In this document: positions 1 to 64,000 of the stretch, piece after piece | How the letters are laid out: each line of letters starts with the position of its first letter | Position numbering within the stretch: the first letter of the stretch is position 1 | Assembly (NCBI RefSeq): GCF_900167105.1 | Contig: NZ_FUXE01000009.1 | Coordinates: 1 to 64,000, forward strand | Source of the DNA: Porphyromonas circumdentaria | Lineage (GTDB): Bacteria; Bacteroidota; Bacteroidia; Bacteroidales; Porphyromonadaceae | Reading direction: 5' to 3' | DNA length: 64,000 nucleotides | Program-made: the position numbers and the translations under genes | The notes under the pieces: model-generated | The model's input: the letters and a program-made list of their open reading frames with translations, nothing else | Databases searched by the model: none | Told to the model about the DNA's origin: nothing

Positions 1-210
1 CTGAGATTTCCTGAGGAGGTTCGTCGTATGATTTACTCGACGAACTGGGTGGAGCGTCTTAATCGTAGCTATAAGCGTACGTTACGTATGCGCGGGGCTT
101 TACCCTCGGCTGATGCCGTCCTATTCCTCTTAGGATCTGTTGCCCGAGAGATGACTGAAAGGACTTATGCTAGGAGGTTGCCCTACTTCCAAGAGTGGAG
201 GATTAAATAA
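1..210 (+). CDS. IS256-family (mutator-type) transposase, C-terminal fragment
   Basis: The frame is open from the first base (LRFPEEVRRMIYSTN) and ends at TAA 208-210, so only the last 69 residues are seen. STNWVERLNRSYKRTLRMRG matches the conserved C-terminal block of mutator-type DDE transposases, where a T-N-x-x-E-R-L-N-R core precedes a basic stretch. It would catalyse cut-and-paste or copy-out transposition of the element. An internal ATG at 28 is not the real start because the frame stays open upstream. Whether the full gene is intact cannot be judged here. Confidence 0.85.
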   Translation: MRFPEEVRRMIYSTNWVERLNRSYKRTLRMRGALPSADAVLFLLGSVAREMTERTYARRLPYFQEWRIK

Positions 211-237
211 ATGGATAATAACAAGAAAACCACAAAG

Positions 238-271
238 TTTTTACCACAGGGGCATGCCCCTGTGGTAAAAA
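238..271. terminator. Perfect 34-bp palindrome behind the transposase, probable terminator
   Basis: The two 17-base arms (238-254 and 255-271) are exact reverse complements centred on GGGGCATGCCCC, with T-runs and A-runs at the outer ends. This gives a rho-independent terminator working in both directions, 27 bases after the transposase stop. It probably insulates the IS from neighbouring transcription. Confidence 0.6.
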
Positions 272-342
272 AGGAACAACTACTCTTACACACTTTTTCG
301 GACACTACCAAACTTTCTTTTAGAGGGTTTGGCGGTTGTATT

Positions 343-558
343 TTATAGCTCCATGTTTTCTTGTAAAATATCCTCTCTACTTAGTTCTATATCTTCTTCA
401 TAGTCTCGTATTAGTCGGAATGTTTGTAAGTTGCTATACCTTCTAAAACGAGCTTTAAAAGCTCTAATCAAATCTCCTTTCTAAATTTCTTCTTTTATTA
501 CAAAAAGGTAGTCTCCATAAATCTCTTCAGTTGACAACAAGAATTTTATTACTTTCCT
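343..558 (-). pseudogene. Decayed coding remnant of unknown family
   Basis: On the minus strand one frame reads KVIKFLLSTEEIYGDYLFVI and on to an in-frame TAG (481-483), then continues in the same frame through KARFRRYSNLQTFRLIRDYE to a TAA at 343-345. The composition (charged, amphipathic, no rare-codon bias obvious by eye) looks like real protein, but the internal stop and the stop just upstream (559-561) leave no intact gene. It lies between the IS end and the ompA terminator, so it may be a gene broken around the time of IS insertion. The family is not recognised. Confidence 0.3.
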
Positions 559-576
559 CTAAAGTTAAGTTCTATA

Positions 577-615
577 TAAAAAATGCCGTACCGTAGAAAA
601 CCTACGATACGGCAT
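577..615 (-). terminator. Rho-independent terminator of the ompA pair
   Basis: ATGCCGTACCGTAG and CTACGATACGGCAT form a stem with one mismatch around an AAAA loop. On the minus strand it is followed by a T-run (complement of AAAAAA at 578-583). It lies 28 bases after the stop of the second ompA gene. Confidence 0.8.
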
Positions 616-643
616 CCCTAAGATTTAGTTAAATGAGAATCTC

Positions 644-1804
644 TTATTCCGCAGCAGTCATCACTACAATACGATTCCATTCGTTAACTTCATATGGTTG
701 CTCTGTAGACCCCTTGTAATCAACAACAATCATGTCCTCAGAAATTCCATACTTGTCAACAAGTACCTTAGCAACAGCCTTAGCTCTCTTTTCAGATAGA
801 GACATGTTAAAACCACTTGTACCCGTCTTTTCATCTGCATAACCAACAAGATAAATCTTGCTATTGTTATTCTTCGCATATTCAGCAGTATTGTAGATGT
901 TGATATATTGATTCTGATCAATCTTCGCACTACCGATACGGAAGTAAACCACATTACGGAGAACTGTCTTTGTTACAGTCTCTGTAGTAGGTTCTGGACA
1001 TTCAGGACAAGAAACAGGACGCTTGCTCAACTCCGCATTTTCTGCACGAAGGTTGTTAATTTGCCCATTGAGATCATTGACCAATCCCCAATCCATAGGA
1101 ACGATCTCTGTCCACTCAGGCTTACCAAGATTAAATCCTAAACCAGCCGTAGCAAAAGCCATCAAATCAGCCCCATTAGCTGCCAATTGAGAACCAGCAA
1201 GATTAATCTTAGAAGCTAACATCTGTGCTTCAATGTTAAGATCTACGCGACGACCGAGTCGAAACTTGAAAATCAAACCTGCATTTGCAGAGAAAGAAGG
1301 ATCATGTTTAGTAAAACGGTTGTCTACAACGCCCTTAGAATCTGTAGTATGATACTTATAAGCACCTCCAACCCCAACAAAAGGAATCATATGAAAAACT
1401 CGTTTAGGGTTGTACTTTGCAAAATAGTTTACTACGTCAAACATAAATTCGTATTGGAGTGTTCCAAACAAATTGTGATAAGCGACAGGAGCTGCAGGGT
1501 TTTCAAACCCTTTCATGTTCCAGGCTGTAAGCTGAACACGTGTTGCAAACCAAGGCTCATGCCACTTTCCAACAGCAAGTGTTGGAATAGGATAAATGCG
1601 GTCTACTAACTCAGCAGCATTATTTGCTTCCCCAAATGGGAGCATTCCCACACCTCCTTGTATATCAATGAACCAATGATCTGATCCTTTGTCGCGATTA
1701 AAAATAGTCTTATGAGCAGACTTCTGAGAAGTCTCCTGAGCTTTTGCCCCAAAAGAGAGAACGCAAGTTCCCACGAGAGCAAGCATTAATACTTTTGCCT
1801 TCAT
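644..1804 (-). CDS. OmpA-family outer membrane protein (Pgm6/Pgm7-like), second of a pair
   Basis: This 386-residue protein anchors the outer membrane to peptidoglycan. It starts with a signal peptide (MKAKVLMLALVGTCVLSFGA, cleavage near AKAQ), continues with a beta-rich N-terminal domain (FMFDVVNYFAKYNPKRVFH), a short linker with two cysteines (RPVSCPECPE, near residue 270), and a C-terminal OmpA peptidoglycan-binding domain (NMSLSEKRAKAVAKVLVDKY). The cysteine pair is also found in P. gingivalis Pgm6/Pgm7, which associate through disulfides. I chose ATG 1804 because it gives a clean signal peptide; ATG 1819 is also possible. It follows its paralogue by 35 bases and shares that gene's promoter and the terminator at 577-615. 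Confidence 0.92.
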   Translation of the reverse strand: MKAKVLMLALVGTCVLSFGAKAQETSQKSAHKTIFNRDKGSDHWFIDIQGGVGMLPFGEANNAAELVDRIYPIPTLAVGKWHEPWFATRVQLTAWNMKGFENPAAPVAYHNLFGTLQYEFMFDVVNYFAKYNPKRVFHMIPFVGVGGAYKYHTTDSKGVVDNRFTKHDPSFSANAGLIFKFRLGRRVDLNIEAQMLASKINLAGSQLAANGADLMAFATAGLGFNLGKPEWTEIVPMDWGLVNDLNGQINNLRAENAELSKRPVSCPECPEPTTETVTKTVLRNVVYFRIGSAKIDQNQYINIYNTAEYAKNNNSKIYLVGYADEKTGTSGFNMSLSEKRAKAVAKVLVDKYGISEDMIVVDYKGSTEQPYEVNEWNRIVVMTAAE

Positions 1805-1839
1805 ATTGATATTTATCATTTTCAATGTTAGTACTACAA

Positions 1840-3051
1840 TTACTTAGAACGAACGATGACAACACGATTCCAAGCACGAGGATTAAATTGCTCTGTTTCT
1901 CCCTGCCACTCAACAGAAATCATATCAGAAGACACCCCGAACTTATTAACCAGAGCCTCAGCAACTGCTTTTGCACGACGTTCTGACAAATGCATATTGT
2001 AATTAATATCACCTGTTGTATCTGCGAAGCCTATTACAACAATAGCTTTGTTGCCATCTTTAACAAAGTCAGCGATATCCTGCAAAACAATGTGTTGATC
2101 TTTGTCAATAGTTGCGCTATTAAACTTGAAAACAATCGCCTTATCACCTAAAACGTTTTCAGTAACTACTTCCGTCTCTGCAGTAACTTCAGGACATTCT
2201 GGGCAAGAAACTGGACGTTTTCTCAACTCTGTATTCTCAGAACGCAAACGGTTAATTTGTCCGTTTAGGTCATTAATAAGATCCATATCCATAGGAGTTA
2301 CGGACTCCCAAGCAACACGACCGAGATTAAAGTTGAGACCTGCAGTAACGACACCTGTCAATCCGTTGTAGATATTTGAATAGGGCATAATGGGGGCTTT
2401 ATAATCTATCTCTTGCTTTACAATATTCAAGTTAGAATATATAGCCTGCCCTTCCAGAACCAAATCCAAACGTTTTGCCAAGCGAAAACTCATCATCAAA
2501 CCAGCATTCGCAGTTGCTGAGTGACGGAAGGGTTCATTAAACTGAATCATATCAGCTAAATCAGCAAAATCGTTATAGTATTTGAAACCATATCCCACAC
2601 CGAACCAAGGAATCAAATGGAATACTCGTTTAGGATTATACTTTGCATAGAAGTTTACTACATCAAACATAAAATCAAAGTGAGCTCCAGCCATGGCGGT
2701 ATTTAGGGCCTTAACCTCCCCAGAAACCTCCTTGTAGTAAGTAGGGGTTGGCCCCCCAAAAACTTGCAAACGGGTTGCAAAATAGGGATTGTGCCACTTT
2801 CCTAAAGAAAGAGTTGGCATCACACGGAGACGATTTACGATGTCTTGAGACTCGTTTTCTTCCAAAAACTGTGCATTTACACCACCCTGTAGAGTCAAGA
2901 ACCAGTGACCCGCGGAACGGTCAAAAGCCGTCTTGCGAGCTGGCAAAATTTGAGTCTCAGGTGTCGTAGATTGTTGAGCACTCGCGGAGAGTGCTGTAGC
3001 TCCCATTATAGAGAGCAATAAGTACTTTACCTTCATCATTTTACTATTCAT
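1840..3051 (-). CDS. OmpA-family outer membrane protein (Pgm6/Pgm7-like), first of a pair
   Basis: This 403-residue protein is a paralogue of its downstream neighbour with the same plan: signal peptide (MMKVKYLLLSIMGATALSASA, cleavage after SAQ), beta-rich N-terminal domain with FMFDVVNFYAKYNPKRVFHL, a NDLNGQINRLRSENTELRKR coiled linker, the CPEC cysteine pair, and an OmpA domain near the C-terminus (NMHLSERRAKAVAEALVNKF) ending in NRVVIVRSK. In P. gingivalis the corresponding pair forms a hetero-oligomer that links the outer membrane to peptidoglycan and supports envelope integrity; the same role is inferred here. Transcription probably starts from the strong promoter at 3103-3132. ATG 3051 is used; a second in-frame ATG lies 4 codons in. 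Confidence 0.93.
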   Translation of the reverse strand: MNSKMMKVKYLLLSIMGATALSASAQQSTTPETQILPARKTAFDRSAGHWFLTLQGGVNAQFLEENESQDIVNRLRVMPTLSLGKWHNPYFATRLQVFGGPTPTYYKEVSGEVKALNTAMAGAHFDFMFDVVNFYAKYNPKRVFHLIPWFGVGYGFKYYNDFADLADMIQFNEPFRHSATANAGLMMSFRLAKRLDLVLEGQAIYSNLNIVKQEIDYKAPIMPYSNIYNGLTGVVTAGLNFNLGRVAWESVTPMDMDLINDLNGQINRLRSENTELRKRPVSCPECPEVTAETEVVTENVLGDKAIVFKFNSATIDKDQHIVLQDIADFVKDGNKAIVVIGFADTTGDINYNMHLSERRAKAVAEALVNKFGVSSDMISVEWQGETEQFNPRAWNRVVIVRSK

Positions 3052-3102
3052 TGTTAGCGTTTACTATAATTTTCTATTTCAATCCACACTACAATCACTA
3101 CG

Positions 3103-3132
3103 CAAAGATAACATATTCTTTAGAATAAGCAA
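3103..3132 (-). promoter_or_regulatory. Bacteroidota-type promoter for the ompA pair
   Basis: On the minus strand TTG (3132-3130) is separated by 19 bases from TATCTTTG (3110-3103), matching the Bacteroidota primary sigma consensus TTG-N19..21-TAnnTTTG. A start site near 3096 would leave a leader of about 45 bases before the ATG at 3051. The rest of 3133-3305 is A-rich with no further feature seen. Confidence 0.7.
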
Positions 3133-3305
3133 CTAAATATAAAAAAACAACAAGAAAAGGGAAAAAAACATCACAAAAAACATCTTTTTTCAAGAGAGAA
3201 AGATTGCACAAAGCCAAAAAGCACCTACAAAAAGCACCCTAAATCAAAGGAATACAAGAAAAACAGAAGCAAAAAGTTCTCCGCCAAAACAGACACACAA
3301 TAAGA

Positions 3306-3767
3306 CTAAAGGAGAAGGAAGCCTTCTGGAAGCATTGAAGAAACATCTTTTCCATAGGACAAGAGTTCTCTTACAGCATTACTACTAATATGAGAAAGAG
3401 ACTGATCTGTTAAAAGAAAAACGGTATCCACTCCTGTCAAATGACTGTTCAAATCTGCCAAATTCTTCTCGTACTCATAATCGAGGAAGGAACGAATTCC
3501 CCTCAATAGTGCAATAGACTTCGTTTCTTTTATTAAGTCCACGGTCAATCCTGTATACGCAATTACTTCCACTCTATCATCATACTGGTAATAACATCTA
3601 ATCTGCTCCAGCCGCTTTTCAAGCGAAAAGTATGTACTCTTATTAGGGTTAACACCTATAGCGATAACCACACGATCAAAAAGTAATAACCCTCGACGAA
3701 CGATATCGGCATGTCCCTTTGTAAAAGGGTCAAATGTTCCAGCAAAAAGAGCTTTTTTTTTCGTCAT
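3306..3767 (-). CDS. coaD: Phosphopantetheine adenylyltransferase
   Basis: CoaD transfers AMP from ATP to 4'-phosphopantetheine, giving dephospho-CoA, the penultimate step of CoA synthesis in the cytosol. The 153-residue length is normal for the family. The nucleotidyltransferase signature GTFDPFTKGH is at residues 10-19, with the His that contacts the phosphates, and the C-terminal ISSNAVRELL motif corresponds to the ISSTxVRE block. It follows parE with a 5-base gap on the same strand, so it is probably cotranscribed with parE and the two genes before it. No clear terminator was seen after it. Confidence 0.97.
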   Translation of the reverse strand: MTKKKALFAGTFDPFTKGHADIVRRGLLLFDRVVIAIGVNPNKSTYFSLEKRLEQIRCYYQYDDRVEVIAYTGLTVDLIKETKSIALLRGIRSFLDYEYEKNLADLNSHLTGVDTVFLLTDQSLSHISSNAVRELLSYGKDVSSMLPEGFLLL

Positions 3768-3772
3768 ATCAT

Positions 3773-5698
3773 TTATTCTTCGCCTACAAGCAGATTTCCT
3801 ATAATAAAGTCCTGTCGCTCTGGTGTATTTTTACCCATATAAAAATCAAGCAGATGCTTATAAGTATCTTCTCGGCGCAAGGTCACTTGTTTAAGCTTAA
3901 TATTTTCTTCAGAGATGAGTCCTTTAAACTCATCTGCAGATATCTCTCCCAATCCCTTAAAGCGAGTAAGCTCTGCTTTTTTCCCAAGTATAGACAAAGC
4001 TTCATCCCTTTCCTCTTCGGTATAACAATAGTAAGTATACTCCTCTAAAGACACTCCTCTCTTTTTTCTACGCAGATGCACCTCAGCTGGTGGAAGAGTA
4101 ACTCTATAAAGAGGCGTCTCCAAGACAAAAACATGCCCTTTACGCACCAAATCTGGGAAAAACTGAAGAAAAAAAGTGAGCATTAAAAGACGGATGTGCA
4201 TACCATCGTCATCGGCATCAGTAGCTATAATAATGCGGTTATAACGTAATCCATCCATGCCATCCTCAATATTCAAAGCAGCTTGCAGGAGATTGAATTC
4301 TTCATTTTCATAGACAATCTTTTTTGTCAAACCAAAGCAATTCAGCGGCTTTCCTCTTAAGCTAAACACAGCTTGATACTTTGGATCTCGACTTGTTGTT
4401 ATAGAACCACTAGCGGAATTCCCCTCTGTTATGAATATTGACGTTCGCTCTGGATCTTTTGCTTTCGAATCATTAAAATGGACACTACAATCTCGGAGTT
4501 TTTTGTTATGAAGATTAGCCTTTTTAGCCCTTTCTCTAGCCAGCTTAGCTACTCCACTGATAGCCTTTCGCTCACGCTCACTATCTTGTATTTTTTTCAA
4601 AAGCACCTCAGAGATAGCACTATGTATGTGAAGAAAATCATCCAGTCTATCTTTCAAAAAATCTCCTATATAACGCTGTATACTGACTCCCTTTAAAGGC
4701 TCATTTTTATACTGAGGTTCATCTGGAACCATATCTTTTGACCCCAGTTTGGTCTTAGTTTGACTTTCAAAAGTTGGCTCAACAACTTTTAGGCTGATAG
4801 CAGCAGCCATTCCAGAACGAATATCTGAGTAGTCAAAATTCTTTGAAAAAAACTCCTTTATCACACGGGCTACAGCCTCTCTAAAAGCACTCAAATGAGT
4901 TCCTCCTTGTGTGGTATTCTGCCCATTTACAAAACTATAAAATTCTTCTCCATACTGATTAACATGGGTTATCGCTACCTCTATATCCTCACCTTCAAGG
5001 TGAATGATAGGATATAAAGGGTCTCCCGTTAAATCTTCCGAAAGAAGATCTTTTAGGCCATTTTTGCTCTGATACTTCCTTCCATTGTAGATAATGGTAA
5101 GACCTGCATTAAGAAAAGTGTAGTTACGCACCATAGAAATGACGATTTCATTCCTATAAGCATAATTCTTGAACAATTTCGGGTCTGGAATAAAGGAAAC
5201 AAGTGTTCCAGAGGGCTTTTCCGATGGGAAAGAAGGCTCTTCCTCTTGTATTTGTGCTGAGGAATAGGATATTTTTTTTGTAAATCCATCCCTAAAAGAC
5301 TGCACAACAAATTTTTGAGAAAGAGCATTTACTGCTTTTAGCCCAACTCCATTTAAACCCACCGACTTTTTAAAGGCTTGAGAATCTATTTTAGCTCCCG
5401 TGTTCATACGAGAGACAGCATCGTTCAACTTTCCCAATGGTATACCTCGCCCATAATCTCGAACGGTAACTTCCCCATCAGCAATAGTTATCTCTATAGT
5501 CTTTCCCTGCCCCATAACAAACTCGTCAACAGAATTATCTATAACCTCTTTCAGAAGCACATAAATTCCGTCATCAGGAAGACTTCCATCTCCCAACTTG
5601 CCAATATACATTCCAGGGCGACGACGAATATGCTCATCCCAAGAAAGGGTTGTAAAGTCAGCCTCGTTATATTCTATTTTAGGGGCATCAAAGCTCAT
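3773..5698 (-). CDS. parE: DNA topoisomerase IV subunit B (GyrB/ParE type)
   Basis: This is the ATPase subunit of a type IIA topoisomerase, acting with a ParC/GyrA partner (not in the window) to decatenate and relax DNA. Visible elements in order: RRPGMYIG (residues 26-33), the ATP-binding EVIDNSVDE (51-59), DYGRGIP (80-86), [14 protein letters not shown] (about 113), then the TOPRIM core with TEGNSASGS and the acidic [10 protein letters not shown], ending with RFKGLGE. At 641 residues without the long insert of some GyrB proteins it fits the ParE-like class of Bacteroidota. It lies 8 bases after the upstream acetyltransferase-like gene and 5 before coaD. A gyrB assignment is possible but less likely. 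Confidence 0.9.
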
Positions 5699-5706
5699 GG
5701 GATAGA

Positions 5707-6834
5707 CTACAATTGTTTTATATAAGCTCTACGCGTTTTATGATGTATTCTTTCAAAATAATTCCACTGCATCTGAACAGCCATATTAGTTTCCAATTCA
5801 GGATTACTCTCGGCATACACAACACCATTACTCTTGAATATAGGAATCAAGTCATTAAAAAGAAGAGCGTTAATACCTTTGTTCATATACTCTGGCAAAA
5901 CTCCTACCAAGTACAAATCAACGACCTTGACTCTCCCCTTTAAGGCCTTTAGGAGGTGCATAAAACCAAAAGGAAATAGCTTTCCATCTGCTCTCCTCAA
6001 AGCACTACTCAAATTGGGTAAGGCTATAGCAAAGCCAATAACCTTATTATCCTCTTTCCGCTCAATAACAGTAACAAAATCTAAGCGAAGAAGAGGAATA
6101 TACATTTTTGCATAAAAATCAATCTGAGCGGGACTAAGTTCAGAAAAACCATATAAGTTGGCATAGGCCTTATTTAAGGTTTCAAAAATCGGACCTATAT
6201 AGGAAGGTAGTTCTTTTCTTGATTTGAACTTAACAACTCTCAAACCATACTTTTCTCGCACTATATCAGCTATACGAAGATGTTTTTCTGGAATAGAGTC
6301 AGGCATCTGGATTTTAAACTCTTTCCAATCTTGATCTTTTATAAATCCTAAACGTTCTAACTGCTTGGGATAATAGGCATAGTTATAATTCGTGGCCAAA
6401 GTCCCCAATTGATCAAAACCTTCGACAAGCATACCTTGCCTATCTAAATCGGTGAATCCCATAGGTCCATGAAGCATATCCATATTACGACTACGTGCCC
6501 AAGCCTCCACAGCCGAAAAAAGAGCCTCTACAACCTCGTTGTCATTTATGAAATCTACAAAACCAAAACGAGCATTATTTTGATTCCATGTTTCATTCGC
6601 TTTATGATTTATGATTCCAGCTATACGGCCAACTATTTGTTTTTCCCTGTAGGCCAAGAAATATACGGCTTCACAAGATTCAAAAGCGGGGTTTTTATCC
6701 TTGTCCAATGTATTTAATTCGTCCTCTATCAACAAAGGAATCTGATATGGATTTTTCTTGTACAAATCATTCCCAAACTGAACGAACTTCTTGAGTTCAG
6801 CCCGATTTTGTACTATTCGTATTTCTACAGACAT
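5707..6834 (-). CDS. GNAT-like N-acetyltransferase domain protein (YghO type)
   Basis: A cytosolic protein of 375 residues with features of the acyl-CoA N-acyltransferase fold: an N-terminal segment [20 protein letters not shown], a beta/turn [20 protein letters not shown] around residues 78-97, and a second GNAT-like half near [20 protein letters not shown] (about 300-325), where the acetyl-CoA loop would lie. This is the family often annotated YghO in proteobacteria; the substrate is unknown. It sits between the Na/Pi transporter (19-base gap) and parE (8-base gap), suggesting one transcript but giving no clue to the substrate. Confidence 0.75.
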
Positions 6835-6853
6835 ATATGGGAGAGTTTTTTAT

Positions 6854-8674
6854 TCACACTTTTTTTTCGGCGACAGCTTGTACCACATTGAGAGCATAAT
6901 CTCCAAAATGCTCATACTCATCAATAACGTCAAGATAGTATACAGACTCTTGATATGGATACACATGATTATCCAAATCTTGCATGTTTTTGGCTTTCAA
7001 GAGATCCCTCTTATGATCTATCTCATTCTCTATATTGTACGCTTTGTGTACAGCATCAATCGAAGGACTCGACATTTCAAGCACCTCTACCATGTATTGG
7101 GCAGATCGCAATACTATTTCGTGAAGATGCAGTAAGTTTTCCTCTAACTGAGGGCTAAATACACAACCATTCAAGCTCTGTTTCTTCAGTGTTCTTGCTA
7201 TGTTAAAACTGGTATCTCCTAAGCTTTCAATCTCAGTTGCCACACGCATCATGATACGAACTTCTTCCTTGGTTTCACTACTTAAATCGCCATCCGATAG
7301 TTTATTCAGATAATTGACAATTTCAACCTCTATTCGATCACATATATTCTCAAACTTTTCTATACGATTAAAGACCTGTTCAAACTCCTCCTTATCTTTG
7401 GTTACAATAAGAGTTTTATCCATCTCCAACATATCTAAAGCTCTGCGACCATAAGAGGCAATCTCTTTATGAACCTGTAATAGAGAAAGCTCACTTGTAG
7501 AGAGCATACGAGAAGAAATAAAACGCAGGTGAGTTTCAGGTGTTTCCTCTGTCTGAGACCTACGAGGACGTATCACTCGCTCGCAAATGTATACGTAGAC
7601 ATTAACAAACCACACCATCACCAAAACATTCGCCACGTTAAAAATCGTATGAAATAACGCAAGACCTACAGATATTGAACCTGCCATACTCAAGAGTTGC
7701 TTCTGTACAGCTTGTAGACCAGCATTAGTTAAAGGTGCGTCTGATGTTATAAGAGCTAAATCGGCAGGAGAATAGGTGTTGGACAGTTCTCCTATGTAGG
7801 AAAATAGAGAGCGAGGATCTGTGCCACCCTTTGCCACAACATCTGCAACAAAATTGGTGAAAGGGAAGAAAACACAAAGAATCCAAATTACCCCCAAGAC
7901 ATTAAACAAGAAGTGAGAAAACGCTGTACGTTTAGCCACAACATTGGCGTTCAGTGCGGCCAAATTAGCCGTAATAGTAGTACCAATGTTCTCACCGAGA
8001 ATCATCGCCGTAGCCATTTCAAAAGGAATCCACCCCTTCGAACACATAATCAGGGTTATAGCGACCGTAGCACTGGAAGACTGTACTACCACAGTCATTA
8101 TAGCTCCAATAAAAAGGAATATCAACACAGAAACAAAGCCCATATTGGTATATTTCTGTAAGAAAGCCAAAGCCTCGGGATTACCCTGTAAATCGGGCAT
8201 GGAACTCTTTAAAAACTGCAATCCCAAAAAAAGTAAAGAGAAACCAATTACAAACTCTCCCCAAGAGTTCCATTTGGTCCGTTTAGAAAAGATTAGAGGT
8301 ATTGCTGCAGCGAATAGGGGAACGGCAAAAGCACTAATATCAACCTTAAATCCCAACAAAGAGATAATCCAAGCAGTAACCGTTGTTCCAATATTGGCAC
8401 CCATAATGACACTTATAGACTGAGCCAAGTTCAACAACCCTGCGTTCACAAAGCTAACAGTCATTAAGGTTGTAGCAGAGGAGGACTGTACTAAAGCCGT
8501 AACAAATATCCCCGTAAAAACTCCTAAAAAACGGTTGGAGGTCATTGCAGATAGGACTCCTCGCATCCTGTCCCCAGCTACTTTTTGCAGCCCCTCACTC
8601 ATTATCTTCATTCCATAAAGAAAAAGTCCGAGAGATCCAATCAGCCTAATCAAATCCAAAATACCGTACTCCAT
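6854..8674 (-). CDS. Na/Pi symporter family protein with PhoU-like C-terminal domain
   Basis: A 606-residue inner-membrane protein. The N-terminal part has two inverted repeats of the Na/phosphate (NptA/YjbB) type, each with the QSSSATT/QSSSATV motif (near residues 63 and 198) and a GANIGTT/GENIGTT motif. About eight hydrophobic segments end near residue 370. The C-terminal 200 residues are helical and charged and resemble PhoU, which in this family is thought to control transport. It probably moves phosphate with sodium; in bacteria some homologues act in export. It is the first gene of the run ending in coaD. A TATATTTG box on the minus strand (8722-8715) may be its -10-like element. Confidence 0.9.
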   Translation of the reverse strand: MEYGILDLIRLIGSLGLFLYGMKIMSEGLQKVAGDRMRGVLSAMTSNRFLGVFTGIFVTALVQSSSATTLMTVSFVNAGLLNLAQSISVIMGANIGTTVTAWIISLLGFKVDISAFAVPLFAAAIPLIFSKRTKWNSWGEFVIGFSLLFLGLQFLKSSMPDLQGNPEALAFLQKYTNMGFVSVLIFLFIGAIMTVVVQSSSATVAITLIMCSKGWIPFEMATAMILGENIGTTITANLAALNANVVAKRTAFSHFLFNVLGVIWILCVFFPFTNFVADVVAKGGTDPRSLFSYIGELSNTYSPADLALITSDAPLTNAGLQAVQKQLLSMAGSISVGLALFHTIFNVANVLVMVWFVNVYVYICERVIRPRRSQTEETPETHLRFISSRMLSTSELSLLQVHKEIASYGRRALDMLEMDKTLIVTKDKEEFEQVFNRIEKFENICDRIEVEIVNYLNKLSDGDLSSETKEEVRIMMRVATEIESLGDTSFNIARTLKKQSLNGCVFSPQLEENLLHLHEIVLRSAQYMVEVLEMSSPSIDAVHKAYNIENEIDHKRDLLKAKNMQDLDNHVYPYQESVYYLDVIDEYEHFGDYALNVVQAVAEKKV

Positions 8675-8679
8675 CCGTT

Positions 8680-8710
8680 TTGCTTATCTTTTATTCTTTC
8701 CCTATTTTTG
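8680..8710 (+). promoter_or_regulatory. Promoter for the nucleoside kinase operon
   Basis: TTG (8680-8682), 20 bases, then TATTTTTG (8703-8710), matching the Bacteroidota consensus. The predicted start near 8717 leaves a short leader before ATG 8744. A minus-strand TATATTTG box at 8722-8715 is only a few bases away, so promoters for the two divergent operons may overlap. Confidence 0.6.
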
Positions 8711-8743
8711 GAGACAAATATAGTTGAAAATGCTCAAAAAGCT

Positions 8744-10408
8744 ATGAATACAATATTAGTTACCTATACAAACCTCGGAAAGGAAGAACTCGTTCCTCAA
8801 GGAATTTCCCTTCTAGAATTAGCCCAACAAAATGAAAAAGAACTTGGATTTAAGCCAATTAACTGCAGAGTGAATAATAACACTCTCAGCCTTACAGATA
8901 GACTTTACGAACCAGCAACACTCCATTTTGTAGACATAACTGACGGAAGTGGCATGCGTACTTATGTACGTACACTAAGCTTTATTGTAAGTAAAGCAAT
9001 AGCGGATATTCTTCCTGGAAGCAAGTTTTTTGTAGAGCATTCTCTTGCTAACGGCTACTACTGCTCAATAAAAAGAGCAACCCCCATAACCGATGAGGAA
9101 TTAAAGAAGCTACGTAGCCGTATTGACGAGATAATAAAAGCTGATCTTCCATTCGTTCCCCGTACTGTTCCTTCCGACAAAGCTATCGAACTATTCAGGT
9201 CCATAGGAGAAAAAGACAAAGCCGATCTAATAGAAACAGCACGTCTACCCTACACGACTTACTTAGAGTTGGATGGGTATCCCGATACTTACTATGGTTC
9301 CTTGGCTCCTTCTACAGGATACGTATACCTGTATGGTTTGGAAAGACACATGGATGGTTTTCTCCTGCGCATCCCCAATGCTAACAACCTATCGAAACTG
9401 GCTCCCGTAAGTACACAACCCAAGATGCGAGAAGTGATAAGGGAGCAAGAACAACTTTTGGCCATGTTGGATATTGAGCATATTGGAAGTTTGAACAAAG
9501 CTATCAGACGGAACGAAATAGCAGATATAATCCACGTATCAGAAGCAATGCAAGAAAAGGGGATTGCCAAAATAGCCCAAGAGATTGCCAATCGATACTC
9601 CAGCGGGGTACGCGTTATAATGATATCGGGGCCCTCATCTTCGGGAAAAACTACTTTTACGAAACGTCTCTGCACACAGCTACGCACCTGCTATCTTAAA
9701 CCTCACATGCTCTCTATGGACGACTATTTTGTAGATAGGGAGAAAACACCCCTAGACGAGAACGGGGAGTATGACTTTGAATCCTTGTATGCCTTAGACC
9801 TTGAACTTTTCAACAGAGATCTTCTCTCTCTCTTAAAGGAGAAAAAAGTTGAAATCCCCTCCTTTGACTTCAAAACGGGGCAACGTGTCTTTTCTGGCAA
9901 CCACCTGATACTAAAAGATGGAGATATTCTCCTCATAGAGGGGATCCACGCTCTAAACCCTGATTTACTACCCTCTTTCCCTCAAGAGGCACTATTCCGT
10001 GTCTACGTAAGTGCTCTAACCACCATCGGCCTTGATGCGCACAACCGAGTTCCCACTACGGACAACAGACTACTTCGCCGCATGGTACGCGACTACCGCT
10101 ACAGAGGTTACTCTGCGATAGAGACCCTCAAACGCTGGAACTCCGTACGTAAGGGAGAGGACAAATGGGTATTCCCGTTCCAAGAAAATGCCGATGCCAT
10201 GTTCAATAGTGCTATGGTGTACGAGCTCGCAGCTCTGAGAAGTTTTGCCGAGCCTCTGCTCTTAGAAGTTCCCCCCATGGTGCCAGAGTACAGTGAGGCA
10301 CAACGCCTACTGCGCTTCCTTCGTATGATAAACCACATTCAGATAAACAAACTACCTGGCACCTCTCTACTAAGAGAGTTTTTGGGTGGTAGTAGCTTCA
10401 GATACTGA
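8744..10408 (+). CDS. Nucleoside (uridine-type) kinase with N-terminal TGS domain
   Basis: A 554-residue protein of the Bacteroidota nucleoside kinase family. The first 60 residues (TILVTYTNLGKEELVPQGIS) form a ubiquitin-like TGS domain, followed by a region resembling the editing-associated part of threonyl-tRNA synthetase (residues about 60-200, YVRTLSFIVSKAIADILPGS). A uridine/phosphoribulokinase-type P-loop follows: SGPSSSGKTTFTKRL near residue 295, then SMDDYFVDREKTP and EGIHALNPDL. It would phosphorylate uridine or a related nucleoside with ATP or GTP. I start at ATG 8744 because residues upstream are not protein-like and the promoter lies at 8680-8710. The stop overlaps the next start (TGATG). 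Confidence 0.88.
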   Translation: MNTILVTYTNLGKEELVPQGISLLELAQQNEKELGFKPINCRVNNNTLSLTDRLYEPATLHFVDITDGSGMRTYVRTLSFIVSKAIADILPGSKFFVEHSLANGYYCSIKRATPITDEELKKLRSRIDEIIKADLPFVPRTVPSDKAIELFRSIGEKDKADLIETARLPYTTYLELDGYPDTYYGSLAPSTGYVYLYGLERHMDGFLLRIPNANNLSKLAPVSTQPKMREVIREQEQLLAMLDIEHIGSLNKAIRRNEIADIIHVSEAMQEKGIAKIAQEIANRYSSGVRVIMISGPSSSGKTTFTKRLCTQLRTCYLKPHMLSMDDYFVDREKTPLDENGEYDFESLYALDLELFNRDLLSLLKEKKVEIPSFDFKTGQRVFSGNHLILKDGDILLIEGIHALNPDLLPSFPQEALFRVYVSALTTIGLDAHNRVPTTDNRLLRRMVRDYRYRGYSAIETLKRWNSVRKGEDKWVFPFQENADAMFNSAMVYELAALRSFAEPLLLEVPPMVPEYSEAQRLLRFLRMINHIQINKLPGTSLLREFLGGSSFRY

Positions 10409-10746
10409 TGAGCAAAAAGAAGCAATTCAACGACTTTGGGGGATTGGTGTACAGCACCGATCCCCATTTTACACCTATTCCAGAAGAGGTAGAGGTAGAA
10501 ACCCTTGCCCCAGAGCAACAAGTACTACGCATCCGCTACGAACGAGCGGGACGGGAAGGCAAGGAGGCAACCGTTATTTCAGGATTTGTTGGTACAGAAG
10601 AAGACCTTAAAGAATTGTCTACTCGACTTAAACAATCTCTCGGATGTGGCGGAAGTGCCAAAGAGGGACTTATCATTCTGCAAGGAGACAAACGCAATAC
10701 CCTCCTACCATTACTCCAAAAGTGGGGGTACAAAAACAGCAAATAA
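10408..10746 (+). CDS. SUI1/eIF1-family translation factor (YciH-like)
   Basis: A 112-residue cytosolic protein with the SUI1 fold seen in eukaryotic eIF1 and bacterial YciH. The C-terminal half carries the diagnostic pattern: basic ERAGREGKEATVISGF, then a helix EEDLKELSTRLKQSLGCGGS, then EGLIILQGDKRNTLLPLL. eIF1 controls start-codon fidelity; bacterial homologues can influence initiation in vitro but their role is unclear. Its ATG overlaps the kinase stop by one base, so translation is probably coupled. Confidence 0.92.
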   Translation: MSKKKQFNDFGGLVYSTDPHFTPIPEEVEVETLAPEQQVLRIRYERAGREGKEATVISGFVGTEEDLKELSTRLKQSLGCGGSAKEGLIILQGDKRNTLLPLLQKWGYKNSK

Positions 10747-10796
10747 GCCGCCTATCCCAACAACATTTTTCACTCAATTAACTATTTTCTCATACA

Positions 10797-10982
10797 GTGA
10801 AGAAATTCTTAAAAATCGCAGGTATTCTTCTTGCGGTCCTTCTCTGGGGATATGTACTTCTTTGGACCTATGTTTAACTTATCCTCCAGAAAGAAGCAGA
10901 AGTCACTCCGAGCTATCTCGCAGATCATATCTTCAACAAGGAAGAATGTATAAAAGACTTTGACGAGGTACACAAAAGGTAG
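10797..10982 (+). pseudogene. Possible remnant of a membrane-anchored protein gene
   Basis: The 363 bases between the SUI1 gene and rpsP hold a protein-like frame: GTG 10797 reads MKKFLKIAGILLAVLLWGYV and LLWTYV (a lysine start plus one hydrophobic helix), then TAA at 10875-10877. The same frame continues open through QKEAEVTPSYLADHIFNKEE to a stop at 10980-10982. Either it is a decayed gene with an internal stop, or a 26-residue leader-like peptide followed by chance sequence. The N-terminus resembles that of AsmA-like or other single-pass proteins but is too short to assign. Confidence 0.35.
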
Positions 10983-11109
10983 TCGATGTTTTTCCTTTTT
11001 TTGAGTTATAGGTATAATGGGATCCAAGAAAAAATATATACCTTTGTAACCAATGTGTGTAGAGGCACGCAGAAACAAGAAAAGAGTTTTATTAATTCAA
11101 ACGTAACAA

Positions 11110-11682
11110 ATGGCAACTAAGATTAGATTGCAGCGTCACGGTCACAAAGGCTATGCCTTCTACAAGATCGTTATCGCAGACAGCAGGGCTCCACGAGATG
11201 GACGATTTATTGAAAGGATAGGTTCTTATAATCCGAACACAAATCCTGCTTCAGTAGATTTGAATTTCGAAAGAGCTCTTTACTGGTTGAGCGTAGGTGC
11301 TATACCTACAGACACGGTTCGTAGCCTTCTCTCTCGCGAAGGAGTACTCCTCAAAAAGCACCTCAACGAAGGTGTCAAGAAGGGTGCTTTCGATCAAGCA
11401 ACTGCAGATCGTCGTTTTGAAGAGTGGCGTAAGAGCAAAATGGACAAACTCAACGAAGTAGTTGCATCTCGCGATGCGAAGAAACGTGAAGAGGCTAAGA
11501 CCCGTCTTGCTGCAGAACAAGAAATCAACAAGGCAAAGGCAACAGAATTAGCTGAAAAGCGTGCTGCCGAAGCCAAGGCTAAAGCTGAAGAAGAAGCAGC
11601 TTTGAATGCAGAAGAAGCTACAGAAGCTCCTGCAGAAGAGGCTCCCGAAGCAGCAGAGGCAGAAGCTCCACAAGCAGAGTAA
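11110..11682 (+). CDS. rpsP: 30S ribosomal protein S16 with long acidic C-terminal tail
   Basis: S16 is an assembly protein of the small ribosomal subunit. The first 85 residues are a standard S16 ([20 protein letters not shown], then [19 protein letters not shown]). The total of 190 residues is about twice that of E. coli S16: a helical, lysine/glutamate-rich section is followed by an Ala/Glu-rich low-complexity tail ([20 protein letters not shown]). Such extensions are usual in Bacteroidota. TACCTTTG at 11039-11046 is a probable -10-like box, though no good TTG lies upstream of it. A terminator follows at 11765-11803. Confidence 0.97.
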
Positions 11683-11764
11683 TACTCTACACGGTGTAGC
11701 ACACAAAGCGTTTCGCTCCAGAGAGGTACGAAATAGCTAACTGCTCAAAAGCCAATAATAAAGG

Positions 11765-11803
11765 TCGCCACCTTTTCTTTTTCGGAAGAAGTGGCGATTT
11801 TTC
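11765..11803 (+). terminator. Terminator after rpsP
   Basis: TCGCCAC (11765-11771) pairs with GTGGCGA (11791-11797), followed by TTTTTCTTTT. The loop is long but contains a smaller CTTTTTCGGAAG-type hairpin. It lies about 80 bases after the rpsP stop. Confidence 0.65.
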
Positions 11804-11941
11804 TTTTGAATAAAACATTGCTTTCTCTTTAGAAAGGATTCAAAAACACCCCCTATAAGGACTTAAAGAGAACATCACATCGCTCTTTTCCAAAGGAATA
11901 AAAAAGTTTTTCCAACATAGATTCTACTCCCCCTCACTTCT

Positions 11942-13186
11942 ATGCAAGAGCATTACGAACTATATCAACACTCCTCGGGGCTAACCATAGCCTACTATCC
12001 CGACAACAGTGCCATCACATACGCTGGCTACATAGTACGTGTTGGAGCGCAAAATGATCCCCAACGCTACTTCGGGATGGCACATCTGGTCGAACACATG
12101 ATGTTCAAAGGTACTCGCCTCCGCACCTCGAAGCATATTATCCAAAGAGCCGAAGAGGTAGGGGCAGACATCAATGCCTATACCACCAAAGAGGAAACTT
12201 TTGTCTATGCTGCGTTCAAGGAGCAATACTTACGTCGCATGCTCCACCTGCTCACAGATGTAGTACTCCACAGTCGCATCCCTGAGGAGGAGCTTGAGCG
12301 AGAAAAATCGGTAATCATCGAGGAGATAAACAGCTATAAAGATTCTCCAGCCGAGCAGATATTCGACGAGTTCGAAGACCTCCTTTTTAGAGGTTCTTCA
12401 TTGGGGCACAACATATTGGGTACCATCCCATCGGTAGAACGCATTAACTCACAAGCTGCACGCAAGTTTATACAACAACATTATCGCCCCGAAAACATGG
12501 TGCTTTGCCTCCGAGGAAAAATAGACATAGACTACGTATTAGCTTTTTGCGATACCTATTTCTCGTCTCACATCATGGAGAGTCAATTACCTCTGCGCCC
12601 AATCTCTCTTTTACACACTGTGGGAGACAAACCCAAAACGTTCTATCTTTCGCATCGATTTAGCACACATCAAACGCACTGTATTATAGGAGGGTATGCC
12701 TACTCCATGCACCAAAAGGAGCGACTGGTGACTACTCTTCTAAACAATATATTAGGGGGCCCAGGAATGAACTCCCGACTCAATATGAGCCTGCGCGAAG
12801 AGAGAGGCTACGTCTATTCGGTCGATAGCAACTATACCCCCTACTCCAACGCAGGTGTATTTACCATCTACTTTGGCTGTGCTCATAAGGATAGAGAGGC
12901 TGCCAAAACCCTTGTTTTTCAAGAGTTGGAGCGTCTCTGTACAGAGCCTATATCCGACAAGGAATTGGCAGCAGCTAAACGTCAAATAATGGGACAACTT
13001 GCTATTGCTTCTGATATTCGAGAGACTGCTTTCCTCTCTATGGGCAAAAGTCTTCTCTTCTACCGCAAGTATGACAGCCTCTCCACCATAGAAGAGCGCG
13101 TAAACACCATAACTGCGCCTATGATACAAGAGATTGCCTGTAAACTCTTTGTACCAGATCAACTCCTTACACTCCTATATTATTAA
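11942..13186 (+). CDS. M16-family zinc peptidase (processing peptidase type)
   Basis: A 414-residue single-unit M16 protein. The inverted zinc motif HLVEH is at residues 48-52, with the downstream glutamate in EKSVIIEEINSYKDSPAE (around 125). The C-terminal half-domain has the R-Y substrate-binding pattern SLREERGYVYSVDSNYTPY. There is no obvious signal peptide, so it may be cytosolic, although related Bacteroidota proteins are often periplasmic. These enzymes degrade or trim short peptides. It stands alone: 259 bases after rpsP and 232 before the next gene. Confidence 0.93.
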   Translation: MQEHYELYQHSSGLTIAYYPDNSAITYAGYIVRVGAQNDPQRYFGMAHLVEHMMFKGTRLRTSKHIIQRAEEVGADINAYTTKEETFVYAAFKEQYLRRMLHLLTDVVLHSRIPEEELEREKSVIIEEINSYKDSPAEQIFDEFEDLLFRGSSLGHNILGTIPSVERINSQAARKFIQQHYRPENMVLCLRGKIDIDYVLAFCDTYFSSHIMESQLPLRPISLLHTVGDKPKTFYLSHRFSTHQTHCIIGGYAYSMHQKERLVTTLLNNILGGPGMNSRLNMSLREERGYVYSVDSNYTPYSNAGVFTIYFGCAHKDREAAKTLVFQELERLCTEPISDKELAAAKRQIMGQLAIASDIRETAFLSMGKSLLFYRKYDSLSTIEERVNTITAPMIQEIACKLFVPDQLLTLLYY

Positions 13187-13418
13187 AAAAGTACATCTAC
13201 GGGACATTACATGATTCGTAGCATTGTGTAGTCTAACAATGTCACAATAAGGGCTTCACCAAAAGTCAAAAATAATTCTCAAAGGAAATCCCCTAAAAAG
13301 TTTTATATCCTTTGCAACAAAACAATAGGTCGGTCGTCTAATTTGTTGTAGAGCAAGTTGTAGAGGTGCATAGTAGTTGCGCCCACTTGTTCCCGATAGT
13401 TTTTTACTACGATCGCAG

Positions 13419-13964
13419 ATGATTCGATTTTTAATCTTCACCTTAATAGGAGCTCTAAGCTGTTTACAGCTCCGTGCACAAACCGAGAAAGAGGACTCTC
13501 TTTCTAAGATATTCAACGATTGCACACAAATAAAAGGCATAGAAATAGTCTCTTCGGAAGCAGAAAATTTTGCTAACCTTTCGCAAACAGATTTCCTGCA
13601 ACAGAAAAACTCTATCCTAAACGGTATTTCTCTCACAGGAGAGCATGAAGATTTCGATAAATCTATCGGAATGTCAGGCAGTTTCTCCCTAATTTCAATC
13701 GACTCTTTAGAAACATTCTCCCTATCCGATCAAGCACTTCTTAAAAAACTTTTTACTACTTCCTCCTTTCCGAAAAGCGAACTGATAACGTTCGTAAAAG
13801 AGGGGGAGGAGACCGTCCGAGTTTTTTCCCAAGAAGGGGAAAAAGAAGAGGATAGAGCCTTTTATATAATATCAGTAACAGGAAATAATTACTGTGCAAT
13901 ACAACTCAAGGGGCTTTTTGCCATTAAAAGCCATGTGCAGATAACTCCCGACTCAAAGAAGTAA
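13419..13964 (+). CDS. DUF4252-type exported protein, upstream of ECF sigma factor
   Basis: A 181-residue protein with a signal peptide (MIRFLIFTLIGALSCLQLRA, cleavage after AQ) and a DUF4252-like body: an early FNDCTQIKGIEIVSSEAENF, a middle SLETFSLSDQALLKKLFTT, and the FVKEGEETVRVFSQ ... IISVTGNNYCAIQLKG end typical of the family. Function is unknown; in Bacteroidota these proteins commonly accompany ECF sigma factors. ATG 13419 is chosen because it begins the signal peptide; an earlier ATG at 13377 adds an unlikely N-terminus. It precedes the sigma gene by 12 bases and has a paralogue at 15079. Confidence 0.75.
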   Translation: MIRFLIFTLIGALSCLQLRAQTEKEDSLSKIFNDCTQIKGIEIVSSEAENFANLSQTDFLQQKNSILNGISLTGEHEDFDKSIGMSGSFSLISIDSLETFSLSDQALLKKLFTTSSFPKSELITFVKEGEETVRVFSQEGEKEEDRAFYIISVTGNNYCAIQLKGLFAIKSHVQITPDSKK

Positions 13965-13976
13965 TACCCCCTCTCA

Positions 13977-14489
13977 ATGGATGCTACCACATTTAACAGC
14001 ACATACCTGCCTCTACGAAAGGTGATCCTTTCCGTGTGCGTAGCATTACTCTCCGATCGGGAAATGGCTGCCGATACCACACAAGATATATACCTAAAGC
14101 TTTGGGAACAGAGAGCTTCGTTGGACGAGATAGTATCGCCCCAAGCCTATGTAGTACGCTTAGCCCGCAATCGCTGTTTAGACAAACTCAAGAGTGCCTC
14201 CGAAAGGCTTCGAGATACTGGGGAGGTAGCACAATGGACACTACAAAACAGCATAGACAACTCTGCCAATCCTCATGAAGAATTGGTAGGAAAAAGCACA
14301 GAAAAAAGATTAGAAGAGTGGGTAAACTCTCTCAAGGAACCCCAAAAAAGTATCTTTCGTCTGAGACACTACGAGATGCTCTCCAATGGAGAAACGGCAG
14401 AGCAATTGGGACTTCAGGAGTCTACCGTACGCAGTGCGCTCTCTCGCCTAAGAAAAGAGGCACGTCATTTATTTGAAAAGGAAAATTAG
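13977..14489 (+). CDS. ECF-subfamily RNA polymerase sigma-70 factor
   Basis: A 170-residue ECF sigma factor. Region 2 covers about residues 10-75 (DREMAADTTQDIYLKLWEQR, then SPQAYVVRLARNRCLDKLKS), and region 4 covers about 110-168 (KEPQKSIFRLRHYEMLSNGE, then LGLQESTVRSALSRLRKEAR), giving the -10 and -35 recognition helices. It directs RNA polymerase to a small regulon. The next gene encodes a single-pass membrane protein likely to be its anti-sigma factor, and DUF4252 genes lie on both sides, so it probably senses an envelope condition and may control its own operon. Confidence 0.93.
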   Translation: MDATTFNSTYLPLRKVILSVCVALLSDREMAADTTQDIYLKLWEQRASLDEIVSPQAYVVRLARNRCLDKLKSASERLRDTGEVAQWTLQNSIDNSANPHEELVGKSTEKRLEEWVNSLKEPQKSIFRLRHYEMLSNGETAEQLGLQESTVRSALSRLRKEARHLFEKEN

Positions 14490-14513
14490 TAAACAGAATA
14501 TCAATTGACTACA

Positions 14514-15056
14514 ATGATCTCAAGAGAACAACTACCTCAGTTTTTGGATAAGTTTTACTCTGGGAATACCACACCCGAGGAGGAGCTTATGCTATATCTC
14601 TGTTTATTAGACGAACCATCAGAGAGTATCTATCAAGCCGATCTGAAAGCTATCGAGATGCTTTTTGCAGGAGCGAAACAACTGCACGCAGAAAACCTAC
14701 CTGCTAAAAGAAAAAAGACATGGGGATCGCTATCGAAAGCTCAACGTTACGCTCTTGCTGCAGCCTTTCCATTACTCCTCACACTCGGGATAGTACGGTT
14801 AATGCGTACCTCAGAAGAACCCTCTTTCAGAGACAATACCTATATCGCTCAAGAGGAGGTGGATATACACGCCGAACGCGTTTTCTCGCTACTGAATGAC
14901 TGCTTTGAGTGTGGAAATGACAACTATGTAAAAGCTCAGTCTGCCATCAATCAAGCATCAGAAGCTATAGAGGCTTCCTACCAACAATTAGAACCTTTCA
15001 TGGAACGAAATCCCTATGGTTGGGAGACATTAGAACTCTACCCTTCTACGAATTAA
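14514..15056 (+). CDS. Single-pass membrane protein, probable anti-sigma partner
   Basis: A 180-residue protein of no named family that I recognise. The N-terminal 75 residues are cytosolic and charged (REQLPQFLDKFYSGNTTPEE, a pattern seen at the start of Bacteroidota anti-sigma proteins). One transmembrane helix follows (YALAAAFPLLLTLGIVRLM, about 83-101), then a periplasmic part rich in helices with two cysteines (LLNDCFECGNDNYVKAQSAI). It begins 24 bases after the sigma gene. The anti-sigma role is inferred from topology and position only. ATG 14514 is preferred over an in-frame TTG three codons earlier. Confidence 0.6.
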   Translation: MISREQLPQFLDKFYSGNTTPEEELMLYLCLLDEPSESIYQADLKAIEMLFAGAKQLHAENLPAKRKKTWGSLSKAQRYALAAAFPLLLTLGIVRLMRTSEEPSFRDNTYIAQEEVDIHAERVFSLLNDCFECGNDNYVKAQSAINQASEAIEASYQQLEPFMERNPYGWETLELYPSTN

Positions 15057-15078
15057 ATTGACACAAAATAAGATTATT

Positions 15079-15627
15079 ATGAATAGTCCGCGCTTAACTA
15101 TAGCCTCCCTACTGGCTACTTTACTAACCCTATTTGCCTCCAATCAATTATTGGCACAGGACAACAAGGATATAGACTTTGACCGTCTAATGCAGACCGA
15201 CGGTATCACAGTTGTTTATCTATCTCCCTCGATGCTTTCACAATCGACCCTCCGCTTCGGAAGTAAAGAGGGGGGAGCTCCCTCTCTACAAGGCTTGATT
15301 CAATCGGTCAGCTCGATCTACATTTTCACAGCATCTGACGCTCAAAATATATCCTTGATACGCTCTATGTTTGCGCCCATACTGAAACCTACCCAAAAGC
15401 AGTATGAACAACTTTTCTTCGTCAAAGAGGGACAACGCACCATGCGCTTTGTTGCTAAAATGAAGGGAAACGAAGCCCACGACCTATATCTTTTGGTCGA
15501 TGAACCCGAGGAGTACGTAGCGATATCTTTTATAGGACACTTTACACGCAAACAGATAGAATCGGCAATGCAAGCCTCAGAAAACCCCAATCGCGGACAG
15601 GGGAAAAAGGCAAAGCGTGCCAACTAA
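15079..15627 (+). CDS. DUF4252-type exported protein, downstream of ECF sigma factor
   Basis: A 182-residue paralogue of the product at 13419, with a signal peptide (MNSPRLTIASLLATLLTLFA, cleavage near LLAQ) and the same body plan: FDRLMQTDGITVVYLSPSML, then LIRSMFAPILKP, then FVKEGQRTMRFVAKMKG and EEYVAISFIGHFTRKQIESA. It ends in a basic tail (RGQGKKAKRAN). It begins 22 bases after the membrane protein, so all four genes 13419-15627 are probably one transcript, closed by the hairpin at 15763. Function unknown. An in-frame TTG at 15058 is a less likely start. Confidence 0.75.
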   Translation: MNSPRLTIASLLATLLTLFASNQLLAQDNKDIDFDRLMQTDGITVVYLSPSMLSQSTLRFGSKEGGAPSLQGLIQSVSSIYIFTASDAQNISLIRSMFAPILKPTQKQYEQLFFVKEGQRTMRFVAKMKGNEAHDLYLLVDEPEEYVAISFIGHFTRKQIESAMQASENPNRGQGKKAKRAN

Positions 15628-15762
15628 ACAAAAAAAACATGAGCTACACTCTTCTCAAAAGTTCTTGACGAAAGAGAGAACTACTCCAGAGAGGATGGCT
15701 CTGATACAGATATTATAAACGTTTCTTTTTCATTCATCATTTTTTAGTTAGTTTCTTTTTCC

Positions 15763-15797
15763 AAAAAGGGAGTTGCCAAAAGACAACTCCCTTTTTA
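15763..15797. terminator. Bidirectional terminator between convergent operons
   Basis: AAAAAGGGAGTTG and CAACTCCCTTTTT form a perfect 13-bp stem around an 8-base loop. A- and T-runs at both ends let it work for the DUF4252 operon on plus and the Bax-inhibitor gene on minus. Confidence 0.8.
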
Positions 15798-15865
15798 TGT
15801 TTTCATAGAAAGCTATTCGAAGAAAAAGAACCACCTTCTATCAAACGGCAGAAAAACTGCTCGCA

Positions 15866-16624
15866 TTAGTTTCTTCTTCCCAAGAAGCGAAGAAGATATA
15901 AGAAGAGATTTATAAAATCTAAATAAAGCTGTAAAGCTCCCATAAGAGCGACTTTTCTCAATGTCTCTCCATCCCAAACACCATCATGCTCCCTTAGCAT
16001 ATTCTTAATCTTATTGGTATCTACAGCGGTAAGTACTGTAAAAATAAGTACCCCTATAATGGATATAACCCACTCAAAGGTGCTTGATTTAACGAAGATA
16101 TTTACCACCGAGGCAATGATTAAGCCCAGTACTCCCATTATGAGATAACGACTCCAAGAGGAAAGATCTTTCTTGGTGAAAGTACCCACAAGAGCCATTG
16201 CCACAAAAGTACCAGCAGCAATAAAGAAAGTATTGATAATAGAAGAGGCTGTGTAAACGGCAAATATAAAACTCAAGGTAAGCCCATTAAGAATCGAATA
16301 AGCCGTCATACAGAGACTCGCTGTCGCAAACGAGATTTTGTGCAAACGAGCCGAGAGAAAAAACACCAACCCTAATTCGGCAATAATTAGTCCCCAAAAG
16401 AGCAATGGCGTTGCAGCTAAAGAATAGAACAGAGGAGTAAAAGCCACCAAGTAACTTGTTAAACCCGTTACCCCCAGGGCAGCAGCCATCCATACGAATA
16501 CATTGCGGAACAGTTTATTCACATTCTCGGTAGAAACCACATAGTCAGGACTTGCTGTTTCTACCCCATAAGCCTCTCCATAAGGAGGTGGAGTTTGATT
16601 GTTTTGATTCCAATAATTGTTCAT
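15866..16624 (-). CDS. Bax inhibitor-1/YccA family membrane protein
   Basis: A 252-residue inner-membrane protein. After a short polar, proline-containing N-terminus (NNYWNQNNQTPPPYGEAYG) there are about seven hydrophobic segments beginning at FVWMAAALGVTGLTSYLVAF, and the C-terminal family hallmark ALMGALQLYLDFINLFLYLL with the conserved Asp. Family members are pH-sensitive channels or act on membrane protease systems; the role here is unknown. I start at ATG 16624 because the upstream in-frame residues are not conserved-looking. It shares direction with glmS but lies 105 bases after it. Confidence 0.92.
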   Translation of the reverse strand: MNNYWNQNNQTPPPYGEAYGVETASPDYVVSTENVNKLFRNVFVWMAAALGVTGLTSYLVAFTPLFYSLAATPLLFWGLIIAELGLVFFLSARLHKISFATASLCMTAYSILNGLTLSFIFAVYTASSIINTFFIAAGTFVAMALVGTFTKKDLSSWSRYLIMGVLGLIIASVVNIFVKSSTFEWVISIIGVLIFTVLTAVDTNKIKNMLREHDGVWDGETLRKVALMGALQLYLDFINLFLYLLRFLGRRN

Positions 16625-16729
16625 AAATACTATGTTCTTTTGTTTTGATTTTATACTATAGAAAAACTGCAACGGAACACTTTACATAAGTCCCCCGAGC
16701 CGCCTTCTGTTTATCCTTTCTGCTTCTTA

Positions 16730-18580
16730 CTACTCTACCGTTACAGACTTAGCCAAGTTACGAGGCTGATCTACATCTTTCCCTTTATTAACAGCAATGT
16801 AATAAGAGAGTAGCTGCAAAGGAACTACGGAAATAAGGGGATCTAGCTCGGGCAAAGTCTTGGGAACCTCTATCGTATAGTCGGTTATCTTACGGATTTC
16901 TTCATCTCCCTCGGAAACAATTGCCAATACACGCCCTTTACGAGATTTTATCTCTTGTATATTACTTACCACTTTGTCGTAAATCTCATCTTTGGTGGCT
17001 ATAACTACCACAGGCATTTCCTCATCTATCAAAGCGATAGGTCCATGCTTCATCTCTGCAGCAGGATAGCCCTCGGCATGTATGTAGGATATCTCTTTTA
17101 GTTTTAGAGCTCCCTCCAAAGCTACGGGGTAGTTCAAACCTCGACCCAAATAGATAAAGTTCTTGGCGTAGGTAAATATCAGAGATATTTCTCTAATGCG
17201 TGTACTCTGCTCAAAAACCTTCTTTATTTTCTCTGGTATTACAGTGAGTTCCTGAACCAGAGATTTATATTTTTCTTCCGATATAGTTCCTTTTTCTTTT
17301 GCCAAGCAGAGAGCAAGCATCACCAAGACGGTGAGCTGACCCGTAAAGGCTTTTGTCGAAGCAACACCAATCTCGGGACCAACGTGTATATAGGTACCCG
17401 TATCCGTAGCTCTTGCGATAGAAGAACCTATTGCATTACATACACCGTAGATATAAGCTCCATGCTCTTTTGCCAACTTAATCGCCGCCAAAGTATCGGC
17501 CGTTTCTCCCGATTGAGAGATGGCTATCACCAAATCATCTTGCTGAATCACGGGATTTCTGTAACGAAACTCCGAAGAGTACTCTACCTCTACGGGAATA
17601 CGCGCAAGCCCCTCTATAAGTTGCTTCCCGATAAGCCCTGCATGCCAAGAAGTACCGCAACCCAATATGATAACTCTTTTAGCTTGCATTAGCTTTTCTT
17701 TATGATCGAGTATCGAGGAAAGGAGCACCTCTTGCAGTTCGCTATTGACACGACCTTTCATACAATCTTCAAGGCATCGAGGCTGATCAAATATCTCCTT
17801 TAGCATGAAATGATCGTAACCATCTTTTTCAATCATCCCGATGTCAAAGCTAACCTCCTGAGGGTTGTGTTGTACGACTTGTCTATCTATTGTTTCTATA
17901 CGGGGAGCTCTTCCAGGAATCAGCTCCACCACTTCCTCCTCTTCAATGAAGATAACATTGCGTGTATAGGCAACTATCGGCGACGCATCTGAGGCAATAA
18001 AGAACTCCTGATTGCCCTCTCCCACTCCTATTACGAGAGGACTACTCTTACGGGCTGCAATGAGACGCTCGGGCACTGTCTTATCTATCACGGCTATGGC
18101 ATAGGCTCCGATAACATTTTGCAGAGCCTTTTGAATAGACTCAAAGAGAGGTAACTGATAAGTCTTCTTTGTGTACTCTATCAACTGTACCAAAACCTCC
18201 GTGTCAGTGTCGCTGATAAATTTATACCCCTTATCAATGAGGTCGCTTTTTATCTCTCTGTAATTCTCAATAATACCATTGTGAACAATGGCCAGCTCCT
18301 CGGTGGCAGAATAATGAGGATGGGCATTTCTCTCACAAGGTTCCCCATGGGTAGCCCATCGCGTGTGTGCTATGCCTAAAGCCCCCGTTAAATCGGAAGA
18401 TGAGGTACGCTCTTCTAAGTTAGAGACCTTACCTTTCTCCTTGTATACATTCAAAGCCCCCTTATTGCTAAGTAAAGCTATTCCAGCACTGTCATAGCCT
18501 CTATATTCCAAACGTTTCAAGCCCCCGATAAGTATGGGGTAGGCCTCTTTATGGCCGATATATCCTACGATTCCGCACAT
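16730..18580 (-). CDS. glmS: Glutamine--fructose-6-phosphate aminotransferase (isomerising)
   Basis: GlmS makes glucosamine-6-phosphate from fructose-6-phosphate and glutamine, feeding peptidoglycan and lipopolysaccharide synthesis. At 616 residues it is normal size. The catalytic cysteine must follow the initiator Met, and MCGIVGYIGHKEAYPIL begins at ATG 18580; 56 further in-frame codons upstream are therefore leader sequence. The class II glutaminase domain spans about 1-240 (HTRWATHGEPCERNAHPH, HNGIIENY). Two SIS sugar isomerase domains follow (GCGTSWHAGLIGKQLIEGLA, SQSGETADTL), and it ends PRNLAKSVTVE. No glmS ribozyme is expected in this group and none was seen. Confidence 0.97.
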   Translation of the reverse strand: MCGIVGYIGHKEAYPILIGGLKRLEYRGYDSAGIALLSNKGALNVYKEKGKVSNLEERTSSSDLTGALGIAHTRWATHGEPCERNAHPHYSATEELAIVHNGIIENYREIKSDLIDKGYKFISDTDTEVLVQLIEYTKKTYQLPLFESIQKALQNVIGAYAIAVIDKTVPERLIAARKSSPLVIGVGEGNQEFFIASDASPIVAYTRNVIFIEEEEVVELIPGRAPRIETIDRQVVQHNPQEVSFDIGMIEKDGYDHFMLKEIFDQPRCLEDCMKGRVNSELQEVLLSSILDHKEKLMQAKRVIILGCGTSWHAGLIGKQLIEGLARIPVEVEYSSEFRYRNPVIQQDDLVIAISQSGETADTLAAIKLAKEHGAYIYGVCNAIGSSIARATDTGTYIHVGPEIGVASTKAFTGQLTVLVMLALCLAKEKGTISEEKYKSLVQELTVIPEKIKKVFEQSTRIREISLIFTYAKNFIYLGRGLNYPVALEGALKLKEISYIHAEGYPAAEMKHGPIALIDEEMPVVVIATKDEIYDKVVSNIQEIKSRKGRVLAIVSEGDEEIRKITDYTIEVPKTLPELDPLISVVPLQLLSYYIAVNKGKDVDQPRNLAKSVTVE

Positions 18581-18856
18581 ATGGTTTACTGTATCAACAT
18601 GTTTTAGGGAGGTATTCCTTGGTAGAAAATACTCTATCTCATGTAAAGGTATTCCTTTTATCCGATATAAAAAAATACTTTCTATCCATGAAATAGAGTG
18701 TAATAAAGTTCCCCCTCGTTCCATCATCGTATTTTTAATTTTATTCACTCAAGATTTGTTACAGTTACCCTCCAGATAAACACAGCATAAAAGGTCAATA
18801 TATAACGCCTAAAAGAGAAAATCCTTTATACCATAAAATCAAAAGGTTACGAGCAA

Positions 18857-18948
18857 TTCTTTATTTTCAATCTGCATATATGTATATTCAACTTAAGAAT
18901 AAATATATTCAATCTGAATATATATATATTCAATCTACAAATAAAGAA
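18857..18948. repeat. AT-rich dispersed element, copy A (21-bp units, inverted ends)
   Basis: About 92 bp bounded by TTCTTTATTT on the left and its exact reverse complement AAATAAAGAA on the right. The interior consists of degenerate copies of a unit centred on TATATTCAATCTGAATATA, which is itself an inverted repeat (TATATTCA-ATC-TGAATATA). The same unit and the same right end (CAATCTACAAATAAAGAA) recur at 29864-29956, and the unit recurs at 48336-48436. The form is that of a small MITE holding a minisatellite. Confidence 0.65.
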
Positions 18949-19223
18949 ATGCTTAGGAAGAAATAATTTTTTGTCAAACACCTTTTCCTTTTTTCAATAG
19001 GTAAGATAGAAGATTGTATAAGACGTTTTTACGCCGTTTGAAGTTTTGACACCGTAACAGAGAGGCTTTCCAAAGGCATAGCCCACTCTAACGTTAATTC
19101 TGCCAACGCACATAAAAAGGAAACCATACAGCCTCCAAAGAAATTCTATCATAAACCCAAGCTAAAAAACAACCAGAAAGAAATCTCTAAAAGTATCTCA
19201 TTAGTTATAGGTATGGTCGCTTA

Positions 19224-19254
19224 TTGTTAGTGTGATAAGGCTTATGTACCTTTG
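19224..19254 (+). promoter_or_regulatory. Promoter for the hemerythrin/LuxR genes
   Basis: TTG (19224-19226), 20 bases, then TACCTTTG (19247-19254), a full match to the Bacteroidota consensus. The predicted start near 19261 leaves a leader of about 20 bases before ATG 19280. Confidence 0.7.
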
Positions 19255-19279
19255 CGGGAAGTAATTAAACTATAATTCT

Positions 19280-19981
19280 ATGAACAAAAATAAAATTCAT
19301 CGATATACAGCAGATACACTCATGAGTGACCTCATCTGCGGTCATTATGATCTACTACTCGTAATCACCCGATTTGGTATTCCGTTGGGCTTTGGAGAGC
19401 AATCAATTCGTGAAGTATGTAACCAACACAACGTTCACACTCCCACGCTTTTGGCCGTAATCAATGCTGTAGCTTTTCATGCATCGACCCCCGAAGTCTC
19501 AGAGTTAGAAGAGCTTTCAGCTCCTACTCTTATCGACTATCTCAAACGCTCGCACCATTACTTTTTGGACTACCGACTTCCGCTCATACGAGAGCAACTG
19601 CGTAAAGCTATCGAGGGAGGCCCTCGGGATATAGTACTTTTAATTAACCGTTTCTTTGACGAATACGTTGACGAAGTGCACAAACACATGGGGTATGAAG
19701 ATAAAACTGTTTTCCCCTACGTAACGAATCTGGTAGATAAGAGCAAAGATGCCAATAACTACAAGATAGATATATTCAGCAAGAGACACGATAAGATTGA
19801 GGCTAAGATTAGCGAACTCAAGAACATTCTCATAAAGTACTACCCTGGAGGCAATGGATATGAGTTGACAGCCGTATTGCATGAAATTTTCTCTACAGAG
19901 GAAGATTTGGCAACCCATAACTTCATTGAAGACAACCTATTTGTCCCCCTCATTAGAAAGATGGAAAAAAAAGAAGCCTAA
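19280..19981 (+). CDS. Hemerythrin-domain protein resembling RIC (ScdA/YtfE) iron-centre repair proteins
   Basis: A cytosolic 233-residue protein. The N-terminal 75 residues (LICGHYDLLLVITRFGIPLG, then REVCNQHNVHTPTLLAVINA) resemble the short ScdA-type N-terminal domain. The rest is a four-helix hemerythrin domain with candidate di-iron ligands in SHHYFLDYRLP, HKHMGYEDKTVFPYV, SKRHDKIEAKI and THNFIEDNLFVPLI. RIC proteins restore Fe-S clusters damaged by nitric oxide or peroxide; that role is inferred here. It has its own promoter, and the LuxR-type gene follows 63 bases later. Confidence 0.85.
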   Translation: MNKNKIHRYTADTLMSDLICGHYDLLLVITRFGIPLGFGEQSIREVCNQHNVHTPTLLAVINAVAFHASTPEVSELEELSAPTLIDYLKRSHHYFLDYRLPLIREQLRKAIEGGPRDIVLLINRFFDEYVDEVHKHMGYEDKTVFPYVTNLVDKSKDANNYKIDIFSKRHDKIEAKISELKNILIKYYPGGNGYELTAVLHEIFSTEEDLATHNFIEDNLFVPLIRKMEKKEA

Positions 19982-20044
19982 GCACTTAACTCCCATGTTT
20001 TGCTGGGTAGATAAATAAAAAGATTTTGACGAATAAAAGAATCC

Positions 20045-20644
20045 ATGCTACAGAGTGTATACAAACTGCTAATCATAGAGCCCAATCCTTTTATTAGGCT
20101 CGGAGTCGAGGCAATACTAAAGCGGAATAATAGGTTTCGTGTACAACTAACAAATACGATGGATATGGAGAGTTTAATGACCTCTATCAATTTTTTCTCT
20201 CCAGACATTATCCTTGCTAATCCCATAGCTTTTGGGTTTCATGCAGAGGTACAATGGAAGTCTGCACACAGAAGCAAGCTTATAGCCCTATGTGTAAACA
20301 ATATGTACTCAGGTTATCTGACGGGATACGATGCTACACTAAATCTTGAGGAGCAGCCAGAGGCATTCATACAACAAATACTTTCGACAATAGCCTTACC
20401 AGAGGAAGAGGATTTGGACGACGAAAACGAACGCTTACTTTCTCCCAGAGAAAAAGATGTCGTAGCCTTTGTTGCCAAGGGACTTACAAACAAAGAAATT
20501 GCCTCCAAGCTCTCTATTTCTATTCACACCGTAATTACCCACCGACGCAACATTGCCAAGAAGCTAAAAATCCACAGTCCAAGTGGGCTTACCATTTATG
20601 CCATCGTCAATAAACTGGTAAATATCGACGAAATACAAGCATAG
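20045..20644 (+). CDS. LuxR/NarL-type regulator with degenerate receiver domain
   Basis: A 199-residue DNA-binding protein. The C-terminal LuxR helix-turn-helix is clear (LSPREKDVVAFVAKGLTNKE, then LSISIHTVITHRRNIAKKLK, about residues 137-190). The N-terminal 110 residues look like a receiver fold, but the acidic pair that should follow the first strand is IIEPNP, and the phospho-acceptor Asp position reads LANP (Asn59). It is therefore unlikely to be switched by phosphorylation. Its position after the hemerythrin gene suggests a link with nitrosative or oxidative stress; this is inference. A terminator follows. Confidence 0.85.
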   Translation: MLQSVYKLLIIEPNPFIRLGVEAILKRNNRFRVQLTNTMDMESLMTSINFFSPDIILANPIAFGFHAEVQWKSAHRSKLIALCVNNMYSGYLTGYDATLNLEEQPEAFIQQILSTIALPEEEDLDDENERLLSPREKDVVAFVAKGLTNKEIASKLSISIHTVITHRRNIAKKLKIHSPSGLTIYAIVNKLVNIDEIQA

Positions 20645-20689
20645 AATTTCGGCTAAAAGCAACGCTTAAAATTTCATACATTTAAGACA

Positions 20690-20723
20690 AGACTCTTTTA
20701 CGACTTCGTAAAAGGGTCTTTTT
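20690..20723 (+). terminator. Terminator after the LuxR-type gene
   Basis: AGACTCTTTTACG and CGTAAAAGGGTCT form a 13-bp stem (one G-T pair) around ACTT, followed by TTTTT. It lies 46 bases after the stop codon. Confidence 0.85.
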
Positions 20724-20796
20724 GTACTTTACTATTTGCAAAATCAATTTCTATCAAATACATTTGCAAGCAAGTATAAATAAATATTTATTTCCT

Positions 20797-22446
20797 ATGA
20801 AAAAATTACTTACACTTCTTTTAGGGATGGTGTGGGGTCTTTTTTACGTCTCTGCACAAGAAACTTCCCTGCCATTACACCCTGAGATTGGTGCCACTTG
20901 GCACTATAAAGAGCTTACCCAATCCATAGACTGGGGTACCTATCCTTACGACCGATTTGGTTTTATAAAGGTAACCATCGAGAAGGAGACTGTTGTGGAT
21001 GGGCAAAAAGTATTTGAAGTAAGTTTCAAAACCTACACAGACGATGCCGAAATGCCCTCTAAAACAGAAACTCGTTACTGGTTTTTCGAGGGAGGCAAAG
21101 CCTATGAACTAAGAAAAATGAGTAATAATGATGGTACAGTAACCTACCACCGCCTCTTGCGTTACGACTTAGATGCCAATGTAGGAGACACTCTCATTGA
21201 AGTAACAGGCGGGGGCAATACTCGAAAAATCACCGTGGTAAACAAAGAAACAGTCGAGATCGATGGTAAAAAACTGATTAAACAAACCTACCGTTTCCAC
21301 ACAGGTGAAATGACTTTAGATGCCGACGTGCTCCAGTTCGTGGGGCTTATTCCCAAAAGTCAAAAGGGCTTAGAGGGAGACATTAGCATGGATGACATTG
21401 TCGATTTTAAGCTGCACGACACATTTATGCACAAAATGGCAGCAGATCCCTACACGCCTACCTCGTTTCGTTGCTACTCTGATGGACGCATCTCGTATCA
21501 ACTCTCAACAGAAAAGTGCGACTACATAACACCCGCTTACCCAAGAAAGTGCGAAGCCTTTGCTAGCATGGGAGCCGTTTGGTACTACGAAAATCCATCG
21601 GGTATCGGATACACCAAGGCAGAGGTAATAAAAGAGGAATGGACTCCTTACTTCAAGTATAAAAATAGCAAAGTGATACGTAGCGAAGTCTTCGAGAAGA
21701 GTGCCGTAACGCCCGACTTGGTTTTTGAACAAAAAATCGAATGTACTACCTATGGAATGGCTTATCTCACTATTCTGGGAAGCTTATACCCCCTTATAAA
21801 CCTTGGTAATACAACAGTGGGTAGCCCTATCGCCTCTTCCAAAGAGAAAGTGCAAGACCCAACAACGGGCAAAGAGAGAGAGGTAATACTCACAATAACC
21901 CTACAGTCTACTAAAATGGTAGTAATCAACGGTAGAGAACTCCAACAACAGGTATATCACTTTAGATTAGACAACCAAAAGGATCAACCCAAAGAGTGGA
22001 ATGCTACCATCCTCGAACAGATTGGAGTGCTCCCCAACCCTGGCAATGCTATGTACAAAGAGCTTCAAGCAATGGCAGAGGGTACAAAGAATATACAACA
22101 ACAACTCTCCTACTACACTCGTGGAGCCTTGCGTTGCTTCCAACACAAAGACTTTATCTATAAAACACAAGGAATCGATGAGTGCAAAAAACCTACCTCT
22201 ATTGACCAACCTTCAGATACTGGCTCTACACTGAAAGTCTCTTACCAAGGGGAGACTCTCCATTGGAGCGATGTTTCATTGAGCAATATCACACTATACA
22301 ATATTGAGGGGGCTGTGGTACTCCGTAACGATATTGAGCAGGGAGCATGCTCTTTGTCAGTAGCTCAACTTCCCAAGGGGACCTACGTTTACTTGGCTGT
22401 AGACGTGTGGGGGCATCGCTACGCTGGCAAGGTGATACTCTTCTGA
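20797..22446 (+). CDS. Exported protein with T9SS type A C-terminal sorting domain
   Basis: A 549-residue secreted protein. It starts with a signal peptide (MKKLLTLLLGMVWGLFYVSA, cleavage after AQ). The body has two similar halves, each opening with a W-Y-x-E/K strand (GATWHYKELTQSIDWG; GAVWYYENPSGIGYT) and ending with F-R-C-Y/F-x-D (SFRCYSDG; ALRCFQHKD). The last 75 residues are a type IX sorting domain (ITLYNIEGAVVLRNDIEQGA, then LPKGTYVYLAVDVWGHRYAG and KVILF). It should cross the outer membrane by T9SS and be attached to the surface or released. Its activity is unknown. ATG 20797 is chosen for the signal peptide. Confidence 0.82.
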   Translation: MKKLLTLLLGMVWGLFYVSAQETSLPLHPEIGATWHYKELTQSIDWGTYPYDRFGFIKVTIEKETVVDGQKVFEVSFKTYTDDAEMPSKTETRYWFFEGGKAYELRKMSNNDGTVTYHRLLRYDLDANVGDTLIEVTGGGNTRKITVVNKETVEIDGKKLIKQTYRFHTGEMTLDADVLQFVGLIPKSQKGLEGDISMDDIVDFKLHDTFMHKMAADPYTPTSFRCYSDGRISYQLSTEKCDYITPAYPRKCEAFASMGAVWYYENPSGIGYTKAEVIKEEWTPYFKYKNSKVIRSEVFEKSAVTPDLVFEQKIECTTYGMAYLTILGSLYPLINLGNTTVGSPIASSKEKVQDPTTGKEREVILTITLQSTKMVVINGRELQQQVYHFRLDNQKDQPKEWNATILEQIGVLPNPGNAMYKELQAMAEGTKNIQQQLSYYTRGALRCFQHKDFIYKTQGIDECKKPTSIDQPSDTGSTLKVSYQGETLHWSDVSLSNITLYNIEGAVVLRNDIEQGACSLSVAQLPKGTYVYLAVDVWGHRYAGKVILF

Positions 22447-22490
22447 TCCGACAAATAGTCTTAGAAAAAATTATAGTATAACTCAGAGAA

Positions 22491-22527
22491 GGGTCGTAGA
22501 TTTCGAGAGAAAATCTATGACCCTTTT
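22491..22527 (+). terminator. Terminator after the T9SS cargo gene
   Basis: GGGTCGTAGATTT and AAATCTATGACCC form a 13-bp stem with one mismatch around a short loop, followed by TTTTT. It lies 45 bases after the stop. Confidence 0.85.
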
Positions 22528-22662
22528 TCATGAATGGATTCCAAATAGTAAAAGTCTACTGACAGAAAAACCTAAGAATAGTAACTTGCGTATCGACACA
22601 AAGTCCTACACATGAACAAGGATGTCCAATGCTTATAAATGCAATAAGATGATACGATGGAG

Positions 22663-23817
22663 TTACCACTTCCACTGGGGAACAAACGAAAAATAGAGTT
22701 CTAAAGCATGACTCAAGCTACTCTTTCGAGGTAAAGGTTGCAAATGATACCATATTTGCCCCTGAATTCCCAACGAAAGGACCCTGCTCTTCACAAAGGC
22801 ATAGTGTGCTTTGAGTGAAAAAAATGAAGTACTCAAGGCATCAGTTGTATAAGGTCCTTCCCATAAGGCTCTACTATTAACAAAAGGCCCCCCCATGGGA
22901 GCGACAAAATGCCATCCTCGCCAATAAGAAAAAGAGGTAGAAATTCGTCGGGTTGTAAAGTCTAAAAGAGCATATACACCTTTACCTACAGGATTATTGG
23001 CTTCTGCTGTACGCATAGAAGAGAGCAAAAAAAAGGTTTCTAACGAAAGTTCTCTCTCTGGTGCAGAGGGAAAAAGATAAAAAGAGTGTTTGAGCCCCAG
23101 TGTTAGGGCAGAATAAGTATGCACCGTATCGGAGCGAAGCCAATTTATCTCACCCCCACGGTGTGTAGCAGTAGCTTGAAGCTTTCCCTCCAAGCAATAT
23201 AAAGAGGTTTTAAGTAGAGGGGTAGAAGCTGTCAATCCTGCAGTAAAAGCCTCCTGATGTCTATCTGCTCTAAAAATAAAACTCTGCCAATCAATCCAAA
23301 CATCCCCTTGAAAGAATGGATACTCTACTTTCAACTGTACTCCCTGCTCGGGATCGGCAGTATAACGAAGTTCTGGATTATATAAGGGGGTTATTAAACC
23401 GTGATTGTCTTTCTTGTCAATTAACCCCATGCGTAGGGTAAGCTTATCATTAGGAGCAAAGACAAGTCCAACAAGGGGTATTATTCTCCCCCATTTTTGT
23501 TGTTCCGACTGCTCTGTCCAGTGCGGTAATTCCGCAAACCATGTTCCTTTAGGATAGGTTGTAGCACCCCAATATCCCATGGTATGTATCCCTCCCTCAA
23601 GTCGAGCCAATCCGAAAGAGAATCTCTTTTCATAAGAAGCTTTTGCCGTCAGCTTATACCCTGGTAGTGTATATCCTGTGCCATAGGGGGCGGAGTACTC
23701 ATTATTTCTAAAGAAAGTTTCTACCCCTAAGTCAGCATTCCATTGTTCCTTATTCTCCTGCCCCCAGAGAGTTATAGCAAAAGATAGTAAAGCAAATAGG
23801 GCTAAATAGTGCTTCAT
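22663..23817 (-). CDS. Putative outer-membrane beta-barrel protein, unknown function
   Basis: A 384-residue protein with a signal peptide (MKHYLALFALLSFAITLWGQ). The rest alternates aromatic and polar residues in a beta-strand pattern (LTAKASYEKRFSFGLARLEG, VWIDWQSFIFRADRHQEAF, ISTSFSYWRGWHFVAP) and ends with an aromatic-rich strand (ELYFSFVPQWKW). This fits an outer-membrane barrel. The family is not recognised. Its start overlaps the stop of the upstream methyltransferase gene by 4 bases, so the two are translated together, but no functional link is apparent. Confidence 0.7.
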   Translation of the reverse strand: MKHYLALFALLSFAITLWGQENKEQWNADLGVETFFRNNEYSAPYGTGYTLPGYKLTAKASYEKRFSFGLARLEGGIHTMGYWGATTYPKGTWFAELPHWTEQSEQQKWGRIIPLVGLVFAPNDKLTLRMGLIDKKDNHGLITPLYNPELRYTADPEQGVQLKVEYPFFQGDVWIDWQSFIFRADRHQEAFTAGLTASTPLLKTSLYCLEGKLQATATHRGGEINWLRSDTVHTYSALTLGLKHSFYLFPSAPERELSLETFFLLSSMRTAEANNPVGKGVYALLDFTTRRISTSFSYWRGWHFVAPMGGPFVNSRALWEGPYTTDALSTSFFSLKAHYAFVKSRVLSLGIQGQIWYHLQPLPRKSSLSHALELYFSFVPQWKW

Positions 23818-24713
23818 TTTCGTGTAAAGAAATAAATTAAAGAGCTTGCCTCACGAGAAGAAAATAAAGTTTTCATGAAGCTTACCAAACCGATAAAGAT
23901 AGCTTTCACACCAGCCCATAGAAACGGAATTCCTCTCTGCCTTTCTGAAAGCAAAGCAATATAAAAGACATCTAAAAACATAGGACGTACAGCCCTCTGT
24001 GTAAAGCCATAGCATTGCAGTAACTGTCGTATATTGTCGGGAGAAAAGTGCCATAAATGACGAGGTACATCCCATGCTGCCCATGCCTCTTTATAGTAGT
24101 GTGCATCCCAACTACAAGGGTTGGGAAGTGCCACAACAAGCAAACCTTTAGGAGCTATTATCCTACTTATTTTCTCAAGATGCTCCTCCAATGTTTCTAT
24201 ATGTTCCAATACATGCCATAGAGTTATCAAGTCAAAACTCCCCTCTTCTAAAGGAGCTTCTAAGAGAGACGAATAGGGAGAAAATCCATTGTTCCTCTGA
24301 GCAAAATCTCTCGCATCGGCATCTTGCTCTATTCCTGTAATATGATAACCATGCTCTTGCATATATCGAGCGAAGTATCCCGTACCACACCCTATATCTA
24401 AAAGAGCAATGGGAGGCTCTTTTTCTCCAAGACTTACGAGCTGTCTTTCTATAAGTTTTCTCTTAACAGCAAGCATTCTTTTACGCGCTCTATGATAGAG
24501 ACGGTCAAAGAAAGTTCTCTGAGTATCGCTGTGTGAGATATAGTCCGCACTTTTATAGTACAAACCTAATTGCTTTCCCTTCGGAGCATCGGCAGTGCGG
24601 ATAAAGCCACAGTGCGGGCATTGGTCCAAGGTAAAACTCTCGTGAGAGACCAAATAATCTTTGGCAACACCTATCGGTTGAGAGCCTTCTTTTTGGCATA
24701 TCGGGCAGTACAT
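23814..24713 (-). CDS. Class I SAM-dependent methyltransferase with N-terminal zinc-ribbon-like motif
   Basis: A 299-residue protein. It opens with two Cys pairs (YCPICQKEG and QCPHCGF), a likely zinc ribbon, as in methyltransferases that modify sugars or lipids. The SAM-binding core is ALLDIGCGTGYFARYMQEHG (about residues 102-121), with the acidic motif ITGIEQDADARDFA and ITLWHVLEHIETLEEHLEKI further on. A C-terminal hydrophobic region (FLDVFYIALLS, PFLWAGVKAIFIGLVSFM) suggests membrane association. The substrate is unknown. It lies 35 bases after mazG. Confidence 0.85.
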   Translation of the reverse strand: MYCPICQKEGSQPIGVAKDYLVSHESFTLDQCPHCGFIRTADAPKGKQLGLYYKSADYISHSDTQRTFFDRLYHRARKRMLAVKRKLIERQLVSLGEKEPPIALLDIGCGTGYFARYMQEHGYHITGIEQDADARDFAQRNNGFSPYSSLLEAPLEEGSFDLITLWHVLEHIETLEEHLEKISRIIAPKGLLVVALPNPCSWDAHYYKEAWAAWDVPRHLWHFSPDNIRQLLQCYGFTQRAVRPMFLDVFYIALLSERQRGIPFLWAGVKAIFIGLVSFMKTLFSSREASSLIYFFTRK

Positions 24714-24748
24714 AGATAGCTTTACTATGTGTTAGGGTACGATTAGAA

Positions 24749-25528
24749 CTATTTCTTTTTGGCCTCACACCAAAGAGTCTCCATCTCTTCGAAAGTAAGT
24801 TGCTTAATATCTTTGCCTCGCTCTCGAGCCACCGTTTCGATGTATCCAAAGCGGTCGATAAACTTCCGATTGGTCTGCTCCAAAGCATTATCGGGATTGA
24901 CATTGTACAGACGAGCAGCATTGATTACGGCAAAAAGCAAATCGCCAAACTCCTCCTCAATGGTTGCAGGGTCGCTGGAGCGTATCGCTTGTTGCACCTC
25001 TTGTATCTCCTCCGAGACCTTGTCCCACACCTGCGAAGGCTCCTCCCAATCGAAGCCCACGGCACGTGCTTTGTCTTGAATACGATATGCCTTTACAACA
25101 GAGGGTAGAGCTGTCGGCACTCCAGATAAGACCGTTTTATTCCCATCTTTCTCTTTCTGCTTGATTTGCTCCCACTGCTGTGTTACAGCATCGGAAGACT
25201 TTACATTGCTCTCTCCATACACATGAGGATGACGGAATATAAGTTTATTACAAAGAGTATTGCACACATCGGCAATATCGTATGCTCCCTGCTCCTGAGC
25301 AATGCGGGCATAGAACAAGATGTGCAACAAGACATCGCCCAACTCTTTCTTTGTATTAAAAATATCTTTCTGTATCAAAGCCTCCGAAAGCTCATACACT
25401 TCTTCTATTGTATTGGCACGTAACGTCTCATTGGTTTGCTCTCGATCCCACGGACATTGTACGCGCAATGTGTCTAAGACATCGAGCAAGCGAGCAAAAG
25501 CCTCTACTTTATCTGTTTTTGCATTCAT
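24749..25528 (-). CDS. mazG: Nucleoside triphosphate pyrophosphohydrolase
   Basis: MazG hydrolyses (d)NTPs to NMP and pyrophosphate and clears non-canonical nucleotides. The 259-residue protein has two MazG repeats. The first contains CPWDREQTNETLRANTIEEV, then YELSEAL and KELGDVLLHILFYARIA, with the EExxE...ExxD metal-binding pattern. The second has VSEEIQEVQQAI and EEEFGDLLFAVINAARLYNV. I start at ATG 25528, which matches the usual N-terminus; further upstream codons overlap the dsbD terminator. Toxin-antitoxin context is absent. Confidence 0.95.
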   Translation of the reverse strand: MNAKTDKVEAFARLLDVLDTLRVQCPWDREQTNETLRANTIEEVYELSEALIQKDIFNTKKELGDVLLHILFYARIAQEQGAYDIADVCNTLCNKLIFRHPHVYGESNVKSSDAVTQQWEQIKQKEKDGNKTVLSGVPTALPSVVKAYRIQDKARAVGFDWEEPSQVWDKVSEEIQEVQQAIRSSDPATIEEEFGDLLFAVINAARLYNVNPDNALEQTNRKFIDRFGYIETVARERGKDIKQLTFEEMETLWCEAKKK

Positions 25529-25576
25529 ACTATTAAACTGCTTAATAGGAATAAAGTCCTTTTGTTGCGTATGGTA

Positions 25577-25620
25577 TAAAAAAAAGGCTGCTCCCGTTGT
25601 CGCCAACAAAAAGCAGCCTT
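25577..25620 (-). terminator. Terminator of the ftsB-dsbD run
   Basis: On the minus strand AAGGCTGCT pairs with AGCAGCCTT across a loop of about 20 bases, followed by a T-run. It ends transcription after dsbD (stop at 25637) and lies within 60 bases of the mazG start. Confidence 0.8.
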
Positions 25621-25636
25621 CCATCATCAATCTATA

Positions 25637-27772
25637 TTATTCTGCCACTTGTACCTCTTTTTTATTAGTATCATGACTTACAGGAGCTGGCTTTCCAGCC
25701 TGACGCGCCTTAAACTCCTTAATACCATCACTTAGATAGGTACGATACTTCTCTACATCAAGGTCATGTTGGTAAGAAGGACCTACAGGTACTCCTTCAT
25801 GATCCAAAGGAATATAGAAAGGCTGAGCATTAGCTCCAAACTTGCTTCTCTGTAGGTAGCTCCACTTATCACCTATAGTGCGAAGCTTGGTGCGCTTAAG
25901 AGTAGACCCGATCATCTCTTCTACCTCGATAACTTCTGGAAGAGGAGTTTTATCGTCTACCATCAAAGTGATGAGTACGTAATCTTCTTCCAATATCGAC
26001 TTAATCTTAGGATTGATCCATACAGAGTTCTCCATTTCACGGCAGTTTACACAACCAAATCCTGAGAAGTCTACAAGCACAGGCTTGTTATTTGCCCTCG
26101 CATAACGCATGCCCTCTTCGTAACTGTCGAACTTAGCATGTACCTGTCCATCATAGAGGTTAAAGTCTTGCGTTGACAAAGGAGGAGAGAAAGCACTCAC
26201 AGCCTTAAGAGGAGCTCCCCAAAGCCCAGGTACCATGTAAACGGCAAACGAGAGTGAAATCAGTGCTAAGAAGAAGCGTCCTACCCCCACCTTCTCTAAT
26301 GGAGTGTCGTGAGGGAAAGTGATTTTACCCAAAAGGTACAATCCGAGGCAAGCAAATATAACAATCCAGAGTGCCAAGAACGTCTCTCTATCCAAGATAC
26401 CCCATCCGTATGCCAAGTCTGCAATAGAGAGGAATTTGAGTGCAAGTGCCAACTCCAAGAAAGCCATCACAACCTTTACAGAGTTTAACCAGCCTCCACT
26501 CTTAGGCATATTCTGCAGCATGTTGGGGAAGATGGCAAAGAGGGAGAACGGAAGAGCCAAAGCTACGGCAAAACCGAACATACCCACAGCAGGACCGAGT
26601 ATATCCCCCATAGAGGCAGCTTGTACAAGCAATGTACCGATAATAGGACCTGTACAAGAGAATGATACCAACACGAGTGTAAATGCCATAAAGAAGAGAC
26701 TCAACACCCCCGTTGTAGAGTCGGACTTACTATCCAATTTATTAGTCCATTTAGCGGGCAATACCAACTCGAAAGCTCCAAAGAAAGAGATGGCAAAAAG
26801 TACTAAAACGGCAAAGAAGATAAGGTTAAATACCGCATTCGTCGCCAAGTTATTCAACATACTTGCGCCGAAAATGAGAGTTACAGACAACCCTAAAACG
26901 AGGTAGATAACAACAATACCCAATCCGTATATAATGGCATCTTTAATCGCTTTCTTACGATCCTTAGTTCTCTTCAAGAAGAAGCTCACCGTCATCGGAA
27001 TCATTGGCCACACACAAGGAGTAATGAGAGCCACAAGACCGCCCAAAAATCCGAAAAGGAGCAATTCGAGCAGAGAAGAGTCTGTTTGTTTCAATGTCTC
27101 ATCTCCATAAGCTTTCAATGTATCGACTACTGGAGTCCATAATTTGTCTGAAGAAACTTCGGACATAGCTCCCTCTGTCGCAGAAACAGCAGCGGCATCT
27201 TCAACATTTTCCAAAGCCTCTTGAGTAGTACCCTCTCCTGCTTGTGTTGCATCCTCTGGCACAGAAGTATCGGCAGCAGTAGACTTAAGGTCCGTACGCT
27301 TGAAAGTAAACTCTTCGGTTGCAGGCGGCAAACAAGCTTGATCATCGCATGCTTGGGCCGTAACCCCTAATTCTATATAGAACTTTTCAGGGTCGGTAAC
27401 AACGATATTCTGTACAAAAGAAACTTGCTTGTCGAAGAAGCGAAGTGTCATTTCGAACTGTTTATCGTACTGTTCGGTAGCTTTACGATCGGCAACAAAA
27501 CCGCCCACTTTTCTCGCCCCTTGTAACTTATAGAATGTAAACTCTGTAGAGTTAGGGCCATCCTCTGGCATGTTTTGATCGTAAAGGTGCCAACCATCTT
27601 TAATTTTGGCTGTTACAATAATTTTCTTTTCAGCGGTCCCCTTGTCTTCAAGAGTTGCCTTCCACGAAAGCACATCAAGGTGCATTTGCGCCTTCATTTC
27701 ATACCCTCTACTCAGAAACAGGGTGAAAAGAAGAGAAAAGAAACCTAATCGGTAAATAGTTCTCTTGTTCAT
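25637..27772 (-). CDS. dsbD: DsbD-family thiol:disulfide interchange protein
   Basis: DsbD carries electrons from cytosolic thioredoxin across the inner membrane to periplasmic thiol enzymes. This 711-residue protein has a signal/anchor N-terminus, a periplasmic DsbD-alpha-like domain (VTAKIKDGWHLYDQNMPEDG, cysteines in QACDDQACLPP near residue 135), a charged acidic linker, about eight membrane helices from residue 235 (LLFGFLGGLVALITPCVWPM with one reactive Cys, VSFSCTGPIIGTLLVQ with the other), and a C-terminal thioredoxin-like domain with FSGFGCVNCREMENSVW. All three redox modules are present. Its ATG overlaps the stop of the rluA-type gene (TAATG). Confidence 0.93.
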   Translation of the reverse strand: MNKRTIYRLGFFSLLFTLFLSRGYEMKAQMHLDVLSWKATLEDKGTAEKKIIVTAKIKDGWHLYDQNMPEDGPNSTEFTFYKLQGARKVGGFVADRKATEQYDKQFEMTLRFFDKQVSFVQNIVVTDPEKFYIELGVTAQACDDQACLPPATEEFTFKRTDLKSTAADTSVPEDATQAGEGTTQEALENVEDAAAVSATEGAMSEVSSDKLWTPVVDTLKAYGDETLKQTDSSLLELLLFGFLGGLVALITPCVWPMIPMTVSFFLKRTKDRKKAIKDAIIYGLGIVVIYLVLGLSVTLIFGASMLNNLATNAVFNLIFFAVLVLFAISFFGAFELVLPAKWTNKLDSKSDSTTGVLSLFFMAFTLVLVSFSCTGPIIGTLLVQAASMGDILGPAVGMFGFAVALALPFSLFAIFPNMLQNMPKSGGWLNSVKVVMAFLELALALKFLSIADLAYGWGILDRETFLALWIVIFACLGLYLLGKITFPHDTPLEKVGVGRFFLALISLSFAVYMVPGLWGAPLKAVSAFSPPLSTQDFNLYDGQVHAKFDSYEEGMRYARANNKPVLVDFSGFGCVNCREMENSVWINPKIKSILEEDYVLITLMVDDKTPLPEVIEVEEMIGSTLKRTKLRTIGDKWSYLQRSKFGANAQPFYIPLDHEGVPVGPSYQHDLDVEKYRTYLSDGIKEFKARQAGKPAPVSHDTNKKEVQVAE

Positions 27773-28794
27773 TACGTTCTTTTTATTGGTTTTATAGAGC
27801 TTAAATTAAATGCTTTTTCACTTACAGGAGTCTCTTTTTCCTGTATTGCAGCACGTTCGCTGCTGGTTAATCTCCCCTTTAAAAGGCTGTAAATATACTC
27901 GGGAGTTTCTAACTTGAAATGATGTCTTTTCCCCGTCACTGGGTGCAAAAAGAGCATTTCACTTTGGGTGATAGCAAGTTCTTTTGTACTTCGCAGCAAA
28001 CACCCCTTATTTTTTTCACCCATTATAGGGTTACCTTTTTCACTCAGTTGGCTTCTAATACCATTGTAACGACCATGCAATGTAAGATAAAGTAAAGTAC
28101 GCCACTGACCGCGCTCCAAAACTTGGTAAGAAACACGAGAGCGACGTGGAGCCTCGGCATGAGACGTATTCTTCTTTTTATTAGGCACCTTACTCTGCGA
28201 CATTTTGGTAGAAGCTTCGGAAAGAGAGGTCAGCTCTCCCTCTTCATTGGGGATTACCCCCTCGACTAATGCCGTAAAAGATTGGGCTAACACATACTTA
28301 CCCCAATTCTCCAACACCTCTTGCTGAATTTCTCTATTACGAGCAAAAAGTATCAAACCAGGCGTTTCTCTATCTAAACGATTCAGGAGGAAAATCTTCT
28401 CCGTACTATTGCCCGCCTTGTAGTAATCTGCCACAAGACGAAAAACTGTCCTTTTCTCTCCTTCACGTGTAGATATGGTGTGTAACCCCGCCTCTTTTTG
28501 CACCAAAATAAAGTAATCATCTTCCCAAAGAAGCTTTATCTCGGGAGTAAAGAGAGGTGGCAAAAAGCCGACACTAAAGAGTTCAAGGAGGTCTCCCTCA
28601 TTTACTTCGGTGAGAGAAGATGTACATACCTCGCCATTCAATTTCAGACAACGATCTCGGAGGTATTGTTTATGAGATGTGCGACTACTATCTGGCAAGA
28701 GTTTACCCATAGCTTCAAGGACAGAAGTCGTGCGATCGCACTTCCATCTGGCTACTAGTTGACGTCTTTTTCGTACCGAAGTTTTATTTTTCAT
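27772..28794 (-). CDS. RluA-family pseudouridine synthase
   Basis: A 340-residue RNA-modifying enzyme that converts uridine to pseudouridine in rRNA or tRNA. An S4-like N-terminal domain (SHKQYLRDRCLKLNGEVCTS) precedes the catalytic core LLWEDDYFILVQKEAGLHTI and LLNRLDRETPGLILFARN, with the catalytic Asp of the RLD motif near residue 140. Between about 190 and 215 lies a hydrophilic insert (SQSKVPNKKKNTSHAEAPRR). The end VTGKRHHFKLE is the family's substrate-contact block. The exact target is unknown. It is coupled to its neighbours on both sides: 4-base overlap upstream and 1 base downstream. Confidence 0.85.
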   Translation of the reverse strand: MKNKTSVRKRRQLVARWKCDRTTSVLEAMGKLLPDSSRTSHKQYLRDRCLKLNGEVCTSSLTEVNEGDLLELFSVGFLPPLFTPEIKLLWEDDYFILVQKEAGLHTISTREGEKRTVFRLVADYYKAGNSTEKIFLLNRLDRETPGLILFARNREIQQEVLENWGKYVLAQSFTALVEGVIPNEEGELTSLSEASTKMSQSKVPNKKKNTSHAEAPRRSRVSYQVLERGQWRTLLYLTLHGRYNGIRSQLSEKGNPIMGEKNKGCLLRSTKELAITQSEMLFLHPVTGKRHHFKLETPEYIYSLLKGRLTSSERAAIQEKETPVSEKAFNLSSIKPIKRT

Positions 28795-29138
28795 CTACTC
28801 TTCTTTGCCTCTTTAGAGAAGGTTATCATTATATTGCTGTAGAGCATAAACAAGCAAGCAACGCCTGCAAAAATAGCCCAAAGGGAACTATTAAAAAGCA
28901 GAGCAATAGCACTTGCCAACCAAAGCAATCCAGAAAAATGCCCCATACGAATAAGCCTATTGAGACGAAGCGACGCTTTTTTGGGGCGGAAAGAAACCAC
29001 AGAAAGCAGGTACCCCAGAGCACCCAGCAATAAGATATAACGCGCCCAAGACATCTCAAAGATAATAAGAAGCAGAAGGGCTAAGAGAAGTAAAAGAGTG
29101 CTTGCGACGTAGAGCCTATTGCATTGCTTGGAGAACAT
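28791..29138 (-). CDS. Small four-helix membrane protein, unknown function
   Basis: A 115-residue hydrophobic protein with about four transmembrane segments (VASTLLLLLALLLLIIFEMS, YILLLGALGYLLSVVSF, GLLWLASAIALLF, LWAIFAGVACLFMLYSN) and a basic C-terminus (SKEAKKSR). No family recognised. It follows the FtsB/DivIC-like gene by 14 bases and overlaps the next start by 4. ATG 29138 is preferred over a TTG two codons upstream. Confidence 0.75.
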   Translation of the reverse strand: MFSKQCNRLYVASTLLLLLALLLLIIFEMSWARYILLLGALGYLLSVVSFRPKKASLRLNRLIRMGHFSGLLWLASAIALLFNSSLWAIFAGVACLFMLYSNIMITFSKEAKKSR

Positions 29139-29152
29139 AATCAAATACTTTA

Positions 29153-29506
29153 TTACTCTGCAGGTTTTAAGGTTGCACTATCCACGAGAAAGAAAACAAC
29201 CTCTTCTGGTTTTTTGAAGTTAAATTTGGTCCGAGCCACATGCTCCAACTCTGTTTTATCCACAAGATTCCAGTTAAGCTGCACACTGTCCTTACGGAAT
29301 TTCTGCTCCGCTTGCGAGAGTCTCCTCTCGAGCGTTTTGACTCTTTGAGCATACTTCTGGCGAATAAATAGGTTATTATCACCCAAAAGCAAGGAGTACA
29401 AAATCAACAAAACACCTATACCCACAATAACCTTAAACGGATGTCTGCGAGCATAATCCTTGAAATCTCTATAGAGACTCTTGATGCGGTCCTTTTTGTC
29501 TTTCAC
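29153..29506 (-). CDS. FtsB/DivIC-like septum formation initiator protein
   Basis: A bitopic cell division protein of 117 residues. A basic cytosolic N-terminus is followed by one transmembrane helix (VIVGIGVLLILYSLLLG, about 26-42), a periplasmic coiled coil (FIRQKYAQRVKTLERRLSQA) and a conserved end (DKTELEHVARTKFNFKKPEE, VVFFLVD), the pattern of FtsB/DivIC. It would join FtsL and FtsQ/DivIB at the divisome. It is the first gene of the run to dsbD. A TATTTTTG box on minus at 29579-29572 may be its promoter, without a well-spaced TTG. Confidence 0.85.
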   Translation of the reverse strand: MKDKKDRIKSLYRDFKDYARRHPFKVIVGIGVLLILYSLLLGDNNLFIRQKYAQRVKTLERRLSQAEQKFRKDSVQLNWNLVDKTELEHVARTKFNFKKPEEVVFFLVDSATLKPAE

Positions 29507-29863
29507 TCCTACGTTCTCTTTAACTATTACGTTTTTCGGTCTTCCTCCTTATAGGGTAGTTATTTGGTAGGCAAAAATAGCTTTTTCCCCCTATATGGTA
29601 ATAAGGCAAGCAGCATATTAAGCTTTTTTATTCTCTTACCGTTCTACAACAATAACTTTTCAGAGAAAAGCGCGTCACTATGCAGCTAATCGCCTCCACC
29701 TGTCGCAGAGTGAAAGTAAAAAGTATCACAACTATGACATTTGAGTATCCATAAAATCAAGAGAATTAAAGGCTCCCACTATGGGATACTCTGTTCTTAA
29801 CTTCCTTTACTCCTGTGGTAAAGTTCAAAAGCTCCCGACAAAAAGTCGTTTTGCACAGGAAGA

Positions 29864-29956
29864 AATCTCTATTTGCAGGCTGCAAATATATATACTAAGA
29901 TTGAATATATATATATTTAGATTGAATATATATATTTGCAATCTACAAATAAAGAA
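29864..29956. repeat. AT-rich dispersed element, copy B (21-bp units, inverted ends)
   Basis: About 93 bp. The left end (TCTCTATTTGCAGGCTGCAA) and the reverse complement of the right end (TCTTTATTTGTAGATTGCAA) match at 16 of 20 positions, and the match continues into ATATATAT, so the ends form an imperfect inverted repeat of about 28 bp. Inside, the unit AGATTGAATATATATAT occurs twice with a 21-base period. The right end CAATCTACAAATAAAGAA is identical to that of copy A. It lies between the divergent FtsB-like gene and proS. Confidence 0.65.
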
Positions 29957-30315
29957 TTACTCCTAACTTTTTGATCTTATAGTCCCTATTAAAATGCTTT
30001 TTATAAGTAACTTAACTATATTCTTGTGCCATCTCTGTTTTAGTCTTGACAATAAGGTTTGACCTTTTCGGAGCCTACCCTCTTAGAGCATTCTGCACTA
30101 GTTTGGCTAACTACGCCTGAGTTTTTTTCAAATAATCGGCTCTTATCGCTTTTCTATCAGGCGTAAAATAAATGGTTTTTACTAACCGTCTGGAGGAAAA
30201 AGAATATCAAAAATGGCTCAGTTGGCGAACTACTTCAAAAACAGTATTACATATTCTCGCTTCTTTCTACTAATTTTGTGGGATATAAGTAAGTCTATAG
30301 TAACTAAGTACATTT
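29957..30315. other. Intergenic region upstream of proS
   Basis: No coding frame with protein character. ACGCCTGA (30113-30120) and TCAGGCGT (30157-30164) are exact inverted repeats 36 bases apart; the reason is unknown. TAATTTTG at 30271-30278 fits the -10-like box of a Bacteroidota promoter for proS, but no TTG lies at the right distance. I see no tRNA. The other part of this gap, 29507-29863, also shows nothing except a possible promoter box for the FtsB-like gene. Confidence 0.45.
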
Positions 30316-31797
30316 ATGGCTAAAGAAATCAAAGAGCTAACCCCTCGTAGTGAAAGCTACTCACAGTGGTATCAAGATTTGGTAACAAAAGCAGACTTGG
30401 CAGAGAACTCCGCGGTGCGTGGCTGTATGGTAATCAAGCCTTATGGCTATGCTATCTGGGAAAAGATGCAACAAGAGTTGGATCGTCGTTTCAAAGAAAC
30501 AGGGCACGTGAATGCCTACTTCCCTCTTTTTATACCGAAAAGCTACCTCAGTAGAGAGGCTGATCACGTAGAAGGCTTCGCCAAAGAGTGTGCCGTAGTA
30601 ACACATTATAGGCTAAAGAACGCACCCGACGGGAGCGGAGTGATAGTAGACCCAGAGGCTAAGTTGGAGGAAGAACTCATCGTACGTCCGACATCAGAAA
30701 CCATTATCTGGAGTACCTATAAAGATTGGATACAAAGCTATCGAGACCTACCGATACTCTGCAATCAATGGGCTAACGTAGTACGTTGGGAAATGCGCAC
30801 CCGTCTCTTTCTCCGCACAGCAGAATTTCTGTGGCAAGAGGGACACACAGCACACGAAACAGAGGCAGAAGCTGTAGAAGAAGCACGTAAGATGCTACAC
30901 GTTTATGCAGACTTTGCCGAGAAAGTACTGGCCGTACCTGTAATTTGTGGTGTTAAAAGCGAGACCGAACGCTTTGCAGGAGCTATCGACACTTATACCA
31001 TAGAAGCTCTCATGCAAGATGGTAAGGCTTTACAATCGGGGACTTCTCACTTCTTGGGGCAGAACTTTGCAAAAGCTTTCGACGTACAATTCCTGAATAA
31101 AGAGGGTAAGAGAGAGTACGTATGGGCTACCTCTTGGGGGGTTTCTACCCGCCTTATGGGGGCTCTGATTATGTCACACTCCGACGATAACGGATTGGTA
31201 TTACCTCCCACACTGGCTCCGCTGCAAGTAGTGGTGGTACCTATCTACAAAACGGATGAGAACCTCAAGGAAATCCACGATAAGATAGCCCCCGTTCTTG
31301 GGGAGTGTCGCAAGCGTGGCATCAGCATCAAATTTGATGACAGCAATAATAAAAAACCCGGTTGGAAGTTTGCAGAGTACGAACTCAAGGGAGTGCCCGT
31401 TCGCTTAGCTATCGGAGCTCGAGACTTGGAACAGGGTACCGTAGAGGTTGCTCGTCGAGACACATTGACCAAAGAGACCGTACCTCTGGAAGGTATCTGC
31501 GACCACATCGAGCAACTACTCAAAGATATTCAAGAAAACATCTACCAAAAAGCCCTTAACTATCGCGAAGCAAACACTCGTACCGTAGAGACCTACGAAG
31601 AGTTCAAAACAGAGATAGAAAAAGGAGGCTTTATATTGGCACACTGGGATGGTACGCCAGAAACAGAGGCTCGCATAAAGGAAGAAACAAAAGCTACTAT
31701 ACGCTGTATTCCTCTAAACGGAGACCCTACCCCTGGTGTTTGTATGGTAACGGGGAAACCCTCTAAGTGCAGAGTTCTTTTTGCTCGTGCTTACTAA
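30316..31797 (+). CDS. proS: Proline--tRNA ligase, archaeal/eukaryotic type
   Basis: ProS charges tRNA-Pro with proline in the cytosol. At 493 residues and without the editing insertion, it is of the short archaeal/eukaryal-like class. Class II motifs are visible: motif 1 region [20 protein letters not shown], motif 2 around [20 protein letters not shown] with EGHTAH, and motif 3 around [20 protein letters not shown]. The anticodon-binding domain follows ([12 protein letters not shown]), and the C-terminal zinc-type domain is present ([20 protein letters not shown]), ending in AY as in this class. It stands alone with a terminator behind it. Confidence 0.97.
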
Positions 31798-31820
31798 AGA
31801 CAAGCCTGCACTCCTATAAA

Positions 31821-31880
31821 GAAAACTCAGAGGGAAAGAGGTTGCGACACGTATCCGTTACCTCCCCACTCTGAGTTTTC
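31821..31880 (+). terminator. Large hairpin terminator after proS
   Basis: GAAAACTCAGAG (31821-31832) and CTCTGAGTTTTC (31869-31880) are exact inverse complements. Inside, GAGGT and ACCTC extend the structure. TTTTCTCATT follows. It lies about 25 bases after proS and 28 before queC. Confidence 0.6.
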
Positions 31881-31907
31881 TCATTCTGTTCCAACCACGA
31901 TATAGAG

Positions 31908-32576
31908 ATGCTACACAACGGTAAAAAAGATGGTTTGATAGTACTGTCTGGAGGTCTTGACAGTACTACTCTGCTATACGATTACAAAGAAGAGATAGCT
32001 CTTGCTCTCACTTTTGACTATGGTTCTAAGCATAATGCATCGGAAATTCCATGTGCCGAGCGGCATTGCCGTCTACTATCTATCCCCCACATTACGATTC
32101 CCCTTGATTTCATGGGGCGTTATTTTCGCAGTGATCTACTTCTAAGCGGTGGTAAGATACCTCAAGGAGTTTATACAGAAGAGAATATGAAATCGACTGT
32201 AGTCCCGTTTCGTAATGGTATCATGCTAAGTATTGCTGCGGGGCTTGCCGAGAGTCGTAACTTAGACAGGATATTTATCGCCAATCATTTTGGAGATCAC
32301 GCCATTTACCCCGATTGTCGCGCCTCTTTTATTGAGCCCATGATGAAAAGTATCGAGGAGGGAACAAGCAACCGAATACAGCTCTGCGCTCCCTACACCC
32401 ATCTGAACAAAGATCAAATTGTATCTATCGGCAGTCGCATAGGAATTGACTATACCGATACATGGAGCTGCTATGAAGGCGGAGCTATACAGTGTGGTCG
32501 CTGTGCCACCTGCCAAGAGCGTAAAGAGGCTTTTATAAAGGCGGGAGTTACAGACCCTACAGTGTATAAAGAGTAA
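31908..32576 (+). CDS. queC: 7-cyano-7-deazaguanine synthase
   Basis: QueC converts 7-carboxy-7-deazaguanine to preQ0 with ATP and ammonia, in the path to queuosine in tRNA. The 222-residue protein has the PP-loop LSGGLDSTTLL (residues 13-23), a conserved VPFRNGIMLS and NHFGDHAIYPDCR block, and the zinc cysteines at the end (WSCYEGGAIQCGRCATCQER). It follows the proS terminator and precedes the helicase gene by 18 bases. The other preQ0 genes (queD, queE) are not in the window. Confidence 0.96.
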   Translation: MLHNGKKDGLIVLSGGLDSTTLLYDYKEEIALALTFDYGSKHNASEIPCAERHCRLLSIPHITIPLDFMGRYFRSDLLLSGGKIPQGVYTEENMKSTVVPFRNGIMLSIAAGLAESRNLDRIFIANHFGDHAIYPDCRASFIEPMMKSIEEGTSNRIQLCAPYTHLNKDQIVSIGSRIGIDYTDTWSCYEGGAIQCGRCATCQERKEAFIKAGVTDPTVYKE

Positions 32577-32594
32577 CAATAAAGCAAGGAAACT

Positions 32595-34613
32595 ATGTCT
32601 GCCAAGCCTACTATCACTATTCCAGATCCCGAAAATTTGGAGATGGTTTATTTGCTCCGACTGATACGCGAGACGGAGCGGAGCATATTCTTGACGGGCA
32701 AAGCTGGAACGGGGAAGAGTACTCTTCTTAAACATATTAGCCAAACAATCAAGAAAAAACATGTCGTTTTAGCCCCCACAGGCATCTCTGCCCTAAATGC
32801 TGGCGGACAAACTATACACTCCTTTTTCAAATTACCCTTTGGGCCTCTTCCGCCTGGAGATAAAATAGTGAAGGAAACGCTCAAGAAAATTCGCAAGGAG
32901 CAACGAAAGCTCATACGCAATTTAGAGTTAATCATCATCGACGAGGTGTCTATGGTACGCTCCGATATTATAGATGCTATCGACCTTATTCTAAGAATAA
33001 TAAGGGGGCGTATGTTTATGCCATTCGGCAGCATACAGATACTTTTTGTCGGCGATCTCTTCCAGTTAGAACCAGTTGTTACGTCACAAGATGCCGAGAT
33101 ACTAAGCAAATTTTATCACACAAACTTCTTCTACGGAGCCAATGCTTTTATCGCAAATAAACCGATTATCGTAGAATTAACGAAAGTGTACCGCCAAAAG
33201 GACAAAGAATTTGTTGCTATTTTAGACCAAATACGTACTGGGCAGGCCTCCGACCAAGAAGTAAAAAAACTCAACGAGCATACCCTACTCTCCGAGGAGA
33301 ACCCCTCTTCTGCTCTTTTTGAAGAAGACTTCAATATAACTCTGACGACCCGACGAGACAGAGCTAAGGCAATCAACGAAGAACATTTGAAACGCCTTGT
33401 CGGAGATGAATATACCTTCAAAGGAACTGTACAAGACGAATTCCCCGAGGGCTCCCTACCCACTGAGGAGACTTTGGTCTTCAAAGAGGGGGCACAAGTA
33501 ATGTTTGTGGCCAATGATCCACAACATCAGTGGGTAAATGGTTCCTTGGGACAATTCTTGGAATTTGATGAAGAAACAGGTAACGCAGCTGTTCAGCTCG
33601 AAAGTGGAGCAATATGCCTTGTACAACGTTTTACGTGGGAAAACAAACGCTATATACTCAACCCCGAAACCAACTCCATCGAAGAGGAAACAATCGGCAG
33701 GTTTACGCAAATTCCACTCAAATTAGCTTGGGCTATCACTATACATAAGAGCCAGGGACTAACCTTCGAACACGTAACAGTAGACTTTTGCAACGGAACT
33801 TTTGCAGCAGGACAGGCCTATGTAGCCCTAAGCCGCTGTCGCTCTCTTGAGGGTATGAGGCTCACTCGACCCTTTAGGAAGTATGATATCATTATCCGTC
33901 CCGAAATAATAGAGTATTACCAGCAAGCAGGTAATGAGGAGCTATTCCAAGAAATATTGGAGGAGAGCAAAGCGTTATCGTTGTACCTCCAATCTATAAA
34001 TGCGCTTAATGAGGGGCGTTTGGTAGACTCTATCTCTACTCTATCGGAGGCACTCCAATCCAAAAACATGCTCGACTCTCCTCGTTTTAGACGTCTTTTC
34101 ATCAATAAGCTCTATCAAGTAGAGCGAGTGATTCAGACCCTAAAAAAACAATCCTTGGCAGATAATAAAATGGAGGATACTCTCACCTCTTTTTCCGAAG
34201 AGTATATCGAGATGGGTGACCAATGCTTAGAGGAAATAGGAGGATATCAAGCCGCTCTACGCTCCTATGAAAAGGCTCTGGCTCTGACCCCGAAAAATCC
34301 AAAAGCACTGGCGCGTAAAGCCAAAGTATTACGTCTTTTGGGCTCCTATGAAGAGGCCTTGGCTCTATTAACAGAGGCATATCAAAACTTTTACCGACAC
34401 TTGGAGCTGTCCATGCAGTTGGGGCTTGTCTACATAGACATCAACAAACAAGAAAAAGCCTATGACGTATTAAGTCGGCTACAGACAGAACACCCCGAAG
34501 ATATCCCCCTATTAGCACAATTAGTAGAGTTATCGGGAGTTCTGGGATATGAGAAAGAGAGGAAAAGGTATAAAACGCTACTAACCAAACAGCAGCGTAA
34601 AAGGCAGTCGTAA
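32595..34613 (+). CDS. Pif1-type superfamily 1B helicase with C-terminal TPR repeats
   Basis: A 672-residue ATPase. Walker A is GKAGTGKST (residues 35-43), followed by the Pif1 block APTGISALNAGGQTIHSFFK, Walker B LIIIDEVSMVRSD, FVGDLFQLEPV, and the C-terminal motif AITIHKSQGLTFEHVTVDFC with VALSRCRSLEGM. From about residue 540, at least two tetratricopeptide repeats follow (YQAALRSYEKALALTPKNPK, then SYEEALALLTEAYQNFYRHL). Pif1 helicases unwind 5'-to-3' and remove G-quadruplexes or R-loops. The TPR tail suggests a protein partner. It lies 18 bases after queC. Confidence 0.9.
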   Translation: MSAKPTITIPDPENLEMVYLLRLIRETERSIFLTGKAGTGKSTLLKHISQTIKKKHVVLAPTGISALNAGGQTIHSFFKLPFGPLPPGDKIVKETLKKIRKEQRKLIRNLELIIIDEVSMVRSDIIDAIDLILRIIRGRMFMPFGSIQILFVGDLFQLEPVVTSQDAEILSKFYHTNFFYGANAFIANKPIIVELTKVYRQKDKEFVAILDQIRTGQASDQEVKKLNEHTLLSEENPSSALFEEDFNITLTTRRDRAKAINEEHLKRLVGDEYTFKGTVQDEFPEGSLPTEETLVFKEGAQVMFVANDPQHQWVNGSLGQFLEFDEETGNAAVQLESGAICLVQRFTWENKRYILNPETNSIEEETIGRFTQIPLKLAWAITIHKSQGLTFEHVTVDFCNGTFAAGQAYVALSRCRSLEGMRLTRPFRKYDIIIRPEIIEYYQQAGNEELFQEILEESKALSLYLQSINALNEGRLVDSISTLSEALQSKNMLDSPRFRRLFINKLYQVERVIQTLKKQSLADNKMEDTLTSFSEEYIEMGDQCLEEIGGYQAALRSYEKALALTPKNPKALARKAKVLRLLGSYEEALALLTEAYQNFYRHLELSMQLGLVYIDINKQEKAYDVLSRLQTEHPEDIPLLAQLVELSGVLGYEKERKRYKTLLTKQQRKRQS

Positions 34614-34779
34614 CCTATTTCTCTTCTTTTCCTCCTCTGTTTAAGAGGCTTTCTATATCGGAAAAACTCATCGCTAACAGAAGCCAGAAAAATCGATGCC
34701 CAAGGGGATAAAAAGACCTTAATAAATAGGATACAAGGCTTTTCACACGTGTAAAGTAGTATTATTACGTTGCTTTTCT

Positions 34780-34787
34780 TATTTTTG
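34780..34787 (+). promoter_or_regulatory. Possible -10-like box for sppA
   Basis: TATTTTTG at 34780-34787 fits TAnnTTTG. Twenty bases upstream is TAG instead of TTG, so the match is partial. It lies 23 bases before the sppA ATG. The rest of the 197-base gap before sppA shows a small CCTCT-AGAGG hairpin at 34634-34648 and nothing else. Confidence 0.35.
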
Positions 34788-34810
34788 TAGAGTATTTGCA
34801 AATAAAAAAT

Positions 34811-36565
34811 ATGAAAGATTTTCTTAAGATGTTCCTGGCCGCAGTGTTGGCCTTCTTCGTAGGATCTGTAATTATATCCTGCCTAAGTATTATTCTGTTG
34901 ATCGGGTTTGTGGCTTCTACTTCGATTTCTACCCAAGGAGCTCCCGTAAAAATAGAGAGTGGCTCGGTACTTGAGGTGAACTTTAGCAACCTACAAGAGA
35001 AAGTAGCTACAACTCCTTTTGATGACCTTTTCGGTTCTTCAGACAAAGGCACCCTTTCACTAACCGACGTTATAGCCAGCATCCGCAAGGCAAAAGATAA
35101 TCCCAATATTGAGGGAATACTACTTACAGCCAATATTCCGAGCGGGGGAATGGCTTCTATCTCGGAAGTTCGTAAAGCATTGCAAGAGTTCAAATCCTCT
35201 GGTAAATTCATCATTGCCTATGCAGACATTTACAACCAGAAAGGTTACTATCTCGCTTCTGTAGCAGATAAAATATACCTCAATCCCCAAGGGATGATCG
35301 AACTAAACGGTATCTACGTATCTAACGTATTCTTTAAGAAAGCCCTTGAAAATCTTGGAGTGGAAATGCAAGTCTTCAAAGTAGGTACCTACAAAGGAGC
35401 TGTAGAGCCCTTTTTATTGGATCGTCTGAGTGAACCCAACAGAGAGCAAATAACCTCTTTCAGTTCTGCTTTATGGGATAACCTTCTTGAGGGTATAGCT
35501 AAAGAACGAAAAATAGAGGTTGCAACTCTTCAAGCTTTTGCCGATAGAGGTCCCGTTTTCCTTCCTCAACAGGAGTATCTCGAAAATAAACTCGTTGACA
35601 GCCTTCTTTTCAAACGTGAGGTTATGGATCTACTGAAAGCAAAAGACGAGGTAGATGACGATATGAAGCTCGTCTCTCTTACCAATATGAATAGAACTAA
35701 GGGTTACACCCCTAAAGGGAATGACAAGGTAGGAGTACTCTTTGCCGAAGGAGCAATCATGGCGGGTAAAGAGCGTGGCACGATAACAGAAGAATTGGCA
35801 CAGAGATTAATTGATATTGCCGATGAAGATGAAATCGATGCGGTCGTACTACGAGTAAACTCTCCTGGGGGAAGTAGCTTCGTTTCGGAACAGATTTGGG
35901 ATGCCGTACAATTTGTGAAGAGCAAGAAACCCATCGTTGTTTCTATGGGAGACTTTGCAGCCTCTGGCGGGTACTACATATCATGTGCTTCAAGCTATAT
36001 ATTTGCAGAGCCTACTACTATCACAGGTTCTATCGGTATCTATGGTATCTTCCCCAACTTTGCAGGAACAGCAAAAAAACTATCTCTTACAGAAGATGGA
36101 GTTAAGACTGCGAAGTATGCCGACTTTGGTAATGCTTTCAGACCTATGAGAGAGGATGAAAAAGAAATCATGCAACGCTATATAGAACTCGGTTACGATA
36201 CATTCATTACCCGAGTTGCCGATGGTCGTAAACTAACGAAAGAGCAAGTAGACAATGTAGGACAAGGCCGAGTTTGGACAGGCTCACAAGCTCTCCAACA
36301 CGGATTGGTAGACGGCTTAGGTGGCTTGGATGAAGCTATCGAAAAGGCTGCAGAACTTGCCGAGATAACCTCCTACACCATCGAGTATGAAAAAACTTAT
36401 AGAGATCGTTTCGAAGAACTATTCTCTTCTCTCTCTTACACAGTCTCTCAAAGCATCCTCGAGAGAGTTTTGACGAAAGAAGAAATCGAAGCCCTTAAAG
36501 AGACACGATCATACCGAGAGAATGCAGGTGTACAAGCACGTTTGATGTATAACATAAAAATGTAA
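34811..36565 (+). CDS. sppA: Signal peptide peptidase SppA, 67K type
   Basis: An inner-membrane serine protease that degrades cleaved signal peptides. The 584-residue length fits the tandem 67K form. An N-terminal anchor (FLAAVLAFFVGSVIISCLSI) is followed by the first S49 domain with the likely catalytic lysine in VGTYKGAVEPF (about residue 195), and by the second domain with RVNSPGGSSFVSEQIWDAV and the nucleophile Ser in DFAASGGYYISCAS (about 385), then TTITGSIGIYGIFPNF. ATG 34811 gives a natural anchor; codons upstream are poor. A strong hairpin lies between this gene and lpxK. Confidence 0.95.
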   Translation: MKDFLKMFLAAVLAFFVGSVIISCLSIILLIGFVASTSISTQGAPVKIESGSVLEVNFSNLQEKVATTPFDDLFGSSDKGTLSLTDVIASIRKAKDNPNIEGILLTANIPSGGMASISEVRKALQEFKSSGKFIIAYADIYNQKGYYLASVADKIYLNPQGMIELNGIYVSNVFFKKALENLGVEMQVFKVGTYKGAVEPFLLDRLSEPNREQITSFSSALWDNLLEGIAKERKIEVATLQAFADRGPVFLPQQEYLENKLVDSLLFKREVMDLLKAKDEVDDDMKLVSLTNMNRTKGYTPKGNDKVGVLFAEGAIMAGKERGTITEELAQRLIDIADEDEIDAVVLRVNSPGGSSFVSEQIWDAVQFVKSKKPIVVSMGDFAASGGYYISCASSYIFAEPTTITGSIGIYGIFPNFAGTAKKLSLTEDGVKTAKYADFGNAFRPMREDEKEIMQRYIELGYDTFITRVADGRKLTKEQVDNVGQGRVWTGSQALQHGLVDGLGGLDEAIEKAAELAEITSYTIEYEKTYRDRFEELFSSLSYTVSQSILERVLTKEEIEALKETRSYRENAGVQARLMYNIKM

Positions 36566-36572
36566 TAAATAT

Positions 36573-36620
36573 CGAAGAGGAGTTACCCACTATAGGGGTA
36601 GCTCCTCTTCGGAGCTTTTT
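36573..36620 (+). terminator. Strong hairpin between sppA and lpxK
   Basis: CGAAGAGGAGTTACCC (36573-36588) pairs with GGGTAGCTCCTCTTCG (36596-36611) with one G-T-type pair, followed by GAGCTTTTT. The T-run ends only 4-5 bases before the lpxK ATG at 36625, so it could act as a terminator or as a control element for lpxK. Confidence 0.75.
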
Positions 36621-36624
36621 CTCT

Positions 36625-37716
36625 ATGAAAAATCGCAGCATATACAGATGTCTGTATCCCATTTCATTTTTATATGGGGTGGGAGTTCGGCTGCGAAATT
36701 ATCTGTACAACAAAGAGATACTTAAGAGTAAAAGCTACCCTATCCCCATTATTTGCATTGGGAACCTCTCGGTGGGAGGTTCGGGGAAAACGCCGATGGT
36801 GGAATATTTGATACGACACTTGGGGTCGAAATATCGCATCGCTGTTGTAAGTAGAGGGTATAAAAGACGCAGCAAGGGCTTAGTAATAGCTCTTCCTAAC
36901 GATACCGCCTCTCAAATAGGAGACGAACCTCGGCAAATACTCTACAACTTTCCAAAAGTCATGATGGTACTTGATGGCAATAGACGTAGAGCCATTGAGT
37001 ATCTTCTATCTCTTCCAAAAGAGGAACAGCCCGAGATAATCCTTTTAGATGATGGATTTCAGCACCGCAGAGTACTCCCCTCACTCTCAATCCTTCTTAC
37101 AGATTGGAACAAACCCTATATAAAGGATAAATTGCTTCCCGTAGGCCGACTACGAGAGAGTCTCGAGGGAGCTCTCAGAGCAGATTGCATAATTCTCACA
37201 CGATGTCCAGAGGAAATTCCCCCCATTGAGTACCGAATCATGGAGCGTAACCTATCTCTGTACCCTCATCAAAGTCTTCTTTTCAGTCGTACTGTATCTG
37301 GAGATCTTACTCCCCTCTTTCCCAAAGAGGCGGTAGCGGCAAATAACGGCAACGTAAAGCAGAGAGTAATTGCCATAGCTGGTATAGCCCAGCCAGAGTA
37401 TTTTTTCGCCGATTTGAAGAAACGCTTTAATGTAATAAAGACGTTACATTATCCCGATCATCACCACTTCTCAGAGCGAGAATTAGCTTCTTTCTCTACC
37501 CTTTTAAGTGACCACCCTTCTTCGCTATTGGTACTAACGCAAAAAGATGCTGTGCGCATTATAGACTATAAGGAAAAGCTCCCTCAGCAATTAAAAAGTA
37601 GACTATACTACATCCCCATAGAGACAGTATTATCAGAAGAGGATAGTACTAAACTCGAAAAGATTGTGGAGAAAACAATCCGCCAAGTTAACCAAAACTC
37701 TTCCCTACATTTATAA
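36625..37716 (+). CDS. lpxK: Tetraacyldisaccharide 4'-kinase
   Basis: LpxK phosphorylates the 4' position of the lipid A disaccharide at the inner membrane, the sixth step of the Raetz pathway. The 363-residue protein has an N-terminal membrane-associated helix (RCLYPISFLYGVGVRLRNYL), Walker A GNLSVGGSGKTPMVEYL (about 45-61), VSRGYKRRSKG, and the LLDDGFQHRRV motif with catalytic Asp and His. The start lies directly behind the sppA hairpin, and thiL follows 5 bases after the stop. Some Porphyromonas later remove this phosphate with a PAP2 phosphatase. Confidence 0.96.
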   Translation: MKNRSIYRCLYPISFLYGVGVRLRNYLYNKEILKSKSYPIPIICIGNLSVGGSGKTPMVEYLIRHLGSKYRIAVVSRGYKRRSKGLVIALPNDTASQIGDEPRQILYNFPKVMMVLDGNRRRAIEYLLSLPKEEQPEIILLDDGFQHRRVLPSLSILLTDWNKPYIKDKLLPVGRLRESLEGALRADCIILTRCPEEIPPIEYRIMERNLSLYPHQSLLFSRTVSGDLTPLFPKEAVAANNGNVKQRVIAIAGIAQPEYFFADLKKRFNVIKTLHYPDHHHFSERELASFSTLLSDHPSSLLVLTQKDAVRIIDYKEKLPQQLKSRLYYIPIETVLSEEDSTKLEKIVEKTIRQVNQNSSLHL

Positions 37717-37721
37717 ATCTT

Positions 37722-38792
37722 ATGGCAACAAAAATATCAGAGCTTGGAGAGTTTGCACTCATCCAACGCCTTACTGAGCAGCAAAAGTTAGGCAATAAGA
37801 CAACCCTCTTTGGAGTTGGCGACGATGCTGCCGTACTATCTGCCCCTAATGGTTCCCAACAATTGGTTACCACCGATTTGTTATTGGAGGGCATACATTT
37901 CGATTTGATGTATGTCCCCCTTAAGCACCTTGGTTATAAGGCCGTAATGGTGAACCTCTCTGACATCTTCGCCATGAATGGGAAACCCGAACAAATCACG
38001 GTATCCATCGGTATATCTGCAAAGTTTTCTGTTGAACAAATCGACGAACTCTACCAAGGAATATACCTTGCCGCACAGCGATATGGAGTAGATGTGGTAG
38101 GAGGAGATACCTCTTCTTCGCTCAATGGACTGGTCATCAGTATAACCTGTATCGGCTATGCCCAGCCCGAAAAAGTGGTGTATCGCCATGGAGCGAAGCC
38201 CACCGATTTGATTTGTGTGACGGGGGACTTAGGAGCTGCCTACATGGGGTTACTCCTTTTAGAACGCGAGAAAAAGGTCTTCCAAGCAGACCCTACTCCA
38301 TTCTTTACCCCTGATTTTTCAGGGAGAGAATACCTCATAGAACGCCAACTGAAACCCGAGGCAAGAGGAGATGTTATAGCTCTTCTGGCAGAGCGCAATC
38401 TCTTACCTTCTTCGATGATGGATATTTCGGACGGGCTCTCCAGCGAATTACTACACATAGCCAATAGAAGTAAAGTAGGAATACGTGTATATGAAGAACG
38501 TATCCCTATAGACCACGAAACTGTTGCAGCGGCAGAAGATATGCACATAGCCCCTATTACAGCAGCATTAAACGGAGGGGAAGATTACGAACTACTATTC
38601 ACTCTTCCCATTACAGCAAGTGATTACATACAAGACTTTCCTGGAGTTTCTCTGATAGGATACGTTACAGACCCTTCGGAAGGATGTCATATAGTAGCAA
38701 AAGATGGCAGTGCCATTCCCCTTGTTGCACAGGGATGGACTATGTCTAAAGGATTCACCTCAAACCAATCGAAGACAGAAACAGAGAAATGA
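37722..38792 (+). CDS. thiL: Thiamine-monophosphate kinase
   Basis: ThiL phosphorylates thiamine monophosphate to the cofactor thiamine diphosphate. The 356-residue protein shows the PurM-like fold motifs VGDDAAVLSAP (near residue 29), NLSDIFAMNGKPEQITVSIG (metal and nucleotide binding), GGDTSSS, TGDLGAAYMG, MDISDGLSSELLHIA and the C-terminal GGEDYELLFTL. The stop overlaps the next ATG by 4 bases. Neighbours have no thiamine link, so the operon is one of convenience. Confidence 0.96.
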   Translation: MATKISELGEFALIQRLTEQQKLGNKTTLFGVGDDAAVLSAPNGSQQLVTTDLLLEGIHFDLMYVPLKHLGYKAVMVNLSDIFAMNGKPEQITVSIGISAKFSVEQIDELYQGIYLAAQRYGVDVVGGDTSSSLNGLVISITCIGYAQPEKVVYRHGAKPTDLICVTGDLGAAYMGLLLLEREKKVFQADPTPFFTPDFSGREYLIERQLKPEARGDVIALLAERNLLPSSMMDISDGLSSELLHIANRSKVGIRVYEERIPIDHETVAAAEDMHIAPITAALNGGEDYELLFTLPITASDYIQDFPGVSLIGYVTDPSEGCHIVAKDGSAIPLVAQGWTMSKGFTSNQSKTETEK

Positions 38793-39562
38793 TAGATTCG
38801 AAAAAAATTCTTCAACCCTTTAATAGAGCTTTATCTGACGTTGGTCAGTACTCTATGCTCATGAAGCAGGTTTTTACTCGTCCAGTGCGATGGGGTATAT
38901 TCTTCAAATCACTAATACGAGAGATATTGGACATGGGGTTAGGCTCTATATGGATTGTAGTGATTATCTCCTTTTTTATCGGCTCGGTAATTACTATCCA
39001 GTTGGCCATCAATATGAGCTCTCCGTTCATTCCTCGGTTCACAATCGGTTACGCTACGCGTGAAATTGTTTTGTTAGAATTTTCCTCCTCTATTATGTGT
39101 CTCATTTTAGCGGGAAAAATAGGCTCCAGTATCGCCTCCGAGCTCGGCACCATGCGTGTAACGGAGCAGATAGATGCCCTCGAAGTGATGGGAATCAACT
39201 CCGCCAACTTTCTAATCTTACCGAAGATTACGGGACTACTTCTTTTCATTCCCATACTGTCTATTATCAGTATGGCAACGGCTATTGGCGGAGGTTTTCT
39301 GGCCACATTCGTTACCCCAAGCATAACAGCGAGTGATTTTGAGTATGGCATGCAACTCTATTTTAATGCCTATAACATTGTTTACTCTATCGTAAAATCT
39401 CTGGTGTATGCTTTTATAATAACGTCGGGGGCAAGCTATTTTGGTTACACGGTTAAGGGGGGAGCACTTGCCGTTGGTCATGCAAGTACCAATGCCGTGG
39501 TAACGAGTAGTGTATTGATACTGCTTGCCGATGTCCTTCTAACCAACTTATTACTCATTTAA
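38789..39562 (+). CDS. MlaE-type ABC transporter permease
   Basis: A 257-residue inner-membrane permease of the MlaE/YrbE (DUF140) family, moving phospholipid or another hydrophobic substrate between the two membranes. There are about five to six transmembrane segments. Typical motifs are GSVITIQLAINMSSPFIPRF, the coupling region FSSSIMCLILAGKIGSSIAS, and ELGTMRVTEQIDALEVMGIN. The ATPase partner follows 10 bases later. A substrate-binding MlaD/MCE gene is not in the following sequence, so it may lie elsewhere. Confidence 0.93.
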   Translation: MIDSKKILQPFNRALSDVGQYSMLMKQVFTRPVRWGIFFKSLIREILDMGLGSIWIVVIISFFIGSVITIQLAINMSSPFIPRFTIGYATREIVLLEFSSSIMCLILAGKIGSSIASELGTMRVTEQIDALEVMGINSANFLILPKITGLLLFIPILSIISMATAIGGGFLATFVTPSITASDFEYGMQLYFNAYNIVYSIVKSLVYAFIITSGASYFGYTVKGGALAVGHASTNAVVTSSVLILLADVLLTNLLLI

Positions 39563-39572
39563 TATACACACC

Positions 39573-40295
39573 ATGATTGTAGTAGAGCAATTAACCAAAA
39601 GTTTTGACGATAAGATTGTACTTCGTGGCGTTGATGCTGTCTTCAAACCTGCTACAACCAATCTAATCATAGGAAGAAGTGGAGCGGGGAAAACCGTTCT
39701 ACTGAAAAGTCTCATCGGACTTATAGAGCCAACATCGGGGAGAATACTCTTTGAGGATATAAACATCTGTCAGTTTACCAAAGAACAAACCAAGACGCTG
39801 CGACAAAACATGGGGGTTATGTTCCAAGGCTCCGCACTATTTGACAGCATGACCATACTGGAAAATGTCCGTTTCCCATTAGACGCCTTTAGCAAAAAAT
39901 CTCTAAGCTACCGCAAAGGACAGGCGATGGAGTATCTCAAAAAGGTTGGATTGGCACAAGCGGCCAATAAATATCCCTCTGAGGTTAGTGGGGGGATGAT
40001 GAAACGTGCTGCTCTTGCTCGTGCTATCGTTAACCACCCGAAATACCTCTTTTGTGACGAACCCAACTCAGGCTTAGACCCCAAAACGGGGGGAACCATA
40101 GACCAACTCATCAAAGATCTAACTCTTGAGTTTGAGATAACGACCGTTATCAACACTCATGATATGAATTCTGTGCAGAACATCGGAGACCATATCCTAT
40201 TCCTGCACAAAGGGCTGAAAAATTGGGAGGGAAGTTACAAGGATATTGAAACCTCTGCAACAGACCAACTCAAAAATTTTCTCTCTCTTTTCTAA
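39573..40295 (+). CDS. MlaF-type ABC transporter ATP-binding protein
   Basis: A 240-residue ATPase pairing with the MlaE-like permease before it. Walker A is IIGRSGAGKTVLLKSL (about 31-46), Q-loop GVMFQGSALFDS, ABC signature VSGGMMKRAALARAI (the MlaF-type form of LSGGQ), Walker B YLFCDEPNSGLDP, and H-switch INTHDMNS. It energises lipid transport across the envelope, supporting outer membrane asymmetry by analogy with Mla systems. It is the last gene of the lpxK run, followed by the hairpin at 40306. Confidence 0.93.
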   Translation: MIVVEQLTKSFDDKIVLRGVDAVFKPATTNLIIGRSGAGKTVLLKSLIGLIEPTSGRILFEDINICQFTKEQTKTLRQNMGVMFQGSALFDSMTILENVRFPLDAFSKKSLSYRKGQAMEYLKKVGLAQAANKYPSEVSGGMMKRAALARAIVNHPKYLFCDEPNSGLDPKTGGTIDQLIKDLTLEFEITTVINTHDMNSVQNIGDHILFLHKGLKNWEGSYKDIETSATDQLKNFLSLF

Positions 40296-40305
40296 CTATA
40301 AAAAA

Positions 40306-40343
40306 TTCCGTATATACGCGGCGAAATTTTTGTATATACGGAA
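40306..40343. terminator. Hairpin between convergent genes
   Basis: TTCCGTATATAC (40306-40317) and GTATATACGGAA (40332-40343) are exact inverse complements with a 14-base loop. It lies between the convergent MlaF-type and methyltransferase genes. The T-run after it is short (ATTT), so termination is likely but not certain. Confidence 0.5.
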
Positions 40344-40462
40344 ATTTCCTTGTGGACAACGTTTTTTTTGAGGGCTACAAAGACACCAAAAAACACCTGT
40401 TTACCAGCCATTTACAAAACATCATGCGACACCTCTCTCGTAGTATCGTTATGGGGTATATA

Positions 40463-41719
40463 TTAGGATGTATGTTCTACAGGCTGCACACGTAGTATAA
40501 CGAGAGTGTCGTCATAAATTGTAGTTCCAAAAAGCCGTACTTCATCGCCCGATTTTATTCCACTCTTTGCATAAAACTGTTCTGGTTTAAGTGGGAAATT
40601 ACGTGCCGAAAAGTTGGCTCTCGGGATAGATTTTTTCAACCGCTTCAGTACTCCCGAACTAAAAGGTATCTCTTCCACGATTTGATATACCTTGCCAGGA
40701 AAGTCGATACAAAGACGCTCCGAGGTGTAAAGATGTGAATTGGGATGCAAACTCTTTACCCTCCACCTATGGGCTATCGTTCTATAAAGTCCGCTCTTAA
40801 AAGCTCCCGCATGTGGTAGATACAAGTATTTTCCTACTTCCGTTGCAATAGAGAGTGCCTGCCCTCGCTCCTCTTGCAGTGTACCGATAAAAAAGTGTTC
40901 TGCCTTCCCCTCTGAGGTCAGTGTAGTAACTTTTATCGGTATTTCCCCTTCACTTCGCTCCCTGTCCCAACGCTCTATAAAGACCAATAGCTCCTTTACC
41001 TCCCCTTGTGATACGACAATCTCTATAAATGAAACTTTCGGCATTTGGCGGAGAGTATCCGTTACATCAACCATCGGCGAAAGCTTAATCAGTACTCGCC
41101 CTTGATAGCCGAGTTCGTTGAGACGAGTACATACCGTTAAAGGATTAGGTACAATGTCCTGCAAGCCATAGGTTCTGCGGCCTGTTTCGGAACGCCTTGC
41201 GGGGTCAAAATAAAACAATGTAGTTCCCTCTCGAACAACCCTGTCAAGACAATCGTTCATATCGGCATGTAGGATGGAAAGGACTAAGTCTTTTTTACCC
41301 TCCAATAGGCGTGGCAAATTGTAACGAGCCGCTTCTACAAAAAATCCTTTCCTCTCTATATAAGTAGCCGTGTGAGCCAACTTTGCCATAGCAACAAAGT
41401 CTATTCCTAATCCCCCCGTTCCATCGACAAGTATCTCTCCCTCATGCACATAATTTTGCTTATAAAGAGCTGTCGCCTCACTCGAAGCCTGCTCGTAGGA
41501 GATGCCAGCAGGAAGAAATATCCTCTTGGATACCAACGAGGGGTATTTCAAGAGCATTTTTCCCCGATAAGTTAGCTGTCGTACCACATCTGCCTGTAGT
41601 TCTTTCGGAATGACCGTACTTCCCAAAAGTATCCTGTCGGGAGATAGATGCTCATAAGTAGCGACCCATTCCATTATTGCCTTTATCTTTTCGCTGGCAG
41701 ATTCGCAAGAGTGATTCAT
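40463..41719 (-). CDS. SAM-dependent methyltransferase of the PG_1098 type (THUMP-like)
   Basis: A 418-residue cytosolic protein. The central class I methyltransferase core has ILVDGTGGLGIDFVAMAKLA (about residues 96-115), followed by TYIERKGFFVEAARYNLPRL and LFYFDPARRSETGRR, a DPA-type active-site motif, then LIKLSPMVDVTDTL. The C-terminal part matches the THUMP-like region of Bacteroidota homologues such as P. gingivalis PG_1098. An RNA substrate is probable from the THUMP-like region but not shown. It is monocistronic on minus; the divergent plug-protein gene begins 86 bases away. Confidence 0.82.
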   Translation of the reverse strand: MNHSCESASEKIKAIMEWVATYEHLSPDRILLGSTVIPKELQADVVRQLTYRGKMLLKYPSLVSKRIFLPAGISYEQASSEATALYKQNYVHEGEILVDGTGGLGIDFVAMAKLAHTATYIERKGFFVEAARYNLPRLLEGKKDLVLSILHADMNDCLDRVVREGTTLFYFDPARRSETGRRTYGLQDIVPNPLTVCTRLNELGYQGRVLIKLSPMVDVTDTLRQMPKVSFIEIVVSQGEVKELLVFIERWDRERSEGEIPIKVTTLTSEGKAEHFFIGTLQEERGQALSIATEVGKYLYLPHAGAFKSGLYRTIAHRWRVKSLHPNSHLYTSERLCIDFPGKVYQIVEEIPFSSGVLKRLKKSIPRANFSARNFPLKPEQFYAKSGIKSGDEVRLFGTTIYDDTLVILRVQPVEHTS

Positions 41720-41805
41720 AAAAGAGAGAAGTTTGTAGAAAGCTCCTTTACTCCTTAAGAGCTTTTATAAGCATTTTGCATGCCGAAATTAAGTATATTT
41801 GCCGA

Positions 41806-43098
41806 ATGAAGCTGTATAGTCGCCTCTGGATAGGCTTATTATCAGGTCTTTTTATCATCGTTGGAAAGAGTTGGGCTAATCCGATTTTCCCAACTCGGCT
41901 ATTAAACAATTCGGTAGCTGGGCTTACTGTTTCCGTGGCGGGGACAACCTCATGGCGACCTTTTCCCTACTATACTCCATCCCTCGGGGAGGCTCTTATC
42001 ATAGAGTTTGATTTTTTAGGGGGAGAGTTAGTCCCCTTCTCTTATACGCTGAAGCACTATACAGCACAATGGGAGAATAGTGGCTTAGCCCCCTCAGAAT
42101 ATATCAAAGGCTTTATTAGCGGAGAGATCACCGAGAGTAAACTCTCTGAGGCTACGAAAGTTTCCTACCGCCACTACTCCCTACGTCTTGACAACTCTGC
42201 CCCCTCGCAACCCATTCTATCGGGCAACTATATCCTACAAATCTTTCCAGCTAATGAGAGTGCAGAGAATCCCTATTTAGAAGTTGCCTTTTCTCTATTA
42301 GAGCCTATTGCCAGCATCGAGTCTACTGTTACCCCAATTACCCAAAAAGAGAGCTATGGAGGTACCCAACAAGTCAATCTTTTACTAAAGACAAAAGAGC
42401 TCAGAGTAACCAACCCTATACAGGAGTTGACAATTGTTGTCGGACAAAACAGTCGTCATGACAACGCTGTATATCTGTCACAACCATCGGGTATCACAGG
42501 CGGGCAACTTCGGTACGATTATAATCAAGGAGCTCTCTTTGCAGCAGGCAACGAGTATTATGCCTATGAAATACTGAATGACAACATATCGGGCATGGGA
42601 ATAGATCGCTTGGTATCGACCTCAAATGCGACACAACTACTATTGTACCCCCAGAGTCAGAGGAGCCAAACCTCTTATCTTTTCAATCAAGATGCAGATG
42701 GACAATACGTAATACGCTCCATTGAAACGGGAGGAACAAGCGATGTTAATACCGACTACTACGAAGTATTTTTCTACTACTACGCACCACCTCTACATAA
42801 TAATGAGCAGCTCTATCTGTTTGGAGAAGCTTTTGATGCTCTTCCTATGGAGGAAAGGAAGCTAACCTACGATGCCAATTTGGGTGCCTACACGGGGCAA
42901 GTTTTCCTCAAAGGAGGCTATGTATCCTTTACCTATCTCTCCTCCTCAGACAACCTCTCTTTCTCTGGAGAGCAGACTGAGGGTAATTTTTACCCGACCT
43001 CTAACCTATACACCAGTTTTGTCTACTACCGCCCTCAAGGAGCTCGCTATGACCGCTTGGTAGGAGTAGATACAATCCGCTATAATCACCAACAATAA
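41806..43098 (+). CDS. Type IX secretion system plug-family protein (DUF5103)
   Basis: A 430-residue secreted protein with a signal peptide (RLWIGLLSGLFIIVGKSWA) and a beta-rich body of the DUF5103 family. Typical segments are LGEALIIEFDFLGGELVPFS, YTAQWENSGLAPSEYIKGFI, LSGNYILQIFPANE, and later VFFYYYAPPLHNNEQLYLFG and NLYTSFVYYRPQGARYDRLVG. In T9SS bacteria this family includes the Plug protein that closes the SprA/Sov translocon from the periplasmic side. ATG 41806 fits the signal peptide; a TATATTTG box at 41794-41801 is very close to it. GH3 follows 9 bases later. Confidence 0.85.
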   Translation: MKLYSRLWIGLLSGLFIIVGKSWANPIFPTRLLNNSVAGLTVSVAGTTSWRPFPYYTPSLGEALIIEFDFLGGELVPFSYTLKHYTAQWENSGLAPSEYIKGFISGEITESKLSEATKVSYRHYSLRLDNSAPSQPILSGNYILQIFPANESAENPYLEVAFSLLEPIASIESTVTPITQKESYGGTQQVNLLLKTKELRVTNPIQELTIVVGQNSRHDNAVYLSQPSGITGGQLRYDYNQGALFAAGNEYYAYEILNDNISGMGIDRLVSTSNATQLLLYPQSQRSQTSYLFNQDADGQYVIRSIETGGTSDVNTDYYEVFFYYYAPPLHNNEQLYLFGEAFDALPMEERKLTYDANLGAYTGQVFLKGGYVSFTYLSSSDNLSFSGEQTEGNFYPTSNLYTSFVYYRPQGARYDRLVGVDTIRYNHQQ

Positions 43099-43107
43099 AC
43101 AACTCAC

Positions 43108-44622
43108 ATGGATGCTTTTACTCGCCTTATTTACACGGCTATGTCTATGCGTATAAAGAGCATAGAGCAGTATAATCACCAATCTTTACAACTACAAGAG
43201 AGGCAGCTAAAGAGAGTACTTCGTTGCCTGCAAGCCACCGAATACGGGCGTCGCTACAATGCCCACACTGTAAAAAATGCCGAAGACTATGCAAAGGCTC
43301 TTCCCATCGTGTCATACGACAACATAGCTTCCTATACAGAGCGTATGCTCACTGGCGAACGTAATCTTTTAGTCAAAGGAGGGTGCGATAGATTTGCCGT
43401 ATCGAGCGGAACATCTGCAGGTAGGAGCAAACGACTTCCCGTCAACGCACTGCATCTGCAAGCATGCCATTTCAAAGGGGCTTCCGATACACTCTGGCTC
43501 TATCTTTCGACCCGACCCGACAGTCGCTTCTTTGCAACGAAAGGTCTCACTCTGGGAGGAAGTCAAAAACCCGTATCTCTGATGGAGAACATATCGCAAG
43601 GCGACCTTAGCTCCATACTCATCGAGAAGATGCCCTCTTTGGGTAATATGATCAGAGTGCCCTCGAAGCAAACACTACTCATGGAAGAGTGGGATGCTAA
43701 AATGGAGCAAATTATACGAGAGGTTGCCTACGCTCGAGTAGGGAGCATATCAGGAGTTCCCTCGTGGATGTTGCACCTTATAAAAGGCGTATTGGAGTAT
43801 ACGGGCAAGGAAAGCTTATCTGACGTATGGCCCGACTTGGAGGTATTTTTCCACGGAGGTATCAGTTTTCTGCCCTACCAAGAGGAGTATCGTCGATTGA
43901 TTCCCTCTCCCAAAATGCAGTACCGCGAGACCTACAACGCCTCAGAAGGTTTTTTCGGCATACAGAACGATCCCTCCGACACTTCACTCCTACTCATGCT
44001 CGACTATGGGATCTACTATGAATTCGTTCCCTTAAGCGAATTGGACAAAGAGCATCCCTCTGCCGTTCCCTTAGAAGGGGTCAAAGTCGGCACTACCTAT
44101 GCCCTTGTTATAAGCACTCTCGGAGGGTTGTATCGCTACATGCTTGGGGACACCATCTCTTTTACAAGTACTCACCCCTACAAGATAAAAATTGTAGGGC
44201 GTACCGCCTCGTACATCAATGCATTTGGGGAGGAACTTATGGTCTTTAATGCAGATGCTGCTCTCTCTAAAGTTGCCCAAGAATTCGGCGTTACTGTACG
44301 GGACTATACTGCTGCTCCTCTTTTTCTCAACGAAGAGGGCAAAGGAAGGCATGATTGGGTTATAGAGTTCGAAGAGGCTCCACAAGATGTAGAGGCTTTT
44401 GCCCTGCGTCTGCATGAGCTGTTGCGCTTGGAAAACTCCGATTATGATGCCAAAAGTTACAATAACATGACCTTGCTACCACTAAAAATCTATATAGCAC
44501 CCTCGGGTACATTCAATGCTTATCTGGCATCTGAGGGGAAATTAGGGGGGCAACACAAAGTACCTCGACTCAAAAACGACCGTACACTTATCGACCGTCT
44601 TCTTGATATAATAAAGCCGTAA
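43108..44622 (+). CDS. GH3 auxin-responsive promoter-family adenylating protein
   Basis: A 504-residue acyl-adenylate/thioester-type enzyme of the GH3 family. Characteristic features are VSYDNIASYTERMLTGE near residue 70, the ATP-binding SSGTSAGRSKRLPV (about 97-110), YNASEGFFGIQND, VPLEGVKVGTTYALVISTLG, and LYRYMLGDTISFT. Plant GH3 proteins join amino acids to hormones; bacterial substrates are unknown. It lies 9 bases after the T9SS plug-like gene, and both genes are probably read from one promoter, though no functional link is established. Confidence 0.92.
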   Translation: MDAFTRLIYTAMSMRIKSIEQYNHQSLQLQERQLKRVLRCLQATEYGRRYNAHTVKNAEDYAKALPIVSYDNIASYTERMLTGERNLLVKGGCDRFAVSSGTSAGRSKRLPVNALHLQACHFKGASDTLWLYLSTRPDSRFFATKGLTLGGSQKPVSLMENISQGDLSSILIEKMPSLGNMIRVPSKQTLLMEEWDAKMEQIIREVAYARVGSISGVPSWMLHLIKGVLEYTGKESLSDVWPDLEVFFHGGISFLPYQEEYRRLIPSPKMQYRETYNASEGFFGIQNDPSDTSLLLMLDYGIYYEFVPLSELDKEHPSAVPLEGVKVGTTYALVISTLGGLYRYMLGDTISFTSTHPYKIKIVGRTASYINAFGEELMVFNADAALSKVAQEFGVTVRDYTAAPLFLNEEGKGRHDWVIEFEEAPQDVEAFALRLHELLRLENSDYDAKSYNNMTLLPLKIYIAPSGTFNAYLASEGKLGGQHKVPRLKNDRTLIDRLLDIIKP

Positions 44623-44688
44623 AGGAAGCTTTTTACCCTTTCCCTGAGAAGAAGTTACTCAACGTATAAGAAATATAATCATACACAA

Positions 44689-44735
44689 AAAGACTGTTGC
44701 GGAGTGCCAAATATAAGATCTCTGCAACAGTCTTT
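44689..44735. terminator. Bidirectional terminator between GH3 and thioesterase genes
   Basis: AAAGACTGTTGCGGAG (44689-44704) and CTCTGCAACAGTCTTT (44720-44735) pair over 15 of 16 positions, and A/T-runs occur on both sides. It serves the plus-strand GH3 gene and the minus-strand thioesterase. Confidence 0.8.
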
Positions 44736-44772
44736 AGATTTTATAATGCCAGCCTCAGGGGCGCAATCTCTC

Positions 44773-45150
44773 TTACGAGAGCTTAGCCATAAAGCGTTCT
44801 TTGTCGATAATAAATCGGTCCAACGTACCCTCGCCGATTGTCTCATTCTCTGCGTTTACAGCTTTGAGAGCAAAAGTCAATTTGCGACCATCAATCGCTG
44901 TCAATTCGGCAGATACTGTAATCTTAGCTCCCATAGGAGTAGCTTTTAGGTGTTCTACCGACAAATGGATACCTACTGTAGACGTACCTTCCTCTAAAAG
45001 AGGAGTTACCAACTGTACCGATGCCTGTTCCATTAGAGCTATCATAGCAGGAGTTCCCAGTACGGACAAATCTCCAGAGCCTACTGTTATAGCAGAATGT
45101 TGTTCTGCAACAATTACGTCGAAACTTTTTTTCTGATTGACTGTTAGCAT
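44773..45150 (-). CDS. Hotdog-fold thioesterase (FlK/fluoroacetyl-CoA thioesterase type)
   Basis: A 125-residue cytosolic hotdog protein. The pattern SFDVIVAEQHSAITVGSGDL, then VLGTPAMIALMEQASVQLVT, STVGIHLSVEHLKATPMGAK, and TVSAELTAIDGRKLTFALKA fits the FlK-type acyl-CoA thioesterase family. Active-site candidates are the Glu in LMEQAS and the His in VEHLKATPMG. It would hydrolyse acyl-CoA esters; the substrate is unknown. It follows the MarR-type gene by 40 bases, so that regulator may control it. Confidence 0.88.
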   Translation of the reverse strand: MLTVNQKKSFDVIVAEQHSAITVGSGDLSVLGTPAMIALMEQASVQLVTPLLEEGTSTVGIHLSVEHLKATPMGAKITVSAELTAIDGRKLTFALKAVNAENETIGEGTLDRFIIDKERFMAKLS

Positions 45151-45190
45151 AGTTCCTTATAATAATTAAATTGTTCGTTTGTATTTAATA

Positions 45191-45859
45191 CTATTGCGCT
45201 TTTTGCTCCTCTGTAAAGAGGTTATTCATTTCTAAAAGCGAATCATCGTGATGCTCCATAAAGAGCATTCTATTGTGTGCATCTAATAAATGATGCATCC
45301 GATGTAAGACTCTCTTTTGTGCATCCGTTAAAGGATAGAAGAGTATCTTCACGGCCAGTTGCAATTGAGGGAAGAGTTGAGCAAGTTCTTCCCGCCCTTT
45401 CTCGGTAATAGACACATAAAGGCTACGTCTATCGTTCTCGTTTACTCTTTGTGAGATTAATCCATTTTTCAAAAGCCTATTGATTACCTCGGCACCAGAA
45501 GTCTTCTCCATCACATTGATGTTATTCAATTCTGTTTTAGTCATCATAGGATTTTGTAACAAGCAGACCAAATAAGTATACTCCTCCATGGTTAGCAGAG
45601 CACTTCCCCTTAGTGCTTTTTTGAAGTACCCTCTCAGATAACGGAAAAGAAAGCTTAAGTCTTGTGCTATCAGAGCGTCAATCGTGGTACCTCTTGCAGT
45701 TACGCCAAAAGAATACTCCTCTGCTGGGTTCTCTTTTTTCGCCCGCTCCGAAAGGAAAGCAGCAAAATCATCTAAGGAACAAGTATCCCTATCGGCATAG
45801 AGTTGTTCAAAAGCATTTATCTCTGGTAAAAGTCTCTCTAAGAGTTCGTACGGTTTCAT
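45191..45859 (-). CDS. MarR-family transcriptional regulator
   Basis: A 222-residue DNA-binding protein. An N-terminal part of about 65 residues precedes the winged-helix domain, longer than usual. Motifs include LLTMEEYTYLVCLLQNP, NVMEKTSGAEVINRLLKNGL (recognition helix) and RVNENDRRSLYVSITEKGRE (wing with the D-R-R-S signature), then a C-terminal dimer helix. MarR proteins repress genes and respond to small molecules. It stands between the M48 protease (28-base gap) and the thioesterase (40-base gap). Confidence 0.93.
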   Translation of the reverse strand: MKPYELLERLLPEINAFEQLYADRDTCSLDDFAAFLSERAKKENPAEEYSFGVTARGTTIDALIAQDLSFLFRYLRGYFKKALRGSALLTMEEYTYLVCLLQNPMMTKTELNNINVMEKTSGAEVINRLLKNGLISQRVNENDRRSLYVSITEKGREELAQLFPQLQLAVKILFYPLTDAQKRVLHRMHHLLDAHNRMLFMEHHDDSLLEMNNLFTEEQKAQ

Positions 45860-45887
45860 TTATTCGTCTCCTTTGGGTCGTAGTTAC

Positions 45888-46817
45888 TTATTTCTTTGGA
45901 TTGTTTTTCTTCGTTTGCGGGCGGGACTGCGCCTTTTTCTTCGTCTCTTCTTTCTTCCCCTCTACGGGAAGACTTTTTATAGAATTATTCCTCTTATACT
46001 CTTCATAGTAAGGCAAGGCATTGGGCATATACTCCTTAATTTTCTGGATACGCTTCTCATCACTCGGATGCGTACTTAGTAAATCGAAAGAGTTAGAACC
46101 TCCCTGCTGCGACATCTTGGTCCAAAAAGAGATAGCCTCTTGAGGATTATACCCCGCCATGGCCATAAAAACCAATCCTATCTGATCTGCCTCGTGCTCC
46201 TGCGTGCGACTATAAGGCAGAGAGATTAACACCTGTGAGCCCAATCCATACGCTTGTTGGATAACAGTCTTTGTCAATGCCGAGGTAGACCCTACCGCTT
46301 GACCCAAAATACTCGCCCCCATACGGCGAAGAATCTCTGTGCTCAAACGCTCATTGCTGTGCTGGGCTATGGCATGACTGACCTCATGAGAAACAACGGT
46401 AGCTAACTCTGCGTCGGTAGCGCACAAGGGAAGAATACCCGTATAGATGACAATCTTTCCTCCAGGCATACAAAAAGCGTTGACACGTCTGTCGGCTATA
46501 AGTGTAAACTGCCACTCCATTTGTCGGGCCAGAGCCTCCATTCCATTACTCTGAAGATATTTTGTAGTCGCATCGGCTATATCTCTACACACTTTCTCCA
46601 CACGCTTCACTTTAGCAGGGTCGTTGCTATGGGGCATTTCGGCTATATAGCTAACATATTGTGCCTTGCTAGTCTGAATGATTTCGGTCTCACTGACCAA
46701 GTTGAGCGACCTGCGCCCAGAAACTGGCACCGTACGACAGGCACTAAAAAAGGTGCTGGTCAGAAAGGTGGCCAACAGTAAACGGAGCAACCCTCTTGAT
46801 AAATATTTTCTTCTCAT
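45888..46817 (-). CDS. M48-family metallopeptidase, predicted lipoprotein
   Basis: A 309-residue zinc protease. It has a lipoprotein signal with lipobox FFSAC (Cys27), and the zinc motif HEVSH at residues 144-148 (TVVSHEVSHAIAQHSNERLS), with a downstream glutamate in EHEADQIGLVFMAMAGYNP. The family (like BepA/LoiP) works in the periplasm on outer-membrane protein quality control. A long basic tail (KKEETKKKAQSRPQTKKNNP) is unusual and hydrophilic. It follows rarA by 25 bases. Confidence 0.93.
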   Translation of the reverse strand: MRRKYLSRGLLRLLLATFLTSTFFSACRTVPVSGRRSLNLVSETEIIQTSKAQYVSYIAEMPHSNDPAKVKRVEKVCRDIADATTKYLQSNGMEALARQMEWQFTLIADRRVNAFCMPGGKIVIYTGILPLCATDAELATVVSHEVSHAIAQHSNERLSTEILRRMGASILGQAVGSTSALTKTVIQQAYGLGSQVLISLPYSRTQEHEADQIGLVFMAMAGYNPQEAISFWTKMSQQGGSNSFDLLSTHPSDEKRIQKIKEYMPNALPYYEEYKRNNSIKSLPVEGKKEETKKKAQSRPQTKKNNPKK

Positions 46818-46842
46818 GCTAATAATTTCCTTTTACTCATTG

Positions 46843-48144
46843 CTATTTCACATCTACAGTTTCGCCCTGTATAAAATCAAGATAATCCTTTAGATGACGC
46901 TCCGAAGCTCCCGTTGATTGAGGATAATAGAATCTAATATCTCTCGCTTTATCGGGCATATACTCCTGTTGCACATAATGTCGATCGTAGTCGTGAGGAT
47001 ATTTATAATCTTCCCCATATCCCAAACTTTCCATAAGCTCGGTAGGAGCATTACGGAGGTGCATAGGAACAGGCAGATTACCCGTTTCTCGCACATATTT
47101 GAGAGTACTATTGATAGCCATGTAGGCAGAATTACTTTTGGGAGAAGCAGCCAAGTAAATAACAGCTTCGGCCAACGGTATACGCCCCTCAGGCCACCCG
47201 ATAAAATCAACCGCCTGTGCAGCAGCATTGGCTATAACTAAGGCGTTCGGATTGGCTAACCCAATATCTTCGGCAGCAGAAATCACAATACGCCTTGCTA
47301 TAAAGCGAGGATTCTCTCCCCCCTCTATCAATCTTCCCATCCAATAGAGTGCTGCATCGGGATTACTCCCTCTAATACTTTTGATAAATGCGGAGGCTAT
47401 ATCGTAGTGCAATTCGCCCCCTTTATCAAAAGCCATAGGCTGACGAGCGACCGTAGCCTCTACCAACTGATTGTCTACGATTAAAGGCGTTTGTGGCGAA
47501 GAGCTTACAAGCATCTCCAACAGATTGAGCAATTTGCGAGCGTCTCCGCCAGAGTAGGCAATAAGACGCGCATCTTCCCTTAGCTCTATTCTTCGTGCTT
47601 TGAGAAGTGTATCTGTTGTAATGGCTCTCTGTAAAAGACACCTAAGCTCCTCTTCTCCCAAAGGATTAAGAACAAAGACCTGACAACGTGATAAAAGGGG
47701 ACGTATAATTTCAAAAGAGGGATTCTCGGTTGTAGCTCCGATAAGGGTTACTAAACCACGCTCCACGGCAGCCAAAAGAGAGTCTTGCTGGCTTTTTGAA
47801 AAACGATGGATTTCATCTATGAAAAGTAAGGGTCTACTCTTAGTAGCAAAGAGCCCAGAGGTTACTTGGGCAGCTTCTTCCAAAACCTTACGTACCTCGG
47901 CAACTCCCGACCCCACGGCACTAAGTTTGTAGAAAGGAGCTTCGACCGAGAGAGCCAGAAGTTCGGCCAAAGTAGTCTTTCCCACTCCTGGAGGTCCCCA
48001 GAGAATAAGAGAGGGTATTGTTCCCGAGCGAATCATACGCCCCAAAGAAGAATCTGCATCGGTCAAATGTTGCTGCCCCACATACTCCTCTAAAGACTTC
48101 GGACGCATCCGCTCTGCTAAAGGTTTGTACTCTACCCTTTCCAT
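46843..48144 (-). CDS. rarA: Replication-associated recombination protein A (MgsA/WRNIP1 type)
   Basis: A 433-residue AAA+ ATPase acting at stalled replication forks. It begins with PLAERMRPKSLEEYVGQQHL, Walker A LWGPPGVGKTTLAELLA (about 49-65), Walker B PLLFIDEIHRFSK, sensor 1 IGATTENPSFEI, and the C-terminal family section (FIKSIRGSNPDAALYWMGRL; PKSNSAYMAIN; LRNAPTELMESLGYGEDYKY). It is the first gene of the run to the thioesterase. A TACCTTTG box on minus (48180-48173) is the probable -10-like element. Confidence 0.96.
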   Translation of the reverse strand: MERVEYKPLAERMRPKSLEEYVGQQHLTDADSSLGRMIRSGTIPSLILWGPPGVGKTTLAELLALSVEAPFYKLSAVGSGVAEVRKVLEEAAQVTSGLFATKSRPLLFIDEIHRFSKSQQDSLLAAVERGLVTLIGATTENPSFEIIRPLLSRCQVFVLNPLGEEELRCLLQRAITTDTLLKARRIELREDARLIAYSGGDARKLLNLLEMLVSSSPQTPLIVDNQLVEATVARQPMAFDKGGELHYDIASAFIKSIRGSNPDAALYWMGRLIEGGENPRFIARRIVISAAEDIGLANPNALVIANAAAQAVDFIGWPEGRIPLAEAVIYLAASPKSNSAYMAINSTLKYVRETGNLPVPMHLRNAPTELMESLGYGEDYKYPHDYDRHYVQQEYMPDKARDIRFYYPQSTGASERHLKDYLDFIQGETVDVK

Positions 48145-48335
48145 TGAAAAACAAGTTATTTCTTACCTTTCGCAAAGGTAATTATAACTCTTCACACATT
48201 AAAAGCAGGAGGGGAAGTTATACTGTAAGTATGGGAAAACAGTTCGATTACTATCTTTTGCATCAATGGTAAAGTTATCCTACACGTATGGAAAAACTCT
48301 TTTAGTCTCATGAAGAAATTCATAAAGACTCGTGC

Positions 48336-48436
48336 AAATCTATATATTCAATCTCAAAATACATATATTCAAGCTAAATATACATATATGCAATCTGAAT
48401 ATATATATACTAAGATTGAATATAGAAAAAAGAATA
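48336..48436. repeat. AT-rich dispersed element, copy C (21-bp units)
   Basis: About 100 bp built from four degenerate units with a 21-base period (ATATATTCAATCTCAAAA, ATATATTCAAGCTAAATA, ATATATGCAATCTGAATA, then AAGATTGAATATA in reverse). The first and last units are opposed (CTATATATTCAATCT against AGATTGAATATAG), giving an overall inverted symmetry as in copies A and B, but the TTCTTTATTT ends are not well kept. Edges are approximate. Confidence 0.55.
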
Positions 48437-48533
48437 GATGTTCAGCAATTTTAGATCGTTTCCATCCATTTTTTAGAGTGTTAGAAGAACTTTTTCGGGA
48501 GCTGAATAATAATCGCGCTTTGGACAAATCCAC

Positions 48534-48565
48534 AAAAAACCCCTATACCGTTGGTATAGAGGTTT
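48534..48565 (-). terminator. Terminator of the nad operon
   Basis: AAACCCCTATACC and GGTATAGAGGTTT form a 13-bp stem with one mismatch around GTT; on the minus strand it is followed by a T-run (complement of AAAAAA at 48534-48539). It lies 48 bases after the nadA stop. Confidence 0.85.
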
Positions 48566-48612
48566 CTCAGTGTAAAAGGAGTAATCCCAAACTAAAGCAT
48601 ACAGACAAGGTA

Positions 48613-49560
48613 TTAGTGAATGGATAACATCCTTTGAATGGGTAATAAAGCCTTAGAACGTATCTCCTCGGGAACCGTAACCTCGTAGCGCATATATTTC
48701 AAAGCATCTCGAAGATCTTCGAGCGTGGTCAGCTTCATGTATTCACAGCGATGCTCGGGAGCTATCGGGATAAAAGTTCTATCGGGATAGCGGCGAGCCA
48801 ACTCAACAATGGCCTCCGCTTCTGTAGCTATGACAAACTCCTTTTTGTCCGTTTTCTGTGGATGCTCCAAGATACCCGATGTGGAGCCTACAAAGCAACG
48901 CGGATGAGATAGAATTGCTTCGTCATTGCAGGCTACAGACTCGGGGTGTATAAGCACATCAGCCTCGGGATATTCATCAAGAAAAGCCTGTATAAGTTCA
49001 CTTGTTATATGACGATGCACATAGCAATCGCCCTGCCAAAGTTCCATAGTACGCCCCGTTTTCTGCATAATATAAGCCCCTAAATTACGATCAGGTCCAA
49101 AAAGTATAGGGCAATCTTTGGGTAAAGACTCTATTACCTTGAGGGCATTAGATGAGGTTACACAATAGTCGGTTTCTGCTTTTACCTCGGCAGAAGTATT
49201 AACATAGCTCACAATCAAGCCATTGGGGTGATACTTCTTCCATGTAGCTAATCCCGCAGCAGTGGCACTCTCTGCCAAGGTACACCCTGCGTTTTGAGCG
49301 GGGATTAAAACCCTTTTCTGGGGAGATATAATAGAAGCTGTCTCTGCCATAAAATGTACACCGCAGAAGACAATAATATCGGCATCTGTGGTTCCCGCTT
49401 TTTGAGACAAAGCCAGTGAATCTCCCAAAAAATCGGCAGCCGCCTGCACTTCGGGGCGCGCATAGTAATGCGCCAAAACAATAGCGTTATGCTGCTTTTT
49501 CAGGGCATTTATCTCTTCGTACAAAGCTGAGAAATCCTCTTTCGTCGTTGTCGGTATCAT
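48613..49560 (-). CDS. nadA: Quinolinate synthase
   Basis: NadA condenses iminoaspartate from NadB with dihydroxyacetone phosphate to give quinolinate, using a 4Fe-4S cluster. The 315-residue protein shows NAIVLAHYYARPEVQAAADF, the cysteines in IIVFCGVHFMAETASI (about 90), in PESVACNDEAILSHPRCFVG (about 210) and in PEHRCEYMKLTTLEDL (about 278), and VSYVNTSAEVKAETDYCVTS. The three cluster ligands appear intact. It is the third gene of nadB-nadC-nadA, 35 bases after nadC. Confidence 0.96.
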   Translation of the reverse strand: MIPTTTKEDFSALYEEINALKKQHNAIVLAHYYARPEVQAAADFLGDSLALSQKAGTTDADIIVFCGVHFMAETASIISPQKRVLIPAQNAGCTLAESATAAGLATWKKYHPNGLIVSYVNTSAEVKAETDYCVTSSNALKVIESLPKDCPILFGPDRNLGAYIMQKTGRTMELWQGDCYVHRHITSELIQAFLDEYPEADVLIHPESVACNDEAILSHPRCFVGSTSGILEHPQKTDKKEFVIATEAEAIVELARRYPDRTFIPIAPEHRCEYMKLTTLEDLRDALKYMRYEVTVPEEIRSKALLPIQRMLSIH

Positions 49561-49595
49561 TTTCTCTCTTTATCCTTATTGATGGGTTCTCTTTC

Positions 49596-50453
49596 TTATT
49601 TTACAAAATTCATACTTAAATCCAACGCCTTTACGGAGTGGGTTAAAGCTCCTACACTTATGTAATTGACTCCAAGAGCCGCAACAGAAGGTATGCGCTC
49701 TATAGTCATATTACCAGATGCTTCCACCGCAGCACGGTCATCAATCATAGTTATGGCTTGTGCCATAAGGTCGTTAGACATATTATCCAGCATAATGATG
49801 TCGGCTCCTGCTCGCAAAGCCTCTTCCACCTCTTGCAGGGTTGTTGTTTCCACCTCTACCTTAATAGACAAGGGGAGAGCTTGGCGTACCATCTTTACCG
49901 CTTCAGTTATACTTCCTACGGCCTTTATATGATTATCCTTGAGCATAACCATATCGTACAATCCCATGCGATGGTTATGCCCTCCGCCATGACGTACAGC
50001 CATTTTATCTAACAGACGAAGTCCTGGCACGGTTTTACGTGTATCCAAAATATGTGTCTTTGTGCCCTCGGTAGCCAATACATATTTACGTGTTTCGGTG
50101 GCAATCCCCGACATTCTTTGCATGAAGTTTAGTAAGGTTCGCTCGCAGGAAAGCAAGGTAGTATAAGGAGCCGTTATAGCAAGTACTTTGTCCCCTTTAT
50201 CAAGGAGGTCTCCATCTTTAGCAAACGTTTCCATGGAGTAATCCCCCATTTTATCTAAAATCATACGAGCTATTGCAATACCTGAAACAACACCAACTTC
50301 TTTCGCTGTGATAAGTGCCGTAGCTGTTTCTTGGGCAGGAAATATTGACTGAGTCGAGATATCTCCGTGAGCAATATCCTCTTCAAAAGCAAGGTCTATA
50401 AGATGGGCTATTTGAGCCATCTCCGCAGGACGGGAGAAAAGCAAATCTTTCAT
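49596..50453 (-). CDS. nadC: Nicotinate-nucleotide pyrophosphorylase (carboxylating)
   Basis: NadC turns quinolinate and PRPP into nicotinate mononucleotide, CO2 and pyrophosphate. At 285 residues it is full length. Motifs include FEEDIAHGDISTQSIFPAQE near the N-terminus, LNFMQRMSGIATETRKYV, HILDTRKTVPGLRLLDKMAV with RHGGGHNHRMGLYDMVMLKD, and the C-terminal DNMSNDLMAQAITM and YISVGALTHSVKALDLSM. Its start overlaps the nadB stop by 4 bases. Confidence 0.97.
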   Translation of the reverse strand: MKDLLFSRPAEMAQIAHLIDLAFEEDIAHGDISTQSIFPAQETATALITAKEVGVVSGIAIARMILDKMGDYSMETFAKDGDLLDKGDKVLAITAPYTTLLSCERTLLNFMQRMSGIATETRKYVLATEGTKTHILDTRKTVPGLRLLDKMAVRHGGGHNHRMGLYDMVMLKDNHIKAVGSITEAVKMVRQALPLSIKVEVETTTLQEVEEALRAGADIIMLDNMSNDLMAQAITMIDDRAAVEASGNMTIERIPSVAALGVNYISVGALTHSVKALDLSMNFVK

Positions 50454-52045
50454 CGACTGATATATATTTTTTTGATTAAATCTTTTGACATTATTGTATG
50501 ATAAGCCTCTTCTGGAGGCAATGTGTCTGGATAGTCAGAACGGAAGTGCCCCCCTCTACTCTCTTCCCTTACCTGAGCCGACATAACTATTCTTCGTGCC
50601 AAAAAGAGACGAGAGCGGTGTATATAGGCCTGTAGAGAATCTCTTCGTTCAGAGGCATCTATCTGAGTGAATAATAGGTCTATCTTATCCAAAGCTCTTT
50701 GTAAAGAAGTTTGAGAACGAATGATGCCCACCTCTTGCATGAGAACTTCTCCCAGCATATCCATAATACGAACTCCCTCTACACGCTCCCAATCATGCTC
50801 TTCGTCCTTACTGTAAAGAGTAACATCAAGCATAGGAGGATCTTCCAAAGAAGGGGGCAACGAAAGCGTGCCTTGGGCTATATAGTCGGCAATGCGTTTA
50901 CCAAAAACTAAACACTCTATGAGTGAATTAGAAGCCAAACGATTGGCTCCCATAACACCCGTTGATGCAATCTCTCCGACTGCAAATAGATTTTGGATAT
51001 TTGTTTTCCCGTAGAGGTCGGTTATTATTCCACCTACGGTATAATGGGCTGCAGGTGCAACAGGAATCTCTTGGGTGAAATCAAACCCAATTTCTGCGCA
51101 CCGACGACTAATCGTAGGGAAGCGATTACGGATATAAGCTGCATCTAAGTGCTTTAGAGATAGAGTAACATGCTTCTCTCCTCCCTGTTGCATTTCATGG
51201 AATATCTCGTAAGCGACGGTATCCCTCGGAGCCAACTCTGCCAGAGGATGTCTATCAAGCATAAAACGCTCTTTGCGAGCATTCAGTAGATAAGCCCCCT
51301 CTCCGCGAACAGCTTCACTGATAAGAAAAGAACCATGCTGAGGAGCATAAAGAGCCGTTGGGTGGAACTGAATGAACTCCATATCCCTGAGCTCTGCTCC
51401 TATCAATAAAGCCATTGCCAATCCATCCCCTAAAGCAGTAGGAGGATTTGTAGTCGGGTGATAAAGAGCGGCAGCCCCCCCTGTAGCAAGTATTATAGCT
51501 TTTGCTCCTAAATACTCTATCCGATGAAAAAACTCATTGTAAACCCAAAGCCCTCGACACGAAGCATTACTTACAGATAGCTTTATGGCTTGGTGATGAT
51601 CCAATATAGAGATAGAGGGGTTCTGCTTTACCTTAGAAATCATAAAAGAGGAAAGCATACGTCCCGTAGCATCGCCCCCCGCGTGAAGAATACGTTTATG
51701 ATGATGACCTCCCTCTAATCCCAAGGCAAGATGCCCATCTTGGGTATCGAAGTTCATACCCAAAGAAATAAGTTCCTCGATTCTGCGAGGTGCCTCCTCG
51801 GTCAGAATCTTCACAGAGTTCTCAATACACAAACCCCGCCCTGCCACGAGTGTATCTTTTAGATGGTCGGTAGGAGTATCTTGTTCTTCGGTTACAGCAG
51901 CCACCCCTCCTTGGGCATAAAAGGAGTTGCTATCTTCGAGAGAAGCTCTGGCAACCAAAGCAACTCTTCCAAGATGAGATAGTTTGTAGGAGGTATAAAG
52001 CCCTGCAAGCCCCCCTCCCACGACGATATAATCGAATTGTATCAT
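50450..52045 (-). CDS. nadB: L-aspartate oxidase
   Basis: NadB oxidises L-aspartate to iminoaspartate with FAD, the first step of NAD de novo synthesis; anaerobes can use fumarate as acceptor. The 531-residue flavoprotein starts with the dinucleotide-binding motif YIVVGGGLAGLYTSYKLSHL (residues 6-25), followed by NSFYAQGGVAAVTEEQDTP, EGGHHHKRILHAGGDATGRM, FIQFHPTALYAPQHGSFLIS, and the catalytic region SEAVRGEGAYLLN, then HYTVGGIITDLYGKT. A TACCTTTG box on minus at 52081-52074 is the likely promoter element for the operon. Confidence 0.96.
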   Translation of the reverse strand: MIQFDYIVVGGGLAGLYTSYKLSHLGRVALVARASLEDSNSFYAQGGVAAVTEEQDTPTDHLKDTLVAGRGLCIENSVKILTEEAPRRIEELISLGMNFDTQDGHLALGLEGGHHHKRILHAGGDATGRMLSSFMISKVKQNPSISILDHHQAIKLSVSNASCRGLWVYNEFFHRIEYLGAKAIILATGGAAALYHPTTNPPTALGDGLAMALLIGAELRDMEFIQFHPTALYAPQHGSFLISEAVRGEGAYLLNARKERFMLDRHPLAELAPRDTVAYEIFHEMQQGGEKHVTLSLKHLDAAYIRNRFPTISRRCAEIGFDFTQEIPVAPAAHYTVGGIITDLYGKTNIQNLFAVGEIASTGVMGANRLASNSLIECLVFGKRIADYIAQGTLSLPPSLEDPPMLDVTLYSKDEEHDWERVEGVRIMDMLGEVLMQEVGIIRSQTSLQRALDKIDLLFTQIDASERRDSLQAYIHRSRLFLARRIVMSAQVREESRGGHFRSDYPDTLPPEEAYHTIMSKDLIKKIYISR

Positions 52046-52255
52046 TAGAAACTTGCAGATTCATTAACGCTCGCAAAGGTACATCTTATTTTGAGATGCA
52101 CTACCACTATCATAGTGTCTCTTCCTGATATTTACTTTTAACTATAAAAAAAGAATTCCATTGAAGAAGATATGCAGGTTAGGCTCTTTTTACGACCTCT
52201 CTCTTCAGGACAAAAAGCAACGGCAACTCTCTTCTGAGTCTTTCGTAGAAATAGC

Positions 52256-52290
52256 AAAAACACTCCACCCCTATAAGTGATGAAGTGTTT
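52256..52290 (-). terminator. Possible terminator of the fldA-DUF2023 operon
   Basis: AAACACT and AGTGTTT form a 7-bp stem around a loop of about 19 bases, followed on minus by TTTTTG. It lies 48 bases after the DUF2023 stop. The stem is short. The rest of the gap 52046-52337 shows nothing I can name. Confidence 0.45.
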
Positions 52291-52337
52291 CTGAAATATT
52301 CAAACGATCTAATAGCTGCTACGAACAACTATAGTTA

Positions 52338-52748
52338 CTATAGATCAACTACAATAGCTTGTCTCTTCTCGAGGTTCTGTACAGAAAGTTCTACTCTCTG
52401 ACAGTATCGCTCACACTGCCTGCACAAATCATAACCCAACAAAGCTCCCAAAATAAAATCTTCTTCGGGTGACAGATTATTCAGCGGACGCTCCTTAAGA
52501 AACTTCTTCAAGGTGCGAAGGCACTCCTCCTTACCAAAAAAGATATTTATGCTTGTCCTTTCGGGAACAGGTTGCAAAAAATAATCTATTCCTCTACTGG
52601 TCAATTTGCGTGTTGCAAAAGAGACATACTCTTCAGCAAGAGTGTAAAGAACTAAATGACGCACTCCTTTCTCGAACTCATAGATAAGATGCGAGAAGAC
52701 TTTTATATCTGCATCTTGTGCAAGGTGGTGTAACGACAATGATTCCAT
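52338..52748 (-). CDS. DUF2023-family protein, partner gene of flavodoxin
   Basis: A 136-residue cytosolic protein matching the small DUF2023 family that sits next to flavodoxin genes in Bacteroidota. Segments: HLAQDADIKVFSHLIYEFEK, then GVRHLVLYTLAEE, and TSINIFFGKEECLRTLKKFL. Near the end LGYDLCRQCERYCQRVE places cysteines at 109, 112 and 116, a possible metal or redox site. The function is unknown; position suggests it works with the flavodoxin, which ends 29 bases upstream. Confidence 0.8.
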   Translation of the reverse strand: MESLSLHHLAQDADIKVFSHLIYEFEKGVRHLVLYTLAEEYVSFATRKLTSRGIDYFLQPVPERTSINIFFGKEECLRTLKKFLKERPLNNLSPEEDFILGALLGYDLCRQCERYCQRVELSVQNLEKRQAIVVDL

Positions 52749-52777
52749 AACTCTATCCGAAGAGATAAATGTTTCTA

Positions 52778-53281
52778 TTAGAGGTTAGGCTGAAGAGCAG
52801 CTACCCAAGTATCGATACGATCAGATGTTTTGTCAGACTCGTTGATTTCGTCAATCAAGAGACCGATGAGTTTACCTCCCTGCTCACAGCGAGTAGCATC
52901 ATATCCGTAATCTGTTGGAGCATACTCACCGATAAAAGAGCAACCAGTACCCTCTAACTCTTCCTTAATTGTAGCCAAAGCATCGCAGAAAGTATCGCTA
53001 TAAGCAGAAGAATCTCCGCAACCGAAGAGAGCTACGCTCTTGCCAGCAAGGTTCTGACCTTTAGCCTTAGGTAAAAATCCTTCCCAATCATCTTGAAGAT
53101 CGCCCATACCCCAAGTAGAGCCACCCAATACCAATACGTCATAGTTAGCCATAGACGCAGCGTCTGCGCTTGCTACATCAAAGATATCAGCGTCTGCTAC
53201 ATTGAGGCGTTTTGCAATAGTTTTTGCTACATCTGCGGTTGTCCCTGTAGACGAACCGAAGTAAATTCCGATTTTTTTCAT
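52778..53281 (-). CDS. fldA: Flavodoxin, long-chain type
   Basis: A 167-residue FMN electron carrier of the cytosol, replacing ferredoxin. The FMN phosphate loop is FGSSTGTTADVAKTIAKRLN (residues 8-27), the aromatic ring-stacking loops are LGGSTWGMGDLQDDWEGF and GCGDSSAYSDTFCDALATI, and the long-chain insertion after it is present (SFIGEYAPTDYGYDATRCEQ). It is the first gene of the operon with DUF2023 and has a consensus promoter at 53319-53350. Partners may include pyruvate oxidoreductase. Confidence 0.95.
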   Translation of the reverse strand: MKKIGIYFGSSTGTTADVAKTIAKRLNVADADIFDVASADAASMANYDVLVLGGSTWGMGDLQDDWEGFLPKAKGQNLAGKSVALFGCGDSSAYSDTFCDALATIKEELEGTGCSFIGEYAPTDYGYDATRCEQGGKLIGLLIDEINESDKTSDRIDTWVAALQPNL

Positions 53282-53318
53282 TGTGGTTTATTTGTTTCTG
53301 AACTTGAAATTCCAATCG

Positions 53319-53350
53319 CAAAGGTAGAGTAGCCCCCCAAAAAGCACAAT
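53319..53350 (-). promoter_or_regulatory. Promoter for fldA
   Basis: On minus, TTG (53350-53348), 21 bases, TACCTTTG (53326-53319), a full Bacteroidota consensus. The predicted start near 53312 leaves a leader of about 30 bases before ATG 53281. Confidence 0.7.
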
Positions 53351-53416
53351 CACCATTTTTAGGGTATTACCACACCATGAATACCTCATAATAGTGAATC
53401 AAGTGTCTCTGGGACT

Positions 53417-53446
53417 ATGTATTCGCTGAATAAAACCTTACCTTTG
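53417..53446 (+). promoter_or_regulatory. Probable promoter for lpxH
   Basis: TACCTTTG (53439-53446) is a good -10-like box; 19 bases upstream is ATG (53417-53419) instead of TTG. It faces away from the fldA promoter, about 70 bases off, and precedes ATG 53490 by 43 bases. Confidence 0.45.
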
Positions 53447-53489
53447 CCCCATTAAAACGAAAATCAAAACGAGAAGCCCCGAATTGAGT

Positions 53490-54257
53490 ATGATCTATTT
53501 TACCAGTGATGCCCATTTAGGGTCTCCCTACCACAACGACCCCCGCGCTACAGAAATGCGTTTGGTAGCATGGTTAAATCGTATTGCTCACGATGCGGAG
53601 GCCATTTATTTCCTGGGAGATATGTTTGACTTTTGGTACGAATACCGCTATGTGGTACCTAAAGGTTTTGTGCGCTTTCAGGGTAAGATTGCCGAGTTGG
53701 TAGACAAAGGTGTGGAGATACACTTTCTGACAGGCAATCATGATGTATGGATGAAAGACTACTTTCAAAAGGAATTGGGAGTGCAAATCCATTACCAAGC
53801 CATCGAGGTTACGCTAAAGGAGAAACGCTTCCGTTTAGCACACGGAGATGAAGAGTATCGTTACCAAAAAAGAATCAACGACCTTATATATCGTCTCTTT
53901 CGTAATCGTATTGCACAGTTTTTATTCTCTGCCATTCATCCTCGATGGACTGTGGGCTTTGCCCTTGGATGTTCTCTACAAAGCCGTCGCCACGGACAAA
54001 AAGAAAAAGAGGTGGCACATACCACTTATAACCCCTACTTTTCATTGGAGGAAGAATGGCTTGTAAAGTGGGTTAAGCGAAAAGCTCCATTGCATCCTGA
54101 AATAGATTTTTTCCTTTTCGGACATCGCCACCTCCCATTTGACTACCTACTCCCCTCAGGGCAGAGGTTATTGGTCATGGGGGACTGGTACAAAACAGGC
54201 GAATATATTACATGGGATGGGAATGAACTTCTATTAGAAGAAGCCAATCCCATATAA
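53490..54257 (+). CDS. lpxH: UDP-2,3-diacylglucosamine diphosphatase (LpxH-type)
   Basis: LpxH removes UMP from UDP-2,3-diacylglucosamine, giving lipid X in lipid A synthesis, at the membrane surface. The 255-residue protein has the calcineurin-type metal motifs in order: TSDAHLGSP (residues 5-13), FLGDMFDFWYEYRY, LTGNHDVWMKDYF, LAHGDEEYRYQKR, and FFLFGHRHLPFDYLL near the end. A membrane-associating region is AQFLFSAIHPRWTVGFALG. The ATG at 53490 is used rather than a TTG two codons before. It complements lpxK at 36625. Confidence 0.9.
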   Translation: MIYFTSDAHLGSPYHNDPRATEMRLVAWLNRIAHDAEAIYFLGDMFDFWYEYRYVVPKGFVRFQGKIAELVDKGVEIHFLTGNHDVWMKDYFQKELGVQIHYQAIEVTLKEKRFRLAHGDEEYRYQKRINDLIYRLFRNRIAQFLFSAIHPRWTVGFALGCSLQSRRHGQKEKEVAHTTYNPYFSLEEEWLVKWVKRKAPLHPEIDFFLFGHRHLPFDYLLPSGQRLLVMGDWYKTGEYITWDGNELLLEEANPI

Positions 54258-54294
54258 ATCAAACTATATTTTTTAATCCTTTAATCACAAAAAC

Positions 54295-55671
54295 ATGAAA
54301 CAAATCATCTCTCAGATAGTGCTTCCAGCTATCTTAATTTGCGTAGGACTTATTACTTCTTGTGGTCCTAAAAAGAAGGAACCTCGCACCCTTCAGTTAT
54401 CTGAATCCTCTCTAACCCTATCAATCGGAGAGAGTAAGACACTAGTGCTAACTGGCCATGGTAAAGAGGATAAAATCTTTTGGTCGGTCGATAAACCAAC
54501 AATAGCTACAGTAGAAAATGGGAAAGTGACTGCCAAATCAATTGGAGAAGCCATCGTTACAGTACGAGTAGACTGTCCTTGTGGAAAAACAAAGCAATTA
54601 AACTGCCAAGTTATTGTACAGAAAGGGAATACCCCCTATATCCAATTTGAAGATGCTAACCTAAAACGTCTCATTTTAGAGCGATACAGCAGTATAGACA
54701 AAGATAAAAATGGAGAGATAACACCTCAAGAAGCTGAAGAAGTAAAATCTCTGTTATTTGAGTTTAATACTAAAGAAGAGATTGCAGAAAAAGATAAAAT
54801 CAAAAGTCTCAGAGGGCTTGAGCATTTTGTCAACCTTGACTCATTAGGACTTAAAAACCAATTCGTAACGGACGCTTCGCCCATTTTCAAATTAAAGCAT
54901 TTAACCTATCTGCACTTAGGGAACAATGATGTCGCAGCACTTGACATCTCTTCGATGAAAAAGTTAGTAGACCTCCGCGCCTATGGGAACATTCGTCTAC
55001 AAAAGTTAGACCTTTCGCACAACGGGGAGCTAAGAGAACTCTATCTACAAAATGTATCTGTAGCTCGACTCGATTTAACTCCTCTAAAAAAACTAACCAA
55101 AGCACTCCTCAACAAAGGAGCGTTGGAACGAGTAGAATTCTCGAACTTACCTCTTTTAGAACGTATAGATATGGTAGAGAACCGACTCACAGAGGTAACC
55201 GCAAAAAATCTTCCACAATTAAAAGAGCTACATGCCAACAGCAATGGGATCAATAAAGTAGAGTTGAAAAACTTACCCCGATTGGAACGCCTTAATCTGT
55301 ATAGTAATGAATTGTGCCAAATAGATCTTTCGGAACTCTCCAAAATAAAGTTCCTTTTCCTTTTCAACAATCCGTTGGAGTCATTGGATCTATCGCAACA
55401 GAAAGAACTCTTCCAACTATTTGTTAGCAACACGCTCTTAGAAATATTGGATTTAGGGAAAAGCTCTGCCATCGCATCTATTGAAGCTATCAATATGTCT
55501 AAGCTAAAGAGTATCAACCTGCGCAACAAAGGCTATAATGAAGAGGCAGAGTACTTTATTGCAGAGAATAATAATGCTCTTGAAAAAGTCTTGGTAGACA
55601 CTGGAGCCGAAGAGGTGCACGTGCGCAAACTGTTTGAGCACAATGCGAAAGTTGCGGTCGAAGCGGAATAG
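54295..55671 (+). CDS. Lipoprotein with Ig-like (BIG2) domain, EF-hand-like loop and leucine-rich repeats
   Basis: A 458-residue surface or periplasmic lipoprotein. Lipobox LITSC (Cys23) follows the signal. Residues about 35-105 are a bacterial Ig-like domain of the BIG2 type (LTLSIGESKTLVLTGHGKED; KPTIATVENGKVTAKSIGEA). Then SIDKDKNGEITPQEAEEVK resembles an EF-hand or dockerin-like calcium loop. From about 170 there are internalin-like leucine-rich repeats of about 21-23 residues (LTYLHLGNNDVAALDISSMK; LVDLRAYGNIRLQKLDLSHN; LERLNLYSNELCQIDLSELS). No T9SS sorting domain is present. A role in binding proteins or host surfaces is inference. Confidence 0.85.
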   Translation: MKQIISQIVLPAILICVGLITSCGPKKKEPRTLQLSESSLTLSIGESKTLVLTGHGKEDKIFWSVDKPTIATVENGKVTAKSIGEAIVTVRVDCPCGKTKQLNCQVIVQKGNTPYIQFEDANLKRLILERYSSIDKDKNGEITPQEAEEVKSLLFEFNTKEEIAEKDKIKSLRGLEHFVNLDSLGLKNQFVTDASPIFKLKHLTYLHLGNNDVAALDISSMKKLVDLRAYGNIRLQKLDLSHNGELRELYLQNVSVARLDLTPLKKLTKALLNKGALERVEFSNLPLLERIDMVENRLTEVTAKNLPQLKELHANSNGINKVELKNLPRLERLNLYSNELCQIDLSELSKIKFLFLFNNPLESLDLSQQKELFQLFVSNTLLEILDLGKSSAIASIEAINMSKLKSINLRNKGYNEEAEYFIAENNNALEKVLVDTGAEEVHVRKLFEHNAKVAVEAE

Positions 55672-55693
55672 TCTTTAATCCCATAAATTTTAG

Positions 55694-55731
55694 AGCAGAA
55701 GAGACCACACAAAGGTATCTTCTGCTTTTTT
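55694..55731 (+). terminator. Terminator after the LRR lipoprotein gene
   Basis: AGCAGAAGA (55694-55702) pairs with TCTTCTGCT (55718-55726), followed by TTTTT. It lies 23 bases after the stop. A TAACTTTG box at 55747-55754 shortly behind it is a possible promoter element for recO, very close to its ATG. Confidence 0.8.
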
Positions 55732-55761
55732 ATTCGTACAGATGCTTAACTTTGCTTCATT

Positions 55762-56490
55762 ATGTTACTATCCACTCGTGCCATAGTCCTCTCAAAACAT
55801 CCCTACAGTGACAACTTTTGTATCGCCCACTTATTTACAGAAAGTATGGGAATGATGGGCTACCGTATTCCACTTGGGTCTGGGAATAAAAAAGGTAAAG
55901 CGCAAAACTTACGGCGACTAATAGCACCTTTGAGCGAACTGCAGATTATTGCAGAGCATAGAGAAGGTAGAGCTTTACAAGAAATCAAAGAAGCAGAACA
56001 CGCTAGAATACGTTTAAATCTACTCAGCCATCCCGTCAAACTTTCCATCGCTCATTTTCTATCGGAAGTACTTACACATATCTTAAGAGATATTCCTGGA
56101 GAGGAGGAGTTATTTGCCTATATTACCCACTCTTTAGATGTATTAGAGGAATGCCATTTGGGTACTGCCAACTTCCATCTAACTTTTTTATATCATTTAC
56201 TAGACTTCGTCGGCATTGCCCCCTCGCAATATCACTCTCATTTTCCTCGAGGATGGTTTGATCTTGCCGAAGCTCGCTTTGTGGAGCGTGCTCCTTTAAG
56301 CCCTTGTATTCCTCCCGAAGAAGTTTATTTTTTGCCGACATTTCAACGGATTACCTATAAAAACATGTCAGTCTTCCACTTCTCTGTAACGGAAAGAAGA
56401 CGCATCCTAAACTATCTTCTCACCTATTACTCTCTGCATTTTGCCCATGTAGGACAGCTTTCCTCTCCCGAGGTTTTATCTCTCTTATAG
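55762..56490 (+). CDS. recO: DNA repair protein RecO
   Basis: RecO works with RecR to load RecA on SSB-covered single strands. The 242-residue protein opens with the RecO OB-fold pattern (LLSTRAIVLSKHPYSDNFCI, then HLFTESMGMMGYRIPLGSGN, LIAPLSELQIIAEHREGRAL). A helical section (ARIRLNLLSHPVKLSIAHFL) and a C-terminal part with PLSPCIPPEEVYF follow, as in Bacteroidota RecO, which lack the full zinc-finger Cys set. Its downstream neighbour is the CRISPR leader, 294 bases to the first repeat. Confidence 0.88.
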   Translation: MLLSTRAIVLSKHPYSDNFCIAHLFTESMGMMGYRIPLGSGNKKGKAQNLRRLIAPLSELQIIAEHREGRALQEIKEAEHARIRLNLLSHPVKLSIAHFLSEVLTHILRDIPGEEELFAYITHSLDVLEECHLGTANFHLTFLYHLLDFVGIAPSQYHSHFPRGWFDLAEARFVERAPLSPCIPPEEVYFLPTFQRITYKNMSVFHFSVTERRRILNYLLTYYSLHFAHVGQLSSPEVLSLL

Positions 56491-56748
56491 TAGAGATGAA
56501 ACAACACTCTCCTCCGCTAAAAAATTGCTTCTCGGGCTAAAACATCAATTTCTCGAGGCACTTTTTTATACAAGAACTGTATGTAAGTTTGCCAGAAATA
56601 ATAGAGATTTCTGACATTGTTGGGAAGTCCAATGCTAATTTGCTATTCTCAAATAGGATTTAAAGTTGTCGAATCTCAAGCATTTTCATAGAATTAGATA
56701 TCGACGATTTTTCACTAAGAGAAACAACACTTTTTTCTTTTAAAGCCC

Positions 56749-56780
56749 TTGTATTTTCGTCTTTTTTTCTTGTAACTTTG
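56749..56780 (+). promoter_or_regulatory. CRISPR leader promoter
   Basis: TTG (56749-56751), 21 bases, then TAACTTTG (56773-56780), a full match to the Bacteroidota consensus. The box ends 4 bases before the first repeat (56785), so transcription would begin within or just before repeat 1. The rest of the leader (56491-56748) is AT-rich and contains no gene. Confidence 0.7.
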
Positions 56781-56784
56781 CGGG

Positions 56785-58507
56785 GTACTAATCGCACTAT
56801 AATAGAATTGAAACTTCTTGTAGTATTTAGCAAGATTTTCGACAATGAGTACTAATCGCACTATAATAGAATTGAAACGGGTTGGGACTTGTGTTAAGAG
56901 AAGTAAAAGATACGTACTAATCGCACTATAATAGAATTGAAACCCTTTTGACAATAACTTTACAGAGACTTATATAAGGTACTAATCGCACTATAATAGA
57001 ATTGAAACTCTCTAAGTGTGTTACATACACATCTTTAGGGTACCGTACTAATCGCACTATAATAGAATTGAAACCGCGAAGCGCGGAGCGAAAAAAATGT
57101 TCTGCCTCTGTACTAATCGCACTATAATAGAATTGAAACTAAACTTCAATCATGATTATTTCATGGGGTGTTTTAGTACTAATCGCACTATAATAGAATT
57201 GAAACGATATAAGCATGACTATGTATGTTCTTTCTTTCTTAAGTACTAATCGCACTATAATAGAATTGAAACTGTTAATCCTTTCTGCGTGTTTCTTAGC
57301 TATATCAGTACTAATCGCACTATAATAGAATTGAAACCTATTGAGGCTATCTCTAAGAAGCTTGTCGATGAGTACTAATCGCACTATAATAGAATTGAAA
57401 CTTGCAGACCCCCTCTACTGCTATTTATGACGGCATGGTACTAATCGCACTATAATAGAATTGAAACCTCTTGACCTTTCAACCGCTTCAGCTATCTATA
57501 TGTACTAATCGCACTATAATAGAATTGAAACTAAGCATAGATACAGACTTCTGTATCGCAAGAGTGTACTAATCGCACTATAATAGAATTGAAACTGATT
57601 TAGTTGTAATGGTAGGGAAGTTTGTAGGGCGTACTAATCGCACTATAATAGAATTGAAACAAGCGATTGTGTAATTCGAGTACTAAATTCTTGTAGTACT
57701 AATCGCACTATAATAGAATTGAAACCGAGTTTGATAAAAGACTTGGAGGGCTCGGGGCGATAGTACTAATCGCACTATAATAGAATTGAAACATTATGTA
57801 GCCATGCTCTTTTACTTCGAGGTTAAGTACTAATCGCACTATAATAGAATTGAAACCTAACCCTCGCTCGTTACAGCGAGTTTACAATAAGTACTAATCG
57901 CACTATAATAGAATTGAAACATATGCCTTAAAAGGAAGCGCGGCTATACGCTTGGTACTAATCGCACTATAATAGAATTGAAACAAAATCCTCTGACATA
58001 AAATTACCGCAACATAAGTGTACTAATCGCACTATAATAGAATTGAAACTCCTTAATAAACATGAGATAAGAAGGTTTGACATACGTACTAATCGCACTA
58101 TAATAGAATTGAAACTCAAGGCTCGCCTGCTGGTAAGATTGCGAACAATGTACTAATCGCACTATAATAGAATTGAAACTTTTGCAATGTGTCAAAATGG
58201 CAATAGCGCGCTTCGTACTAATCGCACTATAATAGAATTGAAACTGTTCCCTCAAACCCCGTAGGAGCAGAAGAGGTAGAGTACTAATCGCACTATAATA
58301 GAATTGAAACGACTTTGGGCTGCTGGGTATCCCTTTATTTTTAGGTGGTACTAATCGCACTATAATAGAATTGAAACCCTAAAAGCGCGAGATGGACGGA
58401 TGTTACCAGGATTGTACTAATCGCACTATAATAGAATTGAAACGGATTGAAGCGGAAGAGCTCTTCCCGCCCCTCTGGTACTAATCGCACTATAATAGAA
58501 TTGAAAC
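56785..58507 (+). CRISPR. CRISPR array, 27 identical 30-bp repeats, 26 spacers
   Basis: The repeat is 30 bp, GTACTAATCG-CACTATAATA-GAATTGAAAC, and every one of the 27 copies appears identical, including the last (58478-58507). Spacers are 34-37 bp (repeat starts 56785, 56849, 56914, 56979, 57045, 57110, 57176, 57243 and on to 58478). The GAATTGAAAC end is the 5' handle form (ATTGAAAC) found in class 1 systems, mainly I-B and III. This and the promoter at 56749 place the leader on the left. Transcript would be plus strand. No cas gene lies between 1 and 64000, so the interference and adaptation proteins must be elsewhere. All 26 spacers differ by eye. Confidence 0.98.
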
Positions 58508-58564
58508 AGTGAGGGAGAATAGATTATAATTCCCCTTTGAGACCAGTAGCTATTAGCAATAGCC

Positions 58565-59785
58565 CTAAAAAAGGTGTAACTGCAAGGCAAATCCTAGCTC
58601 TAACAAAAGATAAAAGGGCGTTTTTGTGTTGAGTATCGCACTGTTGTTGCATAGAGGTTGCACACCCCAAGCCCCGCTTAAGCCCCCAAAAAAGCGCATA
58701 CTACGATGGGGAAGAAAATAGTAATCGAAAAAAAACCTACTTCCTAACTCTGAAACAAAATCCATTTGCACTTCCCCCCAAGGGCTCAAAAAATTCCAAT
58801 AGATAGAGAAACCACAAGCCAACCTCTTTAGCATCAAATAGGATCTTACAGTTTCAAGTCCGAAAAACAACGAGGGCTCCCTAACATTAGTTTTATGGGT
58901 AAAAAATCCTGCTGTAGCTCCCAACGAACCCAAAGAAGCAGAATCTCTATCGTACAAATAAGAGAAACTCAGAGATGAACGAACAGTACTGACACACCCA
59001 CTCTGTCGAGAAAAAAGAGTTCCAGAACTTCCTTGATAGGTCAGAGCAAAAGGGGTTAACTCTTGCCAGTTTACAAAAAAAGTGGCCTTATCAAGAGGTC
59101 TTTGATAAATAATATCACTTAGCCAATATCCCATCTGTGCAGAGAGTATACCTACACCAGCCCCTGCAAAAACATCGGTAAGCCAATGTCGATTATTAAG
59201 AACTCTACTAATTCCCGTAACAACAGCCATCGAATAGGTCACAGCAGAAAGATAAGGATAACGATTTCCGTACTCCAAATCAAAGAGTTCCGCTCCTAAA
59301 AAAGCGGTAGCTGTGTGTCCTGAGGGAAAAGAGTTTCGAGCAGAATAATCGGGGCGCAAGCGTCCTACAGAATACTTAATGCCATTTACGAATATAGCAG
59401 AAAGAGCTCCTGCAAAGGCATCGGCCGTTAAAAGATGAAGGAGATTATCACTTCGTCCCTGTACCCCTGTTACTCCCATTGAGAGTTGCGCTGCTAAGGG
59501 GAGATATTGTAAATAATCATCGTAGTGGTAACGAAAATCAGGTATATGATTTTGGCGCGTGTCATACATTGTCTGATCTGCTGCACGAGCAACGAAGGAG
59601 GCCACCCCAAAAGGCAATACCTGTAGAGATATATTAAGATAGGGTTTAGATAGCGAAAGAGTATCTTGTAAAAAAGAGACTTTCTCCTGAGCCCCCATAA
59701 ATTTGGGAGAGAAGAGGGTAAGACAAGCAATCAAAAAGATCTGTAGAGACCTTAGTTGCGTACGTAAACAGCCTCTTTTATACAT
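58565..59785 (-). CDS. PAP2-superfamily phosphatase with C-terminal beta-rich domain
   Basis: A 406-residue protein with a signal peptide (IFLIACLTLFSPKFMGA) and a PAP2 (type 2 phosphatidic acid phosphatase) domain. The triad motifs are KYSVGRLRPD (about 138-147), FPSGHTATAF (about 154) and SRVLNNRHWLTDV (about 195). Membrane helices surround them. From about 245 the last 160 residues alternate in beta fashion (TVRSSLSFSYLYDRDSASLG; LKRLACGFSIYWNFLSPWGE) and end in LQLHLF, like an outer-membrane strand. Lipid A phosphatases of this kind are known in P. gingivalis; whether this one acts on lipid A or undecaprenyl-PP is inference. It overlaps the acetyltransferase gene by 34 bases. Confidence 0.88.
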   Translation of the reverse strand: MYKRGCLRTQLRSLQIFLIACLTLFSPKFMGAQEKVSFLQDTLSLSKPYLNISLQVLPFGVASFVARAADQTMYDTRQNHIPDFRYHYDDYLQYLPLAAQLSMGVTGVQGRSDNLLHLLTADAFAGALSAIFVNGIKYSVGRLRPDYSARNSFPSGHTATAFLGAELFDLEYGNRYPYLSAVTYSMAVVTGISRVLNNRHWLTDVFAGAGVGILSAQMGYWLSDIIYQRPLDKATFFVNWQELTPFALTYQGSSGTLFSRQSGCVSTVRSSLSFSYLYDRDSASLGSLGATAGFFTHKTNVREPSLFFGLETVRSYLMLKRLACGFSIYWNFLSPWGEVQMDFVSELGSRFFFDYYFLPHRSMRFFGGLSGAWGVQPLCNNSAILNTKTPFYLLLELGFALQLHLF

Positions 59786-60294
59786 GCTACATAATTGGGA
59801 ATGAGATGTTCCTCTACCGAAGAGGTCCCTAAAAGATACATTGGTACCTCGGGATAGTTTGCCCCATAAGCAGGCTGTACATAGTCCCTCGAGAGAAGCA
59901 TGAAAGAATTACGAAGATAAAAATTAAGTCTTCGCTCTGTAAGAGTATCCACTGGATGCTCTACCTCCAGAACAAGAGGTTTTCCCCGCTCTCTAACGAA
60001 GTCACAAATCTTTTCTAAAAAAATCTGGCCTCTTCCACCTCCTCGGCAGCTTGGGAAAAGGGCAAAATGTTCTCCATAAAAGAAAGAACCTAAGTTCCAA
60101 AGAGAAAAAAAACCCAATAAAGTTTTCCCTTGATACAAAAGGAAAAAAGTAAAACGAGACTCCGAGGCAAGCAACTGCTCAAAATCTCCCCAAGCTCTAC
60201 GCTCTGACGGAGGAAAAGCCTCCTCCATCAGAGAGCGAACTTGCAACAAGACATCTTTCTGTGCAGGATCGTAAGGCAGAAAACAAAACTCCAT
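59752..60294 (-). CDS. GNAT-family N-acetyltransferase
   Basis: A 180-residue cytosolic protein. The fold pattern is LMEEAFPPSERRAWGDFEQL near residue 22, TFFLLYQGKTLLGFFSLW (beta 2-3), EHFALFPSCRGGGRGQIFLE with the acetyl-CoA loop RGGGRG (about 85-90), VLEVEHPVDTLTERRLNFYL, and NSFMLLSRDYVQPAYGANYP. The substrate is unknown. It lies 14 bases after pgk, and its 3' end overlaps the PAP2 start by 34 bases. The overlap is large but both reading frames have strong family features. Confidence 0.85.
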   Translation of the reverse strand: MEFCFLPYDPAQKDVLLQVRSLMEEAFPPSERRAWGDFEQLLASESRFTFFLLYQGKTLLGFFSLWNLGSFFYGEHFALFPSCRGGGRGQIFLEKICDFVRERGKPLVLEVEHPVDTLTERRLNFYLRNSFMLLSRDYVQPAYGANYPEVPMYLLGTSSVEEHLIPNYVACIKEAVYVRN

Positions 60295-60308
60295 TACAGA
60301 AAAGATTT

Positions 60309-61565
60309 TTATTGTTCAACGGCGGCAATTCCAGGTAGTATTTTGCCTTCAATAGCTTCCAACAAAGCACCCCCTCCAGTGGAGACATAAGATACTCTCT
60401 CTGCCACATTGAAGAGATGAGCACAAGCTACGCTATCGCCTCCCCCCACAAGAGAGTAAGCTCCCTTCTCGGTAGCCTTGGCAATAGACTCTGCCAAAGC
60501 CTTAGAACCCTCTCTGAAATTACTCATTTCAAAAACACCAGCTGGCCCATTCCAAAGAATTGTTTTTGCCGACATAATAGCCTCTTCGTAGATTTTAGCC
60601 GTTTCAGGACCTACGTCCAATCCCATCCAACCCTCTGGGATCTGATTTACTGGAGAAAATTGGGTCTGAGCATCATTACTGAAAGCATCTGCAATCTTCG
60701 AGTCTACAGGAAGGACTAAACAAACGCCTTTCTCCTTTGCTCTCTCTACGACAGAACGAGCCACCTCTAACTTATCATCTTCACAGAGAGAATTACCAAT
60801 CTTCCCGCCAAAAGCCTTCGCAAAAGTAAAACTCATTCCTCCTGTGATAATAAGAGTATCCACCTTATCCAAAAGATTTTCTATAATATCAATTTTTGAA
60901 GAGACCTTAGATCCTCCCATTATAGCTACAAAAGGACGCTGAATGTCGTTAAGCACACGCTCTACAGCCTTTACTTCTTGTTGCATCAAGAAGCCAAACA
61001 TTTTATGCTCATGATCAAAAAAATCGGCAATCAAAGCAGTGGATGCATGCGCTCTGTGTGCAGTACCAAAGGCATCATTAACGTAGCAGTCGACCATTGA
61101 AGCCAAACGTTGTGCAAAAGCCTTTTGACGCTCTTTTGCCTTTTTCTTAGCCTCTTTCTTTTCTTCTTCAGAGATGTTGTCTGCTAAGCCTCTTGGTTTG
61201 CCCTCTTCTTCCTCGTAGAAGCGAAGATTTTCCAAAAGCAACACCTCTCCATCTTTTAGAGCATCAATTGCCATTTCCACTTTCTCTCCTACAGAATCTC
61301 CCACAAAAGCGACCTTTTTACCCAATAGTTCAGAAAGATGAGGCACTAAGTGGCGCATCGAAAGAGCATCACTCACACCCTTTGGACGTCCTAAATGTGA
61401 TGCTATAACCAGACGTCCTCCGTCATTAATAACCTTTTGAAGCGTGGGCAAAGCAGCACGCATACGGGTATCGTCCGTTATAACCATCGCTTCATTGAGG
61501 GGTACGTTAAAATCTACACGTACAAAAGTTCTCTTGCCAGAGAAATCAAAATCCTGTATATTCAT
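60309..61565 (-). CDS. pgk: Phosphoglycerate kinase
   Basis: Pgk makes ATP from ADP and 1,3-bisphosphoglycerate in glycolysis. The 418-residue protein has the N-terminal [20 protein letters not shown] (about 15-34), [95 protein letters not shown], and [13 protein letters not shown] near the end. All catalytic landmarks are present. [21 protein letters not shown] insertion in the N-domain is charged. It follows the TPR gene by 48 bases. Confidence 0.98.
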
Positions 61566-61613
61566 AGCTATAAACTAACTTTTCATCGTAATCACTCAGC
61601 AGTTCCTATACCG

Positions 61614-63740
61614 CTACTCTTTTTGGTTCAAAGCAATTGCTCCATCCAGTAATACAAAAACATCTTCTGCAATCAAATGAGTGTGCAGTAGGGGTAAATC
61701 TGTATCCACCTCATCAAACAACTTCTCTTGCGAGGAATAGTGGCGTACCGCTCTTTGGAATAAAGATAGTGCTTCAGAGGGTATTTTCATTGCGCAGGCT
61801 ACATATCCTGCATTCAAAAAATCGCTGGGTAAGGGATGTTCTCGGGCTACTATTTCTTCATAGTAACGGTGGGCTCTTTCTAAGTCTCCACTCAAGAAAA
61901 GGCACCATGCAATGGGCCGTTGTGCCTTAATAGGCTCTGAAGAGGTAAATTCATATTTGTACAAATAAGGTAAAGCCTCTGAGTAGGCTCTGGCCTCTAT
62001 CAAAAGAGAAGAAATCTCTAACAAAAGCTCTTCTCGATCGGGATAGCACTCTATCAAATCTACATACATACTTATAGCAGTAGCCGATTGTCCCAGATGC
62101 CGATAACATTGCGCCCACTTTTTACGAGCCATGAGGGAAACATCCTGAACCAAATCGGCATGTTTAAAAGCTGTTATGGCTTTTTCATATTCACTCTCAA
62201 AATAGTAACAATAAGCTATCCTTACAAAGAGAGCACTGTCTGCAATCTGACGTTGCGAAAGAGAGAGAAAAAGAGACAAAGCATCTCTATAGTGCTTCTT
62301 CTTATACAAGAAAAGTGCCCCCTCAGACAGCAACATATTAATATTCATGTAGGGGTAGAGTAGCGAAAAATCTGGCGAATAGTGACGTTCAAAAGGATCT
62401 ACAAACTGTTGCCTATCGGGATACAATTTAGAAAACCTGTAATAGTTTTCTACATATTTCTTCGCAGCGTAAAGAATTAAGCGTTCATAATCCAGTTCTT
62501 TTTCCTTAGCATCTTCTATCTGTTCTTTCAGTGCCTCATTAGCCACATCCATAGGCATACCTCCTATTACCATATTATTGCCCATCGGCATCTTATCTAT
62601 GGTAGTAATAAAGGAGTAGAGATCTGAATGACACAATTTTTGTGTAAAAAGAGGTAGCATGGCCTTCAGAGTCTCATTACGTTCAAGAACTTTTGAGACT
62701 CTGCTATGGTGGGTATCGAAAGGTAAAAACCAGGCAGATAAGTCATTAAAGAAATAATCTCCTTTCAAATCTTTGAAGGAAACATGCATCGTGTCTGCCC
62801 CTTCCTCTTCAAACATCCCAAAATCGCGCAGTTTTTCCTCAAGAGAAGCAAGCTCGGGGTCTTCACTCTCGCCCAACTCCGACAAATCAATCTCCTCTTT
62901 ATCTCCCATAACATCTCGCAATTTGGGAGCCACTTTTTTTAAAAGTCCAGGAAGATTGTTTTGAATGATATCTGCCACTCGAGCCGTATCCATAGCATAT
63001 ACATAGCGCATCCAGACAGCGAGAAACGTCTCTCTGAAGTATGGGGTCTGCACTACCCTATCTATCATCGATTGTAACTCCTCTTGATAGAGAGGTAATC
63101 GCTCCTTGTAGTGATTGAGAAAAAGAAATATGGCAAAAACCAAACGTACACGATACTCTACACTACAGTCTTCTCTCTCGAGTTCTTGCGATAAAAAAGA
63201 AAGTTTCGAGAGATCCCAGTACTGCATCAAAGCAAGTGTCAATGCAGAAGCCGCTGTCAAACGTATGTATTCATCACACTTAGCAAGAAGACCCATTTGT
63301 TGATTTGTAATCGTCTCTGAGGTCCAAAGAGACTCAAAAAGCAAATTAACCAGATGGTCAAACGAAGTTCTATTATTCTGTTTTAAAGAGGGCTCCAAAA
63401 GCTCTTCCAGTAAGATTTCCAAAGACATTCCACTTTGAGCCTCTCTTACTTTCAAAGTATGATAATACCTATGACTCGAGAAAGATTTCTGCTCCTCTCT
63501 GTAAAGCCTCTCCGATATAGTAAGTAACTCTCTCTTCATGTAGAGAACAATTCGCTCCTGCTCTTTATCCTCAATTCCTTGACGCAAATAAGTAAGCATG
63601 GAGAGATAGTTATCTTTTAACTGTTCCAAACGAGTCTGCACGGCATATTGAGAGGGACGTACTACGGCCGCTCGAAGTAATTCTATAGCCTGCGCTATGC
63701 GCCCCGATATGATGTAGGTATTGATTGACTTTTTATTCAT
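61614..63740 (-). CDS. Tetratricopeptide-repeat protein, unknown function
   Basis: A 708-residue cytosolic protein without a signal peptide. The N-terminal half is helical and leucine-rich (ELLRAAVVRPSQYAVQTRLE, RVRLVFAIFLFLNHYKERLP), with an acidic section (DKEEIDLSELGESEDPELAS). The C-terminal third has TPR repeats: ALFLYKKKHYRDALSLFLSL, FVRIAYCYYFESEYEKAITA, WAQCYRHLGQSATAISMYVD, and CLFLSGDLERAHRYYEEIVA. Such Bacteroidota proteins are widespread but uncharacterised; a scaffold role is inference. It lies between the radical SAM gene (36-base gap) and pgk. Confidence 0.8.
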   Translation of the reverse strand: MNKKSINTYIISGRIAQAIELLRAAVVRPSQYAVQTRLEQLKDNYLSMLTYLRQGIEDKEQERIVLYMKRELLTISERLYREEQKSFSSHRYYHTLKVREAQSGMSLEILLEELLEPSLKQNNRTSFDHLVNLLFESLWTSETITNQQMGLLAKCDEYIRLTAASALTLALMQYWDLSKLSFLSQELEREDCSVEYRVRLVFAIFLFLNHYKERLPLYQEELQSMIDRVVQTPYFRETFLAVWMRYVYAMDTARVADIIQNNLPGLLKKVAPKLRDVMGDKEEIDLSELGESEDPELASLEEKLRDFGMFEEEGADTMHVSFKDLKGDYFFNDLSAWFLPFDTHHSRVSKVLERNETLKAMLPLFTQKLCHSDLYSFITTIDKMPMGNNMVIGGMPMDVANEALKEQIEDAKEKELDYERLILYAAKKYVENYYRFSKLYPDRQQFVDPFERHYSPDFSLLYPYMNINMLLSEGALFLYKKKHYRDALSLFLSLSQRQIADSALFVRIAYCYYFESEYEKAITAFKHADLVQDVSLMARKKWAQCYRHLGQSATAISMYVDLIECYPDREELLLEISSLLIEARAYSEALPYLYKYEFTSSEPIKAQRPIAWCLFLSGDLERAHRYYEEIVAREHPLPSDFLNAGYVACAMKIPSEALSLFQRAVRHYSSQEKLFDEVDTDLPLLHTHLIAEDVFVLLDGAIALNQKE

Positions 63741-63776
63741 AACACAAACAGTTTATAGACCACTGTAGCTCTTTTT

Positions 63777-64000
63777 TCAAGAAAAGAGTACTTTCTCTGC
63801 TCGCTCTAAGCGTTTGTAATGACATACAAGAAGCTTGCCATCATCATCGTGCAGGTGCATTCCATTACCCTCACAGTACCTCCAAAATTCACATCCTGAG
63901 CATTCATTGCGCTTAGCCCAAGATTTATCTCGATAAGGCAAGAACTTTTTTTGCCAAACCTCCCAGAAATCTTCTTCTAAAGCATTGCCTTGCTTGTAGT
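63777..64000 (-). CDS. Radical SAM/SPASM-type protein, C-terminal end (partial)
   Basis: Only the last 74 residues are in the window, ending at TGA (63779-63777). The sequence NECSGCEFWRYCEGNGMHL, then DDDGKLLVCHYKRLE, is a cysteine-rich SPASM-like end (C-x2-C-x5-C, with a further Cys) that binds auxiliary iron-sulphur clusters in radical SAM enzymes of peptide or protein maturation. The C-E-G-N-G-M-H-L form recalls the Bacteroidota radical SAM enzymes paired with a lipoprotein. The radical SAM core would lie beyond the right edge. Confidence 0.65.
   Translation of the reverse strand, partial: YKQGNALEEDFWEVWQKKFLPYRDKSWAKRNECSGCEFWRYCEGNGMHLHDDDGKLLVCHYKRLERAEKVLFS

Follow-up and report, generated by a model that had tools for sequence, protein, structure and literature searches.

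HU-family proteins are textbook low-specificity architectural proteins; clades of HU and IHF have reportedly been delineated by Burroughs et al. IHF has the HU fold, recognizes sequence-specific sites and bends DNA; its sites are single and asymmetric, and it has no winged helix. The elements described here would share with IHF an HU-fold reader and specific, bent sites, but they consist of phased palindrome tetrads with a separate sequence for each paralogue. Dispersed specific palindromes with an architectural reader are known from MatP-matS, ParB-parS and Noc, all of them single sites. Here, in contrast, the palindromes are grouped in phased arrays that observe a minimum spacing, and nothing related to those proteins is involved. 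AspA, the centromere-binding protein of pNOB8, is a winged-helix protein acting on the repeated palindromes of a plasmid centromere. Besides this plasmid setting, it differs from the reader proposed here in having no HU domain, and its structure (5k5q) was only a weak Foldseek match.

That reader belongs to the HU-HIG or HU_rel family (PF18291, TIGR01201). The family entries describe proteins only, and in the open-access literature we found no paper that assigns DNA sites to HU-HIG proteins or links HU_rel proteins to arrays. In the same genus, the HU-family protein PG0121 of P. gingivalis has been studied on DNA; the accessible parts of that work describe binding that is largely non-discriminating, perhaps with some preference for a 77-bp inverted repeat, and report no phased arrays (PMC3969353).

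A repeat of similar design, BrickBuilt, was published from P. gingivalis as a 23-nt minisatellite within a MITE that has IS-like TIRs, a leader and a tail. As far as the available portions of the paper go, it exists in 19 copies with 1 to 22.8 units each, and the words histone, HU family, IHF and nucleoid are absent from the text (PMC4596501). The P. gingivalis resequencing paper, in its accessible part, also treats these repeats as MITEs. The family described here is likewise intergenic and dispersed, with tandem units near two helix turns, whereas BrickBuilt has a 23-nt unit (AGAYCATARTATCCTCTCRTRTG) with leader and tail in place of four 21-bp units of unrelated sequence.

A dispersed family of four-unit palindrome arrays

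The window, i. e. the whole stretch of 64,000 nucleotides that was analyzed, was initially annotated with a small element at 18857-18948 that has exact 10-bp inverted ends around an internal palindromic unit, and with two further intergenic copies. The inverted ends are exact: TTCTTTATTT lies at 18857-18866 and its exact reverse complement at 18939-18948, and this 10-mer occurs at four places in the window against 0.48 expected. The palindromic unit is present as well (TATATTCAATCTGAATATA at 18904-18922), but there are four 21-bp units per array and not one. TATATTCAATCTGAATATA is an imperfect palindrome with 8-bp arms and an asymmetric three-base centre, ATC. With up to three mismatches allowed it occurs at 10 places in the window, where 0.04 are expected, and these group into three arrays (A, B and C) of 96 bp each, all located between genes.

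The core of copy A, four 21-bp palindromic units between the inverted ends, spans 18855-18950 on the plus strand and thus encloses 18857-18948. It lies between the divergent glmS and hemerythrin-domain genes. Together with 22-bp-phased A/T blocks of about 65-70 bp per side the whole element covers 18785-19020, the outer limits being approximate. Copy B has four units at 29863-29958 on the minus strand (29793-30028 with its phased flanks, again with approximate outer limits), between the divergent divIC-like (29153-29506, minus) and proS (30316-31797, plus) genes. The four units of copy C occupy 48336-48431 on the minus strand (approximately 48266-48501 with phased flanks), between an MgsA/RarA-type AAA gene (46843-48144) and nadA (48613-49560). 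Both of these genes are on the minus strand, and copy C is therefore upstream of the MgsA/RarA-type gene. A mechanically called ORF of 105 aa (48310-48627, plus) overlaps copy C and is taken as spurious.

The whole-genome search proposed with the initial annotation returned 66 exact matches of TATATTCAATCT against none for the reversed control, and 186 matches of the relaxed unit against one. In the 2.03-Mb, 35-contig genome that holds the window we counted 74 copies, which may miss a few, as 118 of 727 candidates were scored in the first look. The loci read initially also numbered 74 (26 from exact matches after four duplicates were dropped, 48 from further matches). Of these, 69 matched the core profile at 24 bits or more, three matched weakly (L028, L143, L159) and two did not match (L142 and L149, single 12-mers in apparently coding stretches). 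The final set of 74 consists of the 69 profile matches, L028 and four copies found with a sequence-only model.

Four palindromic units on a 21-bp pitch, corresponding to two helix turns, are present in 72 of the 74 copies. By direct recount of the units, 68 copies have four without any indel and four have four plus one extra base; the exceptions are L141 (G000:C23:13767) with three core units and L028 (G000:C20:18413) with one. These two look as if whole 21-bp units had been lost. The symmetric four-unit pattern gave 65 matches per strand and none in the control. The core is flanked by A-tracts and T-tracts that repeat about every 22 bp as far as about 65 bp out on either side (AAA at -65, -43, -21, 106, 128 and 150; TTT at -57, -35, -13, 114, 136 and 157), which makes the whole element about 230 bp long and roughly dyad-symmetric. 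Column conservation over 65 copies drops to zero past about -80/+70 of the core. The copies vary in sequence but hardly in length or phase. In a sub-type of about 13 of 65 copies (L150, L170, L134, L016, L015, L021 and others) A-tracts replace the T-tracts of the right flank.

Among 26 genomes of the genus, the unit sequence is nearly confined to the genome of the window. A scan of the genome collection gave at least 93 stretches, nearly all of them single matches in unrelated AT-rich genomes, which we take as chance; the informative one among the matches listed was in P. gingivicanis (L066). With a model of the whole core, however, the same architecture was found at E<1e-5 in six other Porphyromonas genomes, G005 (P. 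gingivalis, at least 4 loci), G006 (P. gingivicanis), G007, G008, G014 and G019, and more weakly in nine further ones. Between species, length, pitch and linkers are kept whereas the palindrome is replaced by a species-specific one: CCAAAGGCTTTGG with TTTTCCGGCCGGAAAA flanks in G005 and G007, TCAAGACTTGA with TTTAGACGTCTAAA flanks in G014 and TTCAACTTGAA in G019. These versions are richer in GC.

Two observations on these genomes stand apart. The 22-bp-phased flanks carry palindromes unlike that of the core (TTTTCCGGCCGGAAAA in L232-L238 of G005 and G007, TTTAGACGTCTAAA in L239-L241 of G014). The flank palindromes CCGGCCGG (G005) and GACGTC (G014) are unaccounted for by the core reader proposed below, and possibly a second protein reads them. 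P. gingivicanis also has a second dispersed 22-bp family, AAGG(G/A)TTAATGG/CC (AAGGGTTAATGG), in 15 of the 85 long intergenic regions read (L371-L390 on G006:C35, e. g. L371:12347-13076 and L381:14742-15550). No array matching AAGGGTTAATGG was found upstream of the HU_rel genes of G006 that were read.

Several known repeat classes were considered by their motifs. ARG boxes were dropped on account of a different half-site spacing and Bacteroidetes promoters on account of a wrong spacing; CRISPR, iterons, REP/BIME and attC were dropped as well. Elsewhere in the window, at 57240-58180, tandem copies of a 30-bp repeat (GTACTAATCGCACTATAATAGAATTGAAAC), separated by spacers of some 35 bp, resemble a CRISPR array.

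HU_rel genes and their upstream arrays

When the neighbors of the element were compared across species, one protein family recurred, HU_rel or HU-HIG. The element adjoins an HU_rel gene in the genome of the window (L128), in G006 (L247) and in G019 (L242), and a family search added G005 and G007, where an HU_rel gene follows immediately after a copy. Five of the seven genomes hence have one copy immediately preceding a long HU_rel gene. In the remaining two, G014 and G008, the array upstream of the long HU_rel gene has, by eye, the motif of the dispersed copies; at L282 of G008 the upstream periodicity was not significant. TIGR01201 has 3 to 17 matches per Porphyromonas genome, ordinary HU genes included.

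The gene at L128 (G000:C17:10799, outside the window) encodes a protein of 202 aa that matches TIGR01201 with an E-value of 2.3e-28 and has one array directly upstream. Its structure, predicted from 19 aligned sequences (alignment A2) with a mean pLDDT of 84 and a pTM of 0.53, comprises an HU-type half, a winged helix and, between them, a hinge that is poorly predicted. The best Foldseek matches of this model were 4fmr, a B. vulgatus HU-like protein of unknown role, HU and IHF, and winged helices of the ArsR/MarR type. The L128 protein is thus predicted to have an HU/IHF-type domain followed by a winged helix-turn-helix at the C terminus. For L143, the second long HU_rel protein of this genome, the Pfam and NCBIfam winged-helix models matched weakly, below their cut-offs. 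The array upstream of the L143 gene carries a different 21-bp palindrome, four times. Apart from its own array, the L143-type unit was seen at two single sites, L159 (G000:C29:49760, a weak locus) and G000:C27:41410.

Upstream periodicity was tested in the 550 bp preceding 46 HU_rel genes of the genus, six of them known via the element and 40 from a longer list. Periods of 12-31 were allowed, and a region was called significant if its self-match exceeded all 100 Markov nulls. This was the case for 29 of the 46 genes, and for 23 of the 40 without those known via the element; the period was 21-24 bp in 27 of the 29. In other Bacteroidales families 7 of 20 HU_rel genes had a periodic upstream region, with a period of 21 or 22 bp in six and of 28 in the seventh, so that 33 of 36 periodic regions in total fall at 21-24 bp. 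No significant upstream array was present at the other 17 genes of the genus and 13 outside it. The control, 49 upstream regions of the window not overlapping the three elements or the CRISPR-like array, gave one periodic region (14 of 67 in the unfiltered set). This sole control match is a 24-bp coding repeat rich in GCAGAAGAAGCT at 11560-11680 of the window, at the end of the ORF 11110-11682.

The period differs with the length of the protein. Thirteen of the 29 genes encode long proteins (at least 195 aa, HU plus winged helix), with periods of 21 bp in nine, 22 in three and 27 in one, where 21 came next. The other 16 encode short proteins, with periods of 22-24 bp in 15, 14 in one and never 21; several short HU_rel proteins have a Gly-rich tail. 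Among 35 arrays picked for their signal, 31 have four or five units (18 and 13, respectively) and 24 are palindromic at P<=0.05. Mostly, these arrays carry a sequence of their own. By eye, a shared recognition helix goes with a shared site (L128/L247, L235/L238, L286/L288, L289/L291) and two paralogues of one genome that differ in the helix also differ in the site (L128/L143), although the agreement between species partly reflects shared ancestry because a gene and its adjacent array are inherited together. Individual sequences can be dispersed as well: in G005 AAACGTCTAGACGTTT, belonging to the HU_rel gene at 1825857, occurs at 2 loci and AAACTATATAGTTTGG, belonging to the one at 1574605, at 5 loci.

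BrickBuilt enters the picture at this point. Its unit has 217 matches in G005 against none in the control, and comparison with the published unit identified the array upstream of the P. gingivalis HU_rel gene G005:961559 as BrickBuilt on the other strand. Judging from gene order, this is evidently BrickBuilt_14, in the available portions of the paper the shortest of the 19 copies (84 nt), located between PGN_0871 and PGN_0872, the latter labelled 'DNA-binding protein (PF00216)' (PMC4596501). The likeness in design between the two families noted at the outset thus goes deeper: each represents the type of array that precedes HU_rel genes.

Binding array, regulon or mobile element

Phased palindromes, a protein that would recognize and probably bend them, and gene adjacency across genomes together make a binding array with autoregulation the best reading. 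We consider it probable, on sequence grounds, that the element is the dispersed cognate binding array of an HU-HIG (HU plus winged-helix) protein, autoregulatory at the protein's own gene and regulatory or architectural elsewhere. The alternative of a regulator binding array raised in the initial annotation is supported, as is the multi-copy and tightly organized nature of the family. Dimers of the L128 protein would read the four palindromes, which at two helix turns apart would lie on one face of the DNA. The HU parts would bend the DNA into a wrapped nucleoprotein knot of fixed size, which may reach over the 22-bp-phased flanks. The array just upstream of the L128 gene should autoregulate that gene. 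The remaining 73, which keep at least 8.6 kb from one another and frequently sit in long intergenic stretches ahead of genes, would serve as regulatory or chromosome-organizing stations. Each HU_rel paralogue with an array would read its own sequence; hence the sequence of the sites would change between species while number, pitch and palindromy stay. The role of the dispersed copies is the least certain part.

These copies could also be the operators of a plain, large transcription-factor regulon, with the HU_rel protein as a local regulator and no architectural role. We regard this as somewhat doubtful, though it shares the binding claim with the preferred reading and the confidence in the two overlaps. 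It would fit the winged-helix domain of the reader and the position of arrays upstream of genes: as judged with a simple ORF caller, whose small spurious ORFs blur the counts, 31 of the 66 copies with both neighbors lie between divergent genes, 27 between tandem and 8 between convergent ones, and the excess of divergent contexts over the intergenic regions of G006 is significant (P=0.0013). However, 200-400 bp typically separate an array from the closest ORF, the intergenic regions being long, and the named neighbors of the window copies (glmS, hemerythrin, divIC-like, proS, nadA, MgsA/RarA-like) have no common theme.

The spacing of the copies is also unexpected for a regulon. The 74 copies on 21 contigs define 53 gaps, the smallest of which is 8,579 bp. 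None of the 53 is under 8.5 kb, a threshold picked after the data were seen; with uniform placement 17.3 such gaps are expected on average and never fewer than 7 occurred in 5,000 trials. The smallest-gap test, which is independent of this threshold, was likewise passed by none of 5,000 trials. With placement limited to long intergenic regions (modeled on G006) 11.5-13.3 short gaps are expected (P about 1e-6). The copies thus repel each other at short range. Otherwise the gaps vary as much as under random placement (CV 0.91 versus 0.94, P 0.42, for 70 copies), without even spacing; the median gap is about 18 kb, and two stretches of more than 110 kb have no listed copy. The floor was established for the species of the window, whereas gaps between arrays of the 22-bp motif in G006 go down to 3.7 kb. 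We infer that, with such a floor, a role in architecture or insulation is more likely than a plain regulon; the floor could also stem from target immunity of an old mobile element.

Such an element, a MITE, would be bounded by terminal inverted repeats, contain a minisatellite and, as a non-autonomous transposon, be spread by a transposase in trans. The family is short (a 96-bp core, about 230 bp with flanks), non-coding, multi-copy (74 places), intergenic and AT-rich, and its core ends are inverted. The published description of BrickBuilt, at least in the accessible portions of the paper, is that of a MITE with IS-like TIRs (PMC4596501), and some P. gingivalis arrays resemble copies of one another. 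Moreover, the G006 counterparts of the intergenic regions of copies A and C are shorter and array-free (531 versus 201 bp for A, 468 versus 162 bp for C), albeit too diverged for junctions to be visible.

Nevertheless, we consider this reading improbable. The number of units is nearly fixed, no pair of copies lies within the spacing floor, and where sharp common edges would support mobility, conservation tapers off across the phased A/T blocks. A recent burst would leave near-identical copies, but the cores have a mean identity of 73% (5-95% range 63-82%, highest 92%), which argues for old or constrained copies. Furthermore, the palindrome is swapped between species while the architecture is kept, five of the seven genomes have one copy beside an HU_rel gene, and BrickBuilt_14 is too short for a leader and a tail of the usual length. 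Mobility of the element is thus not supported, although it may have been mobile in the past; in P. gingivalis, a MITE could have been the carrier of arrays.

Very little speaks for a hairpin function of the palindromes in RNA or in single strands, as terminators or as attC-like or REP-like elements, although each unit is able to form a small hairpin. Mutual information over all column pairs was strongest for the ATC/GAT flip of the three-base centre, and no arm-to-arm Watson-Crick covariation stood out among the 45 top column pairs of 65 copies (these and the column statistics include L141, which alignment A1 with its 64 rows omits). This would fit a site read by a protein better than an RNA or cruciform hairpin, and convergent gene pairs, moreover, are the rarest context. 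Ordinary AT-rich promoter DNA, to which a sequence confined to three places without sharp edges would have been assigned, shares the base composition only and is refuted by 74 copies in the genome, 186 relaxed matches against one in the control, the constancy of length and phase and the GC-richer versions of other species.

Possible significance for the Bacteroidales chromosome

The array-free regions of G006 at copies A and C imply that copies are gained or lost over species time and that stations are not essential at those genes. We had considered that stations keep their places between species. In the orthologous intergenic regions of G006 the 22-bp motif, which was picked from those regions, is present in 9 of 15 versus 6 of 70 regions of at least 250 bp (P=4e-5). 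An unbiased periodicity test of the same regions showed no enrichment (3 of 15 versus 14 of 70), and the idea was dropped.

A tentative but serious possibility is that Bacteroidales have a code-like chromosome-organizing system, in which HU-HIG proteins each have their own phased palindrome tetrad upstream of their gene, copied to stations on the chromosome. The code would be rewritten between species while the geometry stays, in the Porphyromonas of the window one protein would have taken over the whole chromosome, and MITE minisatellites of the BrickBuilt type would belong to the system as further stations. Since many HU_rel genes have their own array, what has passed for a jumping element may in fact be a chromosome-wide protein-docking system. 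If this is true, DNA targets would be supplied for the TIGR01201 family, for which the literature searched names none, BrickBuilt would be re-explained, and HU_rel genes would be predicted to have four palindromes upstream. It would also mean that Bacteroidales possess a sequence-addressed chromosome architecture or regulation by means of paralogue-specific arrays.
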